In this document: positions 1 to 64,000 of the stretch, piece after piece
How positions within the stretch are numbered: position 1 is the first letter of the stretch
How the letters are laid out: each line of letters begins with the position of its first letter
NCBI GenBank assembly: GCA_017400135.1
Contig: JAFPVJ010000027.1
Coordinates: 124,001 to 188,000, forward strand
DNA: 64,000 nucleotides
Source: Bacteroidales bacterium
GTDB taxonomy: Bacteria > Bacteroidota > Bacteroidia > Bacteroidales > UBA932
Direction: 5' to 3'
Made by a program: the position numbers and the translations under genes
The notes under the pieces: generated by a model
The model's database searches: none
What the model saw: only the letters and a program-made list of their open reading frames with translations
Told to the model about the DNA's origin: nothing

Positions 1-1
1 G

Positions 2-607
2 AGCGGCAAGGTGGGTGTAGAATACAAACTCCGGATCCGGCTCTCCGAGGGGAACGAATACGAAGCGGAGGCGATGATGCCGGAGCCCGGCTTCCGGATG
101 GACGCGATCGACTATGCCTTTGCCGGTGACAAGACGCTGGGACTGGACAGTCTCTGGACCGTGGGCGTTTGGGGCTACGAGAAGGAAATCGACAGTTACT
201 ATTTGGGTACCCACGCTGTGAACGGTTTTTACCAGCCCATGGAGATGGCCAAGGTGACGGATGACAAGTTCTTCAACCACAACGAAGTGGCGGGCTTCCC
301 GATTGAGCCGCTCATGCAGTCGGAGCTCCTGCGGAAGCAGTACGGCGACTGCTACAAGTACCTGGAGGCCGGAGACGAGATCACCCTGGAGTTGTGGACC
401 CTGGAGAAGGGATACTACGAATACCTCCTGGCCTTGACGATGAACAGCATCTCCATCCCGCTCTTCACCCCGCAGCCGGCCAACGTGCCCACCAACATCC
501 GCGGCGAGCATGTCCTCGGCTACTTCGCCGTCTGCCCCGTCGCCCGCGCCAGCGTCACCGTCGACGATCCCTTCCGCCCGTATTTCAAAAGGATGTTTCC
601 CTTTTAG
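2..607 (+). CDS. DUF4249-type protein, C-terminal part (5' end outside the window)
   Basis: The reading frame is already open at the first bases (Ser-Gly-Lys-Val-Gly-Val-Glu-Tyr), so the GTG at 11 is not a real start and the N-terminus lies upstream. About 201 residues are visible. The opening GKVGVEYKLRI followed by an EYEAEA strand, and the C-terminal NVPTNI...LGYFAV segment, match my recollection of the Bacteroidetes DUF4249 family. These are usually secreted or lipoprotein beta-rich proteins encoded beside TonB-dependent receptors, and their biochemical role is unknown. Any signal peptide and partner receptor would be to the left of the window. The AlkD-like gene starts 12 bp downstream on the same strand. 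Family assignment is fairly confident; function is not assigned. Confidence 0.7.
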   Translation, partial: SGKVGVEYKLRIRLSEGNEYEAEAMMPEPGFRMDAIDYAFAGDKTLGLDSLWTVGVWGYEKEIDSYYLGTHAVNGFYQPMEMAKVTDDKFFNHNEVAGFPIEPLMQSELLRKQYGDCYKYLEAGDEITLELWTLEKGYYEYLLALTMNSISIPLFTPQPANVPTNIRGEHVLGYFAVCPVARASVTVDDPFRPYFKRMFPF

Positions 608-619
608 CCCCCTGTCTAT

Positions 620-1342
620 ATGAACGCACTTCTAGCACAAATGATGGCTCACGCCAATCCGGCTCAGGTGGCGGGACTGTCCCGCTTTTTCAAGACCGGG
701 CCGGGCCAGTATGGGGAAGGGGACAAGTTTCTGGGAATCAAGGTCCCCGTGACGCGGGAGGTGGTGAAGGAATGTTGGCAGAAAACCAGTTTGAATGAAT
801 TGGAGGAATGTATTGCCAGCGAATACCACGAGGTCCGTCTTGCGGCACTGCTGGCCCTGGTGGAAATCTTCAGGCATGCAGGAAAAAAGGCATTTGCCTG
901 GTTGGAGATGACGAAGGAAGACTGCGTCCGTTTCTATTTAAGCCACACGGACCGCATCAACAACTGGGATCTGGTAGACCTGAGCTGCTATCCTCTGCTG
1001 GGAGAATGGCTGCTTGACAAGGATCGGACGCTCTTGTACGATCTGGCCCGGGACGGCCAGACGATTTGGGAGCAGCGCATCGGCATCGTAAGCACGATGG
1101 CTTTTATCCGCCACGGCCAGGTCCAGGACACATTCCAGATTGCCGACATTCTGCTCGACCATCCCCACGACCTCATCCACAAAGCGGTAGGCTGGCTGTT
1201 GAGGGAGGCTGGGAAACGGGACAAGGCCGCATTGGTCGAATTCCTGCGGCCCCGTTGTCAGACCATGCCCCGCACCATGCTCCGGTATGCCATCGAAAAG
1301 TTTCCCGAGGCGGAGCGACAGCTCTATTTGGCCAAACGATAG
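620..1342 (+). CDS. DNA alkylation repair protein, AlkD-like
   Basis: This 240-residue protein is built of helical HEAT-like repeats and fits the AlkD DNA glycosylase family, which removes positively charged alkylated bases such as 3-methyladenine and 7-methylguanine. Family landmarks are visible: an NNWDLVD segment near residue 113 that carries the Trp and Asp needed for catalysis, AVGWLLREAGK near residue 190, and a C-terminal TMPRTMLRYAIEKF segment. Length matches the family (about 220-240 residues). The ATG at 620 lies 12 bp after the DUF4249 stop, so the two may be co-transcribed. The gene ends just before a strong hairpin terminator. Confidence 0.85.
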   Translation: MNALLAQMMAHANPAQVAGLSRFFKTGPGQYGEGDKFLGIKVPVTREVVKECWQKTSLNELEECIASEYHEVRLAALLALVEIFRHAGKKAFAWLEMTKEDCVRFYLSHTDRINNWDLVDLSCYPLLGEWLLDKDRTLLYDLARDGQTIWEQRIGIVSTMAFIRHGQVQDTFQIADILLDHPHDLIHKAVGWLLREAGKRDKAALVEFLRPRCQTMPRTMLRYAIEKFPEAERQLYLAKR

Positions 1343-1350
1343 ACAAAAAG

Positions 1351-1386
1351 AAAAACCGCAATAGAATGCGCTCTATTGCGGTTTTT
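1351..1386. terminator. Bidirectional rho-independent terminator
   Basis: A perfect inverted repeat with 14-bp arms (1351-1364 and 1373-1386) closes an 8-nt loop. The arms begin with A5 and end with T5, so the hairpin is followed by a U tract on either strand. It separates the AlkD-like gene on the plus strand from the tRNA-Arg and rplS on the minus strand. Confidence 0.85.
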
Positions 1387-1389
1387 GTG

Positions 1390-1463
1390 TGACTCCTACA
1401 GGACTCAAACCTGTAACCTTCTGATCCGTAGTCAGATGCTCTATTCAATTGAGCTAAGGAGCC
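1390..1463 (-). tRNA. tRNA-Arg (anticodon ACG)
   Basis: On the minus strand the sequence folds as a complete cloverleaf. The 7-bp acceptor stem pairs GGCTCCT with AGGAGTC, with one G-U pair, and the discriminator is A. The anticodon stem TCTGA/TCAGA encloses loop CTACGGA, giving anticodon ACG. The T arm contains GTTTGAGTC (loop TTTGAGT). CCA is not encoded. It lies 35 bp downstream of rplS and upstream of a terminator with no obvious promoter of its own, so it may be processed from the rplS transcript. Confidence 0.93.
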
Positions 1464-1498
1464 GGTTCCGGACTCCGGAGAGTCCGTATGGAAGTGGA

Positions 1499-1873
1499 TT
1501 ACTCGCCTTTGTTGGGGGTGAACTTCCTCTCCTTGATGCGGGCCTTCTTACCCTGCAGGTCGCGGAGGTAGAAGATACGTGCACGGCGGACCTTTCCGTA
1601 CTTGTTGACTTCGATGGAGTCGATGAAAGGAGACTCGTAGGGGAAAATCCTTTCGACGCCGACGCCGCCGGAAACTTTCCTGACGGTGAACGTGCGGGTG
1701 TGCGGGGTGGCACCGCTGATCTGGATGACCACGCCTCTGAACTTCTGAAGTCTGTCCTTGTCACCTTCCTTGATCCTGTAGGTCACGGTGATGGTGTCAC
1801 CGGCCTTGAACTCGGGGAAGCTGGCTGCTTTTCCATTGGAGAAAGCCTCTTCTACAATCTTGATGTAATCCAT
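1499..1873 (-). CDS. rplS: 50S ribosomal protein L19
   Basis: The 124-residue product is ribosomal protein L19, which sits at the 30S-50S interface. The family signature [13 protein letters not shown], then [10 protein letters not shown] and [18 protein letters not shown], runs almost without gaps, and the length is typical. The ATG at 1873 gives the usual [11 protein letters not shown] start. It is a single-gene unit with an unusually good promoter and a structured leader upstream, and tRNA-Arg follows downstream. The hairpin in the leader suggests autogenous control, as known for ribosomal protein genes, but that is inference. Confidence 0.97.
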
Positions 1874-1892
1874 AATTTCAAAATATTAACCG

Positions 1893-1944
1893 CGCAACGT
1901 CACTAAAACCAAATAAATAACCATAAAACACGTGAGAGGTTGCG
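1893..1944 (-). promoter_or_regulatory. Candidate structured leader of rplS
   Basis: The rplS 5' untranslated region contains a 6-bp perfect inverted repeat (CGCAAC at 1893-1898, GTTGCG at 1939-1944). Inside it, after a short asymmetric internal loop, CAC at 1901-1903 can pair with GTG at 1932-1934. The remaining loop is AU-rich. The element lies between the predicted transcription start near 1949 and the ATG at 1873, where an L19-responsive leader would be expected. Whether it binds L19 is not shown. Confidence 0.4.
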
Positions 1945-1955
1945 TTTTGGGACTG

Positions 1956-1986
1956 CAAAGGTAGAAAGATTTTTGGTGATAGCAAA
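1956..1986 (-). promoter_or_regulatory. rplS promoter (Bacteroidetes -33/-7 type)
   Basis: Reading the minus strand, TTTG (1983-1986) is followed after exactly 19 nt by TACCTTTG (1956-1963). This matches the Bacteroidetes vegetative promoter TTTG-N19-21-TAnnTTTG without mismatch. The predicted start gives a leader of about 75 nt before rplS. Confidence 0.75.
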
Positions 1987-2001
1987 CTTTTTTTCAAAAA
2001 A

Positions 2002-4419
2002 CTATCTCTTTTTGCCCTTTGCGGCCGGCGTGAGGTCCAGGACGCGCACATTGCGGAACTTGACGCCCGGTCCGTGGCCGAGGAAACCGATGTAGCCCTT
2101 TTCATTGAACATGCCCGGATGGTTGTGATGGTCAACGGTATAAGGGTTCATGTTGCTTCCGTCGGGAGCGACGTTGTGGCCCTGGCAGGCCTCACGGATG
2201 TCGCCGTCGACGATGACTTCGCCGTTGACGGTCACGGTGATGTGGTCACCCTGGACGCGGATCTCCTCGCAGCTCCATTCGCCGAGAGGCTTGTGCTTGA
2301 TGCGCTTGGCCGGAATCACGCCATAGACGGAACCGTGGACCTGATAGTCCTTGAGCCAGCCGGCGTAGATGGGATCGTCGTGGTCGAGGACCTGCACTTC
2401 ACACATGCCGCCGTAGGCAGCGTCCACGCCATGGGGCGTACGCACGCCGACACCGTTGTTGGCGCCCGGACGCACAAAGCTGAACTCGAAGCGGAAGACG
2501 AAATCACGATACTCCTTCTCGGTATAGAGGTTGCCCCCGTTGCCGTAGCCGGAAGTGACGTAGATCTCGTTGTTGGTGATGCGGTATCCCTCCTTGTTGC
2601 CGGCCCATTTGTCCAGATTGGTGCCGTCGAAGAGCATCTCGAAGCCGGCTTTCCTTTCCTCGTCACTTAGGGTGAAGATGGGAGATCCGGCCTGCGTCTC
2701 GGCCAGCATCTTTTTGATCTCGTCCACGGCATAGCCGTCATCCGCGGTTCCGCGGGCCTGGAAGGCCTGGATGGCCTTGCCCAGCACGTTGGCCTTGGTC
2801 GTGGCGTCCAGGTCGTCGACACACTTGGCGGCGATGTTCTTGGCTGCCTGGGCGGCGGCGACGGCAACCTCGGTATCGGGATTACCCAGATAGGATCCGG
2901 CCACGGCAAAAGCCTTGGAGGTCGGCGTGTTGCCGAGCTTGGCGAGGAAGTTCTTCAGCAGGTCGGTGTCCTTCGTGGCGGCGAGCGCATCCGTCAGGGC
3001 GTTGCACTTGCGGTCCACGTCTTTCTCAAAGCGGTCCACAAAGCTGACATAGTCTTTCAGCGCAGTGAGGTTGCCGGCCCGTCCGGCGGCCAGTAGTGCG
3101 GGAGCGGCCTTGTAGTTGCCGGTCTTTCCGAGGGCCTTGACGGCCTCCGGGGAACCGGCGTTGGCAGCTTCGACCAGGTCATTGACGGCCTCGTCGGTGC
3201 CGGAAAGCGCCAGGGCAGGGAAGAAACGCTCCGGATGGCGGGCGCCTTCGATGATCTTGATGACGTGGTCGTATTTCTCGGCGGGGGAGAGCGTCTTGAG
3301 GGCGGCGGCGAATCCCTTGGCAAAGCCGGGAACGTCGGCCTCTTTCGCCTTGTCCAACAGGTTCGCCAGGCGTCCGATGTCCGTGGACTTCGCAATGCCC
3401 GGAAGGGCCTGGATGGCGCCGGGATCACCTTCTGCGGCCAGCGCGAAGATCTGCTCCGCGGCATTGGTCATGCCCTTGGAGCCCGCGAGGGCGAGCAGAT
3501 TGCTCCGGCCTTGACCGGAAGCATTCCCGAGGGCGGCAGCAACCTTTTCCTTCAAGTCTCCGGGGAAGGATTTGAGGGCCTTCAGGGCGGCGGCCCCGTT
3601 TTCGCCGCCAAGCTGTCCGATCAGGGCGTCGGCCGCTTCGTCACCGCCGATCTTGCCGGCCGCCTCAATGGCGGCGGAGGCGATGTCCTTCACGGAACCG
3701 AACTGTCCCAGGATCAGAGGGAGCTGCGATTCGATCTTGTTGTCTCCCAGCCAGTTGAGGACATCGACCTTGCCCTCGGTACCGAGTCTCTTGAACTTCT
3801 TCGCCACCTTGGCGGCAAAGGCCTCGGTGGGCGGCGCATAGCGGCGCAGCGCCGTGCCGCGGACCGTGCGACTTTTATCCGTGATGGCCTTCAGGATATC
3901 TTTCTCCGGAACGACGCCAAGCATCCTTTCTTTCAAGTAGAGCGCCTCGCACTTTTCCTGGGAAGTGGCACTCTTGCGCAGGACTTTCGAGTCGATGGGC
4001 GCGGTCACGACCGTGTTGTCCGGTGTGCCGAGCAGCCAGAGCTGACTCTCGAGGAACTGCTTGTTGACGGGATCCGTGCAGAGCGCGGCAGCCTGCTTCA
4101 AACCTTCCTTGACGGCAGGCTTCCAGGCCTGGTTGCCCGGCGTGGCCGCAAAGTTGGTCAGTCCGTTGATGGCGTATTCGATGCGGTTGTTGGCGCCCAT
4201 TTCGGGGCTTTGCAGCATCGCGGCGAGCTGGATGACGCTCTCGGGCGCCGCCTTGGCAAGATCCAGCATGTCGCTGGCGAGCGCTTCGGCGGTTTGGGCG
4301 GGCATCTGGGCGACGACGTCGCCGACGATGGTTTCAACGCTGCGCTGGCGGGCGTCCTGCGCCTGCAGGGCGAAACTGAGCGCAAGCGTGGCCAGAATCA
4401 GGGTAAATATCTTTTTCAT
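2002..4419 (-). CDS. Secreted HEAT-repeat protein with C-terminal DUF1080 (3-keto-glycoside hydrolase-like) domain
   Basis: This 805-residue protein has a signal peptide (MKKIFTLILATLALSFALQAQ). About 560 residues of helical, alanine-rich HEAT-like repeats follow, and from about residue 600 a DUF1080 lamin-G-like domain that starts with FEMLFDGTNLDKW and contains GVGVRTPHG and CEVQVLDHDDP. DUF1080 proteins have been shown in some bacteria to hydrolyse 3-keto-glycosides. The upstream neighbour, 15 bp away and in the same direction, is a Gfo/Idh/MocA oxidoreductase that could make such a keto-sugar, so the pair is plausibly functional. An AGGAGGA ribosome-binding site (4427-4433) sits 7 nt before the ATG. 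The large repeat region ahead of the domain is unusual; most DUF1080 proteins I know are much shorter. Substrate is unknown. Confidence 0.8.
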   Translation of the reverse strand: MKKIFTLILATLALSFALQAQDARQRSVETIVGDVVAQMPAQTAEALASDMLDLAKAAPESVIQLAAMLQSPEMGANNRIEYAINGLTNFAATPGNQAWKPAVKEGLKQAAALCTDPVNKQFLESQLWLLGTPDNTVVTAPIDSKVLRKSATSQEKCEALYLKERMLGVVPEKDILKAITDKSRTVRGTALRRYAPPTEAFAAKVAKKFKRLGTEGKVDVLNWLGDNKIESQLPLILGQFGSVKDIASAAIEAAGKIGGDEAADALIGQLGGENGAAALKALKSFPGDLKEKVAAALGNASGQGRSNLLALAGSKGMTNAAEQIFALAAEGDPGAIQALPGIAKSTDIGRLANLLDKAKEADVPGFAKGFAAALKTLSPAEKYDHVIKIIEGARHPERFFPALALSGTDEAVNDLVEAANAGSPEAVKALGKTGNYKAAPALLAAGRAGNLTALKDYVSFVDRFEKDVDRKCNALTDALAATKDTDLLKNFLAKLGNTPTSKAFAVAGSYLGNPDTEVAVAAAQAAKNIAAKCVDDLDATTKANVLGKAIQAFQARGTADDGYAVDEIKKMLAETQAGSPIFTLSDEERKAGFEMLFDGTNLDKWAGNKEGYRITNNEIYVTSGYGNGGNLYTEKEYRDFVFRFEFSFVRPGANNGVGVRTPHGVDAAYGGMCEVQVLDHDDPIYAGWLKDYQVHGSVYGVIPAKRIKHKPLGEWSCEEIRVQGDHITVTVNGEVIVDGDIREACQGHNVAPDGSNMNPYTVDHHNHPGMFNEKGYIGFLGHGPGVKFRNVRVLDLTPAAKGKKR

Positions 4420-4434
4420 AACGTCGTCCTCCTA

Positions 4435-5742
4435 TTATTTCAATAGTTTGCCCCATTCGCCCCGCATCGGCTGGTCGACGAGCAGGTTGGCCGCATCGTC
4501 GTTGATGAAGAGCTGTTTCTTCGGGTCGAATTCGAGGTTGCGGCCCAGACGCAGCGCGCATACGCCCATGTTGACGATGGTGGCGCTGTGGTAGCCGTTG
4601 TCTTCGTTGAGGGAGAACGGACGGCGTGTCCGGACGCACTCCAGGAAATCCGTATTGGTCGGCTCCGGATCCGGAAGCTCGTTGATGATGTCCATCACGT
4701 AGGGGATGGTGCACTCGAAGCCCTGGTAGACCTTCCCGAGGGGACCCTCGATGTAGGGCACCTTGCCCTTGCTCTCGTAGCCCTCACCTTCGAGGATGAT
4801 CTTGCAGCCGTCTGCGTAGGTGTACGTGATGCTGCGCCAGATGCCGATGGCGTCGGGATGCTGCTGCGGTGCGTCGATTTCGACCTTCACGGGGAAATCT
4901 TCGTCCTTGCCGAGGAAATACTGCACGGGGTCGATGTAGTGCTGGCCCATGTCGCCGAGGCCGCCGCCGTCGTAGTCCCAGTATCCGCGGAACGTGGAAT
5001 GGGTGCGGTGGCGGTTGTAAGGTTTGAATGGAGCAGGGCCGAGCCACATGTCGTAGTCCAGGCAGGCCGGAACGGGCTCGGGGATCAGATTTTCCTTTCC
5101 GGTCCAGTAGAACTTCCAGGCGAAGCCGGTGGCGCCCGATATGCGGACGGTCAGCGGCCAGCCCAGCAGTCCGCTGTCAACCAGTTTCTTCAGGGGCTTG
5201 ACGTTCGTGCCGAGGCCGTAGAAGGTGTCCTTGAAGCGGAACCAGGTGTTGAGCCGGAAGATGCTGCCGTTGCGCTTGACGGCTTCCCGGACGCGTTTTC
5301 CCTCCCCGATGGTACGGGTCATGGGCTTCTCGCAGAAGATGTCCTTGCCGGCGTTGGCCGCTTCGCAGGCCATCAAGGCGTGCCAGTGGGGCGGGGTGGC
5401 GATGTGTACGATGTCGATGTCGGGATCATGGACGAGGTCCCGCCAGTCGGTGTAGGCCTTGGGGGTCTCGCCGAAGGTGTCTTTCGCCCGCTGGAGCGTC
5501 TTGCTCAGGTGTTCGCTGTCCACGTCGCACATCGCGACGAGGCGGCAGTTCTGGTCGCTGACGAAATGGCTGCTGGAATTGCCGATGCCGCCGACGCCGA
5601 TGACGCCGCGGGTCAGTTGGTCACTGGGGGCGATGAAGTGGTTGTCACCGCCCATTTTTCCGAAAGCCGTACGGGGCGCCACGGTAAACAGCGCAATGCC
5701 CGCTCCGGTCGTTTTCAGAAAGGATCTTCTGCTTTGGTCCAT
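4435..5742 (-). CDS. Gfo/Idh/MocA family oxidoreductase with Tat-like signal
   Basis: The 435-residue protein starts with a twin-arginine-type leader (DQSRRSFLKTTGAGIALF), which suggests export folded with its NAD(P) cofactor. A Rossmann segment (GVIGVGGIGNSSSHF), the EKPMTR motif near residue 135 and DMGQHYIDPVQYF near residue 275 identify the Gfo/Idh/MocA family, which oxidises or reduces sugar hydroxyls. The DUF1080 gene lies 15 bp downstream. In characterised gut-bacterial systems such oxidoreductases make 3-keto-glycosides that DUF1080 hydrolases cleave; the same division of labour is likely here but not proved. dnaJ ends 21 bp upstream of its start. Confidence 0.85.
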   Translation of the reverse strand: MDQSRRSFLKTTGAGIALFTVAPRTAFGKMGGDNHFIAPSDQLTRGVIGVGGIGNSSSHFVSDQNCRLVAMCDVDSEHLSKTLQRAKDTFGETPKAYTDWRDLVHDPDIDIVHIATPPHWHALMACEAANAGKDIFCEKPMTRTIGEGKRVREAVKRNGSIFRLNTWFRFKDTFYGLGTNVKPLKKLVDSGLLGWPLTVRISGATGFAWKFYWTGKENLIPEPVPACLDYDMWLGPAPFKPYNRHRTHSTFRGYWDYDGGGLGDMGQHYIDPVQYFLGKDEDFPVKVEIDAPQQHPDAIGIWRSITYTYADGCKIILEGEGYESKGKVPYIEGPLGKVYQGFECTIPYVMDIINELPDPEPTNTDFLECVRTRRPFSLNEDNGYHSATIVNMGVCALRLGRNLEFDPKKQLFINDDAANLLVDQPMRGEWGKLLK

Positions 5743-5763
5743 AAATTATGTGGGTTATGTGAT

Positions 5764-6966
5764 TTAAAAGATTGTCTTCTCTTTCTCGAAGAGCGCCTTG
5801 TCGTCCCGGCTGAGGTCGGGCGTGAAGGAACGGCTGTTCCGCATCGACTCGATGGCGGCCTTCTCGCTGCGGTCGAGCTTGCGGGGAATCCAGACCAGCA
5901 CCTTGACATACAGGTCGCCGCGGCCGTAACTGTTGACGGTGGGGAGTCCCTTGCCGCGCAGCTTGACGACCGTGCCGGACTGCGTACCCGGGTCGAGTTT
6001 GACCCGTTCGGTGCCGCTCAGGGCGGGTACCGCGATCTCACAGCCGAGCATCGCGTCGGTGACGGAGATGACCTGGGTGTAGAAGAGGTTGTTGCCCTCG
6101 CGCTTCAGGTCGCTGCTCTCGATCTCCTCGATGACGACCTGCAGGTCGCCGTTGACTCCGTTGTGCTGGGCGGCGTGGCCTTCTCCGCGCATCGTCAGGA
6201 TCATGCCGGCTTCCACGCCGGCCGGGATCTTGACTTTCACATTCTCACGCTTGCGCACGAGACCCGTCCCGTCGCAGTTGCGGCAGGGATTGCTGACGAT
6301 CTTCCCTTCGCCGTGGCACTGCGGGCAGGTGGTGTAGGACATGGCCCGCCCGAAGAGGGTGTTGGTCGTATGCTGGACCTGGCCCGAACCCTTGCAGGTG
6401 GGGCAGGTCTTGATGTCGGAACTGTTCTTGGTGCCGCGCCCGTCGCAGTCGGGACACGGGCGTTTGCGCTCGAGGCTGATCTCCTTCTCGCAGCCGGTGG
6501 CGATCTCCTGCAGCGTCAGTTTGACGCGCGTGCGGATGTCCTGGCCCCGGTAGACCCGCTGCGAAGAAGAACGGTTGCCACCGAACCCCCCGAATCCGCT
6601 GAAACCGCCGAATCCGCCCCCGAATCCGCCCCCGAAAGCGCTACCGAACGCACCGCCGAAGAGGTTGTTCAGGATGTCCTCCAGGTTGCCGAAGCCCTGG
6701 CTCCAGTCGGGACCTGCCGCGCCGTCGACGCCGGAGAATCCGAACTGGTCATAGCGGGCCTTCTTGTCGGGATCGCTCAGGATGGAGTAGGCCTCGGAGG
6801 CTTCCTTGAATTTCTCCTCCGCGGTCTTCTTTTCCTGGGCCGTTCCGTCCACCCACCGGTCCGGATGCCACTTCAGGGCCGCCTTGCGGTAGGCGCTCTT
6901 GATGTCGTCGGCCGAGGCTCCTTTCGTGAGTCCCAATACCTCGTAGTAATCTCTTTTCTCTGCCAT
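5764..6966 (-). CDS. dnaJ: Chaperone protein DnaJ
   Basis: The 400-residue protein is a full type-I Hsp40, the co-chaperone that delivers unfolded clients to DnaK and stimulates its ATPase. In order it shows the J domain with HPD (residues about 34-36), a Gly/Phe linker (GGAFGSAFGGGFGGG), four CxxCxGxG zinc motifs (CPDCDGRG, CPTCKGSG, CPQCHGEG, CRNCDGTG, residues about 170-240) and the C-terminal substrate-binding domain. Length and domain order are normal. grpE ends 6 bp upstream, giving a grpE-dnaJ operon; dnaK is not in the window. Confidence 0.97.
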   Translation of the reverse strand: MAEKRDYYEVLGLTKGASADDIKSAYRKAALKWHPDRWVDGTAQEKKTAEEKFKEASEAYSILSDPDKKARYDQFGFSGVDGAAGPDWSQGFGNLEDILNNLFGGAFGSAFGGGFGGGFGGFSGFGGFGGNRSSSQRVYRGQDIRTRVKLTLQEIATGCEKEISLERKRPCPDCDGRGTKNSSDIKTCPTCKGSGQVQHTTNTLFGRAMSYTTCPQCHGEGKIVSNPCRNCDGTGLVRKRENVKVKIPAGVEAGMILTMRGEGHAAQHNGVNGDLQVVIEEIESSDLKREGNNLFYTQVISVTDAMLGCEIAVPALSGTERVKLDPGTQSGTVVKLRGKGLPTVNSYGRGDLYVKVLVWIPRKLDRSEKAAIESMRNSRSFTPDLSRDDKALFEKEKTIF

Positions 6967-6972
6967 TTCCTG

Positions 6973-7524
6973 CTATGCTCCTACCACTACCTTTGCATAC
7001 CGGAGGACTTTGCCGTTGAGGGTATAGCCCGTCTGGACTACGTCGATCACCACTCCCTTGAGACTCTCCTCCGGGGCGGGGAACTGGGCCGCGGCTTCGT
7101 GGAAATCCGTATCGAACGGCTTCCCGACGGCTTCGATCACGGCGAGGCCGCGTGTCTTGAGGTATGCCATCAGTTTGTCGTAAATCAAGGTCGTGCCTTC
7201 CCGGGCCGCCTCGTCGGAACTGCCTTCGAGCATCTTGATCGCCCGTTCACAATCGTCCAGGACCGGGAGCAGGCCCTTGATGGTGTCGGCTGCCGCCGAA
7301 CTGACCAGGTTGAGACGGTCCTCGGCGCTGCGCCGGCGGAAGGTCTCGAACTCGGCCATCAGCCGGAGATAGTCGTCCTTGCCTTGCTGTATCTCTTTCT
7401 TGCTGTCTTCCAGCGCTTGTTTGCTTTCTTCGAGTTGTTTTTGAAGCTCTTCCAGTTTCTTGGCCTCCCGGGCCTCTTTCTTCTGCTCCTTCTTGGGAGT
7501 CTTGATCTCTGTTTCTTCTGCCAT
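6973..7524 (-). CDS. grpE: Nucleotide exchange factor GrpE
   Basis: GrpE releases ADP from DnaK in the Hsp70 cycle. The protein has a Lys/Glu-rich coiled-coil N-terminus (about residues 1-60), then DYLRLMAEFETFRRRSAEDR, a conserved LPVLDDCERAI helix and a C-terminal beta domain ending VLRYAKVVVGA. The frame is open to an ATG at 7569, but the first 15 residues from there (MAGYLMISMEKAQHI) look unlike a GrpE start, so I prefer the ATG at 7524 (MAEETEIKTPKKEQ, 183 residues). ATGs at 7545 and 7554 are alternatives. dnaJ follows after 6 bp. Confidence 0.93.
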   Translation of the reverse strand: MAEETEIKTPKKEQKKEAREAKKLEELQKQLEESKQALEDSKKEIQQGKDDYLRLMAEFETFRRRSAEDRLNLVSSAAADTIKGLLPVLDDCERAIKMLEGSSDEAAREGTTLIYDKLMAYLKTRGLAVIEAVGKPFDTDFHEAAAQFPAPEESLKGVVIDVVQTGYTLNGKVLRYAKVVVGA

Positions 7525-7604
7525 GATATGTTGTGCTTTTTCCATGGAAATCATCAAATAACCTGCCATCCGCCCATCGCTGACAATGTGGCAGATTCAT
7601 CGTG

Positions 7605-7636
7605 TAAATATAAGGAAACGATTCGGTTTTATCAAT
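7605..7636 (-). promoter_or_regulatory. Candidate grpE-dnaJ promoter
   Basis: On the minus strand ATTG (7633-7636) is followed after 20 nt by TATATTTA (7605-7612), a near match to TTTG-N20-TAnnTTTG. The -33 element overlaps the stop codon of the upstream ABC-F gene. One base differs from consensus in each box. Confidence 0.4.
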
Positions 7637-9413
7637 ATAAGGAAAGCTCCAGCCAGCGCATCTCCTTTTCATCGATCAGCGCCTTGACTTCCGCATAGCG
7701 CCGGGACGCTTCTTCGCACGCTTCGTAGGAAAGCGTCCCTCCGGAGAGGCGTGCCTCGAGCTCCTCTTTTTCGGCTCCCAACGCCTCCAGCTCCGACTCG
7801 AGAGCCTCGAACTCGCGTTCCTCCTTCCACGTGCGTTTTTTCTTCTCCGGGGCCGCCGCTTTCGGGGCCGGGGCGGGTCTGGAGGCCTTCTGCTCCGCTT
7901 CGCGCAGGCGTTTCTGCTCCGCCTCCCAGTCTTTGATGTAGCTCCTGTATTCGGTATAACCGCCGATAAAGTCCTTGACGACGCCGTCACCGCAGAAAAC
8001 CAGCAAGTGATCGACCAGCCGGTCCAGGAAATGCCGGTCGTGGGAGACGATGACCAGGGTACCCTTGAAGGCGAGCAGGTACTCCTCCAGGACATTGAGC
8101 GTGACGATGTCCAGGTCGTTGGTCGGCTCGTCCAGGATGAGTAGGTTGGGCTGCTGCATCAGGATGGTGAGCAGGTACAACCGCCGCTTCTCGCCGCCCG
8201 ACAGGGAGGAGATGCGGTTGGTCAGCATGTCGTGGGGAAAGAGGAAAGTGGACAGCAGGTGCGTGTCGCTGACGGTTTCGAGGACGGTCTGCTCCTCGTC
8301 GAACTGCATCCCTTCCTGGCGGTAATAACCGATCTTGAGCGAGACACCCCGCTCGATCGTACCGCTGAGCGTTCCGCCACCCGTGTCGGCGCCGGTCAGC
8401 AGGTTGATGAAGGTGCTCTTGCCGACCCCGTTGCGGCCGACGATGCCGACGCGCTCGTACCGCTGGAAATTGTAGGTGAAATGCGACAGGTAGCACTGGT
8501 CGCCGTACCAGAAGCTGACGTCCTTGCAGTTGATGATCTTGGTCCCGAGCCGGGACGCCCCGCCCACGTCGCCCATGTCCACTTTCGCGCTCCGGTACAC
8601 CTGGGAGGCCCTGTCCTTCAATTCGTAGAAGGCGTTCTTGCGGTATTTCGCCTTTCCGGTGCGGGCGCAGGGGGTGGCGTGTATCCATTCCAGTTCGCGG
8701 CGCAGGATGTTGCGGACCTTGTCGGTCTCGGCGTTGTAGTTGTCGATGCGCTCCTGACGCTTTTCCAGGAAGTTGGCGTAATCGCCCCGGTAGATGTAGA
8801 CCGATCCGTGGTCCATCTCCATCACCGTGTTGCAGACACGGTCCAGGAAATAGCGGTCGTGGGTCACCATGAAGAGGGTGCAGCGGGCCTTCTTGAACCA
8901 GCCTTCCAGGAATTCGATGGCATCTGTGTCCAGGTGGTTGGTAGGCTCGTCCATGATGTAGAAATCCGCTTCCGTGGCGAGCAGTCTCGTCAGGGCGACG
9001 CGCTTGACCTCGCCGCCGGAAAGCGTGTCCATCCTTTTGCTCCCGTCTCCGAGATCGAAGGAAGTAAGTAATTGACGGATACGGAGTTCGTAAGAGAAAA
9101 GCCCCTCGTCGTCGAGGTCCTGTGTCCATTCGGACGAATCGTCCCAGACCTGGTCGTAGATGCTTTTTTCCGGGTCGAAATCATAATCCTGCTCCAGGAA
9201 GGCGATGCGGATCTGCCGGAGGAACTTGATCCTTCCGCCCGAGTCGGACTTGTCCTTTCCGGCCAGGATGCGCATCAGCGTCGTCTTGCCGGTGCCGTTG
9301 GGCGCAATGAGGGCGATCTTGTCGCCCTCATTGATATTGAATCCTATGTTCTCGAAGAGGATCTTTTCTCCGTAGGATTTGGATATGTTTTCGATCTGGA
9401 GATAGCTGGCCAT
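7632..9413 (-). CDS. ABC-F family ATPase (Uup-like)
   Basis: A 593-residue soluble protein with two ABC ATPase modules and no membrane segments, i.e. an ABC-F protein of the kind that acts on ribosomes. The first Walker A is APNGTGKTT (near residue 40) with signature LSGGEVKR and Walker B YIMDEPTNHLD. The second is GRNGVGKST (near residue 345) with LSGGEKRR and LLILDEPTNDLD. A charged coiled-coil tail (about residues 500-593, after a Pro/Ala-rich linker) is typical of the Uup branch. The ATG at 9413 gives MASYLQIENISKSYG. trkA ends 6 bp upstream. It could equally be named Ettp/YheS-like, but the tail favours Uup. Confidence 0.88.
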   Translation of the reverse strand: MASYLQIENISKSYGEKILFENIGFNINEGDKIALIAPNGTGKTTLMRILAGKDKSDSGGRIKFLRQIRIAFLEQDYDFDPEKSIYDQVWDDSSEWTQDLDDEGLFSYELRIRQLLTSFDLGDGSKRMDTLSGGEVKRVALTRLLATEADFYIMDEPTNHLDTDAIEFLEGWFKKARCTLFMVTHDRYFLDRVCNTVMEMDHGSVYIYRGDYANFLEKRQERIDNYNAETDKVRNILRRELEWIHATPCARTGKAKYRKNAFYELKDRASQVYRSAKVDMGDVGGASRLGTKIINCKDVSFWYGDQCYLSHFTYNFQRYERVGIVGRNGVGKSTFINLLTGADTGGGTLSGTIERGVSLKIGYYRQEGMQFDEEQTVLETVSDTHLLSTFLFPHDMLTNRISSLSGGEKRRLYLLTILMQQPNLLILDEPTNDLDIVTLNVLEEYLLAFKGTLVIVSHDRHFLDRLVDHLLVFCGDGVVKDFIGGYTEYRSYIKDWEAEQKRLREAEQKASRPAPAPKAAAPEKKKRTWKEEREFEALESELEALGAEKEELEARLSGGTLSYEACEEASRRYAEVKALIDEKEMRWLELSLY

Positions 9414-9419
9414 CCTTCA

Positions 9420-10781
9420 TCATTTGAAGAAAGCGTCCACGTCCCTGACGGCATCGCTCTTGGCGAAGACCACGACCCGGTCGTAGGCCTCGATGATCGT
9501 GTCTCCGACCGCGATGAAAGAATCGTTGCCCCGGATTACGCCGCCGATGATGGCATCTTTGGGGAAATCGAGGTCCTTGAGGGCTCCCTTGGTGATCTTG
9601 CTGGAGGCGGAGGCGGTGTATTCGAGGATTTCGGCGGAGGTGCCGCTGATGTACTTGACCAGCCGGGCCTTGCCGCTGAGCGTGAACTTGAAGATGCGGC
9701 CGGCGGTAATCAGTTTCTTGTTGATGACGGTATCTACGCCCATGTCTTCCGCGAGGTGGATGTATTCGATGTTCTCCACTTCCGCAATGGTGCGGCCGAC
9801 GCCGAACTTGCGGGCGGCCACGCAGGAGAGGATGTTGGTCTCGTCGCTGTCGGTCAGTGCCACGAACGCGTCATAGTTCTTGATGCCCTCGTCCAGCAGG
9901 AAATCCGAGTTGCGCCCGTCTCCGTTGACGATCTGGAGGTTGTTGCCGCCCAGTTTCTCGGCCAGTTCGTAACAGCGTTCCTTGTCGCTTTCCAGGATCT
10001 TGATGTCGGAAAGCTGCTTGCTCAGGGAGCGGGCGAGCATTTCCGCAATCACGCTGCCGCCGAAAATCATCACTTTGTCCACGTTGATGCGGCTGAGGCC
10101 GAAATGCTTCATCAGCACGGGGACGCCTTCACACTTGGTGATGATGAAGACCAGGTCGTGGAACTGGAACTTGGTGTCGAAGCGGGGGATGACCGTGTCG
10201 CCGCTGCGGTTGATGGCGATGACGCGGAAATCGACCTGCTCGTCCTGCATCATGGCCGCGAATTCACCGATCTTGATCTCCAGCATGGGGGAGTCCTCGT
10301 CGATGCGGAACAGGGCCACCTGCAGTTTCCCGTGGGCGAAGTCCATCGACTCCGCCGTGGAGGAATGGCGCAGATTCTCCACGATTTCGTCCGCTGCCAC
10401 TTTCTCGGGATAGAACATCAGTTCGATGCCCATCTCCTTGAACATCAGCTTGTTCTCAGGATCCAGATAGCCTTCGTCGTTGATGCGGGCGACGACCTTG
10501 TCGGCGCCTAGTTTCTTGGCGATGAGGGCGCTGACGATGTTGATGTGCTGCATCGCGCGCGGATAGACGGCAATGAAGAGGTTGGCGGCGGCGACGTCCG
10601 CGCTGCGGAGCACCTCGATGGAGGTCGGGCTGCCGAGGACGGCGCCAACGTCGGCGATGCTGGTGACGCGCTGGAGCCGCTCGTTGTCATTGTCGATGAC
10701 GGTCACGTCATTGGACGAATTGCGGAGCATCTTGGCCAGATGGGAGCCGACTTCTCCGGCGCCTACGATAACGATCTTCAT
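9420..10781 (-). CDS. trkA: Trk system potassium uptake protein TrkA
   Basis: This 453-residue cytoplasmic protein has two RCK units, each an NAD-binding Rossmann fold plus a TrkA_C domain. The first starts IVGAGEVGSHLAKML at residue 4; the second starts MIFGGSVIAEMLARSL near residue 235. It gates the TrkH/TrkG potassium channel in response to nucleotides. Length and duplication match TrkA from other Bacteroidetes. No trkH gene lies within the window, whereas the two are often adjacent. The glycosyltransferase gene ends 15 bp upstream. Confidence 0.93.
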   Translation of the reverse strand: MKIVIVGAGEVGSHLAKMLRNSSNDVTVIDNDNERLQRVTSIADVGAVLGSPTSIEVLRSADVAAANLFIAVYPRAMQHINIVSALIAKKLGADKVVARINDEGYLDPENKLMFKEMGIELMFYPEKVAADEIVENLRHSSTAESMDFAHGKLQVALFRIDEDSPMLEIKIGEFAAMMQDEQVDFRVIAINRSGDTVIPRFDTKFQFHDLVFIITKCEGVPVLMKHFGLSRINVDKVMIFGGSVIAEMLARSLSKQLSDIKILESDKERCYELAEKLGGNNLQIVNGDGRNSDFLLDEGIKNYDAFVALTDSDETNILSCVAARKFGVGRTIAEVENIEYIHLAEDMGVDTVINKKLITAGRIFKFTLSGKARLVKYISGTSAEILEYTASASSKITKGALKDLDFPKDAIIGGVIRGNDSFIAVGDTIIEAYDRVVVFAKSDAVRDVDAFFK

Positions 10782-10796
10782 ACCAATGGTTCTCTT

Positions 10797-11873
10797 TTAA
10801 GAATACTTCTGTCTGCGAAGATAAGCAAAAATGCCGTCCTTTCGCAATAGTGCCTGCACGAGGATGTCTCCTTTCCAGCGTCCGGCGACCTTTGCCCGGT
10901 CCCCGAATTGTTTGCGGAAGGTCTCCAGCTGAGCCACCGTGACGGGCCGGCGCAGCGTCCTGAAGGCCTCGTGCGCCTTATAGACGGCTTTGAAATAGTT
11001 CCATTTCCCGCTCAGGAGGTAGACGGCGGCCGAAGCCCCGTCCAGCATCATCCGAATGCCGATCCTGCGGTTGGCCTTGCGCAGCGCCTTCGCGGGACGG
11101 ATTCCGTCGGAGACAAACGTGCGGGCCAGGTTGTTTTCCAACAGCAGCAGGTTGTTGCGGAAGTTGAGCTGCAGTTTCCAGGGCGAATCGGAAGGCAGGG
11201 TGCCGCCGCCCAGGTGATAGACCACCGACTCGGGAACGACCTGGACCTTCCAACCCTCGAGCTGCATCCGCCAGCAGAGGTCGATCTCCTCCATGTGGGC
11301 GAAGAAACGGTCGTCCAGGCCGCCGAAATGTTTCCAGACGCTGCTGCGGACCATCAGGCAAGCCCCCGTCGCCCAAAGGACGTCGGCGGGCGCGTCATAC
11401 TGGCCTTCATCCTTCTCGATCCGTTTCAGTACGCGGCCGCGACAGAAGGTGTAGCCCCAGCGGTCGATCAGGCCGCCGGCCGCACCGGCATATTCGAAGG
11501 AGCCGTGGTCGTACCAGGACAGCAGTTTGGGCGCGCAGGCGCCGCAGTCCGGATGGGCGTCCATCCATCGGGTGAGGGGCCCCAGCCAGCCCGGCGTCAC
11601 TTCCACGTCCGAATTGATCAGGACGAACAGTTCCGCCTCCACCTGTGCGAGAGCGCGGTTGTAGCCGCCGGTGAATCCGTAGTTGTCGTCCAGCACGATA
11701 CGCCGGACGGCGGGGAATTCCTCCACCATCATCTCCATCGAGCCGTCCGTGCTGGCGCTGTCGGCGACGATCACTTCCGCGTCGGTCCCCTCGCAGCTCG
11801 CGAGCAGTCCGGGCAGGAATCTGCGGAGATAATCCTTCGTGTTCCAGTTGAGGATGACGACGGCAGTTTTCAT
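10797..11873 (-). CDS. Family 2 glycosyltransferase
   Basis: A GT-A-fold transferase of about 358 residues that resembles rhamnosyltransferase-like GT2 enzymes. It has the N-terminal AVVILNWNTKDYL nucleotide-binding strand, ADSASTDGS, an INSDVEV metal site (DxD equivalent) near residue 92, and FFAHMEEIDLCWR near residue 190, which carries the ED motif of the acceptor site. It is probably cytoplasmic and adds a sugar to a surface polysaccharide; donor and acceptor cannot be told. The frame opens at 11894, but the ATG at 11873 (MKTAVVILNWN) is the family-like start and avoids overlapping the GH92 gene, whose stop is 1 bp upstream. Confidence 0.85.
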   Translation of the reverse strand: MKTAVVILNWNTKDYLRRFLPGLLASCEGTDAEVIVADSASTDGSMEMMVEEFPAVRRIVLDDNYGFTGGYNRALAQVEAELFVLINSDVEVTPGWLGPLTRWMDAHPDCGACAPKLLSWYDHGSFEYAGAAGGLIDRWGYTFCRGRVLKRIEKDEGQYDAPADVLWATGACLMVRSSVWKHFGGLDDRFFAHMEEIDLCWRMQLEGWKVQVVPESVVYHLGGGTLPSDSPWKLQLNFRNNLLLLENNLARTFVSDGIRPAKALRKANRRIGIRMMLDGASAAVYLLSGKWNYFKAVYKAHEAFRTLRRPVTVAQLETFRKQFGDRAKVAGRWKGDILVQALLRKDGIFAYLRRQKYS

Positions 11874-11874
11874 T

Positions 11875-14079
11875 TCAGAACGTTTGTCCTTCATACATTT
11901 TCTCGCCCCACTTGCCGGGTTTGTCGGCCATGGTCAGTACCAGGCGGCCGCCCTTGACGATGTCTTCGTGGCGGATCGTGGAGTAGGGGTAATCTTTTCC
12001 GTTGAGCCGGGCCGAGCGGATGTACCTGCGCTCGGGGGAGAGCCCTTTCGCCACGATGGTGAAGCGCCTGCCGCCATCGGCCGCATAGAAGGAGCGCTTG
12101 ACCTGCGGGCTGTGGATCAGATACAGGTCCGTGCCCGCGAAGGGATAGAGCCCCGTCAGATGGAAGGCCAGCCAGGAGGACATCGCACCGGAATCGTCGT
12201 TGCCGGGAAGTCCTTCGGGACCGTCATTGAAATCGTTGTCGATCAACCGGGCGACGATGTCGGAGGTCAGGTCCGGCCGTCCGATCCAGTGGTAGAGGCA
12301 GGAAGTCAGGAAAGAGGGCTCGTTGCCCACGTCGCAGTATCCGCTGTCGAACAGCTGGTCCAGGCGGCGCTTGAATTCCTCCTTGCCGCCATCCTCTGCG
12401 ATCAGCAAATCGATGTCATGGGGGACGCAGAGCGTAGTCTCGAAGGCATTGGCCTCGTAATAGAAGTTGTTCCAATGTCCCCGGAAAGACTGCTCCGGCC
12501 GGAAGACGAAAGTGGTGTCGGGCCGGCTGTCGCCGTCCTGGTCCACGGCGAATTCGTCGGGCCAGGTCCCGTCTTCGTTGCGGGGCAGGATGAATCCGCG
12601 CACGCCATCCACTTCCACGTCCTTGCGGAACAGGTTCCGCCAGTTGTGGGACTGCTCCCGGTATTTCTCGGCGAGATCCGGATGGCCGAGCCCGTCGGCC
12701 AGGACCGAAATCGCATAGTCGCAGAAACAATGGTCCACGGTACGGCTTCCCGCATGCGAGAACCACCAGGGGATGTAGCCGATGGTATTGTACCACTGCA
12801 GACCGGCGCGCCCTTCCTTCTTTTCCCTTTCCGAGGAGACGGTCGCGTCCTTGAGCATGGCCTGCAGGCCGGTCTCGTAGTCAATGCCCTTCAGACCCTT
12901 GACGAAAGCGTCGGTGATGACGATGTCGGCGTTGGAGGATCCTTGCGTGGAACCGTTGCAGTTGCCGCTGCGTCCGTCGGGCATGAACCCGTCGTAACGG
13001 TAGATGTTGATCAGCGAGTTGACGATGGCCGCTTCCCGCTGCGAATCGATCAGGGTGATGAGGGGGAGGGTGCAGCGGTAGGTGTCCCAAAGGGTGAAAT
13101 AGTCGTCGTAATAGGGCTCGTCCGGCTGTGTCTTTTCCCATTCACCGGTGCGGTCGGACGGCATCAGCATCGAGTGGTACAGGGCCGTGTAGAACATCCG
13201 CTTGTGCTTCAGGGAGGCGAAGGGGCTGATCTGCACGCGCTGCAGCAAGTCCTCCCATTTCGCCATGAGACGCTGCTGAACGCCGTCGAAATCCCAGTCC
13301 GGGAGATACTGCGCGGCATTGGCTTTCGCCTGTTCCGGGCAGAGGAAGGAGATGCCGACCTTCAGGAGCACTTCCGGCCTGCCTTCCCCGAAGCCGAGGT
13401 TCACCTGACGGTACAACGGTTTGCTGTGGGCGATCGGCGTGTCGGAGATGATATGGAAATAGACGGTGTAGGGTCCGCCGCCGCCCCAGCCTCCCCGGGA
13501 GGTTGTGAAGCCGCTGATTTCGTGGTCGGAAACAACCGTTACCTCGCCGTCCAGATTGGTCTGGCCGCCTCCGTTCCGGTGCTTGAGGACAAATCCCGCA
13601 TCCACCTCCAGGCCCCGCCCGCCATCTTCCGGATAGCTGATGCGGTACAGGGCGGCGCGCTCGGCCGCCGTGATTTCGACCTGGATGCCGGTCCTTTCCA
13701 GCAGGGTGGAGTAGTAGCCGATCCGGATGTCTTCATCCCGGCGCAGGTCCGGATGCTCCATCAGATACATCCCTTCCGAGAAGGGCATGATCAGGACATT
13801 GCCGTATTTTGGAGAGCCTCCCGTTCCGCTGACGTGCAGCTGGCTGAAGCCCATGATGGGCATCTCAACGGGACCCCAGCCGGGATTGCGGCCCTGGACG
13901 TCGGGAGAGGGCTTGACCATCCCGAAGGGACAGCAGGGTCCCACGACGACATGTCCGCCCCGCCCGGTCCCGATGGTCGGGTCGACGTAGCGGGTCAGGT
14001 TGCGCTCCTTCGTGCAGGAGCCGAGGGCCAGGCACAGGGCCAGGATGGCGGTCAGGGAGAGAACGGTATTTCTTTTCAT
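11875..14079 (-). CDS. GH92 alpha-mannosidase family lipoprotein
   Basis: The 734-residue protein has a lipoprotein signal ending LALGSC and begins its mature part with YVDPTIGTGRGGHVVVGPCCPFGMVKPSPD-like sequence, the hallmark of glycoside hydrolase family 92. A GNDDSGAMSSW segment near residue 625 matches the conserved catalytic-domain motif, followed by LTGLYPFAGTDLYLIHSP. GH92 enzymes are calcium-dependent exo-acting alpha-mannosidases, often active on N-glycan or yeast mannan. Being a lipoprotein it is likely periplasmic or surface-attached. It lies 6 bp downstream of pmbA in a long minus-strand gene run, without a SusC/D pair beside it. Linkage specificity is unknown. Confidence 0.9.
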   Translation of the reverse strand: MKRNTVLSLTAILALCLALGSCTKERNLTRYVDPTIGTGRGGHVVVGPCCPFGMVKPSPDVQGRNPGWGPVEMPIMGFSQLHVSGTGGSPKYGNVLIMPFSEGMYLMEHPDLRRDEDIRIGYYSTLLERTGIQVEITAAERAALYRISYPEDGGRGLEVDAGFVLKHRNGGGQTNLDGEVTVVSDHEISGFTTSRGGWGGGGPYTVYFHIISDTPIAHSKPLYRQVNLGFGEGRPEVLLKVGISFLCPEQAKANAAQYLPDWDFDGVQQRLMAKWEDLLQRVQISPFASLKHKRMFYTALYHSMLMPSDRTGEWEKTQPDEPYYDDYFTLWDTYRCTLPLITLIDSQREAAIVNSLINIYRYDGFMPDGRSGNCNGSTQGSSNADIVITDAFVKGLKGIDYETGLQAMLKDATVSSEREKKEGRAGLQWYNTIGYIPWWFSHAGSRTVDHCFCDYAISVLADGLGHPDLAEKYREQSHNWRNLFRKDVEVDGVRGFILPRNEDGTWPDEFAVDQDGDSRPDTTFVFRPEQSFRGHWNNFYYEANAFETTLCVPHDIDLLIAEDGGKEEFKRRLDQLFDSGYCDVGNEPSFLTSCLYHWIGRPDLTSDIVARLIDNDFNDGPEGLPGNDDSGAMSSWLAFHLTGLYPFAGTDLYLIHSPQVKRSFYAADGGRRFTIVAKGLSPERRYIRSARLNGKDYPYSTIRHEDIVKGGRLVLTMADKPGKWGEKMYEGQTF

Positions 14080-14085
14080 ATACGC

Positions 14086-15435
14086 TTATGCACTGAAATC
14101 AACTTGGGAGAAGGCGAGGGTCGGGACGAGCTTGGACAGGCAGACGCGCGCGTCATCGCCGCAGGCGATCAAGTGGCTCCACAAGTCCAGGAAGTTGCCG
14201 GTCACGACCATGTCGCGGATGGGATGGGTGATGCGGCCGTCCTTGAAGGCGAAACCCTCGATGCCGTAGGAGAAATTACCGGTGGCGGAGTTGCTGTTGC
14301 CGCCGTTGAACCCGGTCACCAGGATGCCTTCGCCGCACAGTTCCAGGATTTCCTTGCGTCCCAGGCCCTTGCGGGGCCAGGGAAGGACCTTGGGGCGGAT
14401 GGCATCTTCGATCGTGGGTGCAAGGCCCGTCTTTCCGGCCATGTAGGTGTTGACGAAATATTGGCAGACCGTGCCCTTGTCAATGATGGGCATCGGGCGG
14501 GTGGCGACGCCTTCGGTGTCGAAATAGCGGGAACCGGTCTCGCCGGGATTGCGGCAGCAGTCCAGGATGGTCAGCCCCTCCGGGAAAACCTGCTTGCCGG
14601 CGCTGTCCATCAGGAAGGAATTGTTCTGCTGGATGGCGTACGCATTCAACGCGCGCAGAAGGGGAGAAACCACCTTGGAAGCGCACTCGGTGTCGATGAC
14701 CAGGTTGGTGCGGCCGTTCCGGTGCCGCTTCGGGTCCAGCATCTCCACGGCCAGGTCCAGGGCCTTCGGACAGCAGGCATTGATGTCCAGATCCTTGAGC
14801 ATCGGCGTGCCGTCCCACCAGTATTTGCTGTATTTGTTGCCCTTGCGGTCGATGATAGTCATTTCGACCCCGTATTCGAAAGCGGTCTCGATGTGGCGGC
14901 AGCGCAGGCCCTGCGAATCCACGAGGAAGGTGTCGAAGACGCTGTCCGAATACTCGGCTTCCTCAGACACCAGGGTCCATCGCTCGCCGTTCCGCTTGCC
15001 GAAAATACTCGCATCGAGCGCGAGGCGCAGCCGCAGTTCGGGTGTCATCCGCTCGTAATAGTCGTCGTACAGGTTGAGTTCTGTCCCCGTGACGGCATCC
15101 TTCGCCGTCCTCTCCGGATCCGGGAGGTCCCTGCATGGGTCGGGAGCGAGCATGCGTGTGAGTGAGACGGCCTGATCGAGGAAGGCGTCCAGTCCCTTCT
15201 CTTCGAAGCGGTTGGTGGAGAAGGTGCCATAGCGTCCGTCCACAAAAAGGCTTACGCTCAGGGAACGGTCCAGGCAATGGGTGACCTTGTCGACCTCTCC
15301 GTTGAGCGTCCCGACCAGGTCCATGATGCTCTTGTAAGCGGTCACGCGAACCTTCTCCGCGCCCTTGGCAAGCGCGAGCTCCATGCATTTCAATGCCAGG
15401 TCCCTTTCTTCGCGGGTCAGAATCTCGTTACCCAT
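14086..15435 (-). CDS. TldD/PmbA family protein, PmbA (TldE)-like
   Basis: The 449-residue protein is the non-metal-binding partner of the TldD/TldE heterodimeric protease. It shows the family's N-terminal domain (KVRVTAYKSIMDLVGTLNGEVDKV) and the conserved C-terminal half (FLMDSAGKQVFPEGLTILD, GILVTGFNGGNSNSATGNFSYG), and lacks the HExxxH zinc site present in its neighbour. In E. coli the pair matures microcin B17 and degrades CcdA. The tldD gene ends 1 bp upstream, so the two are translated together. Confidence 0.9.
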   Translation of the reverse strand: MGNEILTREERDLALKCMELALAKGAEKVRVTAYKSIMDLVGTLNGEVDKVTHCLDRSLSVSLFVDGRYGTFSTNRFEEKGLDAFLDQAVSLTRMLAPDPCRDLPDPERTAKDAVTGTELNLYDDYYERMTPELRLRLALDASIFGKRNGERWTLVSEEAEYSDSVFDTFLVDSQGLRCRHIETAFEYGVEMTIIDRKGNKYSKYWWDGTPMLKDLDINACCPKALDLAVEMLDPKRHRNGRTNLVIDTECASKVVSPLLRALNAYAIQQNNSFLMDSAGKQVFPEGLTILDCCRNPGETGSRYFDTEGVATRPMPIIDKGTVCQYFVNTYMAGKTGLAPTIEDAIRPKVLPWPRKGLGRKEILELCGEGILVTGFNGGNSNSATGNFSYGIEGFAFKDGRITHPIRDMVVTGNFLDLWSHLIACGDDARVCLSKLVPTLAFSQVDFSA

Positions 15436-15436
15436 G

Positions 15437-16891
15437 TCATTCTCCTCCCACGGTCAGTTTCTTGATAAGTACGGTCGGGATGCCGCAGGAGACGGGGACG
15501 CTCTGCTCCTTGCCGCAGGTCCAGGTCCCGTCGTCGACGGTCGGGTCGTTGCCGACCGCCACGATGTCCGCGAGGGCTTCCGGTCCATTGCCGATGACGT
15601 TGATATCCTTGACCGGGGCCGTCAGGCGCCCGTTTTCGATCAGGAATCCGCTCTGGACGAAGAAGGTGAAATCCCCCTCGCCGATCTTGACCTGCCCGTT
15701 GGAGAACTGGTCCACATAGATGCCCTTCCTGACGGAAGCGATGATGTCCTTCGGGTCGGCCTGTCCGCCTTCCATGTAGGTGGCCCGCATCCGGGGGATG
15801 GGGTTGTAGCGGAATGACTCCCGCCGGCCGTTGCCGGTCGGTTTCACATCATAGTATCCGGCACTGATCCGGTCGTGCATGTAGGACGCCAGGATGCCGT
15901 CCTCCACGAGGACCGTCCGTTGTCCGGGGACGCCCTCGTCGTCGAAATTGAGGGCGCCGCGGTTGCCGTGTATCGTGGCATCGTCGACGATGGTGATCCC
16001 TTCGGGACAGATTCGCCGGCCCATCTTATCGGAAAAGACAGACTGTCCCTTGCGGTTGAAATCGGCCTCGAAAGCGTGTCCCATCGCTTCGTGGAGCAGG
16101 ATGCCGGAGGCACCGGCCCCCATTACGACAGGCATCTTGCCGCCTTTCGGCCGGCGGGCCGCAAAACGGTCGTCTATGCCCTGCACGGCCTTGGCGGCCA
16201 GTTCTTCCGCAAGCCCGTCGGAAAGCATCTCCACGCCCGCACGGAAACTGCGTGAGACGGATTTCGTCTCGACCTGGCCGTCCTGCTGGAACACGACGGA
16301 GATGGAGACGCTGCCGAGCGGCCGGGTCTCGTATTTCAGTTCTCCGAAAGAATTGTACATCAGCAGGTCTGTCACCTGCGAGGAGAGCATGGCGATGACC
16401 TTGATCACCCGTGCGTCTCGGGCGCAGATATCCTTGTGCAGCCGGTCGAGGAAAGGAACGAGCCGCGAAGTCTCGCAGGTCCTCCAGTCCTGGAGCATGG
16501 GGTAGCGGTCGGCGGCCGGATTGGGACGCCCCTTGTATTTCGGGACGCTCGCTTCGTCCGCCCGGGTCCCGACGCAGCCGGCAGAAGCGTTGCGGTCGGC
16601 AATGAGGGCCGCGGCGCGGGCGGCGGAAAGCATCGAGGCGCGGTCCGTGCTTTCGGCGTATGCGTACCCCGTCTTTTCACCCTTGAGCACGCGGATGCCC
16701 ACGCCAAAGTCGATGTTGAATCCGCCGGAACTGACTTCTCCGTCCCGGAGCAGCAGGTCCGAGCAGGAAGTGTTCTCGAAGTACAGGTCCGCATAATCCC
16801 CGCCGCTGCGGAGGCTTTCCTCCAACAGTTGCTGAAGGTCATTCTCCGTCACGGAAAACAGATCCAGGTAAAAGGATTTGTCGTTGATCAT
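15437..16891 (-). CDS. tldD: Metalloprotease TldD
   Basis: This 484-residue protein carries the TldD zinc motif HEAMGHAFEAD (near residue 270), preceded by GAGASGILL, and the C-terminal region GEGDFTFFVQSGFLIENGRL. It is the catalytic subunit that forms a barrel-like protease with the PmbA-like protein encoded 1 bp downstream, cutting small unfolded peptides. Length is typical. The ATG at 16891 overlaps the stop of the zeta-like kinase gene as ATGA, which implies translational coupling of all three genes. Natural substrates in this organism are unknown. Confidence 0.92.
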   Translation of the reverse strand: MINDKSFYLDLFSVTENDLQQLLEESLRSGGDYADLYFENTSCSDLLLRDGEVSSGGFNIDFGVGIRVLKGEKTGYAYAESTDRASMLSAARAAALIADRNASAGCVGTRADEASVPKYKGRPNPAADRYPMLQDWRTCETSRLVPFLDRLHKDICARDARVIKVIAMLSSQVTDLLMYNSFGELKYETRPLGSVSISVVFQQDGQVETKSVSRSFRAGVEMLSDGLAEELAAKAVQGIDDRFAARRPKGGKMPVVMGAGASGILLHEAMGHAFEADFNRKGQSVFSDKMGRRICPEGITIVDDATIHGNRGALNFDDEGVPGQRTVLVEDGILASYMHDRISAGYYDVKPTGNGRRESFRYNPIPRMRATYMEGGQADPKDIIASVRKGIYVDQFSNGQVKIGEGDFTFFVQSGFLIENGRLTAPVKDINVIGNGPEALADIVAVGNDPTVDDGTWTCGKEQSVPVSCGIPTVLIKKLTVGGE

Positions 16892-17481
16892 GGCTCTGTC
16901 TCTTCGAGGGTCGGATGGGCGAAATCCCAGATACGCTCATACGTCTCGGTATCCTTGATGGTCGTCCGCTGGTGGTCGCCTTCCGCGATGACGCGGAACG
17001 GGGTCTGGGAATTGTCCACCAGGATCCAGCGGTCACTGACCGGCATATAATCGTTGAAAAAGTACCGCAGTCCCATATCGTACCGGCGCCGGATGACGTG
17101 CTCGGGGATGCTGTGCCCGCCGGCCTCGACCCTGTCTTTAACCCGCTTGACGGCGAGCTCGGGCGAACTGATCCAGAAATAGAGCAGCGTCACCTCATAT
17201 CCATTGTCCTTCGCCTCTTCGATGGTCCGCATCAGCGAGCGGGTCGCCAGGGTGGTCTCGATGCAGAAATCGTCCCTGCGGTGCAGCAGGTAGCGGATCT
17301 TGAGCAGCATGAAACGGCCTGCGGAGATCGACGCATCGGCGGGATTGAAGGGCGAAAAGCTCTTGGCGAACTCGTCCGAGTTGACAAACTGCGAGCAGCC
17401 CAGCATTTCGGGCAGCACCGTGTAGGATGCCGTCGTCTTGCCGGATCCATTGCAGCCGGATATGATATACAGGTTCGGCAA
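16888..17481 (-). CDS. Zeta-toxin-like P-loop kinase
   Basis: A protein of about 197 residues with a Walker A motif at the very N-terminus (LYIISGCNGSGKTTAS), then NSDEFAKSF, IETTLATRS and an RRRYDMGLRYF helix. These are features of zeta-toxin-family nucleotide or sugar-nucleotide kinases. The open frame extends to 17649, but that part overlaps pepD and does not resemble the family. I chose the TTG at 17481, 8 bp after the pepD stop, which gives MPNLYIISG. No epsilon-type antitoxin gene is adjacent, so it may be a housekeeping phosphotransferase rather than a toxin. Its stop overlaps the tldD start (ATGA). Confidence 0.75.
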   Translation of the reverse strand: MPNLYIISGCNGSGKTTASYTVLPEMLGCSQFVNSDEFAKSFSPFNPADASISAGRFMLLKIRYLLHRRDDFCIETTLATRSLMRTIEEAKDNGYEVTLLYFWISSPELAVKRVKDRVEAGGHSIPEHVIRRRYDMGLRYFFNDYMPVSDRWILVDNSQTPFRVIAEGDHQRTTIKDTETYERIWDFAHPTLEETEP

Positions 17482-17489
17482 GGCCCCGT

Positions 17490-18968
17490 TTATTTCGCGG
17501 GAATTGCCTCCAGGACGGCCTTGAGGAAGTCCCAGGCCTTCTGGACCGAAGGGATGTGCGCCCGCTCGTCCGGGGAATGGGGACTCAGCAGGGTCGGTCC
17601 GCAGGAGACCATGTCCCAGTGCGGATAGGCGCCGCTGAGAATGCCGCATTCGAGTCCGGCGTGGATGGCCATCACCTTGGGCTCCTCGCCGTACAGGCCC
17701 TTATACACTTTCTTCATCGTGTGGAGGATGGGGGAGGCCGCATTCGGCGCCCAGCCGCTGTATCCGCCGGTGAATTTGGTGCGGATGCCGGCCAGGGCGA
17801 AGACGGACGCCAGCTTCTGGGCGAGGGCCGCCTTGGCGCTGTCCACGGAACTGCGCAGGAGGTTCTTGACGAAGAATTCACCCTTGTAGATGCGGACCAT
17901 CGCCATGTTGTTGGAGGTCTCGACCATGCCGGGCATGTTGTCGCTCATCCGCTCGACGCCGTCGGGGCAGGCAAGGATGGCGCGGATGAACTTCTCCGCG
18001 CTCTTCTCGCTCACATAGCGGCAGTCGTCCGGGTCGCAGGTCTCGCCTTCGGGGCAGACGTAGGGCTCGAAGATTATGCTCAGCTTGGGATCGGTCAGGG
18101 CGTATTCGGCCTTGAGTTCGGCAGCCACCTTGGCGACGATGCGCTTGGCAGCAGCCACTTTGGCGTCGGGGACGTAGACAGTGGCGAAAGCTTCGCGCGG
18201 GATGGCGTTGCGCAGGGTGCCGCCTTCGAGGTCGATCAGTTTCACGCCGGCTTTCAGGAGGGGCAAGAGGATGCGGGCGGCCAGCTTGTTGGCGTTGGCG
18301 CGGCACAGGATGATGTCCATGCCGGAATGTCCGCCCTGGCAGCCCTTGACGGCCAGGCTCCAGCACTCGTGCTTCGCGGGCTCTTTCTTGCGACGGTAAC
18401 GGGCGTACGCGGTGGCGTCCAGGCCGCCGGCGCAGCCGACATACAGCTCGCCTTCGGTCTCGGAATCCAGGTTGATCAGGATGTCGCCGTGCAGCACGCC
18501 GGGTTTGAGCAGGCTGGCGCCGGTCATGCCGGTTTCCTCGTCGTAGGTCACGAGCACCTCGAGGGGACCGTGCTTGACGGTCGGATCTTCGAGGACGGAG
18601 AGGGCCATCGCTACGCCGAGTCCGTTGTCGGCGCCGAGGGTCGTGCCCTTGGCCTTGAGCCATTCGCCGTCCACCCAGGTCTCGATGGGGTCGGTCTCGA
18701 AGTTGTGGACCGTGTCGGCGTTCTTCTGGGGCACCATGTCCATGTGGCCCTGGAGGATGACGCCCTTGCGGTTTTCAAAACCGGGTGTCGCCGGGGCGCG
18801 CATGATGACGTTGCCCGTATCGTCGGGGAAAGCCTCGACATTGTGTTTCTTGGCCCAGTCCAGGAGGTAGGCCCTGATCTTTTCTTCGTGTTTGGAAGGA
18901 CGCGGCTGGCGCGTGATGCCGTAGAAATTGTCCCAGACAATCTTCGGCTGGAGGTCGAGAATGGTCAT
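17490..18968 (-). CDS. pepD: Aminoacyl-histidine dipeptidase (PepD, M20 family)
   Basis: The 492-residue protein is a cytosolic zinc dipeptidase of the M20C type, which cleaves Xaa-His and many other dipeptides. Metal and catalytic motifs are present: ILQGHMDMVPQK (near residue 75), TTLGADNGLGVAM (near 115), TYDEETGMTGA (near 147) and HAGLECGIL (near 438). Length matches PepD. The product would supply amino acids from imported peptides, which fits the POT transporter 2 kb away. A DUF4831 gene lies 12 bp upstream. Confidence 0.93.
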   Translation of the reverse strand: MTILDLQPKIVWDNFYGITRQPRPSKHEEKIRAYLLDWAKKHNVEAFPDDTGNVIMRAPATPGFENRKGVILQGHMDMVPQKNADTVHNFETDPIETWVDGEWLKAKGTTLGADNGLGVAMALSVLEDPTVKHGPLEVLVTYDEETGMTGASLLKPGVLHGDILINLDSETEGELYVGCAGGLDATAYARYRRKKEPAKHECWSLAVKGCQGGHSGMDIILCRANANKLAARILLPLLKAGVKLIDLEGGTLRNAIPREAFATVYVPDAKVAAAKRIVAKVAAELKAEYALTDPKLSIIFEPYVCPEGETCDPDDCRYVSEKSAEKFIRAILACPDGVERMSDNMPGMVETSNNMAMVRIYKGEFFVKNLLRSSVDSAKAALAQKLASVFALAGIRTKFTGGYSGWAPNAASPILHTMKKVYKGLYGEEPKVMAIHAGLECGILSGAYPHWDMVSCGPTLLSPHSPDERAHIPSVQKAWDFLKAVLEAIPAK

Positions 18969-18980
18969 ATCGTTGGAAAG

Positions 18981-20024
18981 CTATTTTATAGGATAAGTCT
19001 TGTCTACGCCGAACTGATAGATCGGCAGGCGGCTCCGCAGCAGGATGTCGGTCCCGTCGGAAAGCGTGACCGTGCAGATGGCCGGGATGCGGTATACGAT
19101 CGCAGCGGCGGACTTGCCCCTGGGGGTTTCTCCGCCGGCGATTTCCTCGGGCGTGATGTCCACGAAATAGGGTTTGCCGCTCATGTTGTCAGCCGGGAGC
19201 AGTCCTTCCTCGTCGGAGAGGCGGAACACCACCTGCACCTTCATCCGCTCGTTGTTGAGGGGTACCAGGTCGAAGTGTTTCGTCTGGGTCTGGAACTCGC
19301 TGTAACCGGTGAAGAGGGTCATGTACTCCTTCTCCATCCGGGTAATCTCTGCGAGCGCGGAGGCCATGGCTTCACCGCTGTAGTTGGCGTCGGTGTCGCC
19401 CGTGACGATCTGCACGCGGGTCTTGCGGAGCTTGAAGATCATGTCGGCCGCTTCCTGGGCCTTCTTCTCCAGGGATTTCTCGATCACCATGTTCTGCTGG
19501 ACGGCCACCTTGTTGTAGGCGGACTCCTGCTTGACGCCCTGGTAGAGCGTCGTGGCCTCGGCGGTCAGGTTGGAACCGACTCCCTTGTCCGAGAAGTCAC
19601 CGCTGGTGCGGACGGGGAAACGCCATACGCTCCCGTCTCCGAAGCTGCCGTCCCGGACGGCGACCAGTCCCTGCGCCGTCATTTGCAGGAAGGCGTTCGC
19701 GGTGTTGTTCTTGGAAGAAAGCGTCGCGACATAGCGGTTGCTCTGGTCCGCCTCGATGCAAGGGGTGATCCGCACGGAGGACAGCTGGAAGGTCTTTTCA
19801 TCCTGCTGGCGGGCGTCGATCCCCAGATACTTCTGGGCGAACTTGGCGTAGGGGCCCGCGTAGAACTTCTCCTGGACGGCTTCCACGTCGAAGGACAGGG
19901 AAGTCAGGGGAAGGGCGTATGAAACCGTTCCGTCGGGATCGAAATCGGGGCGGGCGCTCTGCCCGAAGGCGGCCGTTGCGGTCAGGGACAGCGCGAGCGC
20001 CGTCACAAGCATGATCTTTCTCAT
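18981..20024 (-). CDS. DUF4831-type secreted protein
   Basis: A 347-residue protein with a clear signal peptide (MRKIMLVTALALSLTATAAFGQ) and a mature part beginning with a YALPLTSLSFDVEA segment, which resembles the Bacteroidetes DUF4831 family. No catalytic motif is recognised. The open frame reaches 20462, but the upstream part overlaps the acyltransferase gene; the ATG at 20024 lies 2 bp after that gene's stop and gives the signal peptide. Probably periplasmic or outer-membrane associated. Function unknown. Confidence 0.75.
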   Translation of the reverse strand: MRKIMLVTALALSLTATAAFGQSARPDFDPDGTVSYALPLTSLSFDVEAVQEKFYAGPYAKFAQKYLGIDARQQDEKTFQLSSVRITPCIEADQSNRYVATLSSKNNTANAFLQMTAQGLVAVRDGSFGDGSVWRFPVRTSGDFSDKGVGSNLTAEATTLYQGVKQESAYNKVAVQQNMVIEKSLEKKAQEAADMIFKLRKTRVQIVTGDTDANYSGEAMASALAEITRMEKEYMTLFTGYSEFQTQTKHFDLVPLNNERMKVQVVFRLSDEEGLLPADNMSGKPYFVDITPEEIAGGETPRGKSAAAIVYRIPAICTVTLSDGTDILLRSRLPIYQFGVDKTYPIK

Positions 20025-20026
20025 AT

Positions 20027-20947
20027 CTATTTCCATCTTTTGTGCGTCCAAAGGTAATTCCAAGGCACGGCCTCGAGGTCCCGCTGGAGCAGTTGATAAT
20101 ACTTTTTCATGATGTCGCCGGAATCGGCTCCGGAAGCGTCGGTGCAGATCGGCTCGAAAGTGATGGTCCAGCGCCCCTCCTTCTCGGCGGGCTGGAAACT
20201 CATGTAGGCGACGGCCAGTCCCAGCTTGACGGCCAGTTTCGCGGCGCCGTCCATCGAGGTCGTCGGCTGGTGCATGAATTCCCCTACATCGATGGCGGCC
20301 GATCCCTGGTAGGGGTGCTGGTCGGTGATGAAAGCGTAGAGTTTCTTCTGCCCGCGCCGGCTCAGGACATGGCGCAGGGCGTCCCGGGACTCCACGAGGC
20401 CGTCGTATGCCGTCTTGTCCACGATGGGGGAGATGCGGTTGCGTCGCATAACGGCGTCCCACGCGTCGCTGGTCAGGCGCTTGTAGATCACGTGCACGTC
20501 GTTCTCTGCGAAGGGGAGGGGGAGGTCCGGCGAATAGAACATGAATCCGCCGGTGAGCTCCCAGTTGCCTGAATGGGCGGTCAGCAGGACGATGCTGTCC
20601 GACTGCTCATATAGACTGACGAGCGTTTCGGGGTTGGTGAAACGGACGATGTCTTCCTTTTGCAGGCGCCGTCCGCCTTTCTCTCCGTCGCAGCCGCAGA
20701 ACCACACGCTTTCGGCGAAGACGGTACCGAGGTAGCGATAGAAGTCCTTGCGGATCTTTGCAAGCTCAGCGTATTTCTTGTCGGGGAAGCTTCGGGCGAG
20801 ATTGGCTGTCACCACGTCGCGGCGGTAGCGCAGCACGCTGCCGGCCAGCCAGCCCAGCGCCTTGCCGCAGGCGAGGTGGAAGCCCAGCGGCAGCGTTCCC
20901 AGCGCCCGCATCGGTCCGCGTATCAGCCAATAACCCAGTTTTGCCAT
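20027..20947 (-). CDS. Lipid A biosynthesis acyltransferase (LpxL/HtrB family)
   Basis: The 306-residue protein belongs to the inner-membrane acyltransferases that add a secondary fatty acid to lipid A or related lipids. The catalytic HX4E motif is visible as HSGNWE (near residue 124), with an N-terminal hydrophobic region and AFITDQHPYQGSA (near residue 210). Bacteroidetes usually carry one or more LpxL-like genes of this length. Which acyl chain or position it modifies cannot be read from the sequence. It is the first gene of a long minus-strand run and diverges from the POT transporter across a region with tandem 18-bp repeats. Confidence 0.88.
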   Translation of the reverse strand: MAKLGYWLIRGPMRALGTLPLGFHLACGKALGWLAGSVLRYRRDVVTANLARSFPDKKYAELAKIRKDFYRYLGTVFAESVWFCGCDGEKGGRRLQKEDIVRFTNPETLVSLYEQSDSIVLLTAHSGNWELTGGFMFYSPDLPLPFAENDVHVIYKRLTSDAWDAVMRRNRISPIVDKTAYDGLVESRDALRHVLSRRGQKKLYAFITDQHPYQGSAAIDVGEFMHQPTTSMDGAAKLAVKLGLAVAYMSFQPAEKEGRWTITFEPICTDASGADSGDIMKKYYQLLQRDLEAVPWNYLWTHKRWK

Positions 20948-20959
20948 ATCCCGAAATAA

Positions 20960-20995
20960 CAGGTGTAACTACAAATACAGGTGTAACTACAAATA
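20960..20995. repeat. Two tandem 18-bp repeats carrying a TGTA-N2-TACA palindrome
   Basis: CAGGTGTAACTACAAATA occurs twice head to tail (20960-20977 and 20978-20995). Each copy contains the palindrome TGTAACTACA. The repeats lie between the divergent acyltransferase and POT genes and overlap the predicted -7 box and start region of the acyltransferase promoter, so they look like an operator for an unidentified regulator. Confidence 0.6.
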
Positions 20996-20997
20996 TA
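20990..20997 (-). promoter_or_regulatory. -7 box upstream of the LpxL-type gene
   Basis: TATATTTG on the minus strand matches TAnnTTTG exactly. No TTTG element is seen at 19-21 bp, so it may need an activator. It overlaps the second 18-bp repeat. Confidence 0.45.
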
Positions 20998-21018
20998 GTC
21001 AAATTCGCCATTTTTTAC

Positions 21019-21026
21019 TATTTTTG
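21019..21026 (+). promoter_or_regulatory. -7 box upstream of the POT transporter
   Basis: TATTTTTG matches TAnnTTTG exactly, 36 bp before the ATG at 21063. A -33 TTTG is not visible at the right distance. Confidence 0.45.
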
Positions 21027-21062
21027 TCTGACTTGACTATTATTTATTAAACCAACGACAAT

Positions 21063-22742
21063 ATGTTCAAAGGACAACCCACAGGCCTGTATGCCCTGGC
21101 GCTCGCCAACACCGGCGAACGCTTCGGTTACTACACCATGCTGGCCATCTTCCTCCTGTTCCTGCAGGCGAAGTTCGGATTCTCCGCCGCCGCGGCGGGA
21201 CAGTTTTACGCCATTTTCCTGGCGGCGGTCTATTTCATGCCGGTCATCGGCGGATGGCTCGCCGACAAGATCGGTTTCGGCAAGTGCGTCGTCACCGGCG
21301 TGTGCGTGATGTTCATCGGCTACCTGTGCCTGGCTATCCCGACCAATGCCTTCGCCAGCCGCGGCCTCGCGCTGGCGCTGATGTTCGGCGCCCTGCTGCT
21401 GATCGCCGTGGGTACGGGTCTGTTCAAGGGCAACCTCCAGGTGATGGTGGGCAACCTGTATGACGATCCGCAGTATGCCGCGAAACGCGACTCTGGCTTC
21501 AGCCTGTTCTACATGGCCATCAACATCGGCGCCATGTTCGCCCCGACCGCCGCTACCGCGCTGACCAACAGCCATCTAGCCAAGTCCGGCCTCATCTATA
21601 AGGCGGACATCCCCGCCCTGGCGCACCAGTTCCTGAACGGGACGCTGGAGAGCACGGACAAGCTGGTCGAACTCCAGGGCATGATGCCCGGCGCCGACGT
21701 GGCCGGCATGAGCCTGGGCGACTTCAGCCAGTTCTATATCACCCAGCTTTCCACGGCCTACAACCTGGGCTTCGCCGTCGCCTGCGTGTCCCTGATCTTC
21801 TCGATGGCCATCTACTTCGGCTTCCGCGCCTGGTTCAAGCATACCGACGTCAACGCCAAACAGGCCGCCGCTTCCAACGCCGCCGCCGTGGAGCTGACTC
21901 CGAAGCAGACCCGCGACCGTATCGTCGCCCTCATCTTCGTCTTCGCCGTCGTTATTTTCTTCTGGATGGCCTTCCACCAGAACGGATCTTCGCTGACCTA
22001 CTTCGCGCGTGACTACACCCAGTCCGAGGTGAGCGGACCGCTGCGCATCGGCTTCAGCATCTGGCCGCTGTTCCTGATAGCCGTTTCGATCTACACCTTG
22101 TTCGGCATATTCCAGTCCGAGACGAGCCGGGCGAAATGGATCTGCGGCATCGTGACGGCCGCCCTCTGGGCCGGCGCCATTGCCATCTACAAGGGCATGC
22201 CCGAGGTCATGCACATCCTGCCCCAGCAGTTCCAGCAGTTCAATCCTTTCTTCGTGGTCGCCCTGACTCCGGTCTCCATGGCGATCTTCGCCGCCCTGGC
22301 CAAGAAGGACAAGGAGCCGTCGGCCCCGATGAAGATCGGTCTCGGCATGTTCGTGGCCGCCATCGGTTACCTGATCATGCTGGCCGCCTCCAACGGTCAG
22401 CCCGCTCCGTCCGCGCTGAAAGCGGTCGGCGGCGTCTCCCCGGACCCCGTCGTACCGACCTACCTGATCAGCACCTACCTGGTCCTGACCTTCGCCGAGC
22501 TCCTGCTCAGCCCGATGGGTATTTCCTTCGTCTCGAAAGTGGCCCCTCCGAAGTACAAGGGCCTGATGATGGGTTGCTGGTTCGCCGCGACGGCCATCGG
22601 CAATTATCTCAGTTCCATCCCTTCGATGCTCTGGGACAACGTGCCGCTGTGGGTCAACTGGACCGTCCTGATGGCGCTTTGCGTCATCTCCGGTGTGGTG
22701 ATGTTCTCGATGCTCCGCAAGCTCGAAGCCGCCACGGCTTAA
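21063..22742 (+). CDS. POT/PTR2 family proton-dependent oligopeptide transporter
   Basis: A 559-residue polytopic membrane protein with about 12-14 hydrophobic segments. The N-terminal NTGERFGYYTMLAIF contains the ExxERFxYY-type signature of POT transporters, which take up di- and tripeptides with protons. Later segments include GLFKGNLQVMVGNLY and FAELLLSPMGISFVSKVAPPKYKG, both typical. It is a single-gene unit; the stop codon overlaps the convergent aminotransferase stop within TTAA. The nearby pepD dipeptidase could process its substrates. Confidence 0.93.
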   Translation: MFKGQPTGLYALALANTGERFGYYTMLAIFLLFLQAKFGFSAAAAGQFYAIFLAAVYFMPVIGGWLADKIGFGKCVVTGVCVMFIGYLCLAIPTNAFASRGLALALMFGALLLIAVGTGLFKGNLQVMVGNLYDDPQYAAKRDSGFSLFYMAINIGAMFAPTAATALTNSHLAKSGLIYKADIPALAHQFLNGTLESTDKLVELQGMMPGADVAGMSLGDFSQFYITQLSTAYNLGFAVACVSLIFSMAIYFGFRAWFKHTDVNAKQAAASNAAAVELTPKQTRDRIVALIFVFAVVIFFWMAFHQNGSSLTYFARDYTQSEVSGPLRIGFSIWPLFLIAVSIYTLFGIFQSETSRAKWICGIVTAALWAGAIAIYKGMPEVMHILPQQFQQFNPFFVVALTPVSMAIFAALAKKDKEPSAPMKIGLGMFVAAIGYLIMLAASNGQPAPSALKAVGGVSPDPVVPTYLISTYLVLTFAELLLSPMGISFVSKVAPPKYKGLMMGCWFAATAIGNYLSSIPSMLWDNVPLWVNWTVLMALCVISGVVMFSMLRKLEAATA

Positions 22743-24055
22743 TCTTTCGGATGATCGGCCTCGAAGGCGGCCATACGCGCTTCGAGGACGGGATAGAGGT
22801 CTTCGCGCATGCGGCTCACGCATGCGCGAACTCCTTTACGGAGGCTTCCCGTGGTCGAAAGACAGATGCTGGAGACGCCGTAGTACATCAGTTCCAGCAG
22901 CAGCTGCTCGCCGCTCAGCGAGCCGTATCCCAGCGTGAAGAAGAACCCGTCGCCGACTGGACGCGTCACGTCGTGGTCATAGACGACGTCGAAGCCGTGG
23001 CGCACGAAGATTTCCTTCATCCGGCGGGCGCGGTGTTCGTATTCGCGGGTGTCTTCCACGAAATTGATCTTTCCCTCGCAGGACAGGTTCAGCATCTCGG
23101 CGTAGGCATATTGCGTCGTCGCCGTGCAGCCGCTCGTGATCATATACAGGATGGCGGCCGTCAGCGTCACGCCGAAGACGCCTGCGTCGTGGTAGCGCGC
23201 CGCCAGGGCGGGGAACTGCCGCTCGTACAGGACGTCGCTGATGCAGGCGAGGGCGATGCGCTGTCCGGCGTAACTGAAGATCTTGGAAGCGGACAGCATC
23301 AGGATGTAATTGTCCGTGTAGCGGGCCACGGTCGGCAGGAAGGGCGCCTGGAACGGCTGTCCCAGATCCCGGCGGTAATCCATGCAGAAATACGCCAGGT
23401 CCTCCATCACGACGACGTCGTGTTTCGTGGCCAGGCGGCCGATCACCTCCAGCTCATCTTCTTCCAGGCAGATCCAGGCCGGATTGTTGGGGTTGGAATA
23501 GACGATGGCCGCCACGTCGCCCGGGGCCAGCATTTCCTCCAGTTTCGGCTCCAGGCGGGCTGCCCCGCGGTAGGGGTAGATGTCGAACTCGTACCACTCG
23601 ATTCCCAGCATGCGCAACTGCGACTTCTGGATGGGGAAGCCCGGATCGATGAAGAGGACCTTGTCCTTCCCCGGGATGCGCTGGGTACAAGCGATGAAGG
23701 AACCGAAGGAAGCCGCCACGGATCCCGTCGTCGGGACGCAGCTCCGCGGCGAGACCTCGACGTCGATGAAGGCCTTGATGAAACGGGACGCCGCTTCTTT
23801 CAGCTCGGGCACGCCCGCGGCCGCCGGGTACTGGGACCCGATGCCGCTGTCCAGCGCCCGTTTCTCCGCGGCTACGCCGTATGCGTTGATCGGCAGGCCC
23901 GGCGACCCCTGGTCCATGCGGATGAATGGAATCCCGGTCTTCTGCTCGAGATATTGGGCGACGAGCAGCACCTCGCCGATGGTCGCGGTCGAAAGGTCGG
24001 CCACGCTCATTTCGCGGCAGGCCTGTGCCACGAGCGCTTCGCTGAAGACTTTCAT
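22739..24055 (-). CDS. PLP-dependent aminotransferase, class I/II
   Basis: The 438-residue protein is a fold-type-I PLP enzyme. It shows VYSNPNNPAWICLEEDEL (near residue 200), MEDLAYF with the cofactor-binding Asp, and LSASKIFSYAGQR with the Schiff-base lysine (near residue 265). The open frame runs much further upstream, but that part overlaps ilvE; the ATG at 24055 overlaps the ilvE stop as ATGA. Its position as last gene of the leucine operon suggests a role in transaminating branched-chain or related keto acids, but the substrate cannot be derived from the motifs. Confidence 0.85.
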   Translation of the reverse strand: MKVFSEALVAQACREMSVADLSTATIGEVLLVAQYLEQKTGIPFIRMDQGSPGLPINAYGVAAEKRALDSGIGSQYPAAAGVPELKEAASRFIKAFIDVEVSPRSCVPTTGSVAASFGSFIACTQRIPGKDKVLFIDPGFPIQKSQLRMLGIEWYEFDIYPYRGAARLEPKLEEMLAPGDVAAIVYSNPNNPAWICLEEDELEVIGRLATKHDVVVMEDLAYFCMDYRRDLGQPFQAPFLPTVARYTDNYILMLSASKIFSYAGQRIALACISDVLYERQFPALAARYHDAGVFGVTLTAAILYMITSGCTATTQYAYAEMLNLSCEGKINFVEDTREYEHRARRMKEIFVRHGFDVVYDHDVTRPVGDGFFFTLGYGSLSGEQLLLELMYYGVSSICLSTTGSLRKGVRACVSRMREDLYPVLEARMAAFEADHPKD

Positions 24056-25092
24056 AATTTCACAATGTAGCACCAGCCGTGCGTGTCGGGCACGACACCG
24101 TCCTGGATGCCCCGCAGGGTCTCGTACAGCTTGCGGCTGACGGGACCGCATTCGCCATCCTTTCCAAAATGATAGACGCGGGTCACTTCCTCGCCCTTGA
24201 GATGCGGCTTGTCGGTGATGGTCCCGATCGGGGTGATTACGACGGCGGTGCCGCAGGCGTTGACTTCCTCGAAGGTTTCCAGTTCCTCGAAGGGGATGAC
24301 GCGCTTCTCGACCTTGTAACCCAGGTCGAGCGCCACCTGCTGCAGGGACTTGTTGGTGATGGAAGGCAGGACGCTGTCGGACAGGGGCGTGACGAAGGTG
24401 CCGTCCTTGATGCCGAAGAAGTTGGACGAACCGAATTCGTCGATCTTGGTCTTGGTCGCCGGATCCAGGAAGAGCAGTTCCGTGAATCCCATGGCGTGTG
24501 CGGTGTTGTAGGCGTGGAAGGACGGAGCATAGTTGGCGCCCAACTTGTAACTGCCGGTACCGTTCGGAGCCGCGCGGTCGAAATCCCTGGATATCACTGC
24601 CGTCACGGGGCTCAGCGTCTTTGCGCCGGAATAGCTGCCGGCCGGGATGCCCATCAGGATGAAGGTCGCTTCGACGGGAGATTTCAGGTTGAGCTGCTTG
24701 TCGGTGCCGATCAGCACGGGGCGCAGGTACATCGACGCGTTGTAGCCGTACGGGGGCAGGAAGTCGATGTTCCAGCGGACGTATTCCTCGCACATCGAGA
24801 TGAACATTTCCTCGCTGGGGGCGGGCATGTCCAGGAATTCGGCGCTGCGACGCAGCCGGCGGGCATTCTCGTCAGGGCGGAAGATGCGCACGACGCCGTC
24901 CGCGCCGCGGAAAGCCTTCAGGCCTTCGAAGCAGCAGGTCGAATAATTCAGGACGAGGGAGTAGGGACTCAGTTCCACCGGGCCGTTTTCACGGGCCGGC
25001 TCCGTCCATTTTCCATCCTTGAAGCGGCTGACGAGTACACCGTGGGTTTCCCGGACCGCAAATCCGAGATGGCCCCAATCCAGATTCTGCAT
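24052..25092 (-). CDS. ilvE: Branched-chain amino acid aminotransferase
   Basis: A 346-residue class-IV (fold-type-IV) aminotransferase that makes leucine, isoleucine and valine from their keto acids. It contains STCCFEGLKAFRG, RIFRPDENARRL, GTGSYKLGANYAPSF with the PLP lysine (near residue 170) and FEEVNACGTAVVITPIG. Sequence and length fit the BCAT2-like group. The frame is open upstream of 25092, but the ATG there (MQNLDWGHLGF) lies 2 bp after the leuB stop and gives the family N-terminus. It is part of the leu operon and overlaps the next aminotransferase by ATGA. Confidence 0.92.
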   Translation of the reverse strand: MQNLDWGHLGFAVRETHGVLVSRFKDGKWTEPARENGPVELSPYSLVLNYSTCCFEGLKAFRGADGVVRIFRPDENARRLRRSAEFLDMPAPSEEMFISMCEEYVRWNIDFLPPYGYNASMYLRPVLIGTDKQLNLKSPVEATFILMGIPAGSYSGAKTLSPVTAVISRDFDRAAPNGTGSYKLGANYAPSFHAYNTAHAMGFTELLFLDPATKTKIDEFGSSNFFGIKDGTFVTPLSDSVLPSITNKSLQQVALDLGYKVEKRVIPFEELETFEEVNACGTAVVITPIGTITDKPHLKGEEVTRVYHFGKDGECGPVSRKLYETLRGIQDGVVPDTHGWCYIVKL

Positions 25093-25094
25093 GG

Positions 25095-26162
25095 TTATGA
25101 TTTTTTGATTCTGTTGGCTATCCAGTCTCCGACCTCCGAGGTGCCGTGGGCGGCGCCACCGTCGGCCAGGTCCTCCGTGACGAAACCCGAATCGATGGAG
25201 GCGGCGACCGCCTCGCGGATCGCGCGTCCTTCCTCCATCAGTCCGAAGGCATATTCGAACATCATGGCCGCCGACAGGATCGCGGCGAGCGGGTTGGCGA
25301 TGTCCTTGCCCGCTGCCTGCGGATAGGAGCCGTGGATGGGCTCGAAGACGCCGGTATGGGCGCCGATGGAAGCCGAAGCGAGCAGCCCCATCGAACCGGT
25401 GATGCAGCTCGCCTCGTCGGTGAGGATGTCGCCGAAGGTGTTCTCCGTCACGAGGACGTCGAACCACTTCGGGCAGCGGATCAGCTGCATGGCCGCGTTG
25501 TCCACATACATATAGTCAGTGGTCACTTCCGGGTACTGCGGGGCCATCTCCTGGGCGATCTGGCGCCACAGGCGCGAAGACTCCAGGACATTGGCTTTGT
25601 CCACCACGGTCAGGTGCTTCCGGCGGCGCATCGCATACTCGTACGCGAGCTTGAGGATGCGCTCCACCTCGAAGCGGTGGTACAGGTTGGTGTCGAAGGC
25701 GGTGTCGCCGCCGTCGCGCCGTCCCTTCTCCCCGAAATACATGCCGCCGGTCAGCTCTCGCACGCAGAGGAAGTCCGCGCCGCGGACCAGTTCTTCCTTC
25801 AGCGGGCTCTTGTGGGCCAGGGCTTCGAAGGTCTCCACGGGCCGCAGGTTGGCATAGAGGCCCAGCTGCTTACGCATCGCGAGCAGACCCTGCTCGGGCC
25901 GCACCTTCGCGGTCGGGTCGTTGTCGTATTTAGGGTCGCCGACGGCGCCGAACAGCACGGCGTCGCTCTCCAGGCAGACCTGATGGGTGCTGTCGGGATA
26001 GGCCGATCCGGTGGCTTCGATGGCGCAGGCGCCCACGGGGGCGAAGGTATAAACGGCTTCGTGGCCGAAACGCGCGCAGACGGCATCCACGGCCTTGACG
26101 GCCTGGGCGACCACTTCCGGTCCGATCCCGTCTCCGGGCAGTTTTGCAATGTTCAGTTTCAT
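25095..26162 (-). CDS. leuB: 3-isopropylmalate dehydrogenase
   Basis: The 355-residue enzyme oxidatively decarboxylates 3-isopropylmalate with NAD+ in leucine synthesis. Recognisable segments are [21 protein letters not shown] at the N-terminus, the substrate-binding [37 protein letters not shown] and the NAD site [12 protein letters not shown] and [18 protein letters not shown]. Length is typical. leuD ends 1 bp upstream and ilvE begins 2 bp downstream. Confidence 0.97.
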
Positions 26163-26163
26163 G

Positions 26164-26757
26164 CTATCGTGCTTTTTCGAAGGCTTCGATCTTGTCTTTC
26201 TGCTCCAGGAGGTAATCGATGTCGTCCAGGGCGTTCATCAGGCAGTATTTCTTGTAGCCCGAGATGGGGAAACGCTCGCTGCGGCCGGTGGCCAGGTTGG
26301 TGACGGTCTCGGCGGGGACGTCGATGCGCACTTTCGTCAGCGGGTTGGCCGCGATGCTCGCGTGCAATTCGCGCAGGAAGTCCTCGCTGACCTCGACGGG
26401 GAGGACGAAATTGTTGAGTTCGTTCTGCTTGTGGATGTCCGCGAAGGAGGAGGCGATGACGGCCCGGAAGCCGTAGCCGGCGATGGCCCAGGCTGCGTGC
26501 TCGCGGCTGGATCCGCTGCCGAAGTTGGCTCCGGCGGCGAGGATGCAGCCCCCGTAGCGAGGGTCGTTGAGGACGAAGCCCGCCTTCGGGGATCCGTCGG
26601 CGTCGTAGCGCCAGTCGCAGAACAGATTGTCTCCGAAGAACTTTTCATCCCGCGTCGTAGCCTTCAGGAAGCGGGCCGGGATGATCTGGTCGGTGTCTAT
26701 GTTGTCGATCGGGAGCGGCACGCAGAAGCTCTCGATGATGTCGAATTTCTGTTTCAT
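26164..26757 (-). CDS. leuD: 3-isopropylmalate dehydratase, small subunit
   Basis: A 197-residue aconitase swivel-domain protein that pairs with LeuC to isomerise 2- to 3-isopropylmalate. It shows [17 protein letters not shown], then [17 protein letters not shown] (near residue 75) and a [12 protein letters not shown] segment. Length is normal for LeuD. The start overlaps the leuC stop by 4 bp (ATGA), consistent with stoichiometric translation. Confidence 0.97.
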
Positions 26758-28121
26758 TTGAACTCTCTGGGATCGGTTACTTTACCTGTGACGGCGGCGG
26801 CCGCGGCGACGAGCGGGCTGGCGAGCAGCGTGCGAGAGCCGGGTCCCTGACGGCCTTCGAAGTTGCGGTTGCTGGTGGAAACGGCGTATTTTCCGGACGG
26901 AAACTTGTCATCGTTCATGGCCAGGCAGGCGGAGCAGCCCGGCTGACGGATCTCGAAGCCAGCGGCGGCCAGTTCCTTGTCCAGGCCTTCCGCTTCGATC
27001 TGGCGCTTGACGGCCCAGGAGCCGGGGACGAGCCAGGCGGTGACGTCCGGAGCCTTGTGACGGCCGCGCACGAGGGATGCGAAAGCCCGGAAGTCCTCGA
27101 TGCGCCCGTTGGTGCAGGCGCCGAGGAAGACATAGTCCACCGGATGTCCGATCAGGCGCTGTCCGGCCTCGAAACCCATATACGCCAGGGCTTTGGGATT
27201 CGCGTCTGCGGGAATCCGGCCGTCGATGGGCATGCCCATCCCCGGATTGGTGCCGTAGGTGATCATCGGCGGCACGTCGGCCGCGTCAAAGACGACCTCG
27301 CGGTCGAATACGGCGTCCGGGCCGCTCTGGAGCGTCTTCCACCAGGCCACGGCCTTGTCCCATTCCTCTCCCTTCGGGGCATATTCACGACCCTTCAGGT
27401 AGGCGAAAGTGGTCTCGTCGGGGGCGATGAATCCGCCCCGGGCGCCCATTTCGATCGAAAGGTTGCTCAGCGTCAGACGCCCCTCCATCGACAGGGCGCG
27501 GACGGCGGATCCGCGGTATTCCACGAAATAGCCGGTCGCGCCGGAGGTGGTGAGCTTCATCATCAGATACAGGGCCAGGTCCTTGGCGGTCACGCCCTTG
27601 CCCAACTCTCCCTCGATGCGGATGCTCATGGTCTTGGGTTTCTTCTGCAGGATGCACTGGGAGGCGAGGACCATCTCGACCTCGGAGGTCCCGATGCCGA
27701 AGGCGACCGCGCCCATCGCACCGTGGGTGGAGGTATGCGAGTCGCCGCAGACAATCGTCATGCCGGGCAGGGAAAGGCCCTTCTCGGGTCCGACGACGTG
27801 GATGATGCCGTTGTCGGGACTCATCATCCCGTAATAGGTCAGGCCGAACTCTCTGGCGTTGCGCTCCAGCGCATCCACCTGCGCCTTGGAGACCGGATCC
27901 TCGATGGGCTTGTCCTGGTCATGGGTCGGAGTGTTGTGGTCGGGCATGCAGTAGATGCGCTCCGGCCTCAGGCAGCGGATGCCGCGGGCACGGAGGCCGT
28001 CGAAGGCCTGCGGGGAAGTGACCTCGTGGCAATAGAGCCGGTCGATGTAGACCTGCTGCGGGCCGTCGGGGAGGTCGGACACCACATGGGCGTCCCATAT
28101 CTTATCGAAAAGGGTGTTCAT
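26754..28121 (-). CDS. leuC: 3-isopropylmalate dehydratase, large subunit
   Basis: The 455-residue catalytic subunit carries a 4Fe-4S cluster bound by cysteines seen in [10 protein letters not shown] (near residue 335) and in GCSACLAMN (near residue 395). Other family segments are [28 protein letters not shown] and [19 protein letters not shown]. Length is standard for LeuC. It overlaps leuA by 4 bp at its start and leuD by 4 bp at its end. Confidence 0.97.
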
Positions 28122-29620
28122 TTGCCTGCGAATTTGTTGATGCAGTCGATATAGGCTTCGACGGCGGCGACGACGATGTCGGTGTTGGCACTGAAACCGT
28201 AGTACATCTTGCCGTCATGCTCGACCTGCATGTGGACCTTGCCCACGTCGTTGGATCCCTTGGTAATGTTCTGGATGGTGAATTCCTTGAGGGTCAGCGG
28301 GCGCTTGATGATGGCTTTGAGGGCGTTGATGGCGGCGTCGACCGGGCCGTTGCCGACGGCCGCCGCCTCGAACTTCTCGCCCGCGATATCCACGCCGATG
28401 CTGGCGACCGGACGCACGCCCATGCCGCTCGTGACCTGGAGGAAGTCCAGCTTGATGTGGTGGTCGGCGGCGCGCTCCATGCCGGCGAGCACGAGAAGGT
28501 CTTCGTCGTTGATCTCCTTCTTGCGGTCGGCGAGTTTCAGGAACTCCTGGTAGGTTTTGTCCAGTTTCTCGTCCGAGACCTTGACGCCCAGGGCCTCCAG
28601 GCGGGTGCGCAGGGCCGCGCGGCCGCTGCGGGCCGTCAGGACGATCGAGTTGCCGTCCAGGCCGATGTCGCGCGGATCGATGATCTCGTAGGTGGTCATG
28701 TTCTTGATGACGCCGTCCTGGTGGATGCCCGAGGAATGGGCGAAGGCGTTGCGGCCCACGATGGCCTTGTTGGCCTGGACGGGCATGTTCATCAGACTGG
28801 ACACGGTCCGGCTGAGGGGATAGATCTTGCGGGTGTTGATATTGGTCTCAAGGGCAATGTCGTTGTGGCTCTTGAGGATCATCGCGATCTCCTCGAGGGC
28901 GGTGTTGCCGGCCCTTTCGCCCACGCCGTTGATGGTCACCTCGCACTGGCGGGCGCCGTTGAGCAGGCCGGCCATCGTGTTGGCGGTGGCCATGCCGAGG
29001 TCGTTGTGGCAATGGGTGGAGATGATGGCGTTCTCAATGCCGACTACATTGTCGCAGAGGTACTTGATCTTGGCCCCATACTCTTCCGGCAGGCAGTAGC
29101 CCGTCGTGTCGGGGATGTTGACCACGGTGGCGCCGGCCTTGATCACGGCCTGGATGACCCTGGCGAGAAACTCGTTGTCCGTGCGGCCCGCATCCTCGGC
29201 GTAGAATTCGACGTCCTCGACGTATTTCTTGGCATACTTGACGGCCCGGACGGCGCGCTCGAGGATCTCTTCCCGCGTGGAGTTGAACTTGTATTTGATA
29301 TGGGTGTCGGACGTTCCGATGCCCGTGTGGATGCGCTTGTGCTTGGCATACTTGAGCGCTTCGAAGGCAACGTCGATGTCCTTCTCGATAGCCCGGGAGA
29401 GACTGCAGATGGTCGGCCAGGTCACGGCCTTGGAAATCTCGACGACGGAATTGAAGTCGCCGGGGCTGGAAATGGGGAATCCGGCTTCGATCACATCGAC
29501 GCCCAGCTCTTCCAGGGCCTTGGCGACCTGTATCTTCTCTACGGTGTTGAGCTGGCATCCGGGGACTTGTTCGCCGTCCCTGAGCGTGGTGTCGAAAATA
29601 TAAACGCGATCGTTCGACAT
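28118..29620 (-). CDS. leuA: 2-isopropylmalate synthase
   Basis: The 500-residue enzyme condenses acetyl-CoA with 2-ketoisovalerate, the committed step to leucine. The HMGL-type TIM barrel begins [17 protein letters not shown], carries the metal ligands in [14 protein letters not shown] (near residue 205) and has [16 protein letters not shown] LeuA dimer/regulatory domain (about residues 390-500) indicates feedback control by leucine. An AAGGAGGG ribosome-binding site (29629-29636) lies 8 nt before the ATG. It is first in leuACDB-ilvE. No second synthase (CimA-like) lies in the operon, unlike the arrangement I recall in some Bacteroides. Confidence 0.96.
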
Positions 29621-29650
29621 AATACTAACCCTCCTTTTTAGGCGATATTC

Positions 29651-29680
29651 CTTGCAAGATATGAAAAATTTTTATTTTTG
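29651..29680 (+). promoter_or_regulatory. Candidate mutT promoter
   Basis: CTTG (29651-29654) and TATTTTTG (29673-29680) are 18 bp apart. The ATG at 29687 lies only 6 bp after the -7 box, so the mRNA would be leaderless or nearly so. It overlaps the divergent leuA promoter. Confidence 0.45.
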
Positions 29681-29684
29681 CAAA
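29654..29684 (-). promoter_or_regulatory. leuA promoter
   Basis: On the minus strand TTTG (29681-29684) is followed after 19 nt by TATCTTGC (29654-29661), a near match to TAnnTTTG. The predicted leader is about 27 nt, with no leader peptide or attenuator hairpin visible. Confidence 0.55.
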
Positions 29685-29686
29685 GT

Positions 29687-30082
29687 ATGAGGCACATCGA
29701 AGTAGTCGCCGCCGTGATTCGGCGGGAGAACCGTATCTTCGCGACACAGCGCGGATACGGGGACTGGAAGGACTGGTGGGAGTTCCCGGGCGGGAAGATC
29801 GAGCCGGGGGAGCACCCGCAGGATGCTTTGGTCCGGGAAATCCGCGAGGAACTGGATGCCGAAGTGGAAGTCGGGGCCCTGCTCAAGACGGTCGAATATG
29901 ACTATCCGGCCTTTCATCTGACCCTGCACTGCTTCTGGTGCGCCCTGGCAGGGGAGGCCCTGCATCTCAACGAGCACGAAGCCGCACGCTGGCTTTCCGC
30001 CTCCGAACTGGACTCTGTCCGCTGGCTTCCCGCCGACGAGGAGTTGATGCCGCTGATCGCCGAAGCGCTGGACCGGGATTGA
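29687..30082 (+). CDS. NUDIX hydrolase (MutT-like)
   Basis: A 131-residue NUDIX protein. The full GX5EX7REUXEEXGU box is present as GGKIEPGEHPQDALVREIREE (about residues 34-54, with the family Glu residues), preceded by WEFPG. Sequence resembles MutT-type enzymes that hydrolyse 8-oxo-dGTP and so limit A-to-C mutation, although other nucleoside diphosphate-X substrates are possible. I chose the ATG at 29687 (MRHIEVVAAVIRREN) over a TTG nine bases upstream that lies inside the -7 box. It converges on tRNA-Asp, with a shared terminator between them. Confidence 0.88.
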   Translation: MRHIEVVAAVIRRENRIFATQRGYGDWKDWWEFPGGKIEPGEHPQDALVREIREELDAEVEVGALLKTVEYDYPAFHLTLHCFWCALAGEALHLNEHEAARWLSASELDSVRWLPADEELMPLIAEALDRD

Positions 30083-30084
30083 AA

Positions 30085-30111
30085 CAAAAAAAGTCAGCCT
30101 TTCGACTGACT
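30085..30111. terminator. Terminator shared by mutT-like gene and tRNA-Asp
   Basis: A 6-bp stem (AGTCAG 30092-30097 with CTGACT 30106-30111) closes an 8-nt loop. On the minus strand it is followed by T7 and ends the tRNA-Asp transcript; on the plus strand the U tract is weaker (TATTTT). Confidence 0.6.
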
Positions 30112-30117
30112 ATTTTG

Positions 30118-30192
30118 CGGTGCGGACGAGACTCGAACTCGCGACCTCCGGCGTGACAGGCCGGCATTCTAACCAAGCTGAACTACCGCACC
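30118..30192 (-). tRNA. tRNA-Asp (anticodon GTC)
   Basis: The minus strand folds as a cloverleaf with acceptor GGTGCGG/CCGCACC, discriminator G (the aspartate identity base), anticodon loop CTGTCAC giving GTC, and T arm with GTTCGAGTC. CCA is not encoded. It has its own strong promoter upstream. Confidence 0.95.
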
Positions 30193-30228
30193 AGGATTTC
30201 AAATGTTGCTTTCCGCGGAAAGCGAATG

Positions 30229-30259
30229 CAAAGATAGGTACTTTTCGATAATCTGCAAA
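30229..30259 (-). promoter_or_regulatory. tRNA-Asp promoter
   Basis: On the minus strand TTTG (30256-30259), 19 nt, then TATCTTTG (30229-30236): a perfect match to the Bacteroidetes vegetative consensus, about 37 bp before the mature tRNA end. Confidence 0.75.
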
Positions 30260-30280
30260 TTTTTTTTCAAAATTCGCATG

Positions 30281-30850
30281 TCAGAAAATCTTCTTGATGC
30301 CGAGCGACACGATGCCCTGCATACCGACGCCCAATTCCAGGAAGCCCCGGACCGAATCGCCCCCGAAATCCATGCAGACCGGGGATATCTGGGCGGAAAA
30401 GGTCGGCTGACAATCACCGGAAAGGGCCAGGCCCAATCCTGCGCCAAGCTTTGAATACATCCCGAAATGCGGGTTGTCAAACCAGCGGAACCTCACCGTC
30501 GGCATGATGGATGCGAATCCAAGATCGTATGTACCGTTCTTAGTCTTGTTCCCGTCAGAGTCTTTTGAATAGGTGTTGGCCGTCATATACTCTCCGAAAA
30601 CAGATCCGCCATAGCCGAACCAGTTGTTCACCCAATGGTTGTATTCCACTCCAAGGCATCCGGTCATGATCGGATTCTCGAAATCGAAATGGCCTGCGGT
30701 GAACGCAACGCCCAGGACTCCACCGAAGATATAGGCGAACTGCGGAACGGTAAGCTGTGAATAGGTCAGGGCGAACTCGTCCTTCCGGTCGCGCCCGTAT
30801 AGGGAAGAGACCAGCAGCAATGACAGCAGGAAAACGGCAATCTTTTTCAT
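30281..30850 (-). CDS. Putative outer-membrane beta-barrel protein
   Basis: A 189-residue protein with a signal peptide (MKKIAVFLLSLLLVSSLYG). Alternating hydrophobic/polar strands rich in Gly, Tyr, Phe and Trp follow (for example NNWFGYGGSVFGEY, IMPTVRFRW, MYSKLGAGLGLALSG), and the protein ends in phenylalanine. These are features of small outer-membrane barrels. No specific family is recognised. It has its own -7 box and no co-directional neighbour closer than the 31-codon ORF 44 bp upstream. Confidence 0.65.
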   Translation of the reverse strand: MKKIAVFLLSLLLVSSLYGRDRKDEFALTYSQLTVPQFAYIFGGVLGVAFTAGHFDFENPIMTGCLGVEYNHWVNNWFGYGGSVFGEYMTANTYSKDSDGNKTKNGTYDLGFASIMPTVRFRWFDNPHFGMYSKLGAGLGLALSGDCQPTFSAQISPVCMDFGGDSVRGFLELGVGMQGIVSLGIKKIF

Positions 30851-30869
30851 GGCAAAGCAGTATTTGCCC

Positions 30870-30877
30870 CAAAGATA
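30870..30877 (-). promoter_or_regulatory. -7 box of the beta-barrel gene
   Basis: TATCTTTG on the minus strand, 19 bp before the ATG at 30850. No matching -33 element is visible. Confidence 0.45.
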
Positions 30878-30894
30878 AGAAAAAGATTTGTCGT

Positions 30895-30990
30895 TTACTC
30901 CTCGCAGCCCGTGAACTCCAGGTCCAGATCCAGGATCAACGCTTCGATTTCAGCGGAATTCTCAATCCAAGTTTTCAACTCTTTCGGCAT
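30895..30990 (-). CDS. Possible 31-residue small protein
   Basis: An ATG-to-TAA frame encodes MPKELKTWIENSAEIEALIL followed by a short acidic end, DLDLEFTGCEE. It is predicted to be mostly helical and ends in an acidic, single-cysteine tail. No family is recognised. Support comes from its context: a perfect TATCTTTG box 23 bp upstream, a 7-bp dyad further upstream, and no other gene to explain that promoter. It could also be chance in a 200-bp gap. Confidence 0.35.
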   Translation of the reverse strand: MPKELKTWIENSAEIEALILDLDLEFTGCEE

Positions 30991-31013
30991 GGCTTTATCG
31001 GTTTTTGTTGCTG

Positions 31014-31021
31014 CAAAGATA
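31014..31021 (-). promoter_or_regulatory. -7 box upstream of the 31-codon ORF
   Basis: TATCTTTG on the minus strand, exact match to TAnnTTTG. The TTTG motifs upstream are at 14 bp or less, outside the usual spacing. Confidence 0.4.
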
Positions 31022-31027
31022 AGGCGC

Positions 31028-31052
31028 CAAAGTGCCAAATACTGTCACTTTG
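31028..31052. repeat. 25-bp dyad CAAAGTG-N11-CACTTTG
   Basis: A perfect 7-bp inverted repeat (31028-31034, 31046-31052) located where the -33 region of the small-ORF promoter would lie. It is either an operator or a weak hairpin. Confidence 0.4.
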
Positions 31053-31063
31053 AAAAAATCTTC

Positions 31064-31089
31064 AAAAAAATCCGACCCAAAAGGCCGGA
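31064..31089 (-). terminator. Terminator of the susC-susD-tlpA-like operon
   Basis: On the minus strand a 7-bp stem (TCCGGCC/GGTCGGA, one G-U pair; 31071-31077 with 31083-31089) with a 5-nt loop is followed by T7 (31064-31070), 27 bp after the tlpA-like stop. Confidence 0.7.
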
Positions 31090-31115
31090 CTCTTTCATTT
31101 ATTACGGTTACAACC

Positions 31116-32183
31116 CTATTTCAGGATATCCTCCAGAGCCGCGCAGATCTGCTCGCCGCGAAGGTCGCGGCGCACGATGGTGCCGTCGGGGGCGAAGAGG
31201 ATCAGGTGCGGGATGGCGTTGACGCCATAAAGCTGGCTGGGGATCTTCGCACCGTCCAGGATCTGGGGCCAGGGGAGTCCCAGCTTGGCAAGCTCGGCCT
31301 CCGTGTCTTCCCGCTTGTCCGAAACGGCGATGCTCACCACGTCGAACCTGTCGCCGTGGAAAGCCTCCCAGGCCTTGCGGATGTAAGGCATTTCCGCCTT
31401 GCAGGGACCGCACCAGGAAGCCCAGTGGTCGAGCAGGATGTACTTGCCCTTGCCCACATAGTCCGAGAGCTTTATGTCCGTCCCGTCCGGATTGCCGCCG
31501 GGGACGGTGTAGTCGGTAAACATCTTGCCGGGAGCGGTATCGGCCAGGGCCTGGACGCGGGCGTAAGGTGCGCTGACCAGGCTGTGGTTGCGGATCGGCT
31601 CGGCAAGGATCTCGTACAGGCTGGCGAAGGCGTCGGAATTGACCATGGACAGATCGTTCATGATGATGGCGCCGAGGAGGTTGTCCTTGTTGGAACGGAC
31701 CATCGAATCGCACAGGGCGGTCTTGCCTTGGGTGCAGACGGCATTCAACTCGTCCCAGGCAACGCTGAATTCCGCAGGATTGAGTTCTGCTTTGCGGGCC
31801 GTCAGGGCCTCGCGGGCCTCCCGGCGCACCTTGTCGAAACCGTAGAAGCGCTCGTTGTAAGCATTGACGGCATCCATCATCGGCAGGCCGGAGGCCGTGC
31901 GCTCGTCGATGTTGACCGTCGCGGTACCCGGCTCGAGGATCATGCGGACCCGCTCCTTGCCGTTACCGACGGAAACGTAGGCTGGCTGGGGAATCTTCCC
32001 GGTGAAGGCGAACTTGCCGGCCGTCACGGCAGTGACACCCAGCGTGTCACTGCCGTCCAGGTCGATCAGGTAAACTTCGGCTCCGTCATCCTTGGTATAG
32101 ATACCGTCGATCCGGTACGCGTCCCGCTTGCAGGCGACCAGCGCGAGGATGGTGGCCAGGATGGCAAATAAACGCAGTTTCAT
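31116..32183 (-). CDS. TlpA-like thiol-disulfide lipoprotein with DUF4369 domain
   Basis: The 355-residue protein has a lipoprotein signal ending ALVAC. An N-terminal DUF4369-like region follows (GIYTKDDGAEVYLIDLDGSDTL) and then a C-terminal thioredoxin fold with active site WASWCGPCKAEMP (near residue 255). It would act as an oxidoreductase in the periplasm. It is the last gene of an operon with SusC- and SusD-like genes, an arrangement common in Bacteroidetes, where such proteins may help fold or service the receptor or its cargo. The target is unknown. Confidence 0.9.
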   Translation of the reverse strand: MKLRLFAILATILALVACKRDAYRIDGIYTKDDGAEVYLIDLDGSDTLGVTAVTAGKFAFTGKIPQPAYVSVGNGKERVRMILEPGTATVNIDERTASGLPMMDAVNAYNERFYGFDKVRREAREALTARKAELNPAEFSVAWDELNAVCTQGKTALCDSMVRSNKDNLLGAIIMNDLSMVNSDAFASLYEILAEPIRNHSLVSAPYARVQALADTAPGKMFTDYTVPGGNPDGTDIKLSDYVGKGKYILLDHWASWCGPCKAEMPYIRKAWEAFHGDRFDVVSIAVSDKREDTEAELAKLGLPWPQILDGAKIPSQLYGVNAIPHLILFAPDGTIVRRDLRGEQICAALEDILK

Positions 32184-32185
32184 CT

Positions 32186-33727
32186 TTAATAAACGTTTTG
32201 TTCGATGACACCTCCGCTCATATCGATCTCCGTCTTGGGAAGAGGGCAGGCCACGCGTGTGGAATTCTTCTCGAGCTTGTAAGTCTTGGTGGTACCCTTG
32301 TCGATGTTGCTGAGGTTGAACGTATAGAAAGTCTTTGTAAGGTCACCGACGTCGTCGAAAGAATCCTCGTTGGAATTCAGACGGCGTATGTCAAGTAAAC
32401 GGCGTGCAAAGGGCATTTCGCGGCGACGTTCTTCGAGTATCTTCTTCACGGCCTCCTCCTTGGAGGATGCGGTGAGGTTGATGACGTTTGCGGGGGCGTC
32501 CTTGTCCATACGGACGGCGCGCAGGCGGTTGACGGTCGTCATGGCCGCCGAGGTGTTGCCGGAGCGGGCCTCGCACTCCGCCTTGATGAGCAGCATCTCA
32601 GCCGTAGTGGGACCTGAAGGAATGCGGTCTTTCCAGAAGAAGATGTAAGCGGGAAGTTCTGCGTCGATGGTGTTGATGTATGCGAAGTTAGGCACAATAT
32701 GGTACTTGTAGCGGAGATCGTGCTCCTTGTCGTAGAGCGAAAGCAGCGACTCGCTCGGCATGTACCACCAGTTGCGGTCTTCGGCCATGCGGAAATACAT
32801 CAGTTCCTTCCACTGGAACATATACTCGTTGACGTTATTTGCCGATCCTATATACGTGTACGGGAAATTGACCGTCTCGGTGCGACCGTTGATGGTGACT
32901 ACCACCGGTGAGGGTGAGAAATACATATCCGTATTGTAATCGACCAGTTGGCTGTGTGCCGCGAGGGCGGCGTCCGCATATTTGAGTGCATTGGTGTAGT
33001 CATTGAGGTAGAGATAGAACCTCGCGGCAAAACCGTTTACGGCCGCCTTGTTGGCGCGGTAGTTCTTCCAGCGTCCGTTGGCGCTGTTCTGCGTCAGAGG
33101 GGTCTCGATCTTGAGTGCTTCGGCCAGGTCAGCCTCGATGAAATCGAAGGTCTCCTTAAGGCTGGCGCGCTTGAGCGACTCGTCGAACTGGGTGCTCTTC
33201 TTCAGTATGATTCCCTGCTTGTCTTCGTTGCCGGGAACATAGGGGAGGCAGTAAATCTGCGCCAGATACCACATTGCGTTGGCGCGGATGAAACAGGCTT
33301 CGCGCTTGATGCCCTCCCGCTCGCTGTCGGAAAGGCCGCTGACCTTGTCCGCATTCTCCAGGATGGCGTTTGCATAGAAGATTTTCTGGTATTCCGCTTT
33401 CCAGGTTATATCCGTGATATCGGGAATGAGTTCGGTGTCCCAGGTCGCGAAGCAGAGAGAAGTGGGTGTATAGCCCTCGCAGAAGTTGGAACCGGTCTTG
33501 TCATACCATGCGATGGAACACTCCTCGTCATCGGAGCCGTTGATCAGCCAGGGGCTGCTCTCCAGATAGAAGAGGGAGTAGTTGTTGAGCAGGGCATTTA
33601 GGTGTTCACCTGTCTCAATGACCACGGTCGTGCTCTTGCTGGGCTTAACATCCAGGAACTTGTCCACGCATCCACTCATGAGAAGGCATGCGGTCAAAAA
33701 TGCAGAGAGTATAATAATCTTTTTCAT
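32186..33727 (-). CDS. SusD/RagB family nutrient-binding lipoprotein
   Basis: A 513-residue surface lipoprotein (signal ending LLMSGC, then VDKFLDVKPSKST, the usual SusD start). It has tetratricopeptide-like helices in the middle (ALKYADAAL) and the C-terminal segment LLIKAECEARSGNTSAAMTTVNRLRAVR, which is a SusD signature. It forms the lid over the SusC-type transporter encoded 12 bp upstream. No glycoside hydrolase or peptidase is encoded in this operon, so the ligand cannot be guessed. Confidence 0.95.
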   Translation of the reverse strand: MKKIIILSAFLTACLLMSGCVDKFLDVKPSKSTTVVIETGEHLNALLNNYSLFYLESSPWLINGSDDEECSIAWYDKTGSNFCEGYTPTSLCFATWDTELIPDITDITWKAEYQKIFYANAILENADKVSGLSDSEREGIKREACFIRANAMWYLAQIYCLPYVPGNEDKQGIILKKSTQFDESLKRASLKETFDFIEADLAEALKIETPLTQNSANGRWKNYRANKAAVNGFAARFYLYLNDYTNALKYADAALAAHSQLVDYNTDMYFSPSPVVVTINGRTETVNFPYTYIGSANNVNEYMFQWKELMYFRMAEDRNWWYMPSESLLSLYDKEHDLRYKYHIVPNFAYINTIDAELPAYIFFWKDRIPSGPTTAEMLLIKAECEARSGNTSAAMTTVNRLRAVRMDKDAPANVINLTASSKEEAVKKILEERRREMPFARRLLDIRRLNSNEDSFDDVGDLTKTFYTFNLSNIDKGTTKTYKLEKNSTRVACPLPKTEIDMSGGVIEQNVY

Positions 33728-33739
33728 GACGCGTCGTTT

Positions 33740-36700
33740 TTAGAAGGTGAAATTGACTCCAAGCGTACCGGCAGCCATGGGGCGTATGTTTCCAAGCGGG
33801 AACTCGGGATCCTCATGGTACTTGTTGAAGGTCAGGATGCCAAGGTTGTTACCCTTCAGATAGAATGACAGTCCGCCGATTCCAAGCCTGTTCGTAAATT
33901 CGGAAGGAAGATTGTATGCAAGCGATACCTCCTGCAGGCGGAAATGGGTAGCGCTCTCCACACCATATGCCATATAGCGGGTGAAACGGCCCCAGGCGTC
34001 AACGTCAGATCCGATGCTGGCAGGATAGGGCTTGTCGGAATAGGGAGAATAGGGGAAAGGAATGTATTTGTCGCCATCCTGGCTGAGAACTTCCTTCATG
34101 TCGAGGTTGGGAAGTTCGCGGGTCAGGTTCGGATAGTTGAACATCAGCCTGCGGAACTTATGGCCGAACTTGCCGGTAATCAGGAACGAGAAATCGAAGT
34201 TACCGAAACTGAGGGTGTTGGAGAGGCTGAAGTTCCAAGGTGCCACATAGGTGCCGGAATTGACCATCCAGTCGCTCCAGTCGCCTGTCTGGCTGAAAAC
34301 GTTGGATATTGCTACTGCCTTGTCACCCTGCATGATGGCAGGATAATATGCGGGTGAGGCTTCGGTTCCCACATTGACCAGTCCACCGTAAGCGTAGGAC
34401 CAGAGTGTATTGGCATTGTATCCTGCGCGGTACCTTACATCGGCGGTCGCGCCTGCATCATCTTCGTTTCGTCCGCTAAGGTCGTAACCGGTGTAAGTCG
34501 TATGGACCATCTTGTCGATGCGGTTGAAATTGTACGCCAGCATCAATGCTCCGTGCCAGCGGACTGCGCCAAACTTCTGGTGGGTTCCGAGTTCGAGTTC
34601 GAAGCCCCGGTTGGTCATCTCGGCAGCGTTGATCTTGTTGGATGCGGCGCCGGTTGCGGCTGCCAGGTTGATGGTGGCCAGCAGGTCGCGTCCCTTCTTG
34701 TTATAAAGGTCCAACTTTCCGGAAAGGGCTCCTCCCCAGAAGTCGAAGTCCATGCCGAAGTCAATGGTTCCGGTACGCTCCCAACGGAGGGAGGTGTTGC
34801 CGTAGCTGCTGAAAGATGCGGTGTAATCGCCGATCAGGGCGTCTTGGGCTGTGTTGTACTTGAGGATGGGCTGGACGGAAGTCGAACGGTCCACGTTTCC
34901 GTTGTAACCGTAGGTCAGGCGGAAGGCGAGGTAGTCGATCCCATCTGCCGTGGCAAGGAACCTCTCCTTGGAAGCGATCCACTTTGCGCCTACGCTCCAG
35001 AAGGGGGCATAGCGGTACCTGGGATCGTCCGTGATGAGATTGGAGGCATCTGTACGAGCGGATGCTGAGAGGGTGTACTTGCCATCGAACGTATAAGCGG
35101 CATTTGCATAGCCCGAGAAGAAACGGTCGTGCGTATAGGTGTAACTGTTAACGTAGGAGGTGAAAGTACCGTTGCCGTTCAGATAGGTCTTGTAGGAGAA
35201 AGAGGAACCGAGGAACTTGCCGACTGCGAGCGTTTCATCGTTGTAACCATAAGTAATGGGGTTGGTTACGGTCTGGAACACGCGGTCGGAAATCTCGGCG
35301 CCGGCGATGAAGGTCACCTGATGGCGATCCGCGAAGGTGCGGTCGAAATTGAATTGGTTGCGCCAGTCGTACGAATTGGAATAGCTGCGGTCCTGCCGGA
35401 GGATGCTGCCGCTGGGAAGGTTGGGAGTAACTTTCCCGGTCGGGGTCTTGTCGGAGGAAGCCGCTATGTTGATGGTGGAACGGACATAATAGGTGCTTTC
35501 ATCGTCAATCCTGCGGTGATCGGCATTGAGGATCTCGTACTGGATCTTGCTCTCGAAAGATATTCCCTTCGCCAATTTGAAAGTCAGGCCGGCCTGGATG
35601 CGCGCGTCAAGGGTCTTGGTCGTATTGTTGCGACCGCGCATCTCCTGTACCGGGTTGTACCCGAAATCCTGATAGGGGAAAGCGGTATAGTTGAGGTGAC
35701 GCCTTACGTTAGGGGTGTAGAAGTAACTTTCGGTAGCGCTCTCGTAGGAACGGACGACATCCGTATAGTTGCCGTTCTCATCAAAGAACAATTCGAATTC
35801 AGGACCCCTGAAATTGACGCCGTTGTTGTGGGCGATATTGTAATAGAATGCACCGTTCAGATTGAAGTCCAGCCACTTGTAGAGATTTACCGTGGTGTTG
35901 GAGTTGAAGGTGTACTTGTCGTAGTTGTTGCCCTGCAGGTAGCGCTGTCCACCTTCGTAGAGGATGGATACGTTCGAGTTGACCCGTTCACTGCTCTGGG
36001 CGATGTTGAGGTTATATTGCTGCACGGAAGGATTGGCGAGCAAGTAATCCTTGATCTGCTGCCGGTTGCTCTGGGTGCGGATCTTGGCGATATAGCTGTC
36101 GAGCTCGCTGTCGGAGACATATCCGAGGCGGTTCTCGTTGAGCATCACGAAAAGGTTGGAGTAGGAATTGTAGTTGTAACGGATGTTGTTGTTGCCGTTG
36201 CTGTCGGCAATCAGGGCCATACGTCCGAACTGCTTGTTCTTGAAGGTAAAGATCTGCCAGTCGATGACATCATCGTTGGAAGCGTTGGCCGTGTAGTAGT
36301 CCATGTCGATCTTCGGGGAGACTTTCCACATCGCGTTGAAGGTGACCCTGGTCTTTCCCTTTCCTCCGGCAGCGTTCTTGCCATCCTTGGTAGTGATGAC
36401 GATCACACCGTTGGCCGCCTTGGCTCCCCAGATGGAAGCTGCTGCCGCATCCTTGAGCACCGTGATGCTCTCGATAATATTCGGGTTCAGCGTGTTGATG
36501 GAAGCCTCGACGGGGAATCCATCTACGATCAAGAGCGGGTCCTTATTGGAAGCGACCAGCGTACTCAGACCTCGAATCTGGAAGGTAACGTCACCATTGG
36601 CGTCGGTGGTCGCGGCAAGACCTGCGGCCGTGCCGATGAGCCGCTCGCCGATGTTGGCGGTCGGCTGGGCGAGATGTTTCTGGTCGACCTTGTCGAAGGC

Positions 36701-37108
36701 GCCGGTTGCCCGCTCTTTAGAGATGGTCTGGTAGCCGGTCACGACCACCTCGTCCAAGGCGAGCTTGTCGGGCGTCATCGTGGTCTCGATCCAGGCGCGT
36801 CCCGAGACGGGGACGGTAACGGGATCCATACCGAGGAAACTGATTTCGAGGACCGAGCCCGAAGGATTCTTCACTGCGATCTGGTACTCGCCGTTGGCGT
36901 CGGTGATCGCGTGCGTGTTGTCCGCACGGTTCACTACGGCCGCGCCGGCGACGGGAAGTCCGTCGCTGTCCAGGACTCGGCCCTTGACGACTTGGCCGTT
37001 CTGCGCAACCTGTGCCATTCCGGGAATTCCGGAAAACAGCAGGAGCGAGAGAGCCAACAGCACGACCGCTCCAAGTGGCCGTGCCAGGGAGATGGAAACA
37101 GTTTTCAT
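33740..37108 (-). CDS. SusC/RagA family TonB-dependent outer-membrane receptor
   Basis: The roughly 1122-residue protein has a signal peptide (about residues 1-32, ending GMAQ) and a carboxypeptidase-like domain (GRVLDSDGLPVAGAAV). These are followed by a TonB box region (LDEVVVTGYQT near residue 120), a plug with QIRGLSTLV and VLKDAAAASIWGAKAANGVIVITTK, and a long beta barrel ending in NFTF. It imports a ligand captured by SusD, powered by TonB. The frame is open to 37189, inside kdtA; the ATG at 37108 (or the adjacent one at 37111) gives the signal peptide. A terminator for kdtA and a -7 box precede it. Confidence 0.95.
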   Translation of the reverse strand: MKTVSISLARPLGAVVLLALSLLLFSGIPGMAQVAQNGQVVKGRVLDSDGLPVAGAAVVNRADNTHAITDANGEYQIAVKNPSGSVLEISFLGMDPVTVPVSGRAWIETTMTPDKLALDEVVVTGYQTISKERATGAFDKVDQKHLAQPTANIGERLIGTAAGLAATTDANGDVTFQIRGLSTLVASNKDPLLIVDGFPVEASINTLNPNIIESITVLKDAAAASIWGAKAANGVIVITTKDGKNAAGGKGKTRVTFNAMWKVSPKIDMDYYTANASNDDVIDWQIFTFKNKQFGRMALIADSNGNNNIRYNYNSYSNLFVMLNENRLGYVSDSELDSYIAKIRTQSNRQQIKDYLLANPSVQQYNLNIAQSSERVNSNVSILYEGGQRYLQGNNYDKYTFNSNTTVNLYKWLDFNLNGAFYYNIAHNNGVNFRGPEFELFFDENGNYTDVVRSYESATESYFYTPNVRRHLNYTAFPYQDFGYNPVQEMRGRNNTTKTLDARIQAGLTFKLAKGISFESKIQYEILNADHRRIDDESTYYVRSTINIAASSDKTPTGKVTPNLPSGSILRQDRSYSNSYDWRNQFNFDRTFADRHQVTFIAGAEISDRVFQTVTNPITYGYNDETLAVGKFLGSSFSYKTYLNGNGTFTSYVNSYTYTHDRFFSGYANAAYTFDGKYTLSASARTDASNLITDDPRYRYAPFWSVGAKWIASKERFLATADGIDYLAFRLTYGYNGNVDRSTSVQPILKYNTAQDALIGDYTASFSSYGNTSLRWERTGTIDFGMDFDFWGGALSGKLDLYNKKGRDLLATINLAAATGAASNKINAAEMTNRGFELELGTHQKFGAVRWHGALMLAYNFNRIDKMVHTTYTGYDLSGRNEDDAGATADVRYRAGYNANTLWSYAYGGLVNVGTEASPAYYPAIMQGDKAVAISNVFSQTGDWSDWMVNSGTYVAPWNFSLSNTLSFGNFDFSFLITGKFGHKFRRLMFNYPNLTRELPNLDMKEVLSQDGDKYIPFPYSPYSDKPYPASIGSDVDAWGRFTRYMAYGVESATHFRLQEVSLAYNLPSEFTNRLGIGGLSFYLKGNNLGILTFNKYHEDPEFPLGNIRPMAAGTLGVNFTF

Positions 37109-37145
37109 CATATAATAGTATTTAGGAGTTTCAGGTAATACGACC

Positions 37146-37153
37146 CTAAGATA
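37146..37153 (-). promoter_or_regulatory. -7-like box upstream of susC
   Basis: TATCTTAG on the minus strand differs from TAnnTTTG by one base. It lies 37 bp before the susC start and directly after the kdtA terminator. Confidence 0.35.
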
Positions 37154-37182
37154 AGAAAAAAATGCAGAATGATTATTCTGCA
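37154..37182 (-). terminator. kdtA terminator overlapping its stop codon
   Basis: An 8-bp perfect stem (TGCAGAAT/ATTCTGCA, 37163-37170 with 37175-37182) with a 4-nt loop, followed on the minus strand by a T-rich tract (37154-37162). The kdtA stop codon (37173-37175) lies inside the hairpin. Confidence 0.75.
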
Positions 37183-38366
37183 GGCCCAAAAATGATGTTC
37201 ATGATAGTGGCTGTGGCGCCGGCGGACTGGCGGCAGTACTCGGCGGCGATCTTTCCGGTGCGCTCCAGGAACTTCCGGTCTCCCACCGATTTCTCGAAGA
37301 AGAATTCCAGTTCCTGCTGGTTCGTTACGGGGAATCCGGCCTCCAGCGCCGCGAGGTCCTTGCAGTGCAGTTCGCGGTCATAACGGGGCCCGAATGCCAC
37401 CGGGATCCCGTAGGCGGCCGGCTCGATCACGCTATGCGGCATGGGGCCGGTAAAGCCGCCTCCCACGTAGGCGGCGAATCCGTACCGGTACAGCCTGGAC
37501 AGCATGCCGACCGTGTCTACCACCAGAATCTGGGCGCCCAGCAGCGCGTCGTCCGCCTTTTTCCCTTTATAATCCGTATAGCGGACGGCACCGTTCGTTG
37601 CGCCGGCCAGGATGCCGTTGACTTCTGCGGCATCCAGTTCGTGCGGGATGATCAGCATCCTGACTTCCGGATGGGTGTTGGCCAGTTCCACCAGCATCCG
37701 GTCTTCCGGCTCGTAGGTGCTTCCGGCGACGAACACCTTCACGCCGTCGCACCAGAGGTCGACGAGGGGATCGTTCCATTTCTGCCGGCAGACCGTGACC
37801 ACGCGGTCCACGCGCGCATCGCCGACGACCTTTACCTTCGGGACACCCATCTGCTCGAGGAGGCGCTTACTATCCTCGTTTTGGACCATCACGCAGCGGT
37901 AACATTGCTGCAGGATCTGTCGCTGAACCCGTCCGTACCATTTCAGGTAGGGAGAGTCGGGCTCCATGCGCACGGACATGATATAGGTCTCAATCCCTCG
38001 CTTGCGCAGGCCATTCAGCAGGAAGGGCCAGTGCTCTCCGATGTTGAATATGGCCTTGACGGGCCGGACGGCATTCAGGAAGCGGCGAGCATTCCAGGGC
38101 GTGTCCAGGGGCAGGTAGAAGACCCAGTCGACCTGGTCGTAGTCTTTCATCGGCTCATAGACGGTGGGGGAGAATACGGTCAGGAGAATCTTCCGCTTAG
38201 GGAAACGCGCCCGTGTCGCCTCGATGACGGGGCGGGCTTCTTCAAATTCGCCGAAGGAAGCCACATGGAACCAGATGATGTCCCGCTTGCCCCGGCAGGC
38301 GGACTCGATCTTGCGCAGGAGTCCGATCCTGCCTTTGATAAAGAGTTTCAGTTTGTCCGTGTTCAT
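37173..38366 (-). CDS. waaA: 3-deoxy-D-manno-octulosonic acid transferase
   Basis: The 397-residue GT30 enzyme (also called kdtA) transfers Kdo from CMP-Kdo to lipid IVA in lipopolysaccharide core synthesis. It shows IIWFHVASFGEFEEARPVIEA (the catalytic Glu region), NIGEHWPFLL, GDARVDRVV and the C-terminal donor site GGGFTGPMPHSVIEPAAYGIPV. Compared with the Bacteroides enzymes I know, it lacks the hydrophobic N-terminal anchor of about 20-30 residues; a perfect -7 box only 22 bp upstream of the ATG supports the short start. It is likely a monocistronic unit. Confidence 0.92.
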   Translation of the reverse strand: MNTDKLKLFIKGRIGLLRKIESACRGKRDIIWFHVASFGEFEEARPVIEATRARFPKRKILLTVFSPTVYEPMKDYDQVDWVFYLPLDTPWNARRFLNAVRPVKAIFNIGEHWPFLLNGLRKRGIETYIMSVRMEPDSPYLKWYGRVQRQILQQCYRCVMVQNEDSKRLLEQMGVPKVKVVGDARVDRVVTVCRQKWNDPLVDLWCDGVKVFVAGSTYEPEDRMLVELANTHPEVRMLIIPHELDAAEVNGILAGATNGAVRYTDYKGKKADDALLGAQILVVDTVGMLSRLYRYGFAAYVGGGFTGPMPHSVIEPAAYGIPVAFGPRYDRELHCKDLAALEAGFPVTNQQELEFFFEKSVGDRKFLERTGKIAAEYCRQSAGATATIMNIIFGPAE

Positions 38367-38387
38367 CCGGTGGGGGGATTGTCAGAC

Positions 38388-38395
38388 CAAAGATA
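38388..38395 (-). promoter_or_regulatory. -7 box of waaA
   Basis: TATCTTTG on the minus strand, 21 bp before the ATG at 38366. A TTG lies 22 bp further upstream, slightly outside the normal spacing. Confidence 0.45.
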
Positions 38396-38473
38396 CAAAA
38401 AAAACGCGGCCCGCATACAACGAAACCACATTTTTATGCATCTTATAGTTGTTCACTTTGTATTGTATTATAC

Positions 38474-38506
38474 AAAAAGGCGGAAGTCGTGAGATTTCCG
38501 CCTTTT
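38474..38506 (-). terminator. Terminator of the DUF4252/ECF sigma operon
   Basis: An 11-bp stem (38475-38485 with 38496-38506, AAAAGGCGGAA/TTCCGCCTTTT) closes a 10-nt loop, and its minus-strand side ends in a U tract. It lies 22 bp after the last DUF4252 gene. Confidence 0.75.
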
Positions 38507-38527
38507 GGTTTTTTATCGCTTCGTCGC

Positions 38528-39013
38528 TCAGTCTGCGACCGTTTCGACCAGGACCGTTTCCAGTTCCTGCCGGTCCATCTGGCCGTCCAGGCAGATGAAG
38601 GTGGCTTCGGGGCCGTCCGCGGCGATCATCACGAAACTGTTGACGACTTTTTCCGTGCCTACGGTATACATCCGGACCACTTCGCCGCCGTCCTTGCTCT
38701 CCATCAGGAGTTCATAACGGCCGTTGGAGATGAATCGGCTCACTTCCGAACTGAGTTTCTCGTTGACGCGGGCGTTCTCGCTGTTGATGATGTACAAGCC
38801 GGAAAGGGAACGGATGAGGGGGGCCAGGTTGACATGGTTGTCACCGACTTCCAGGTCCGGGATCTTGCCGATGAGCCGGAACATGGCGGGGGAGATGTAC
38901 ACGGCGCTGACGTTCTCTGCGTCGGAATACTTCTGATAAATGCTTTTTCCGCTCTGGGCGGAGGCGGTCAGTGCGGTGAGCAGCAGGACCGCAATGAGGA
39001 TTATGCGTTTCAT
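38528..39013 (-). CDS. DUF4252 secreted protein (second copy of the operon)
   Basis: A 161-residue protein with a signal peptide (MKRIILIAVLLLTALTASAQ) and a DUF4252-type domain: SAVYISPAMFRLIG, SLSGLYIINSENA, YELLMESKDGGEVVRMYT and a C-terminal FICLDGQMDRQELETV. It has the same order of elements as the first gene of the operon (LTSFIYD..., LLMETRDGDDLMQIYG), so the two are paralogues. Its start overlaps the anti-sigma-like gene by 4 bp. Function is unknown; location is probably periplasmic. Confidence 0.82.
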   Translation of the reverse strand: MKRIILIAVLLLTALTASAQSGKSIYQKYSDAENVSAVYISPAMFRLIGKIPDLEVGDNHVNLAPLIRSLSGLYIINSENARVNEKLSSEVSRFISNGRYELLMESKDGGEVVRMYTVGTEKVVNSFVMIAADGPEATFICLDGQMDRQELETVLVETVAD

Positions 39014-39414
39014 TGGATATTGATTTTTTCGAGGACGTTGAGGGTTTTCTCGGCCACGGGCTTGGCTTCGCGGGCGATGTCTACGCCGGTGGCCATCTTG
39101 TCGGAAATGCTCTGGAAGACTTTCTCCACCTCGGCGTAGGCCAGATAGGGGTCGTCGAAGGTGTCCTTCGGCTCGCGGTTCCCCAGCCGGGGCAGGACCA
39201 ATACCGCAGCCAGGGCGGCAGCGGCGGCCAGAGCCGTATAGGAGAAGGCGCGGACCGGGGACTTGCGGACGGTGGCTTCCTCAGCGAGGCTTTTGGCGGC
39301 CAGGTTGGCGGAGAGCCGCTGCTGCAGTCCTTCGGGGACCGGAGCCGGATCCTGCAGGGCGGCCTGCTCCAGCTCTTCCCATTCGAGTTTTTCGAGTTCT
39401 TCTATGCTTTTCAT
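39010..39414 (-). CDS. Putative single-span anti-sigma factor
   Basis: A 134-residue protein with a short acidic cytoplasmic N-terminus (about residues 1-50), one membrane span (about 57-77, YTALAAAAALAAVLVLP) and a C-terminal part of about 55 residues. No zinc-binding HxxxCxxC motif is seen. It overlaps the ECF sigma gene by 4 bp, which together with topology suggests an anti-sigma factor; sequence alone would not prove this. Confidence 0.6.
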   Translation of the reverse strand: MKSIEELEKLEWEELEQAALQDPAPVPEGLQQRLSANLAAKSLAEEATVRKSPVRAFSYTALAAAAALAAVLVLPRLGNREPKDTFDDPYLAYAEVEKVFQSISDKMATGVDIAREAKPVAEKTLNVLEKINIQ

Positions 39415-39890
39415 ATTCTTGACTTGATCGTGGTGCGTGCGCGGGAAAGCAGCACGCGGAGGGTGAGATAATTCATTCCGGTCCGTTCGGCGATTTCTTC
39501 GTAGGAAAGGCCTTCGACGGTACGCAGGAGCAGGATCTCGCGCTGTCGGTCAGGAAGGGACTTGATGGCCTCCAGGACCTTGTCCAGGCGCATTTTCTGG
39601 TCCATCTCGTCATCCTGGAGGTGCGGGGTCTCGGGCTCCGGAAGCTGCTCCGGGAAGCTGAGGTGCCTCGCACGGCGGATGCGGTCCAGGCAGAGGTTCT
39701 TCAGGAGAGTGACGCTGTAAGCCTTGGGGGAGCGGATGCCGTCGAGGGCGTCGCGCGTGTCCCAGAGCTTCAGATAGAGTTCCTGCACGGCGTCTTCGGC
39801 TTCGGCCTGCGACTCCAGCATGTAGAAGGCGATCCTGTACAGCGTGTCCGCAAGGGACAGGTACTCCTTATGGAACTGGGCCTCAGTCAT
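39411..39890 (-). CDS. ECF-type RNA polymerase sigma factor
   Basis: The 159-residue protein has region 2 (YRIAFYMLESQAEAEDAVQELYLKLWD, about residues 17-43) and region 4 (LPDRQREILLLRTVEGLSYEEIAERTG, about residues 112-138) of the sigma-70 ECF subfamily, with no region 3. It starts inside the upstream DUF4252 gene (8-bp overlap) and its stop overlaps the anti-sigma-like gene. The regulon is unknown; the flanking DUF4252 genes are the obvious first targets. Confidence 0.92.
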   Translation of the reverse strand: MTEAQFHKEYLSLADTLYRIAFYMLESQAEAEDAVQELYLKLWDTRDALDGIRSPKAYSVTLLKNLCLDRIRRARHLSFPEQLPEPETPHLQDDEMDQKMRLDKVLEAIKSLPDRQREILLLRTVEGLSYEEIAERTGMNYLTLRVLLSRARTTIKSRI

Positions 39891-40389
39891 TGTCTGCGAT
39901 GACGCGAGCGAGCTTTTCGATGGGAATGGATCCGAAGATGCAGATCAGGGACGATTCGGTCGGGTTGTGCAGGACGAAATCCCGGACCGTGCCGTTGTTC
40001 TCATCCACGACACCGTAGATCTGCATGAGGTCATCTCCATCCCGGGTCTCCATCAGCAGGTCGCTTCCGTCCAGCATCCGGTCCAGCTTGCGGCTGATTT
40101 TGTCCTGGATGGCCGGTTCGCAGTTCTCGTAGTTCAGGACGGAGATCCGCTTGATGCCGGTGATGAGTTTCAGCGCGGCGCGGACATCCGGATCATCGGA
40201 CGCCGCCACCCGGAGGGAAGCCCTCAAGGCCATCGCGGCCAGTCCGCCGAGCTGGACCACCTCCACGCCTTCGTAACGCTGGCAGTCATAAATGAATGAG
40301 GTGATCTTGGATTTGGGGACGCTGCCTCCGGCAGTGGCCGGGGCAAACATGGGCAGCAGGATCGCTGCAAGTAGCAAAATCTTTTTCAT
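39883..40389 (-). CDS. DUF4252 secreted protein (first gene of the sigma operon)
   Basis: A 168-residue protein with a signal peptide (about residues 1-21, MKKILLLAAILLPMFAPATAG). The DUF4252-like domain contains ITSFIYDCQRYEGVEVVQLG, ISVLNYENCEPAIQDK, LLMETRDGDDLMQIYGVV and SLICIFGSIPIEKLARVI. It shares the pattern of the last gene in the operon, which points to duplication. Its position ahead of the ECF sigma factor suggests a role in sensing or in the response, but no mechanism is known to me. Confidence 0.8.
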   Translation of the reverse strand: MKKILLLAAILLPMFAPATAGGSVPKSKITSFIYDCQRYEGVEVVQLGGLAAMALRASLRVAASDDPDVRAALKLITGIKRISVLNYENCEPAIQDKISRKLDRMLDGSDLLMETRDGDDLMQIYGVVDENNGTVRDFVLHNPTESSLICIFGSIPIEKLARVIADND

Positions 40390-40405
40390 ACGCCAAATAG
40401 ACGCA

Positions 40406-40436
40406 CAAAGATTCTTTTTGTTAACAAGGAATCAAA
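40406..40436 (-). promoter_or_regulatory. Candidate promoter of the DUF4252/ECF operon
   Basis: TTTG (40433-40436), 19 nt, then AATCTTTG (40406-40413) on the minus strand: one mismatch to the vegetative consensus. The -33 element overlaps the stop codon of the ptmE-like gene. An ECF-like GTTAAC-N15-GCGTC arrangement overlaps the same bases. Confidence 0.45.
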
Positions 40437-41454
40437 GATGTTTCACCAGGTCGCAGGCTTTCTGGTATTCCTTGAGGGTGCCGATGTCGATCCAAGTGCC
40501 GTTGAGGGGGTAGCGGATGACCTTGCGTCCTTCGTCCACAAGTTTCTGGATCAGATCCGTGGCGTGGAAGAAAGCCCCTTCCGGAATTTCCGCGATGACG
40601 GAACGCTTCATCAGGTAGATACCTGCCAGCGCATAATAATTATAGACAGGTTTTTCCGAGACGCCTTTCACCTCCCGGCCGTCCAGGTCCAGGATGCCGA
40701 GCGGGATGGAGACGTCGTAGGGGACGGCCGCGACCGACAGGTCGGCGCCGTACTCCTGGAAATGCAGGAAAAAGTCCTCGAAATCAATGTTGGTAAACAG
40801 GTCGGAGTTCATCACCAGGACGGTGTCGTGCTCGAAAGCCGGCATCAGCCGCACCGAGCCGACCGTCCCCAGGAAATCCTTTTCGTGGAAGCATTTGACC
40901 CGTACGCCGTCGCGCGGCGCTGCAAAATGCTCCTCCAACTGCCCGGCCAGGTAATTGACGGACACGGTGATGTCCCGGACCCCGTAGGAGATGATCCGGT
41001 CCACGTTGTGGTCGATGATGGCCTTGCCGCCGACCGGCAGCAGCGGCTTGGGCGTATTCTCCGTCAGGGGAAGCAGACGCTCTCCCTTGCCGCCCGCCAT
41101 CAGGACGGCGTCCACGGGCAGGAGCGAGTGATATTTCAGGAGGTTGAGCGTGTCGACGATGCGGTCATCGGCGTCCAGGATGGGGATGAACAGGATGCGA
41201 TTCTGCCGGAATTCCCGGATGCGGGAGACATCCGCCTCGCCGGCGCGCAGGAATTTGAAATCCCGGTGCATTACGGCCGAAACGGGGCTGTCGATGCCGG
41301 CGCCGGCGAGCATGCCCCGGCGCACGTCCCCGTCGGTAAGAGTTCCCTTCATCCGGCCTTCGCCGTCGGTGACAAAAAGGGTCTGGGCCTCGCTGAGGTC
41401 CAGAAGGGCGAGCGCTTCCCGGACGCTCGTGGATATGTCGATGATGTACTTCAT
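40432..41454 (-). CDS. CBS-domain sugar-phosphate nucleotidylyltransferase (PtmE-like)
   Basis: A 340-residue protein with two CBS repeats (about residues 1-115, TSVREALALLDLSEAQTLFV and VMHRDFKFLRAGEADVSRI). A nucleotidyltransferase domain follows, starting DAVLMAGGKGERLLPLTENTPKPLLPVGG, with MNSDLFTNIDFEDF as metal-binding segment. This CBS-plus-NTP-transferase architecture matches PtmE, the glucosamine-1-phosphate guanylyltransferase of the GDP-based legionaminic acid pathway. The frame is open to 41490, but the ATG at 41454 lies 1 bp after the SDR stop. Last gene of the ten-gene nonulosonic acid cluster. Confidence 0.82.
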   Translation of the reverse strand: MKYIIDISTSVREALALLDLSEAQTLFVTDGEGRMKGTLTDGDVRRGMLAGAGIDSPVSAVMHRDFKFLRAGEADVSRIREFRQNRILFIPILDADDRIVDTLNLLKYHSLLPVDAVLMAGGKGERLLPLTENTPKPLLPVGGKAIIDHNVDRIISYGVRDITVSVNYLAGQLEEHFAAPRDGVRVKCFHEKDFLGTVGSVRLMPAFEHDTVLVMNSDLFTNIDFEDFFLHFQEYGADLSVAAVPYDVSIPLGILDLDGREVKGVSEKPVYNYYALAGIYLMKRSVIAEIPEGAFFHATDLIQKLVDEGRKVIRYPLNGTWIDIGTLKEYQKACDLVKHL

Positions 41455-41455
41455 A

Positions 41456-42211
41456 TCAGATGCAGGTCCAGCCGCCGTCGGCGGCAACATTCTGTCCGGT
41501 CACATAGCGCGCCATGTCGGAGGCCAGGAAGATGGCCACGGGGGCGATGTCTTCCGGCTCCGCCATCCGCTTCATCGGGCACTGGCGGGTATAGTTGCGG
41601 AGAAAGATTTCGTTCTGGTTGGGACTGTTGCGGTCTAAGACGCCGCCGGGGGACACACAGTTGACCCGGATGTTCCATTTTCCCAGGTAGGAAGCGAGGT
41701 AGCGGGTGAAATTGATGATGCCACCCTTGATGGCGCAGTAGGCACCGGTGGAGGTGCCGCCGTATTCCTCGTAGATGGTGAAATTGTTGCCCACGATGCC
41801 ATAGATGGAGCCGAAGTTGACGATGGCTCCGTCCTTCTGTTTCATCATCACCTTCGCCACCTGCTGGTCGAGGTAGAAGACGCTGTCCATCTGGAGCTCG
41901 ACGTTGCGCTTGAAGTGCTCGTAGGGTTCGTCCTCGAAGAAATAGTCGCTCCAGTCCTTGGTGTGGGGGTAGGCGCTGTTGATCAGCGCGTCGATCCGGC
42001 CGTAGTGCTCCACGGCGAAGGCGACCAGGGCGTCGATGGAGGCGTTGTCGCTCAGGTCGAGCCGGAAGGTACCCTTTGCCGCGTCGGTCTCCAGGGCGAT
42101 GTCGGCGTTGAGCACGCGGGCTCCCGCTTCCTTGAGCTCCCGGACGATTTCGCGGCCGATCAGGCCGCAGCCGCCGGTGACGATGATGGCTTTGTCTTTT
42201 ATTCCAAGCAT
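41456..42211 (-). CDS. Short-chain dehydrogenase (PtmA-like)
   Basis: The 251-residue SDR has the NAD(P) motif TGGCGLIGREIV, the NAG-like region ALINSAYPH, and catalytic Tyr-Lys within GAYCAIKGGIINFTRYLA; near the C-terminus are GGVLDRN and YVTGQNVAADGGWTC. In Campylobacter the SDR PtmA lies beside ptmB, ptmE and ptmF in the legionaminic acid locus, and the order here (CMP-synthetase, Gfo/Idh, SDR, ptmE) is similar. It overlaps the Gfo/Idh gene by 13 bp. The substrate is inferred only from context. Confidence 0.82.
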   Translation of the reverse strand: MLGIKDKAIIVTGGCGLIGREIVRELKEAGARVLNADIALETDAAKGTFRLDLSDNASIDALVAFAVEHYGRIDALINSAYPHTKDWSDYFFEDEPYEHFKRNVELQMDSVFYLDQQVAKVMMKQKDGAIVNFGSIYGIVGNNFTIYEEYGGTSTGAYCAIKGGIINFTRYLASYLGKWNIRVNCVSPGGVLDRNSPNQNEIFLRNYTRQCPMKRMAEPEDIAPVAIFLASDMARYVTGQNVAADGGWTCI

Positions 42212-43107
42212 AGTTTCAACACTTCGTAGGCTTCAAACACGTCGTTGAAGGGGGCCGGAGCCTCCTTCCCGAGCAAAGATAGGAAATACTTCATTTGCTC
42301 CCAATAGTCGTCCCCGTCGGCCTGGCGGCTCTCGAAGAGCACGCGCCCGTCCGCATCGGTGACGCGGCCCGCACCGAGGTCCGCGACAAAGGTGCCTTCA
42401 TCGGCGACGATCTCCACCGTGCGCTTGTAGTTGCGGCGGTAGTAGTCGAGGATGACGGAGACGCAGAAATCCTCATATTCCAGGCAATAGTTGGCGTAGT
42501 CCACGGCTTCGATGCCGAGGGAAGAACTGTGCCGGAGCGTCTTGCGGCTGCACTGCGGGTCGCCGAAGATCCAGTGGACGTAATCCAACTCGTGGATCAG
42601 GTCGATGTGGACGCCGCCGCCGAGCTCCGGGCGGGCGCTATAGCAGCGGCGCCAGTCCGTGCCGGGACGCCATTCCGGTAAGTAGGAGCCGCAATAGACG
42701 TTGATTTCGTTGATGCGCAGGCCCTGCACGAAGCCGTGCAGGTAGCGCAGGGTGTCGGTGAACCGCAGGTTGCAGGCGACGTAGGTCAGCGTCCCGCGCC
42801 GCCGTATCTCCTCCAGCAGTTCCCCGTGTCCCAGTTCAGCGAAAAGGGGCTTCTCGATGAAGAGCGGGATGCCCAGGGGCAGCAGCTGAGAGATCGCATC
42901 GGCGTGGCAGGCCGTGGGATTGGAGACAATGGCGAAGTCGAAGGGACCACCGGCCTGGTCCAGACTGCGGATGTCCCGCACGCCCGGTACCGAGGCGCCT
43001 CCGGCCGAAGACCGCAGGGCGGTGATGTCGACGACCGGATCGATGCGCCGCAACGCGGCGATATGCCTGCGGGCGATCGAGCCCAGTCCCACGATCAAAA
43101 CTCTCAT
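42199..43107 (-). CDS. Gfo/Idh/MocA oxidoreductase (PtmF-like by context)
   Basis: A 302-residue cytoplasmic oxidoreductase that begins MRVLIVGLGSIARRHIAAL (Rossmann fold) and carries FIEKPLFAELGHGEL (EKP motif near residue 92) and GGGVHIDLIHELDYVHWIFG (near residue 165). The frame is open to 43185, but the ATG at 43107 overlaps the CMP-synthetase stop as ATGA and gives the family start. Position matches the ptmF slot in Campylobacter ptm loci, as I remember them. Its exact step in the pathway is not established here. Confidence 0.78.
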   Translation of the reverse strand: MRVLIVGLGSIARRHIAALRRIDPVVDITALRSSAGGASVPGVRDIRSLDQAGGPFDFAIVSNPTACHADAISQLLPLGIPLFIEKPLFAELGHGELLEEIRRRGTLTYVACNLRFTDTLRYLHGFVQGLRINEINVYCGSYLPEWRPGTDWRRCYSARPELGGGVHIDLIHELDYVHWIFGDPQCSRKTLRHSSSLGIEAVDYANYCLEYEDFCVSVILDYYRRNYKRTVEIVADEGTFVADLGAGRVTDADGRVLFESRQADGDDYWEQMKYFLSLLGKEAPAPFNDVFEAYEVLKLCLE

Positions 43108-43823
43108 AGTTCGAATCCGAGTTTGTCCTGCTCCAGCAGGTAGCTCATATAGTCGAAGTCTGCCGGCTCGTCCAGGTCGAAGCACAGGTGCGGCATGACG
43201 TAGACCAGCGACAGGGGCGTGTTGGGATCCCGCCGGCCCAGCTCGAAGAAGGCGCGCCGGTAGATGTAGAAGGACCCGTTCATGTCATAGACCTTCGGGG
43301 CGCTCTGGCGCGTCGTGAAACGACTGCCGTCCTTGACCAGCTCGTAATAGCCGGACTCCTTCAGCTCCACCATGTTGAAATAGGGGTTACGGGCGGCCGG
43401 ATTAACGGAAAAGAGGTTCAGCGCCTGAGGGTCGGCTTCCAGGATGCGGAAGCCTTCCAGGATGTCATCCACGGTCCGCAGGGGAGAGGTGCAGTCCAGG
43501 TCGAGCAGGCAGTCATAGCGACAGCCGTTCGCCCTCTCAGCCCACTCGAGGGCATCCGCAATGGCGTCCAGCTTGGCGCAGCGGTCGTCCGCCAGGCGGG
43601 CGGGACGGCGGTATTCCGTCTCGAGGCCCCATTCCGCCGCACAGGCGCGGATGGCCTCCGAGTCGGTCGAGAGCAGGATTTCGGCATCGCCGAGGCGCTC
43701 CCGGACCTTGCGGGCGCAGTCTATGCTGTAGGCGATGAGGGGCTTGCCGGCGATGGGCTTGATATTTTTGCCGGGAATGCCTTTCGAGCCGCCTCGGGCG
43801 CAGATGGTGATCAGTGTCTTCAT
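43104..43823 (-). CDS. CMP-nonulosonic acid synthetase (NeuA/LegF/PtmB-like)
   Basis: The 239-residue protein is an acylneuraminate cytidylyltransferase-type enzyme that activates a nonulosonic acid with CTP. Motifs are LITICARGGSKGIPGKNI at the N-terminus, DCLLDLDCTSPLRTVDDI (near residue 90) and a C-terminal LCFDLDEPADFDYM. It sits next to the synthase gene (ATGA overlap). Whether the sugar is legionaminic rather than sialic or pseudaminic acid is inferred from the ptmA/ptmE/ptmF-like neighbours. Confidence 0.9.
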   Translation of the reverse strand: MKTLITICARGGSKGIPGKNIKPIAGKPLIAYSIDCARKVRERLGDAEILLSTDSEAIRACAAEWGLETEYRRPARLADDRCAKLDAIADALEWAERANGCRYDCLLDLDCTSPLRTVDDILEGFRILEADPQALNLFSVNPAARNPYFNMVELKESGYYELVKDGSRFTTRQSAPKVYDMNGSFYIYRRAFFELGRRDPNTPLSLVYVMPHLCFDLDEPADFDYMSYLLEQDKLGFEL

Positions 43824-44818
43824 ATCTCTATCGCTTCATCTTTCTTGAAATCTCTGACGGCGCACGTGCCGCAGACCTCGTCCCAGCAGTCGACGCCGAT
43901 TCCGGCGGGGGCACGCTTGACGGCAAGCGAATCGCCGGTCAGCGTCTCGCCCTGGCGGATGTCACGGGCGGCCAGGATGCGTTTCAGCACCGTCGGTGCG
44001 ATGGCTTCCTCGCTGGGGTTGGGGCGCTTGACCCCGTCGCCGAGAGCCGTCTCGATGTGGCGGATCTGCCGGACCATGTCCGCAAAGGCTGCGGGTTCCA
44101 TCGAGGCCGCGTGGTCGGGCCCTTCCATCGTACGGTCGAGGGTGAGGTGCTTCTCGATCACGCAGGCGCCCATCGCGACGGCGGCCACCGGCACCTCAGC
44201 GCCGAGAGTGTGGTCGGAATAACCGACCTTGCAGTGCAGCTCGTCCGCCATCGTCTGCATCGCGCGGAGGTTGACCTCTTCGGGCGGGCAGGGATAATTG
44301 GTCGTGCAGTGGAGCACGGTGATGTCTTCCGCTCCGGCGGTCTGCAGTTCGGCGTATGCCTTGCGTACCCGGTCCATGTCGGACATCCCGGTCGAAAGGA
44401 TCACCGGAACGCCGCGCCGACCCACATAACGCAGGAGCGGCAGGTTGGTGATGTCGCCCGAGCCGAGCTTGACCAGGGGCATGCCCAGGCCCAGCAGGAA
44501 GTCGATGTCTTCGGGATTGTCGCCGGTGGAGAGAAAGCAGATGCCGATGCGGTCGCAGTAGGACTTGATTTCCGCGAACTGTGCGTAGCTGAGCTCCAGG
44601 CCTTTCAGCATCTCGAACTGCGAGCCTCCGCCGCCGAGGTTACGTTGTTGGTAATCAGCCATTTCCGTATCGGCGGCCACGATCTTTTCCGTGACCCAGG
44701 TCTGGAACTTGACGGCATCGGCGCCAGCGGCCTTGGCGGCGTCGCAGAGCCGCAGGGCCAGGTCCAGACGCCCGTTGTGGTTGACGCCGGCTTCGGCGAT
44801 GATGAAAGTCTTATTCAT
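43820..44818 (-). CDS. Nonulosonic acid synthase (NeuB/LegI-like)
   Basis: The 332-residue enzyme condenses phosphoenolpyruvate with a six-carbon amino sugar to give a nine-carbon acid. It has the NeuB barrel (FIIAEAGVNHNGRLDLAL, AVKFQTW, SDHTLGAEVPVAAVAMGACVIEKHLTLDR-type segments, GPDHAASMEP) and a C-terminal SAF/antifreeze-like domain (about residues 265-332). The frame is open to 44866, but the ATG at 44818 gives the family N-terminus and overlaps the ATP-grasp stop by 8 bp. Context favours legionaminic over sialic acid. Confidence 0.92.
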   Translation of the reverse strand: MNKTFIIAEAGVNHNGRLDLALRLCDAAKAAGADAVKFQTWVTEKIVAADTEMADYQQRNLGGGGSQFEMLKGLELSYAQFAEIKSYCDRIGICFLSTGDNPEDIDFLLGLGMPLVKLGSGDITNLPLLRYVGRRGVPVILSTGMSDMDRVRKAYAELQTAGAEDITVLHCTTNYPCPPEEVNLRAMQTMADELHCKVGYSDHTLGAEVPVAAVAMGACVIEKHLTLDRTMEGPDHAASMEPAAFADMVRQIRHIETALGDGVKRPNPSEEAIAPTVLKRILAARDIRQGETLTGDSLAVKRAPAGIGVDCWDEVCGTCAVRDFKKDEAIEI

Positions 44819-45809
44819 GGTAGTCCCTGAGCAGTTCGGATTCGCGCGTGATGACGACATCGTCATACATCAGCATCAGCACCCCTTCGTCGTAGCGGCC
44901 GATTTCCGGCTCGTTGGAGAGGCCGTCGATATTGCGGAGGATGTATTTCATGAAATCCACCCCTGCGCCATACGCATGGAGGTAGGCCCCGCCGAAGCGG
45001 GGATTGATCTCGGACAGGTACCATTGCCCGTCCTTGCAGAAGAAGTCCATGTCGCAGGGCCCGCTGAGTTCCAGCACGGCGCAGACCTCCTTGACGAAGT
45101 CGAAGAGGGCCGGGTCCTTGAAACTCACGGTCTTGGAGGCGCCGCCGATGCGGGTCTCGATCTTGCGCTTGGCGAAGACGGAAACGACCTCGTGCGAGAT
45201 GCAGTCCACATAGACGTCGGCGTCACAGTCGCCACCGGTCATCAGTTCCTGGATGATATAGTCGTAGCGGCCTTCCTTGAAGATCTCTTCCAGGGTGGTC
45301 ATGTCATTCACCCGCCGTGCGCCGACACTGCCACTGCCAGTCACGGGTTTGATGAAGACGGGGAAGGCGATTTCGCCCTTCGTCAGCCCTTTTTTGAAAC
45401 CATTCAAATCCCTGTAAGTCAGTACTGTGCGTACACCGCGGCTGCTCAGGTGCCGGAACATTTCATACTTGTCAAAGCAGAGATGCGCCGTATGCTCGGA
45501 GGGGCAGAGGGGCAGGATGCCGCGGTCGAGAAAGACCTGACGATGGGCGGCGAGCAACTCGACCTCGGGATCGATGAAGGTCGCAACGGCCTTGATGCCC
45601 TCGCGCTCGCAGATGTCCAGCACGGTCTCCAAGTAGTTCCGCTCCCGGATCTTAGGCACGACATACATCTTGTCGGCGAGGAAGAGCGCCGGAGCGACCG
45701 ACCAGTTGTCGGTGCCGACGACCTTGCCTTTTCCGGAGAGGCTCTTGCGGAAATCCAGCATCAGGCGGCCCCGGCGGCCGACATTGCAGCACAGGAGGTT
45801 ATATTCCAT
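44811..45809 (-). CDS. ATP-grasp ligase in the nonulosonic acid cluster
   Basis: A protein of about 332 residues of the carbamoyl-phosphate-synthase-like ATP-grasp type, with an N-terminal domain (LLCCNVGRRGRLMLDF), KYEMFRHLSSRGVRTVLTYR, an ATP site FPVFIKPVTGSGSVGARRV (near residue 150) and a metal site CDMDFFCKDGQWYLSEINPRFGG (near residue 260). Such enzymes join a carboxylate to an amine or thiol through an acyl phosphate. It is translated together with the PLP-fold gene before it (overlap) and legI after it (8-bp overlap). It is not a core legionaminic acid gene, so it may add a substituent. The ATG at 45815 is an alternative start. Confidence 0.8.
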   Translation of the reverse strand: MEYNLLCCNVGRRGRLMLDFRKSLSGKGKVVGTDNWSVAPALFLADKMYVVPKIRERNYLETVLDICEREGIKAVATFIDPEVELLAAHRQVFLDRGILPLCPSEHTAHLCFDKYEMFRHLSSRGVRTVLTYRDLNGFKKGLTKGEIAFPVFIKPVTGSGSVGARRVNDMTTLEEIFKEGRYDYIIQELMTGGDCDADVYVDCISHEVVSVFAKRKIETRIGGASKTVSFKDPALFDFVKEVCAVLELSGPCDMDFFCKDGQWYLSEINPRFGGAYLHAYGAGVDFMKYILRNIDGLSNEPEIGRYDEGVLMLMYDDVVITRESELLRDYHE

Positions 45810-46935
45810 ATCCATTCAGATAATCTTGGGCAGTCCATTCCGCAGTGGCGGGACGGACGGTGGCGTTTTCCCGGACATACACCCGGGGGAAATAGCGGAT
45901 GAAGAGGGGCGAGAGGGCCATCGTGTAGGCGCCGGTGTTGCGGAACACGATGTGGTCGCCGACGTGCAGTTCCGGCCCGTCTTCCAGGCGGAAGAGACGG
46001 TCGTTCTCGAGGCAAGTGCAGCCGACCACGGTCTGCACGGGAGCCGTTTGGCGGCCTTCCTCCACGGTCGGGAATTCCTTGAAATAGTCCGTCTTGCGGA
46101 AGAAGGGGTCGATGTCACCGCGGCTGCCGTCGCAGACCACGACCCGCTCGTTCCTGACGGTCTTGACATCGATGACCGAGGCGAAGAAGGTCAGGGGAGA
46201 GGCGATCAGGGCGTTGCCGGGCTCGATAATGATCCGGGCGCCGCATTCCCGGAGCCCCTCGGCCAGGACGGCCGCATATTCGGCGTAACCCGGCTTGCCG
46301 GGGAAATGGCCGAAGAAACCGCCGCCAATGTCGATGTACTCGGGTTTCAATCCGAACTCCTGCAGGACCTGGATGGCCTTGGCGGCGATGTGGCGGTACA
46401 CCTCCAGGCTCCGGCTCTTGGAAGTACGGTGCAGGTGGATGCCCGCCAGACGGACATTGGGCAGCGCCTGGACGCGGGTGACCGCCTCCGCCAGTTCCGC
46501 TCCGTCGAATCCGAAACGGCTGAAGGTCTCATCCTCGGGCAGGGTCACGTTGACCCGCAGTCCGACTTTGAAACAGCCGTCGGAGGGCAACTCTGCGAGC
46601 CAGTCCAGCTCCCGCCGGCTGTCGAGGTTGACGACGGCGCCTCCCTGGATCGCTTCCAGAAAACTATCTTTCTCCTTGACGGGACCGTTGTAGATGATGC
46701 TTTCGAAACCCAGGGCGCGGGCGAGCCGGTATTCGGTGTCCGAGACAACTTCCGCTGCGGCGCCTTCCTCGCGCAGGATGCGTAGGATCTCCGGGTGCGA
46801 GTTGGTTTTGACCGAATAGGCCACCGTCGTCTCGCTGAAATGTGCGGCGAGCGCTCCGGCGAAATCCCGGAAATTGGCCCTCAGCTCATCGGCGTCGAGG
46901 AGGAAGCAGGGTGTGCGGAGTCGGTTATCGTTCAT
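45799..46935 (-). CDS. PLP-dependent decarboxylase/racemase-fold enzyme (fold type III)
   Basis: A 378-residue enzyme of the ornithine/diaminopimelate decarboxylase family. Visible are the PLP lysine in TVAYSVKTNSHPEIL (near residue 45), GIHLHRTSKSRS (near residue 165), the glycine loop IDIGGGFFGHFPG, the phosphate-binding IIIEPGNAL and a C-terminal GCTCLENDRLF that stands in the position of the substrate-binding Cys-Asp motif. The ATG at 46935 lies inside the legG end (11-bp overlap). It resembles DAP/ornithine decarboxylases, but the substrate is unknown; coupling to the ATP-grasp gene suggests they make and attach an amine or amino acid. Confidence 0.82.
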   Translation of the reverse strand: MNDNRLRTPCFLLDADELRANFRDFAGALAAHFSETTVAYSVKTNSHPEILRILREEGAAAEVVSDTEYRLARALGFESIIYNGPVKEKDSFLEAIQGGAVVNLDSRRELDWLAELPSDGCFKVGLRVNVTLPEDETFSRFGFDGAELAEAVTRVQALPNVRLAGIHLHRTSKSRSLEVYRHIAAKAIQVLQEFGLKPEYIDIGGGFFGHFPGKPGYAEYAAVLAEGLRECGARIIIEPGNALIASPLTFFASVIDVKTVRNERVVVCDGSRGDIDPFFRKTDYFKEFPTVEEGRQTAPVQTVVGCTCLENDRLFRLEDGPELHVGDHIVFRNTGAYTMALSPLFIRYFPRVYVRENATVRPATAEWTAQDYLNGYGI

Positions 46936-48028
46936 CGAAATAGTCTTTAATGTGTCTTGCAATGCGTTCCGACGTGTGTCCGTCGCCGAAACTATGGTCC
47001 GGCGCGAATCTTCCGCCGACGCGGTTCAGGGCGGAGCGGATATCTTCATAGCAGGGGCCGCAGGAAAATACGTTGGCGCATAGGCGCCGGCCCTTCTGTC
47101 GATCGCCGATGTTGACGGCCGGGATGCCGAGGATGGGAGTTTCGATCACGCCGCTCGAGGAGTTACCGACGACGAACCTGGCCTCGTTCATCACGCCGAG
47201 GTAGTTTCGCTGGCCCAGGGATTTGAAAAGATGGAAGTGCGGCTCCCGGCAGCTGCGGTAGATTTCGTTCATCTCCGCTCCGACGGGATCGGCGTTGGCT
47301 TCACTCATGACGATCTCGCAGCCGGGGCGCTCGAGAAGGGCTTTCAGCAGGTTGCGGGCCATCTCCAGATTGGCTTCCCGGCTCTTGCGGGTTTCGGGAT
47401 GCAGGGTGGCCAGGATCCAGTCCTTTCCAGGATCCAGTCCGAGCGCGGCAGCCAGTTCAGCCCGGGAGGGCAGGGGAATGCGGCGGTTGTTCTCCACGCA
47501 GGGCTCTCCGACGTTGAAGACATTGCGGTCGCTGCCGCGCATCCGTGCAATCTCGGCGGCGGCCTCTGCGTTGTTGGGGAAATGGAGCGTGGCCATCATC
47601 GTGACGGCATTCCGTACGCTGTCGTCCAGGGCGCCCTCGGTATGTTCTCCACCCGCGATGTGGGCGATGGGGATGCCGAGCAGCATGGCCGTGCTGCAGA
47701 TGGGCAGCAGCTCATAGCGGTCGCCCAGGACCAGCAGCAGGTCTGGTTTTATTTCAGCGAAAGCATCGGCAAACAGGCCGGCGCAGACACCCGTTTCCCG
47801 GGCGATGCCTGCCGGACTGCGGTCCTCGGAGAGGTAGTCGATCTTGCGGTCGATGCGCACACCGTCCGCCTCGATCTGCCGCCAGGTTTCCCCGAAGGCG
47901 GGGCTGAGATGCGTGCCCGTTACGATCAGTTGCACGTCGAAGCAAGGCTCTGCACGCAGGGCCTCGATGGTCCAGCGCAACAGGCCGTATTCGGCGCGGG
48001 TGGCGGTCACGATGCAGATCTTCTTCAT
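46925..48028 (-). CDS. Hydrolysing nucleotide-sugar 2-epimerase (NeuC/LegG-like)
   Basis: The 367-residue protein belongs to the UDP-GlcNAc 2-epimerase superfamily, hydrolysing branch, which releases the free sugar used by the synthase. It starts KKICIVTATRAEYGLLRW, has LLVLGDRYELLPICSTAMLL and HIAGGEHTEGALDDSVRN (near residue 125), and FVVGNSSSGVIETPILGIPAVNIGDRQKGR (near residue 285). The frame is open further upstream, but the ATG at 48028 overlaps the legC stop (ATGA). In this cluster the substrate is probably a GDP- or UDP-linked diamino sugar. Confidence 0.9.
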   Translation of the reverse strand: MKKICIVTATRAEYGLLRWTIEALRAEPCFDVQLIVTGTHLSPAFGETWRQIEADGVRIDRKIDYLSEDRSPAGIARETGVCAGLFADAFAEIKPDLLLVLGDRYELLPICSTAMLLGIPIAHIAGGEHTEGALDDSVRNAVTMMATLHFPNNAEAAAEIARMRGSDRNVFNVGEPCVENNRRIPLPSRAELAAALGLDPGKDWILATLHPETRKSREANLEMARNLLKALLERPGCEIVMSEANADPVGAEMNEIYRSCREPHFHLFKSLGQRNYLGVMNEARFVVGNSSSGVIETPILGIPAVNIGDRQKGRRLCANVFSCGPCYEDIRSALNRVGGRFAPDHSFGDGHTSERIARHIKDYFDER

Positions 48029-49167
48029 ACGCGGGGACTGCTGGGAAGGTTGACAAGGCGGTCGGCGAGCCAGCGTGTGACCTGCTGGGCGTCGCGTTCG
48101 CAGCCTTCGAACATGGGAAGGTCGGTCATCAGTTCCCAGACGGGCCGGGTCATGACGCCGTGGTCGTTGGTATATTCGAGGAAAGCGTCCCGTTCTTCGC
48201 GGGAAGGGAGCAGGACGGCGTTGAGCCAGTAGTTGGAACGGCAGCCCTCCGGCTCGCGGACGAACTGTAGGCCGCTGCCTTCGAAGAACCGGGCGTATTC
48301 GGCGGCCACTTCGCGCTTGCTCTCGATCAGAGTGTCCAGATTCTCCAGCTGGGCGCATCCCAGGGCCGCGTTGATGTTGGGCATGCGGTAGTTGTAGCCA
48401 ACCGCGTCGTGGCGGAATTCCCAGCGGTGCGGGACCTTTGCCTGGGTGGTGAGGTGCTTGGCCCAGGCGCCCAGTTCGGGGTCATTGAAGAGCAGCATGC
48501 CGCCGCCGCCCGTGGTCAGGGTCTTGTTGCCGTTGAAACTCAGGGCGCCGACCTTGCCGAAGGTGCCGGTATGCTGGCCTTGGTAACGGCTTCCGATGCT
48601 CTCTGCGGCATCCTCGACCAGCTCGATGCCCCATTGTTCGCAGATCGCGGCGATTTCCGTGATGCGGGCCGGGTGGCCGAAGGTGTGCATGGGGACGCAG
48701 GCCTTGATGCGGCGGCCGGTGCGGCGGTTGCGGCAACCGCTGCCGGTGATCGCGGCATATTTCTCCAGCCAGGCCGAGAGGGCGTCGGGGGAGAGTCCCA
48801 GGGTTTCGCGGTCCACGTCGATGAAGACGGGATGGGCGCCGGTGTAGCTGATGGCGTTGCAGGTTGCGATGAAGGTCAGGGACTGGGTGAGCACCTCGTC
48901 CCCACGCTCCACGCCGACGAGCATCAGTGCGACATGCAGGGCGCTCGTGCCGTTGACGCAGACCACGGCTCTCGCCGCGCCTGTGTAGCGGGCGATCTCC
49001 TCCTCGAAACGGTCCACAAAGGGGCCCACGCTCGAGACGAAGGTCGAATCGATGCACTCCTCCAGGTATTTCTTTTCGTTTCCGACAAACTTCGGCACGC
49101 TCAGCGGGACGAAGTCTTCCGTGCCGTAGAGCTGATGGATGAAGTCGGTTATCTCTCTGTAATCCAT
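48025..49167 (-). CDS. LegC-like DegT/DnrJ/EryC1 aminotransferase
   Basis: The 380-residue sugar aminotransferase has VCVNGTSALHVALMLVGV (near residue 60), ELVEDAAESIGSRYQG with the PLP-ring Asp, LSFNGNKTLTTGGGGML with the PLP lysine (near residue 205) and GYNYRMPNINAALGCAQL. It would aminate C4 of the 4-keto-6-deoxy sugar produced by the dehydratase encoded 4 bp upstream. The ATG at 49167 (MDYREITDFIHQLYG) is chosen over an open frame to 49209 because it follows the legB stop. LegC-type enzymes commonly start in this way. Confidence 0.9.
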   Translation of the reverse strand: MDYREITDFIHQLYGTEDFVPLSVPKFVGNEKKYLEECIDSTFVSSVGPFVDRFEEEIARYTGAARAVVCVNGTSALHVALMLVGVERGDEVLTQSLTFIATCNAISYTGAHPVFIDVDRETLGLSPDALSAWLEKYAAITGSGCRNRRTGRRIKACVPMHTFGHPARITEIAAICEQWGIELVEDAAESIGSRYQGQHTGTFGKVGALSFNGNKTLTTGGGGMLLFNDPELGAWAKHLTTQAKVPHRWEFRHDAVGYNYRMPNINAALGCAQLENLDTLIESKREVAAEYARFFEGSGLQFVREPEGCRSNYWLNAVLLPSREERDAFLEYTNDHGVMTRPVWELMTDLPMFEGCERDAQQVTRWLADRLVNLPSSPRV

Positions 49168-49171
49168 GGCC

Positions 49172-50383
49172 TTACATTTTCTGGTCCAGGTTGCGGCCCT
49201 TCTCCTCATGCTCGAAAGAGGGGAGAAAAGCCTTCAGTTCCGCGACCACGTCCGCTTTGGTGTAGGACGGGTCGGAGAAGAGGATTTCCAGGCGGTCGAG
49301 GAAGGCGTTCACCTCCCCCCGGCTGCGTCTGGGACTGTCTTCGATGATGCCCAGGCCGGCGAAACGGCTCTCGTCGATCCGCTCTCCCGGGACATAGAAT
49401 TCTTCGTAGGCCTTCTCGCCGGTGGTGTCGCTGGGGGCGTAATACACGGGCCAGCGGGGACTGTCGTCCGGCATCTCGGCGGCGTAGCGCCGGGCCTCTT
49501 CCTCGCTGCCGAAGGCGACCTTCTCAAGCCCCTGGGCCGCCAGGAAGCGGTCGCAAATGACCGAGAAAGACTGCATCTGCTCCTGCCGGAGCTTGGGGAA
49601 GAAGATTTCCCCGCTGCGGCCCAGGATGCAGGCGAGCAGGCAGATCTGGCCCGATTCCTCCGGGCTGACGAAATAGCGCAGGACGTCGTCGGGAGCGACG
49701 AGCGGCTGTTTTTTCTGCAGGCGGTTCATCCAGCTGTCGGGCAGGGAGCCGTTGGAGAAGGCCACGTTGGCGAAACGGGCGGTGGTGACCGGGAAACGGT
49801 CCCTATACGCCATGATCAGGTCTTCCATCAGGCGCTTGCTCGCACCCATGACATTGACCGGACCGGCGGCTTTGTCCGTAGAGACGCAAAAGAAACGCTC
49901 CGGGAGGCATTCGCTCAGGAGGTCCAGCAGTTTCCTCGCCTTGAGGACGTTGTTCTGCAGGAGGGCGCGAACGGAATGGCGGTCCTTCTCGCTGCGTACG
50001 TGCTTGTGGGCGGAGAAGTTGGCCACGATGTCGAAGCCGCCTTCCTCGCGGAAGATGACCTCGAAGATGGGATCCGCGAAATCCAGGGTATAAGTCCGGT
50101 AGTCTTCCGGGATGGTCAGGCCTTCGGTGCTTCGCAGGTCGCGGGTCAGTTCGGCGAGGCCGTTCTCGCTCAGGTCGACGACCACCAGGGAGCCCGGCCC
50201 GAAGCGCAGGATTTCCTTGATGAAGGCGGAGCCGATGGAGCCGGCGCCGCCGATGACGCAGACCTTCTTGCCGGCGATACGCTCGCGGAGCGCGGACGCG
50301 TTCGCTTCCAGGTCTGCCGCGAAAAGGCTGCGGCTCCGGCCGGTGACGGCCTGCGAGATGAATTTATCGAGATGGAATGCCAT
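49172..50383 (-). CDS. Nucleotide-sugar 4,6-dehydratase (LegB-like)
   Basis: A 403-residue extended SDR of the CapD/FlaA1-like group. It shows VCVIGGAGSIGSAF (near residue 42), DIVANFSAHKHVRSEKD and FCVSTDKAAGPVNVMGASKR (near residue 165), where Met replaces the usual catalytic Tyr, as in this dehydratase subfamily. It would make the 4-keto-6-deoxy intermediate from GDP- or UDP-GlcNAc; the ptmE-like gene suggests GDP. First gene of the nonulosonic acid cluster; its start overlaps the end of uvrA by 20 bp. Confidence 0.87.
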   Translation of the reverse strand: MAFHLDKFISQAVTGRSRSLFAADLEANASALRERIAGKKVCVIGGAGSIGSAFIKEILRFGPGSLVVVDLSENGLAELTRDLRSTEGLTIPEDYRTYTLDFADPIFEVIFREEGGFDIVANFSAHKHVRSEKDRHSVRALLQNNVLKARKLLDLLSECLPERFFCVSTDKAAGPVNVMGASKRLMEDLIMAYRDRFPVTTARFANVAFSNGSLPDSWMNRLQKKQPLVAPDDVLRYFVSPEESGQICLLACILGRSGEIFFPKLRQEQMQSFSVICDRFLAAQGLEKVAFGSEEEARRYAAEMPDDSPRWPVYYAPSDTTGEKAYEEFYVPGERIDESRFAGLGIIEDSPRRSRGEVNAFLDRLEILFSDPSYTKADVVAELKAFLPSFEHEEKGRNLDQKM

Positions 50384-53207
50384 TATGTTGCGTTTGTTTC
50401 AGGTACTGTGCGGTAAAGGTGTCGCCCCGGGCGGCCAGGTCTTCCGGCGTGCCGGCGAAGACCACCTCGCCGCCGCGGTCTCCGGCGTCCGGACCCAGGT
50501 CGATGACCCAGTCCGCGGCGCGGATGACGTCCAGGTTATGCTCGACAACGACCAGCGAATGCCCCTTGTCCAGCAGGGCGTCGAAGGCCCGGAGAAGTTT
50601 CTCCACGTCGTGGAAATGCAGGCCCGTCGTGGGTTCGTCGAAGAGGAAGAGAATGCGTTCGTGGGCGCTCCGGCCGCTCTGTTCGCTCATCGACAGGAAA
50701 TAGGCAAGCTTGATGCGCTGGCTTTCGCCGCCGCTGAAGGTGCTGCTGCTCTGCCCGAGCTTGATGTAGCCCAGACCCACGTCCACGAGGGGCTGGAGTT
50801 TCCGGACGATGGATTGGGCGAGGTCTTCCTTCGACTGGGAGAAGAAGGCGATCGCTTCCTCGACGCTCAGGTTGAGGATGTCGTCCACGTTGAGGCCGTT
50901 GTAGCGGACCTCGAGGATGTCGGGGCGGAAACGTTTGCCGCCGCAGGCTTCGCAGACCATGGTCACGTCGGCCATGAACTGCATCGGAATGCGCACGAAA
51001 CCGTCGCCCTGGCATTCCGGGCAGCGCCCGCCTTCCTGGTTGAAGGAGAAGAAGGAGGGCGTGAAGCCGTTGATCCGGGCGTATTGCTGGTCGGCGAGGA
51101 GCTTGCGGATGTCGTCGTAGACCTTGAGATAGGTGACGGCGTTGGAGCGGGAGCTCTTGCCGATGGGATTCTGGTCCACGTATTCGATGCGGTCGATGCG
51201 GTCCAGGTTGCCCTCCAGGCCCTTGAAGATGCCTGGCAGGTCGCCGGTTTCGTTGATCCGACGGTTGAGAGCGGGGAAGAGGATGTCTCCCACCAGGGAG
51301 GACTTTCCGCTGCCACTGACGCCGGTCACGACGGTCAGCACGCCCAGCGGGAAGCGGACATCTATGTCCTTGAGATTGTGCTCCATCGCGCCCTTGATGG
51401 TGATGGAGTAGGTCCATTTGCGCTTTTCGCGCTGAAGGCGCGGCTTGCGCCCGGAAATGTACTGCAGGGTCAGCGAACGGGCGTAGGTTTCTTCGGGGAT
51501 GTCGTCCGTGCTGCGCCCCTGGAAGATGATCTCGCCACCGTGGATGCCCGCGAGAGGGCCCATGTCGATCAGGACGTCGGCCGCCCGGATGATTTCCTCG
51601 TCGTGCTCCACGACCACGACCGTGTTGCCGATGTCGCGCAGGCGCCGCAAGACGGCGATGAGGCGGTCGGTGTCGCGCGGGTGGAGGCCGATCGAGGGCT
51701 CGTCCAGGATGTACATCGAGCCGACCAGGGAGCTGCCGAGTGCCGTCACGAGGTTGATGCGCTGGCTTTCGCCGCCGGACAGGGTGTTACAGCTGCGGGA
51801 AAGCGTCAGGTAGCTCAGGCCCACGTCCCGGATGCATTGCAGGCGGAACACGATCTCCTTGACAGGCTCAGCGACGATCTCGCGCTCCGTGGGCGTCAGC
51901 TCGACCTTGTCGAAGAAGTCCAGGAGTTCGTCCACGTTCATCTCCAGCAGTTCGTGGATGGTCTTGCCGCCCACGCGGACGTACAGGGCCTCCTTCCGGA
52001 GCCGGCTGCCGCCGCATTCGTGGCAGACCGTGCGGCCGCTGAAGCGGCTGAGCATGTATTTGTACTGGATCTTGTAGCGGTTGGACTCGACCCACTTGAA
52101 GAATTCGTCGATACCGAAGAGCGTTTCTTCCTCCGTGGGGGCCGGCACGCCCTTCCAGATCATTTCCCGGACCTCCTTGGAAAGCTTGCACCAGGGTTCG
52201 AAGATAGGGATGCCGTAGCGCTCCGCGACTTCGACGAGATGGTCCTTGAACCAGCCCATCTTATCGCCGCGCCAGGGGGCGATGGCCCCGTCGTAGATGC
52301 TCTTGGTCTTGTCGGGAATGACCAGGTCTTCGCTGATGCCGATGATCTTGCCCAGGCCGCCGCAGACGGGACAGGCTCCGAGCGGGGAATTGAAACTGAA
52401 GAGGTATTCGTCGGGCTCGCGGAAGGTGATGTCGTCCAACTCGAAACGGTTGCAGAAAGCGCGTTTCTCTCCGTCCTTGATGACGTACAGGGAGCCCTGG
52501 CCCGTGCTGAACGCGTCGGCGATGGAGCCGAGCAGGCGGGTGCGCGTGTCGGCGTCGGGCGCCTTGCCTTCGAGGCGGAGCCGGTCCACGAGCAGGTACA
52601 GTTCCTGCGGCCAGTCTCCGCTCTCAGCGCGCTGCATCATTTCTTCGATGCGGATCACGCCGTCGCTGTAGAAACGCGAGTAGCCCTGCTCCTTGAGCGC
52701 GAGCATCAGTTCGACCTTGTCTTCCCGGGCGCCCCAGCCGATGTCGGCGAGGAGATAAATAATGTCGGGCGTCCCTTCCGTGATGAAGTCCATCACGTCC
52801 CGGGCGGAATGGCGCTTGACTTCCTGCCCGCTGACGGGGGAATACGTACGCCCGATGCGGGCGAAGATCAGCCGCAGCGAGTCAAAGATCTCCGTCGTGG
52901 TGGCGACGGTCGAGCGGGGGTTCTTGATATTGACCTTCTGCTCGATCGCGATAGCCGGCGGAATGCCTTCCAGGGACTCCACGTCCGGCTTGCTCATCCG
53001 GCCCAGGAACTGCCTCGCGTATGAGGACAAACTCTCGGCGAAACGGCGCTGCCCTTCGGCAAAGAGGGTGTCGAACGCCAGGGAGGATTTGCCCGATCCG
53101 GACACGCCCGTCACCACGACGAATTTGCCCCGCGGGATCTCCACCGTGATATTCTTGAGGTTGTTGACTTTCGCCCCTTTTATGAGTATGTTGCCGGCCT
53201 TGTCCAA
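50364..53207 (-). CDS. uvrA: Excinuclease ABC subunit A
   Basis: The 947-residue DNA damage recognition ATPase of nucleotide excision repair. It has two ABC modules with Walker A VTGVSGSGKSSLAFDTLFA (near residue 36) and VTGVSGSGKSSLVGDILFP (near residue 635), signature motifs LSGGESQRI and FSGGESQRI, and zinc fingers with CPVCGGLG, CHECGGSR, CPECQGDG and CEACGGKRF. Length and order are normal. The first usable codon is TTG at 53207 (MDKAGNILIKG); no in-frame ATG lies close by. It shares a dyad with the uvrD-like gene near its start. Confidence 0.97.
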   Translation of the reverse strand: MDKAGNILIKGAKVNNLKNITVEIPRGKFVVVTGVSGSGKSSLAFDTLFAEGQRRFAESLSSYARQFLGRMSKPDVESLEGIPPAIAIEQKVNIKNPRSTVATTTEIFDSLRLIFARIGRTYSPVSGQEVKRHSARDVMDFITEGTPDIIYLLADIGWGAREDKVELMLALKEQGYSRFYSDGVIRIEEMMQRAESGDWPQELYLLVDRLRLEGKAPDADTRTRLLGSIADAFSTGQGSLYVIKDGEKRAFCNRFELDDITFREPDEYLFSFNSPLGACPVCGGLGKIIGISEDLVIPDKTKSIYDGAIAPWRGDKMGWFKDHLVEVAERYGIPIFEPWCKLSKEVREMIWKGVPAPTEEETLFGIDEFFKWVESNRYKIQYKYMLSRFSGRTVCHECGGSRLRKEALYVRVGGKTIHELLEMNVDELLDFFDKVELTPTEREIVAEPVKEIVFRLQCIRDVGLSYLTLSRSCNTLSGGESQRINLVTALGSSLVGSMYILDEPSIGLHPRDTDRLIAVLRRLRDIGNTVVVVEHDEEIIRAADVLIDMGPLAGIHGGEIIFQGRSTDDIPEETYARSLTLQYISGRKPRLQREKRKWTYSITIKGAMEHNLKDIDVRFPLGVLTVVTGVSGSGKSSLVGDILFPALNRRINETGDLPGIFKGLEGNLDRIDRIEYVDQNPIGKSSRSNAVTYLKVYDDIRKLLADQQYARINGFTPSFFSFNQEGGRCPECQGDGFVRIPMQFMADVTMVCEACGGKRFRPDILEVRYNGLNVDDILNLSVEEAIAFFSQSKEDLAQSIVRKLQPLVDVGLGYIKLGQSSSTFSGGESQRIKLAYFLSMSEQSGRSAHERILFLFDEPTTGLHFHDVEKLLRAFDALLDKGHSLVVVEHNLDVIRAADWVIDLGPDAGDRGGEVVFAGTPEDLAARGDTFTAQYLKQTQHNGIPSR

Positions 53208-53215
53208 AATAGTCG

Positions 53216-53231
53216 ATATTCGTGCGAATAT
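53216..53231. promoter_or_regulatory. Dyad at the uvrA promoter
   Basis: ATATTCG (53216-53222), 2 nt, CGAATAT (53225-53231): a perfect 16-bp inverted repeat that overlaps a -7-like TATATTCG on the minus strand, 9 bp before the uvrA start. It is a candidate repressor site; a similar dyad lies at the helicase gene start. Confidence 0.45.
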
Positions 53232-53247
53232 ACGAATAATTTGGCAA

Positions 53248-54336
53248 TTATGGACCGGGGAGGACGTCTTCGTCGGGACTTCCAGTCCCGGGGCGCGTAA
53301 GAGTCAGGTCAAATACATAGCGGCGGTTGCGTCCGATTCCCTCCGTTCCGCCGGACTCGTAACGGCCCCGGTTGACGGGAATGGGGTAGTAGCAGGGCTG
53401 GCCGTCCAGCGTCCCTTCGACGACCAGGCGCGTATAGGGAGAGGCGAAGGATTCTTCCTCCGCTTCGTCGGGATAGCAGTAGAGGACGGCGGATCCGTAG
53501 CTGGTCCCGCTGCCGTCCGTTTTTCCGTTCCCCAGGTACTTGTAGACCATCCCGGAGTAGGCAAGGCGGCCCAGGTCCGTCTCGGAAAGGCCACCGTTGT
53601 TGAGGGTCTCGGAAGGGAGAAATCCTTCCGTCCGGAGCACTTCGGCTCGGTTGCCGACGCCGGTCAGATAGACCTTTACATTCTGCAGGCTTTGCCCTTC
53701 CATCCTGCATCTCAGGGAGTGGATCTCGACCGTGGACATCATCGGCTCCAGGGTGATGCTACAGCCCTGGCCCGGACCGGCCGTGAAAGCGGTCTCGCCG
53801 CTCATCACGGGCCAGGAAGGGTGGTCGTCGGTGAAGCAGACGACGGCACGGCGCAGGTCTTCATAATTGTGTATGGTGGTGACGAAATCGTCCGGAAAAG
53901 CGTGGTTGGCGACGGCCACGAGGACCTTTTCGCCGCTGGCGGAACTGACGGTCACGGCCTCCGGCGTATAGGCGTAGCTTCGCGTATAGGCGTCCAGGGT
54001 GCCGATTCCGTCATCGTCAAAGACGAAGAGGTCCAGCCGCCGGATCAGGTGCCAGTCGCCGGCACGGGTTGCCGCTGGTTCAGGTTCGCCGGGGCTGACA
54101 GGCGGGCGTATGTGGATCGTGACCGGGATGTCGGTCAAAGGGACATCCCGGCCGCCTTCCTGCGGGATCGTAACCGCGGCGGCCGGGGCATCCGGGGAAA
54201 CGGACCTGTCGGACGAACAGGAAACAATACTGCAAAGGCCGGCTGAGATAGCAGGTGTGAAGGTGATGATTATCAAGGCCAGAGTGACCCCGGGCGAACG
54301 CCCGAAAGAGAGCAAGTTTATCCGACCTTTTTTCAT
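53248..54336 (-). CDS. FimB/Mfa2-type fimbrial anchor lipoprotein
   Basis: A 362-residue protein with a long hydrophobic signal ending SIVSC (lipobox). The mature region has two beta-sandwich-like parts and MSGETAFTAGPGQGCSITLEPMMSTVEIHSLRC (about residues 165-198 in pieces), a pattern typical of the FimB/Mfa2 and related fimbrillin-type proteins of Bacteroidales. These anchor or build type-V fimbriae. No major fimbrillin or accessory tip genes lie within this window next to it, so it appears as an orphan. It has its own -7 box; uvrA starts 40 bp downstream. Confidence 0.7.
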   Translation of the reverse strand: MKKGRINLLSFGRSPGVTLALIIITFTPAISAGLCSIVSCSSDRSVSPDAPAAAVTIPQEGGRDVPLTDIPVTIHIRPPVSPGEPEPAATRAGDWHLIRRLDLFVFDDDGIGTLDAYTRSYAYTPEAVTVSSASGEKVLVAVANHAFPDDFVTTIHNYEDLRRAVVCFTDDHPSWPVMSGETAFTAGPGQGCSITLEPMMSTVEIHSLRCRMEGQSLQNVKVYLTGVGNRAEVLRTEGFLPSETLNNGGLSETDLGRLAYSGMVYKYLGNGKTDGSGTSYGSAVLYCYPDEAEEESFASPYTRLVVEGTLDGQPCYYPIPVNRGRYESGGTEGIGRNRRYVFDLTLTRPGTGSPDEDVLPGP

Positions 54337-54361
54337 AGTCCGTCCGGTTTGAAGTCCGGCT

Positions 54362-54369
54362 CAAAGATA
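54362..54369 (-). promoter_or_regulatory. -7 box of the fimbrial anchor gene
   Basis: TATCTTTG on the minus strand, 25 bp before the start codon. No -33 TTTG at the correct spacing. Confidence 0.4.
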
Positions 54370-54441
54370 GACCGCCCCAGCCGAAAATAAACGCCTTCGA
54401 AAAAAACAAAATCAAGATTTTTATCTTTTTTATCCCGCCAC

Positions 54442-54470
54442 AAAAAAACCGCCCCGATTTCTCGGAGCGG
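54442..54470 (-). terminator. Terminator of the nqr operon
   Basis: A 9-bp stem with one mismatch (54449-54457 with 54462-54470) and loop TTTC, followed on the minus strand by T7 (54442-54448), 21 bp after nqrF. Confidence 0.8.
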
Positions 54471-54491
54471 CCTTTCCGTTTGTGGCGTTTC

Positions 54492-55766
54492 TTAGGCGCC
54501 GAAGTTGTCGTAGAGGATGCTGGCGGGATCGACGCCGAGGGAGTCGAGCAATTCGTTCACGCACTTGGTCATCATGGGCGGGCCGCACATGAAGTACTTG
54601 ATGTCCTCCGGGGCCTCGTGGTCCTTGAGGTAGGTCTCGTACATCACGTTGTGGACGAAGCCCGGGGTATACGGCACGCCGGCTGCGTCTGCCGCCGGGT
54701 CCGGACGGTCGAGGGCCAGGTGGAACTTGAAGTTCGGGAACTCCTTCTCGATCTCCGCGAAATCCTCGAGGTAGAAGGCCTCCACCAGGGCGCGGGCACC
54801 ATAGAAGAAGTGCACCTTGCGGCCGGTGTGGAGGGTCTTGAAGAGCTGCATGATGTGGCTGCGGAGCGGAGCCATGCCGGCGCCGCCGCCCACGAAGATG
54901 TACTCCATGTCCTCGGGATCGTCCTTCGGCAGCAGGAACTCGCCGTAAGGGCCGCTGATCATCACCTTGTCGCCCGGCTTGCGGGAGAAGACATAGGTGG
55001 AAGCGATGCCCGGAGGCACGCCGGGGACGAACTTGAAGACGCCTTTCGGCTGCGTACGGTCGAACGGAGGCGTCGCGATACGCACGTTGAGCTTGATGAT
55101 GCCCTTCTCGCCGGGATACGAAGCCATCGAATAGGCGCGGATCGTCGGGACGGTGTTCTTGAACTTGAGTCCGGTGATGCCATACTTGTCCCAGTCGCCC
55201 TTGTAGATGTCGGCCACGCCCATGTCGGAGAAGTCGGCCTCGTACTCGGGGATGTCGATCTGGATGTATTCGCCGCTCTTGAACTCGAGTTCTTCGCCCT
55301 CGGGCAGCTTGACGGTGAACTCCTTGATGAAGGTTGCCACGTTCTCGTTGGAGATGACCTCGCACTCGAGTTTCTTGACGCTCAGCGCGGATTCCGCGAC
55401 CTGGATCTTCAGGTTGTCCTTGACCTTGACCTGGCAGCCGAGACGCCAGTTGTCCTTGATCTGCTTCTTGTTGAAGAAACCGGTCTCGGTCGGCAGGATG
55501 GTGCCGCCGCCTTCGAGGACCTGGACCTTGCACTGACCGCAGTTGGCCTTGCCGCCGCAGGCGGAAGGCAGGAAGATCTGTTGCTCGGCCAGGGTGTTCA
55601 TCAGATTGCCGCCGGGCGTGACCGCGAGGGTCTTCTTGCCGTCGTTGATGTCGATCTGGACCGTGCCCGAAGGGGTCAGCTTGGCCTTGATGAAAAGGAG
55701 GATCGCCACCAGGACCAGGATCACGAGGACCATGATGGCCATTGCAGAAAGTATCGTACTGTTCAT
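54492..55766 (-). CDS. nqrF: Na+-translocating NADH:quinone reductase subunit F
   Basis: The 424-residue NADH-oxidising subunit. It has an N-terminal membrane span (about residues 5-25), a 2Fe-2S ferredoxin domain (PSACGGKANCGQCKV near residue 68, final Cys in NWRLGCQV), the FAD site RAYSMASYPG (near residue 210) and the NADH site FVGGGAGMAPLRS (near residue 285). The frame opens further upstream, but the ATG at 55766 with an AAGGAGG ribosome-binding site (55774-55780) gives the family start. Last gene of nqrABCDEF. Confidence 0.96.
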   Translation of the reverse strand: MNSTILSAMAIMVLVILVLVAILLFIKAKLTPSGTVQIDINDGKKTLAVTPGGNLMNTLAEQQIFLPSACGGKANCGQCKVQVLEGGGTILPTETGFFNKKQIKDNWRLGCQVKVKDNLKIQVAESALSVKKLECEVISNENVATFIKEFTVKLPEGEELEFKSGEYIQIDIPEYEADFSDMGVADIYKGDWDKYGITGLKFKNTVPTIRAYSMASYPGEKGIIKLNVRIATPPFDRTQPKGVFKFVPGVPPGIASTYVFSRKPGDKVMISGPYGEFLLPKDDPEDMEYIFVGGGAGMAPLRSHIMQLFKTLHTGRKVHFFYGARALVEAFYLEDFAEIEKEFPNFKFHLALDRPDPAADAAGVPYTPGFVHNVMYETYLKDHEAPEDIKYFMCGPPMMTKCVNELLDSLGVDPASILYDNFGA

Positions 55767-55783
55767 AATCTTACCTCCTTTCT

Positions 55784-56398
55784 TTACAGTGAAATACCCA
55801 TGAAGGCCATGAAGGCGATGCCCATCAGGCCGACGGTGATGAAGGTGATGCCGATGCCCTTGAGGGCCGCAGGCACGTTGCTGTAGGCCAGTTTCTCGCG
55901 GATGGCCGCCAGGGCCACGATGGCCAGATACCAACCCACGCCGGAACCAAGCGCATAGACGACGGCTTCGCCCGCATTGGCGAATTCACGCTGCTGCATG
56001 AAGAGCGAGCCGCCGAGGATGGCGCAGTTGACGGCGATCAGCGGAAGGAAGATACCGAGCGAAGAGTAGAGGGAGGGGAGGAATTTCTCCACGACCATCT
56101 CCACGACCTGCACGATGGCCGCGATGACCGCGATGAAGAGGATAAAGCTCAGGAAGCTCAGGTCCACGTTCTCAAACCTGGGACCGAGCCAGCTCAGCGC
56201 GCCGGGCTGGAGGACGAACTTGTTGAGCCAGTAGTTGACGGGCAGCGTGATCAGGAGCACGCAGATGACCGCGATGCCCAGGCCGTTGGCCGTCTTGACA
56301 TTTTTGGATACCGCCAGGTACGAACACATACCGAGGAAGTATGCAAAAATCATATTGTCAACGAAGATTGACTTTACGAATAAGCTTAAATATTCCAT
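55784..56398 (-). CDS. nqrE: Na+-NQR subunit E
   Basis: A 204-residue integral membrane protein with six predicted spans; it begins [33 protein letters not shown] and contains [16 protein letters not shown]. NqrE and NqrD form a symmetric pair in the membrane that binds an Fe centre and takes part in Na+ translocation. Length is standard; nqrD ends 17 bp upstream and nqrF starts 17 bp downstream. Confidence 0.96.
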
Positions 56399-56415
56399 AA
56401 TCGATACGTGTCAGT

Positions 56416-57024
56416 TTATTTTTCCTGGAGGTCTTTCTGGATGGAACGCTGGACCCAGATGATGCAGCCGATCAGAATCAGCGCCATCGGGGGCAGGATC
56501 ATCAGACCGTTGTTCACATAGCCGAGCTTCGAAAGGACCGGGATTCCGAAAAGGGTGCCCGAGCCCAGCAGCTCGCGGAAGAAGGCGACGATGATGAGGA
56601 TCAGTCCGTAGCCCACGCCGTTGGCGAGACCGTCCAGCAGCGAAGGGATGGGCTTGTTGCCGAGGGCGAAAGCCTCGATGCGACCCATCACGATGCAGTT
56701 GGTGATGATCAGGCCGATGTAGACCGACAGTTGCTTGTCGATCGGGTAGGTGGCTTCGAAGGACTTGAGGAACTGGTCCACCAGGATCACCATCAGCGCG
56801 ACGACGACGAGCTGGATGATGATGCGGACCCGGTTCGGAATGGTTTTCCGGAGCAGGGAGCAGATCAGGCTGGAGAGTCCCGTCACGATCGTGACAGAGA
56901 GCGCCATCACGAGGGCGCCCTTCATCTCGACGGTAACCGCGAGGGAAGAGCAGATGCCGAGGATCAGGACAGTGATAGGATTGCCCTTGAAGATCGGATT
57001 CAAAATGGTTTCTTTCAGTTTCAT
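56416..57024 (-). CDS. nqrD: Na+-NQR subunit D
   Basis: A 202-residue, six-span membrane protein starting KLKETILNPIFKGNPITVLILGICSSLAVT and containing GLIITNCIVMGRIEAFAL, the conserved segment with a cysteine for the intramembrane iron centre. It is paralogous to NqrE. An AAGGAGGA ribosome-binding site (57031-57038) precedes the ATG by 6 nt. Confidence 0.96.
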   Translation of the reverse strand: MKLKETILNPIFKGNPITVLILGICSSLAVTVEMKGALVMALSVTIVTGLSSLICSLLRKTIPNRVRIIIQLVVVALMVILVDQFLKSFEATYPIDKQLSVYIGLIITNCIVMGRIEAFALGNKPIPSLLDGLANGVGYGLILIIVAFFRELLGSGTLFGIPVLSKLGYVNNGLMILPPMALILIGCIIWVQRSIQKDLQEK

Positions 57025-57036
57025 AACGGATCCTCC

Positions 57037-57852
57037 TTATTCTGCGGTTGTTTCAGCGTTTTCTTCAGCAGCCTCAGCCTCGGCTTCTGCGGCGAGCGCA
57101 GCCTCCTCGGCGGCCTTGGCCTGGACCTTGCCCTGGAGGTAGCCCTTGTAGGCTTCCAGCCAGTTGACGATGGCTTCGTTCAGGCCCTTGGAAGTCATCG
57201 TGGCGCCGGTGATGGCGTCGATGGCATTCTCCTTGCCTGCGGGCGCGCCACCCTTGACGATGTCGAAAGGCTTGGCGTCTGCGAAGTCGACGGACTTGCC
57301 CTGGAACTGGGCACGGAAGGCGGGATCGTCCTTGATCTTGCCGCCCAGGCCGGGCGTTTCGCTCTCGTGGTCGAAGTAAGCGCCCACGAGTTTGTCAAGG
57401 TTCTCGTCGAAGGAAAGGTAACCCCAGACGGGGCCCCACAGTCCGGCGCCGTACACCGGAATGACGGTGACGCCGTTGCTGAAGGTATAGACGGGGACTT
57501 TGAACTCCTTGCCGCCCTTGATGCTGCGGTTCTGGACCTTGAGCTCGGAGGGGGTATAGATGACGGCCTTGTCCTTGTCGAGGGTGCCGACCGTCTCGCC
57601 CTGGGCGTTGACGAGGGAAGCCTCGGCGAGGTTCTCCTTATAGAAATCGAGGGTAGCCGCGTTGCCGACCTCCTGCCAGTGCGCCTTCTGGTCGAAACCG
57701 GCGGCGGTCAGGATCTGGCTGATGGTCTCGGCCTTCTCGTTGGCGTCCTGCTTGGGCTTGAGCCACTGGGACACGAAGGCGAGGATCGCAGCCACGAGCA
57801 CACAGACCAGGGTCGTGTAGATGACAGTGTAGATGTTGCTGTTGGTATTCAT
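57037..57852 (-). CDS. nqrC: Na+-NQR subunit C
   Basis: A 271-residue FMN-binding subunit with one N-terminal membrane span (IYTTLVCVLVAAILAFVSQWL). The covalent FMN attachment motif is DAITGATMTSKGL (Thr near residue 218). VWGYLSFDENLDKLVGAYFDHESETPGLG is the conserved central region. The C-terminus carries an extra Ala/Glu-rich tail of about 33 residues that is not part of the usual NqrC fold. It starts 12 bp after nqrB. Confidence 0.95.
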   Translation of the reverse strand: MNTNSNIYTVIYTTLVCVLVAAILAFVSQWLKPKQDANEKAETISQILTAAGFDQKAHWQEVGNAATLDFYKENLAEASLVNAQGETVGTLDKDKAVIYTPSELKVQNRSIKGGKEFKVPVYTFSNGVTVIPVYGAGLWGPVWGYLSFDENLDKLVGAYFDHESETPGLGGKIKDDPAFRAQFQGKSVDFADAKPFDIVKGGAPAGKENAIDAITGATMTSKGLNEAIVNWLEAYKGYLQGKVQAKAAEEAALAAEAEAEAAEENAETTAE

Positions 57853-57864
57853 GACTTGCGATGG

Positions 57865-59010
57865 TTAAGCGGTTCTGATTTTCTTGGCCTTCCGGGCGGT
57901 ATGGCGGTTCACCACGACCCAGTCGATGAGCGGGGCGAAGGTGTTGCCAAGCAGGATGGCGAGCATCATGCCTTCGGCGTAGCCCGGGTTGAAGAGGCGC
58001 ACGAGGATGCAGATGGCGCCGATCAGGAATCCGTAGATCCACTTGCCGCACTCGGTCTGGGCCGAAGTGACGGGATCGGTGGCCATGAAGACGGCGCCGA
58101 AAGCGAAGCCGCCCAGCACGAGCTGGGTGTATGCCGGGACGTCGGTGGCGCCGCAGACGTTGCCGAGCCAGCCGACCAACAGGGCGCCGGCCACGGTGGA
58201 GACCATGATCTTCCAGCTGGCGACTCCTGTCCAGAGAAGCAGGATGGCGCCGAGGAGGATGGCGACGACCGAAGTCTCACCGACCGAGCCGGGCACGGTG
58301 CCGACGAAGAAGTCCCAGAAGGACGTGCCGTACTGGGCGCCGGCGCCGGTCAGGGCGTCCATGCCGTCTCCGATGAAGGAGAGGGGAGTGGCGCCGGTTG
58401 CGCCGTCGAGCAACGTCTCACCCTTCCTGAGGGCGATCCAGCTGCCGGAGCCGGACATGTGGTCGGGATAGGAGAAGAACAGGAACGCGCGGGTCAGCAG
58501 GGCGGGGTTCCAGATGTTCATGCCGGTGCCGCCGAAGACCTCCTTGCCGAAGAGCACGGCGAAGGCCACCGCGACGGCGAGCATCCATAGGGGGACGTCG
58601 ACCGGAACGATGAGCGGGATCAGCATACCGGACATCAGGTAGCCTTCGTTGACTTCCTCGCCGCGGATCTGCGCCGAGGCAAACTCGATGAGCAGGCCCA
58701 CGCCGTACGCGATGACGTAGAGCGGCAAGACCTTCAGGAAACCGAACCAGAAGTTGCCCAGGATGTCGAGCGGAGCGCCGGCTCCCTGGACGGCGAGGGC
58801 GTGCTGGTAACCTACGTTCCACATGCCGAACAGGGCGGCCGGGATGACGGAGATCACCGCGATGATCATGATGCGCTTGAGGTCGATGGAGTCCCGGACG
58901 TGCGCGCCCTTGAGGGAGACGGTGCCGGGGACCTTCAGGAATGTCTCGAAAGCGTCGACCGTAGAGTGCAGGAAATAGAGCTTTCCTCCTTTTTCGAAAA
59001 TCTTGTTCAT
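57865..59010 (-). CDS. nqrB: Na+-NQR subunit B
   Basis: The 381-residue membrane subunit with about ten spans carries covalent FMN at the threonine in LLDGATGATPLSFIG (near residue 205), plus riboflavin and the Na+ pathway. It includes FGKEVFGGTGMNIWNPALLTRAF and MATDPVTSAQTECGKW, both conserved. The ATG at 59010 lies 5 bp after nqrA; there is no strong ribosome-binding site, which suggests coupling to nqrA translation. Confidence 0.96.
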   Translation of the reverse strand: MNKIFEKGGKLYFLHSTVDAFETFLKVPGTVSLKGAHVRDSIDLKRIMIIAVISVIPAALFGMWNVGYQHALAVQGAGAPLDILGNFWFGFLKVLPLYVIAYGVGLLIEFASAQIRGEEVNEGYLMSGMLIPLIVPVDVPLWMLAVAVAFAVLFGKEVFGGTGMNIWNPALLTRAFLFFSYPDHMSGSGSWIALRKGETLLDGATGATPLSFIGDGMDALTGAGAQYGTSFWDFFVGTVPGSVGETSVVAILLGAILLLWTGVASWKIMVSTVAGALLVGWLGNVCGATDVPAYTQLVLGGFAFGAVFMATDPVTSAQTECGKWIYGFLIGAICILVRLFNPGYAEGMMLAILLGNTFAPLIDWVVVNRHTARKAKKIRTA

Positions 59011-59015
59011 AACGC

Positions 59016-60377
59016 TTAAGCCATTTCTTGGATCATCAGGTCAATGCCCTTCTGGACGATGTCCTGGATGTAGTTCTTGGAAGGATCGACGTACTCGCAG
59101 AGCGCGAGGTCCTCGGGAAGGACTTCATAGATGCCGAACTGCTCCATCTTGTCGATGTCGCCGGCAATGCAGGCCTTGATGAGGTACAGCGGATAGATGT
59201 CCATCGGGATCACCTTCGAATAGTAGTTGTCCGACATGACGAACGCGCGCGGACCACCGTGCAGGTTGGTGTCCATGTCGTATTTCTTCCTGGGCAGCAG
59301 CCAGGAGAAATAGGAACGGGTCGAGCTGAACTGGTTGAAGCGGAAAGGCCGGGCCCAGCCGAAAAGCTCGGTGTCCGTGCCTTCCTTGACCAGGGTGACC
59401 TGGTTGTCGAAGAAACCGAGACGGCCGTCTTCGCCGACGTTGCGTCCGCTCAGGACGTCGCCGCTGATGAAGCGGATGCCGTCCGCGGAGGCGCCGTACC
59501 AGGCCTGGAACTCCTTCATGCCGACGCCGGGCACGGTCTGGGCGTAGGACGGCTCGAGGGCCATCGGGCCGCAGACCGCCACCTTGCGGCGGAGGTCATA
59601 TTTGCCCTTGAGGAAGAGCTTGCCGATCGCGGCGGTCATCAGCAGGGAGACGGTCCAGACGGTCTCGTCTTTCTGGATGGGGGCGATGTGGCTGATCTGC
59701 ACGCCGACGTTGCCGGCCGGGTGCTTGCCCGAGAAGGTGTGCAGGATGGCGTTCTCCAGCTTGTGGAAGGGGGTGCTGGCGTAGTTGTCGCTCTTCAGGG
59801 AGACGTGGACGCCGCCGTCGGTGAGTTTCGTCAGGGCGTTGACGCCGGCCTGGACGGCCGCGAATTCGTCACCGAGGACGAACTCCGTGTCGGCGGCGAG
59901 GGGCGCCGTGGAGAAGGCGGAGATGAAGATGGCCTTCGGCTTGAGCGCGGGATCCGCGAGGATGCCGTACGGGCGCTGGATGATGGCTGCCCAAAGTCCG
60001 CTCTGGAGCAGGGCCGTGCGGACCTCGTCTGCGCTGAGGCTCTCGGGCCTCTTGCATCCGAAGTCCATGTACTCCTGGACGGAGTCGGTCCCGATGCGTA
60101 CCTCAAGCAACTTCCTCTTGTCTCCCCGGACGATCTCCTTCACCGTGCCGCTGACCGGGGCGGTGATGAGGATCTCGGGGTGCTTCTTGTCCGCCAGGAC
60201 GGGGGAACCTGCCAACACGCGGTCGCCCTCCTTGACCAGGAGCCTCGGGGTGAAGCCCTTGAAATCGGCGGGAACGATCGCGACCGTGTCAGGAACAATC
60301 GTCTTGGAGACGACGGGCTTGGCGCTTCCCTTGATGGGGATGTCCAGACCCTTCTTCAGATCGATGTTGTTTGACAT
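59016..60377 (-). CDS. nqrA: Na+-NQR subunit A
   Basis: A 453-residue soluble subunit at the membrane surface that interacts with ubiquinone/menaquinone. It starts NIDLKKGLDIPIKGSAKPVVS, shows a barrel-sandwich domain (LLVKEGDRVLAGSPVLADKKHPEI) and GDVLSGRNVGEDGRLGFFDNQVTLVKEG near residue 300. First gene of nqrABCDEF. A perfect -7 box lies 41 bp upstream, divergent from the helicase promoter. Confidence 0.96.
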   Translation of the reverse strand: MSNNIDLKKGLDIPIKGSAKPVVSKTIVPDTVAIVPADFKGFTPRLLVKEGDRVLAGSPVLADKKHPEILITAPVSGTVKEIVRGDKRKLLEVRIGTDSVQEYMDFGCKRPESLSADEVRTALLQSGLWAAIIQRPYGILADPALKPKAIFISAFSTAPLAADTEFVLGDEFAAVQAGVNALTKLTDGGVHVSLKSDNYASTPFHKLENAILHTFSGKHPAGNVGVQISHIAPIQKDETVWTVSLLMTAAIGKLFLKGKYDLRRKVAVCGPMALEPSYAQTVPGVGMKEFQAWYGASADGIRFISGDVLSGRNVGEDGRLGFFDNQVTLVKEGTDTELFGWARPFRFNQFSSTRSYFSWLLPRKKYDMDTNLHGGPRAFVMSDNYYSKVIPMDIYPLYLIKACIAGDIDKMEQFGIYEVLPEDLALCEYVDPSKNYIQDIVQKGIDLMIQEMA

Positions 60378-60417
60378 TATTTGGAAACGGTTAAAGTAAT
60401 TCTACTTTTCTATCATG

Positions 60418-60425
60418 CAAAGATA
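60418..60425 (-). promoter_or_regulatory. -7 box of the nqr operon
   Basis: TATCTTTG on the minus strand, exact match to TAnnTTTG, 40 bp before nqrA. No -33 TTTG at 19-21 bp is visible. Confidence 0.5.
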
Positions 60426-60438
60426 CCTATTTTTTTAG

Positions 60439-60456
60439 TATTTTCGCAGCGAATAT
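60439..60456 (+). promoter_or_regulatory. Promoter and dyad at the helicase start
   Basis: TATTTTCG (60439-60446) is a near match to TAnnTTTG, 8 bp before the ATG at 60455. ATTTTCG-CAG-CGAATAT (60440-60456) forms an imperfect inverted repeat like that at uvrA, and its right arm enters the start codon. A leaderless mRNA is likely. Confidence 0.4.
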
Positions 60457-62911
60457 GGAAAACAATGCAAGTACGATTTTAGAGGGGTTGAACGCCGAGC
60501 AGAAGCGCGCCGTTCAGTGTGTGGAGGGACCGGTACTGATTGTTGCAGGGGCCGGGTCCGGCAAGACCCGGGTCCTGACGAGCCGCATCGCCTACATCCT
60601 CTCGCAGGGGGCCGATGCGTCCCGGATCCTGGCGCTGACCTTTACGAAAAAGGCGGCCAATGAAATGAAGGAGCGGATCGCCGCCATGGTGGGGGAGCGG
60701 CGTGCCCGCAGGCTGCGGATGGGGACCTTCCATTCGGTCTTCGTACGCTTCCTGCGCGAATATGCCAACGAACTGGGCTATCCCGAGTCTTTCACGATCT
60801 ACGACCAGAGCGATTCGACCAGCGCCGTCAAGGCCTGCATCAAGGAGCTCCAGCTGGACGATAAGGCCTACAAGCCCAAGGACGTGCTGTCCCGCATCTC
60901 GATGGCGAAGAACAACCTCGTCACCGATGCGGCCTACCGGAGCAATCCGGCCATCATCAGCTCGGACCAGCGCGGCAAGCGGCCCCGCCTGTGCGACGTC
61001 TATACGCTCTACCAGCAGAAATGCAAGCAGTCCGGCGTGATGGACTTCGACGACATCCTGCTCAACATGAACATCCTGCTGCGCGACTTCCCGGAAGCCC
61101 TCGAGTCCGTCGCGTCCCGTTTCGACTACATCCTGGTCGACGAGTACCAGGACACCAACTACGCGCAGTACCTGATCCTGAAGAAACTGGCCCAATGGCA
61201 CCGTAACCTCTGCGTGGTGGGCGACGATTCCCAGTCCATCTACGCCTTCCGCGGGGCCAAGATCGAGAATATCCTCAATTTCAAGAAAGACTATCCGGAG
61301 TGCAGGACCTTCCGGCTGGAGCAGAATTACCGTTCCACGCAGACGATCGTCGACGCGGCCAATTCCCTGATCGCTCACAACGAGGGACGCATCCCCAAGG
61401 AATGCTTCTCGCGCGCCGAGTCCGGCGAAAAGATACGCTTGATCCGCAGCGGCAGCGAGGGGGAGGAGGCGATGCTGATCGCCTCGGCCATCCTGGATCG
61501 GATGCGCGAAAAGAAGGCGCAGTACCAGGATTTCGCCATCCTGTACCGGACCAATTCGCAGTCCCGCGCCATCGAGGAGGCCCTTCGCCGGCGCAACCTG
61601 CCCTACATCGTCTACTCCGGCAACGCCTTCTTCGACCGCGCCGAGGTCAAGGACATGATGGCCTATTTCAAGCTGCTGGTCAACCCCAACGACGACGAGT
61701 CCTTCAAACGCGTGGTCAACAAGCCGGCCCGCGGGATCGGCGACACCTCGATGAGCGCCCTCTCGGCGGCGGCCCGCCTCAAGGGCCTGAGCCTGTTCCG
61801 TGCTGCGTTCGAAACCGACCTGGAGGCGTATGGCCTCCGGAACGCCGCCCTCCTCAAGATCCGCACGTTCTGCGTCATGATAGGGAAACTCTCCGATCTT
61901 GCCGCGACCACCGACGCCCACGAACTGGCGTTGCGCATCGCCGACCAGTCCGGGCTCTATGCCTTTTATAAGGAAGATACGAGCATCGAAGGCCTGTCCC
62001 GTTTCTCCAATGTGGAGGAACTGGTCAACAGTGTGAAGACCTTCGTCGAGGAGCGCCAGAACGAGATACTCGCCGACCTGGAGGACGCCGGCGTTTCGGA
62101 AGAGCTGCCGCTCGTCACCCTGGGCGATTATTTGGAGAATGTCTCCCTGCTCAGCAACGTGGACACGACGGACGACGAGGACGCCGGCAACCGCATCGCC
62201 CTGATGACGGCCCATTCGGCGAAGGGCCTGGAGTTCCCCTACGTGTTCATCACGGGCCTGGAGGACAATCTGTTCCCCTCCGCCAACATGATCTCGTCCA
62301 AGGCGGATATCGAGGAGGAACGGCGCTTGTTCTATGTCGCCCTGACCCGGGCGAAGAAGGAAGTGGTTCTGACCTACGCCGACACGCGGATGCGAAACGG
62401 CTCCCACGAGTCCAATTCCCCGAGCCGTTTCCTGCGGGAGATCGACGACCGCTACCTGGCCAATCCGCTGGGAGCGGACGAGGATGACGAGGAGGACGAT
62501 TTCCCCGGTTTCGGGGGCTTCGGGTCGCGTTTTGGGCGTCCCCGTTTCGGGGGCTCCCGTTCCGAGACTTCGGGCTATCGCTACGGGGCTTCCGGCGGCG
62601 TCCGCTTCGAGCCACGCCCGGCCCGGCCCGCCGTCACGGCGGCTGCGGACAAGACGGCGGTCTATGCCGGCAAGGCGGCCGTCCTGAACCGTCCGCTGCC
62701 CCCGAAGATTCCGGATGAGGAGTTCGTCCCCGTGCCCATGTCGGCCATCAAGGTCGGCCAGCGCATCGAGCACAACCGCTTCGGCGGCGGCCTTGTGGAG
62801 GAGATCACGGGTGTCATCCCCGAACTGAAAGCCCGGATCAACTTCGACAAGTATGGCGAAAAGGTGATCCTTCTGAAATACGCGAAATTAAGATTTGAAA
62901 CCCAACCATAA
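60455..62911 (+). CDS. UvrD/PcrA-type ATP-dependent DNA helicase
   Basis: An 818-residue superfamily 1A helicase. The motifs appear in order: LNAEQKRAVQ (Q motif), VAGAGSGKTRVLTSRIAYI (Walker A near residue 30), ALTFTKKAANEM, ILVDEYQDTNYAQY (Walker B), VVGDDSQSIYAFRGA, FRLEQNYRST, and MTAHSAKGLEFPYVFITGLEDNLFPS with the C-terminal VALTRAKK. It unwinds DNA in excision and mismatch repair. A Gly/Phe/Arg-rich linker (about residues 685-730) precedes a C-terminal Tudor-like end (GQRIEHNRFGGGLVEEITG). M16 peptidase follows after 4 bp. Confidence 0.95.
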   Translation: MENNASTILEGLNAEQKRAVQCVEGPVLIVAGAGSGKTRVLTSRIAYILSQGADASRILALTFTKKAANEMKERIAAMVGERRARRLRMGTFHSVFVRFLREYANELGYPESFTIYDQSDSTSAVKACIKELQLDDKAYKPKDVLSRISMAKNNLVTDAAYRSNPAIISSDQRGKRPRLCDVYTLYQQKCKQSGVMDFDDILLNMNILLRDFPEALESVASRFDYILVDEYQDTNYAQYLILKKLAQWHRNLCVVGDDSQSIYAFRGAKIENILNFKKDYPECRTFRLEQNYRSTQTIVDAANSLIAHNEGRIPKECFSRAESGEKIRLIRSGSEGEEAMLIASAILDRMREKKAQYQDFAILYRTNSQSRAIEEALRRRNLPYIVYSGNAFFDRAEVKDMMAYFKLLVNPNDDESFKRVVNKPARGIGDTSMSALSAAARLKGLSLFRAAFETDLEAYGLRNAALLKIRTFCVMIGKLSDLAATTDAHELALRIADQSGLYAFYKEDTSIEGLSRFSNVEELVNSVKTFVEERQNEILADLEDAGVSEELPLVTLGDYLENVSLLSNVDTTDDEDAGNRIALMTAHSAKGLEFPYVFITGLEDNLFPSANMISSKADIEEERRLFYVALTRAKKEVVLTYADTRMRNGSHESNSPSRFLREIDDRYLANPLGADEDDEEDDFPGFGGFGSRFGRPRFGGSRSETSGYRYGASGGVRFEPRPARPAVTAAADKTAVYAGKAAVLNRPLPPKIPDEEFVPVPMSAIKVGQRIEHNRFGGGLVEEITGVIPELKARINFDKYGEKVILLKYAKLRFETQP

Positions 62912-62915
62912 TTTT

Positions 62916-64000
62916 ATGAAACGTTATTTTTATCTGATGATTGCGGCACTCGCGCTGGTAAGCGCGGTGTCGTGTTCCCGGTATGAGACGGTCAAGAATG
63001 ACCCGCTCAAGACCAAGATCTACACCCTGGACAACGGCCTGAAGGTCTATATGTCCGTCAACAAGGAGGAGCCCCGCATCCAGACCTACATCGCGGTCAA
63101 GGTGGGCGGTAAGAACGACCCCTCCGAGACCACGGGCCTGGCCCACTATTTCGAGCACCTGATGTTCAAGGGCACGAACCACTTCGGCACTTCCGACTAC
63201 GAGGCCGAGAAGCCCCTGCTGGATGAGATCGAAGCTCTTTTTGAGACCTATCGCCAGACGGAGGATCCCGCCGAGCGCGAGGCGATCTATCACCGGATCG
63301 ACTCCATCAGCTACGAGGCCTCCAAGATCTCCATCCCCAACGAGTATGACAAGCTGATGGCGATGATCGGCGCCCAGGGCACCAATGCCTGGACCTCCCA
63401 GGATGAAACGGTCTACACGGAAGACATTCCTTCCAATCAGATCGACAACTGGGCCCGCATCCAGGCCGACCGCTTCCGCAACACCGTGATCCGCGGCTTC
63501 CACACGGAGCTGGAGACCATCTACGAGGAGAAGAACATGTCCCTGACCCAGGATACCCGGAAACTGTGGGAGGCGGTGGATGCCGCTCTCTTCCCGCATC
63601 ATCCGTACGGCACGCAGACCGTCCTCGGCACGCAGGAGCATCTGAAGAACCCTTCGATCACCAACGTGAAGAAGTACCACGATGTCTATTATGTGCCGAA
63701 CAACATCGCCATCTGCGTGGCGGGCGATTTCAACCCCAAGGAGATGGTCGCCACCATCAAGAAGTATTTCGGCGACTGGGAGCCCAATCCGGAGATTCCC
63801 GCGCTGCAGTTTGAGCCCGAGACCCCCATCACCGAACCGGTCGTGCGGGAAGTTTTCGGCCTGGAAGCCGAGAATGTCGTGGTCGGCTGGCGGCTGACCG
63901 GCGCTCCGGACCTGAAGAATTCGGCCGTGGCCGAGATCGCCGGCGCCGTCCTCAGCAATGGCACTGCCGGCCTGATGGACCTGGACCTGAACCAGCAGCA
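62916..64000 (+). CDS. M16 family zinc peptidase lipoprotein (3' end outside the window)
   Basis: The frame starts MKRYFYLMIAALALVSAVSC, a lipoprotein signal, and runs open to the window end, so 361 residues are seen. The inverted zinc motif HYFEHLMFKG (HxxEH near residue 77) and the later ELETIYEEKNMSL, which carries a further zinc-ligand Glu, identify an insulinase/pitrilysin-type (M16) peptidase. LVAGDFNPKEM-like sequence near residue 268 is typical. It is probably periplasmic and degrades peptides. It starts 4 bp after the helicase stop and is likely co-transcribed. Confidence 0.9.
   Translation, partial: MKRYFYLMIAALALVSAVSCSRYETVKNDPLKTKIYTLDNGLKVYMSVNKEEPRIQTYIAVKVGGKNDPSETTGLAHYFEHLMFKGTNHFGTSDYEAEKPLLDEIEALFETYRQTEDPAEREAIYHRIDSISYEASKISIPNEYDKLMAMIGAQGTNAWTSQDETVYTEDIPSNQIDNWARIQADRFRNTVIRGFHTELETIYEEKNMSLTQDTRKLWEAVDAALFPHHPYGTQTVLGTQEHLKNPSITNVKKYHDVYYVPNNIAICVAGDFNPKEMVATIKKYFGDWEPNPEIPALQFEPETPITEPVVREVFGLEAENVVVGWRLTGAPDLKNSAVAEIAGAVLSNGTAGLMDLDLNQQ

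Follow-up and report, generated by a model that had tools for sequence, protein, structure and literature searches.

A Bacteroidales operon for a probable legionaminic-acid-type sugar pairs an ATP-grasp ligase with a decarboxylase-like PLP enzyme, which may together attach an amino-acid residue

A ten-gene operon in a Bacteroidales genome is predicted to make a CMP-activated, legionaminic-acid-type nonulosonic acid (NulO) in which an amino-acid-derived acyl group replaces the acetyl group on the C7 nitrogen. This reading of the sequence is given a probability of roughly 0.57. The operon lies in a window of 64,000 nucleotides (the whole stretch of DNA that was analysed), taken from an assembly that is 88.6% complete. 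Between legG and legI lie two further genes, one encoding a fold-type-III PLP decarboxylase-like enzyme and the other an ATP-grasp ligase. The likeliest role of this pair is to take over from LegH and transfer an amino-acid residue onto the C4 amine, the later N-7.

Within positions 40432-50383, the ten genes are all encoded on the minus strand. The gene calls and family matches confirm the single direction and the gene order given in the first-pass annotation. With the ATG starts chosen here, every junction is an overlap or a gap of 4 bp or less, as had been claimed, and the largest gap is the 4 bp between legB and legC. The overlaps are 4 bp for legC/legG, 11 bp for legG/PLP, 17 bp for PLP/ATP-grasp, 8 bp for ATP-grasp/legI, 4 bp for both legI/legF and legF/ptmF, and 13 bp for ptmF/ptmA; a 1-bp gap separates ptmA from ptmE. 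The PLP and ATP-grasp genes thus overlap their neighbours, also as described earlier. The identical ten-gene order, with similar overlaps, is present in five of the six loci from a scan of genome contigs, each in a different Bacteroidales genome. For all ten genes, dN is lower than dS against each of three of these five relatives (L006, L007 and L008), a rough comparison with many dS values above 1. Because the order is kept in five of six loci and dN is below dS throughout, the arrangement is not due to chance.

LegC, LegG and LegI are the homologues of the CMP-legionaminic acid pathway that score above curated cut-offs. These are the C4-aminotransferase LegC (48025..49167; TIGR04181, 554 bits, cut-off 420), the hydrolysing 2-epimerase LegG of the NeuC family (46925..48028; TIGR03568, 379 bits, cut-off 236) and the NulO synthase LegI of the NeuB family (43820..44818; TIGR03569, 426 bits, cut-off 400; PF03102). 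The names LegB, LegF, PtmF, PtmA and PtmE are assigned from domain, resemblance and context. The legB-like NDP-sugar 4,6-dehydratase (49172..50383; PF02719, 121 bits) falls below the cut-offs for PseB (46 bits, cut-off 408) and FnlA, and is 68-80% identical across the five operon relatives. The legF-like CMP-NulO synthetase (43104..43823; PF02348, 49 bits, cut-off 22.6) falls below those for PseF (110 bits, cut-off 206) and KdsB, and is the sole CTP_transf_3 match in its own genome. The remaining genes encode a ptmF-like Gfo/Idh/MocA oxidoreductase (42199..43107; PF01408, PF02894), a ptmA-like short-chain dehydrogenase (41456..42211; PF13561; FlagModPtmA 163 bits, below the cut-off of 350) and a ptmE-like protein with CBS and nucleotidyltransferase domains (40432..41454; PF00483, PF00571). 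The ptmF and ptmE names are given by context.

A domain search detects no LegH-type or other acyltransferase gene among the ten genes. The best match in the window's own genome to NeuD/PglD-type LegH (TIGR03570), the type that this search covered, scores 50.6 bits against a cut-off of 160.8. Two congeners contain leg clusters in which the pair is missing. In one (G965), legB and legC are joined by a bona fide gene of the NeuD/PglD type (186 bits) and by legI, legG and legF. In the other (G084), the interval between legG and legI is occupied by an unassigned 345-aa protein and a FemAB/GNAT-type acyltransferase.

The PLP and ATP-grasp genes occur together in all six genome-contig loci. Five of these are within ten-gene clusters and one is beside PseC, so the pair is not found mostly outside sugar clusters of this kind, an outcome that the first-pass annotation had considered. 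PseC is the C4-aminotransferase of the pseudaminic-acid route. In the Eisenbergiella locus, PseC (459 bits, cut-off 424), the PLP enzyme (42%) and the ATP-grasp ligase (39%) are consecutive, with a gap of 18 and then an overlap of 41. No NulO synthase is detected in the 21-kb stretch around this pair. A weaker PLP relative is present in a NeuB-type polysaccharide locus (L005), with no ATP-grasp relative within 19.5 kb. Taken together, the absent LegH, the congener leg clusters with an acyltransferase but no pair, and the PseC-linked pair suggest that the pair acylates the C4 amine in the place of LegH. The first-pass annotation had proposed that the pair prepares and attaches an amine or amino-acid substituent. 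The amino-acid form of this proposal is the one favoured by the LegH-less operon and the PseC-linked pair; the annotation had overlooked the absence of LegH, which points to the likely site, and the Kdo-transferase-family gene downstream.

The PLP enzyme could instead make an amine, with the ATP-grasp ligase linking it to the sugar acid at its C1 carboxylate, a scheme that is chemically compatible with a decarboxylase and an amide ligase. This arrangement gives no account of the missing LegH and fits poorly with a pair that follows PseC where a NulO synthase is undetected; it is considered very improbable. It is also improbable, to a lesser degree, that the pair is unrelated to N-acylation and makes a lysine- or polyamine-type metabolite, with ordinary Leg5,7Ac2 made through an unlinked GNAT. 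In its favour, the own-genome LegH search covered the NeuD/PglD type, as distinct from GNATs, and the nearest NCBIfam model of the PLP enzyme is lysA. Against this, overlaps tie the pair into each of the six copies of the operon, the pair comes after PseC in Eisenbergiella, and the own genome has a separate PLP paralogue, 28% identical to the operon enzyme, that may serve as the housekeeping enzyme.

The PLP enzyme (45799..46935) contains PF02784 and PF00278 and passes no NCBIfam cut-off. Its best model is lysA (TIGR01048; 143 bits, cut-off 298), and it scores 107.5 bits against the FslC-family model NF041039 (cut-off 500). When its profile is compared with solved structures, the N-citrylornithine decarboxylase FslC (7kh2) ranks first (6e-51), diaminopimelate decarboxylases follow, and BtrK is matched at 1.6e-36. 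In a single-sequence search, diaminopimelate decarboxylase (8.8e-28) is narrowly above FslC (2.4e-27). In diaminopimelate decarboxylase, the arginines of the EPGR and IRP motifs bind the substrate carboxylate. These motifs are altered to EPGN and -DP in the operon enzyme. An assignment as diaminopimelate decarboxylase was rejected, given the missing arginines and the score below the curated cut-off. The substrates of FslC and BtrK are amino acids attached through the side chain. Among 149 family and 395 phylum genomes, the PLP enzyme is found at 1e-60 in its own genome only; at 1e-38, one further genome (G919) is added among 393 order genomes.

Residues K43, H169, G204-G206, E238, C308, D312 and Y337 are invariant in all eight aligned PLP sequences. 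Of these, Cys308 and Asp312 are decarboxylase-type residues. Together with a C-terminal domain of the decarboxylase type (PF00278) rather than the alanine racemase type, they argue against a PLP enzyme that acts as a racemase, or that supplies an undecarboxylated amino acid such as alanine or glutamate for attachment to the C4 amine by the ATP-grasp ligase. This alternative is judged unlikely. Points consistent with it are that PLPDE_III folds include alanine racemase, that PF01168 also matches (36 bits), and that distant ATP-grasp relatives adjoin other PLP enzymes in sugar loci.

The ATP-grasp ligase (44811..45815) belongs to the PRK12767/NF009406 family and passes the curated cut-off of NF009406 (465 bits, cut-off 271), an unnamed 'carbamoyl phosphate synthase-like' family. 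It carries a PylC-like N-terminal domain (PF21360), and K156, D257, E269, N271 and R273 are invariant in seven of seven aligned sequences. Its sole solved relative at 1e-8 is 2pn1, titled 'carbamoylphosphate synthase large subunit'. Distant relatives, 27-31% identical, are present in seven plasmid records. In each of the four that were inspected, the surroundings are polysaccharide genes and the stretch includes an aminotransferase; two of the four adjoin another PLP enzyme and a GNAT. Some congener loci show a weak similarity (22-25%) to the ATP-grasp ligase, which was discounted because, by reading, it is probably PurT-like. Transfer on phages or plasmids was also considered and rejected: the ATP-grasp ligase is unmatched in phages at 1e-15, the PLP enzyme has no plasmid match at 60% or above, and two viral-contig scans gave no relative.

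In the preferred reading, with its predicted substrate, acylation site, step order and product, PtmF, PtmA and PtmE would supply a nucleotide-activated amino sugar, by analogy with Campylobacter, where the PtmE route gives GDP-linked precursors. LegB and LegC would convert this to a 4-amino-4,6-dideoxy sugar nucleotide. The ATP-grasp ligase would then couple an amino acid, through one of its carboxylates, to the C4 amine at the step of LegH acetylation. Either ahead of this ligation or following it, the PLP enzyme would strip a carboxyl group from the amino acid. LegG, LegI and LegF would complete the CMP-sugar. Since a decarboxylase and a carboxylate-amine ligase together need a substrate with two carboxyl groups, glutamate or aspartate is simplest, and the predicted acyl group is 4-aminobutyryl (from glutamate) or beta-alanyl (from aspartate). 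If correct, an acidic sugar gains a positive charge, and the pair adds an amino-acylation route to the known variations of nonulosonic acids. No such pair in NulO synthesis is among the matches listed from the open-access PMC literature.

Downstream of the operon and outside it, a gene of the WaaA/GT30 (Kdo-transferase) family (37173..38366, minus strand; PF04413, 136 bits, cut-off 23.9) suggests a destination for the sugar. In LPS, Kdo is regarded as the conserved sugar that joins lipid A to the remainder of the molecule. The protein aligns to Aquifex WaaA (2xci, 6.3e-23) and keeps the GEF motif, and it scores 138 bits against cut-offs of 438 and 524 for the two best NCBIfam Kdo-transferase equivalogs. 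In each of the five relatives, the gene adjoins the operon or lies in its vicinity. In the own genome, 88.6% complete, KdsA has no match and KdsB is not found; no KdsA is above the cut-off in the five relatives. LegF is the only PF02348 match in all six operon genomes. It is proposed from these sequences that the WaaA-family enzyme uses the CMP-NulO of the operon, and lipid A may carry this sugar in place of Kdo.

Among 200 congeners, LpxK is present in 192 and the Kdo-transferase family in 27. Weak KdsA-like matches occur in most genomes below the cut-off, and those beside LpxK resemble DAHP synthases by reading. A tentative, possible extension is that the genus lost Kdo and that GT30 enzymes were re-purposed to place other CMP-ulosonic acids on lipid A, among them, as the first core sugar in the window's lineage, a zwitterionic 4-aminobutyryl- or beta-alanyl-legionaminic acid made with the pair replacing LegH. 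It is quite possible, if short of an even chance, that the sugar instead becomes part of a capsule, an O-antigen or a protein glycan, with the WaaA-family gene nearby only as an old waaA-uvrA neighbour. In many congeners, waaA adjoins a uvrA-sized open reading frame (uvrA by size and window order) without sugar genes, and the waaA genes that adjoin the operon come from two distinct lineages. A counterexample to the lipid A reading is congener G084 (99% complete), which has a leg cluster and no WaaA. Two patterns speak against the other destinations: all 27 WaaA genomes also have a CMP-sugar synthetase, with matching copy numbers, and 19 of 20 WaaA-positive genomes tested have no KdsA above the cut-off (the exception is G947). 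Lipid A synthesis (LpxK) is general here, and the Kdo-transferase family is rare and, where it occurs, accompanies genes for nonulosonic acids or other CMP-sugars rather than those for Kdo. Such a genus would make it directly testable whether GT30 enzymes accept sialic-acid-like donors. A NulO-using GT30 enzyme is absent among the matches listed from the open-access PMC literature.

The closest known system is the Campylobacter jejuni CMP-legionaminic acid pathway, cited in PMC7439481 and consisting of LegB-C-H-G-I-F with PtmE/F/A. The operon has counterparts for all steps but one, in a single unit. It differs in that the PLP enzyme and ATP-grasp ligase are present instead of LegH, and in that PgmL and GlmU are missing from the operon. 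In butirosin synthesis, BtrK (2j66/7ru7) decarboxylates a side-chain-attached amino acid and is encoded beside the ATP-grasp ligase BtrJ. The PLP enzyme shares a fold family with FslC and BtrK, but sequence identity is low, EPGN replaces EPGR and the operon has no acyl carrier protein gene. The ligase resembles PRK12767 enzymes of polysaccharide loci (2pn1) in its NF009406 match and its neighbouring 4-aminotransferase genes; none of the members found here has a proven substrate. The WaaA-family protein shares PF04413 and the 2xci alignment with the Kdo transferase WaaA (GT30), whereas its own genome is without KdsA and KdsB as searched and has LegF as the sole CMP-sugar synthetase. The Bacillus subtilis sps legionaminic pathway, as outlined in PMC7439481, is likewise a CMP-legionaminic acid route with an aminotransferase, hydrolase, synthase and cytidylyltransferase. 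There, the putative acetyltransferase SpsD is placed at the acylation step, whereas the PLP/ATP-grasp pair is proposed to act at this step here.

The ten genes of the nonulosonic acid (NulO) operon reported in the first-pass annotation are confirmed on the minus strand at 40432–50383, in the order legB, legC, legG, PLP enzyme, ATP-grasp enzyme, legI, legF, ptmF, ptmA and ptmE. The tight packing described there also holds, with junctions ranging from a 17-base overlap to a 4-base gap. LegC, LegG and LegI pass curated cut-offs in Pfam and NCBIfam scans. LegB, LegF and the three Ptm proteins miss the nearest equivalog cut-offs and take their names from domain content and context. The PLP enzyme contains both Orn/DAP/Arg decarboxylase family domains and passes no equivalog, and the ATP-grasp enzyme is above the cut-off of NF009406, an NCBIfam family without a name.

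The operon is conserved. With the PLP protein as query, a scan across 84,980 species genomes yields six loci, five of which are in Bacteroidales assemblies, including those from reindeer, red deer and roe deer samples. All five Bacteroidales loci contain the ten genes in identical order. Identity to the window is 65–70% for the PLP enzyme and 79–85% for the ATP-grasp enzyme, and dN is lower than dS for every operon gene in comparisons with three of the five relatives. Two operon relatives are judged congeneric with the window because their contig coordinates are identical under two handles (G1091/G925 and G1080/G927). The PLP enzyme is rare in whole-genome samples: own genome included, it is present in 1 of 149 family genomes and 1 of 395 phylum genomes at 1e-60, and in 2 of 393 order genomes at 1e-38.

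In the described legionaminic acid route, the N-acetyltransferase LegH acts on the C4 amine made by LegC. An N-acetyltransferase step on this amine is also described in PMC6388019. No acyltransferase gene is detected within the operon by Pfam scan, and no NeuD/PglD-type match exceeds the cut-off in the own genome (assembly 88.6% complete). The leg cluster of congener G965 (locus L076; 78% complete) has legB and legC 66% and 70% identical to those of the window, together with legI, legG, legF and a ptmE-like gene. This cluster includes an acetyltransferase gene of NeuD/PglD type (186 bits against a cut-off of 161) and no relatives of the pair. The cluster of G084 (locus L037) has a different legC (37%) alongside legB (68%), legG (46%), legI (60%), legF (36%) and ptmE (58%). 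Its legG–legI interval (L037 3613–5686) encodes a 345-residue protein with no match in Pfam or NCBIfam and a FemAB/GNAT-type acyltransferase, which are possibly another N-acylation module. The candidate for N-acylation thus differs in each of the three clusters. The window's operon most likely encodes a pathway of legionaminic type in which a new N-acylation module takes the place of LegH.

Among solved structures, the profile of the PLP enzyme matches FslC best (6e-51); diaminopimelate decarboxylases come next, with BtrK after them (1.6e-36). A diaminopimelate decarboxylase ranks narrowly first in the single-sequence search. The substrates of FslC and BtrK are citryl-linked ornithine and glutamyl-ACP, respectively, in line with their PDB titles. 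The Lys, His, glycine-loop, Glu, Cys, Asp and Tyr positions expected in a functional decarboxylase are invariant in all eight sequences, and the arginines of the diaminopimelate decarboxylase EPGR and IRP motifs are replaced. A decarboxylase and a carboxylate-amine ligase acting on one sugar amine point to an amino acid with two carboxyls, of which one would be lost and the other used for the amide. The predicted product carries a 4-aminobutyryl or beta-alanyl group, amide-linked to the nitrogen destined for N-7. We infer both the pair's substrate and the order of steps.

The sixth locus, L011 from Eisenbergiella (Clostridia), contains PseC (459 bits, cut-off 424), the PLP enzyme (42%) and the ATP-grasp enzyme (39%), in that order, and no relatives of other operon proteins within 21 kb. 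PseC generates the C4 amine of the pseudaminic route, the role that LegC has in the legionaminic one; the pair is thus found coupled with a C4-aminotransferase in two different settings. At locus L005, a weaker PLP relative (34%, BLAST) lies among NeuB-, aminotransferase- and cytidylyltransferase-like genes with no ATP-grasp relative, which is evidence against an obligate pair. The ATP-grasp enzyme has distant plasmid relatives (7 records, 27–31% identity), and all four of those inspected lie in stretches of polysaccharide-type genes that include an aminotransferase. Two of the four, in polysaccharide loci of E. coli plasmid NZ_LR890610.1 (L102 5547–8993) and Sphingobium plasmid NZ_CP047220.1 (L103 6501–10283), adjoin a DegT aminotransferase, a GNAT protein and a different PLP-dependent enzyme. 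These loci may likewise prepare an amino acid and attach it, by way of another PLP enzyme.

A gene of the WaaA/GT30 (Kdo-transferase) family (PF04413) lies at 37173–38366, on the same strand and 2 kb beyond the operon. Its product matches 2xci at 6e-23 and misses the NCBIfam Kdo-transferase cut-offs. Four same-strand ORFs between ptmE and this gene (38528–40389) resemble, by reading, an ECF sigma factor, an anti-sigma-type protein and two related small secreted proteins. The own genome has one CMP-sugar synthetase match, LegF, and no KdsA match at all. Each of the five relatives has one PF02348 match, at the legF position, and none has KdsA above the cut-off. Lipid A is the proposed acceptor.

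Among 200 congener genomes, PF04413 (WaaA) is present in 27 and PF02348 (CMP-sugar synthetase) in 33, 31 of them above the cut-off. All 27 PF04413 genomes contain PF02348 and none of the 167 genomes lacking PF02348 contains PF04413 (Fisher p 6e-28, uncorrected for kinship). Copy number matches in G947 and G1118, which have two synthetases and two WaaA genes each. LpxK is present in 192 of 200 congeners and in all 80 assemblies of good quality. In 12 of 29 cases, WaaA lies within 6 kb of the synthetase. A NeuB-family gene shares the examined stretch with the synthetase in 16 genomes of the 27, operon-bearers included, and is unseen in the other 11 partly because contigs end. Five other-type synthetases miss both the KdsB and PseF cut-offs in the NCBIfam scan. 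In G022, a CMP-sugar synthetase of unusual type comes immediately after an aldolase-like protein (HMGL-like by reading) within a dTDP-sugar locus (L040 5702–7992). WaaA is also present in three congeners that have this type.

The operon sugar may instead be destined elsewhere than lipid A, with the WaaA adjacency inherited. A uvrA-sized ORF often adjoins WaaA, in the window as elsewhere, which allows for such inheritance. Six of the 33 PF02348 genomes have no WaaA match (G941 and G1067, both below the PF02348 cut-off, G965, G1035, G1123 and G084). In G1123, a WaaA gene truncated at the end of the contig adjoins the synthetase. G084, at 99% completeness, has a leg cluster and no WaaA. The WaaA tree has 28 rows, and those from the six operon genomes split between two separate starred groups, so transferase and operon are not simply co-travelling. 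However, the tree clusters by synthetase type, with 9 changes against a shuffled mean of 16.6 and none of 200 shuffles as low.

KdsA exceeds the cut-off in one of 28 genomes tested (20 with WaaA). This genome, G947, is a positive control, in which KdsA is grouped with KdsB-like and KdsD-like genes and with one of the genome's two WaaA genes. The compact kdsB-kdsA-kdsD-waaA locus (L057, contig 50, 9 kb) is the sole Kdo set among the 28; its contig is small, so assembly contamination is possible. Neither the pair in NulO synthesis nor a NulO-using GT30 enzyme is described among the open-access full-text matches listed (including PMC6388019, PMC7439481, PMC5811610 and PMC3087551), and a term search of PMC7371886 gives no match. 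A wider and bolder reading than the legionaminic-type pathway itself is that of a genus whose GT30 enzymes would use nonulosonic acids in place of Kdo.
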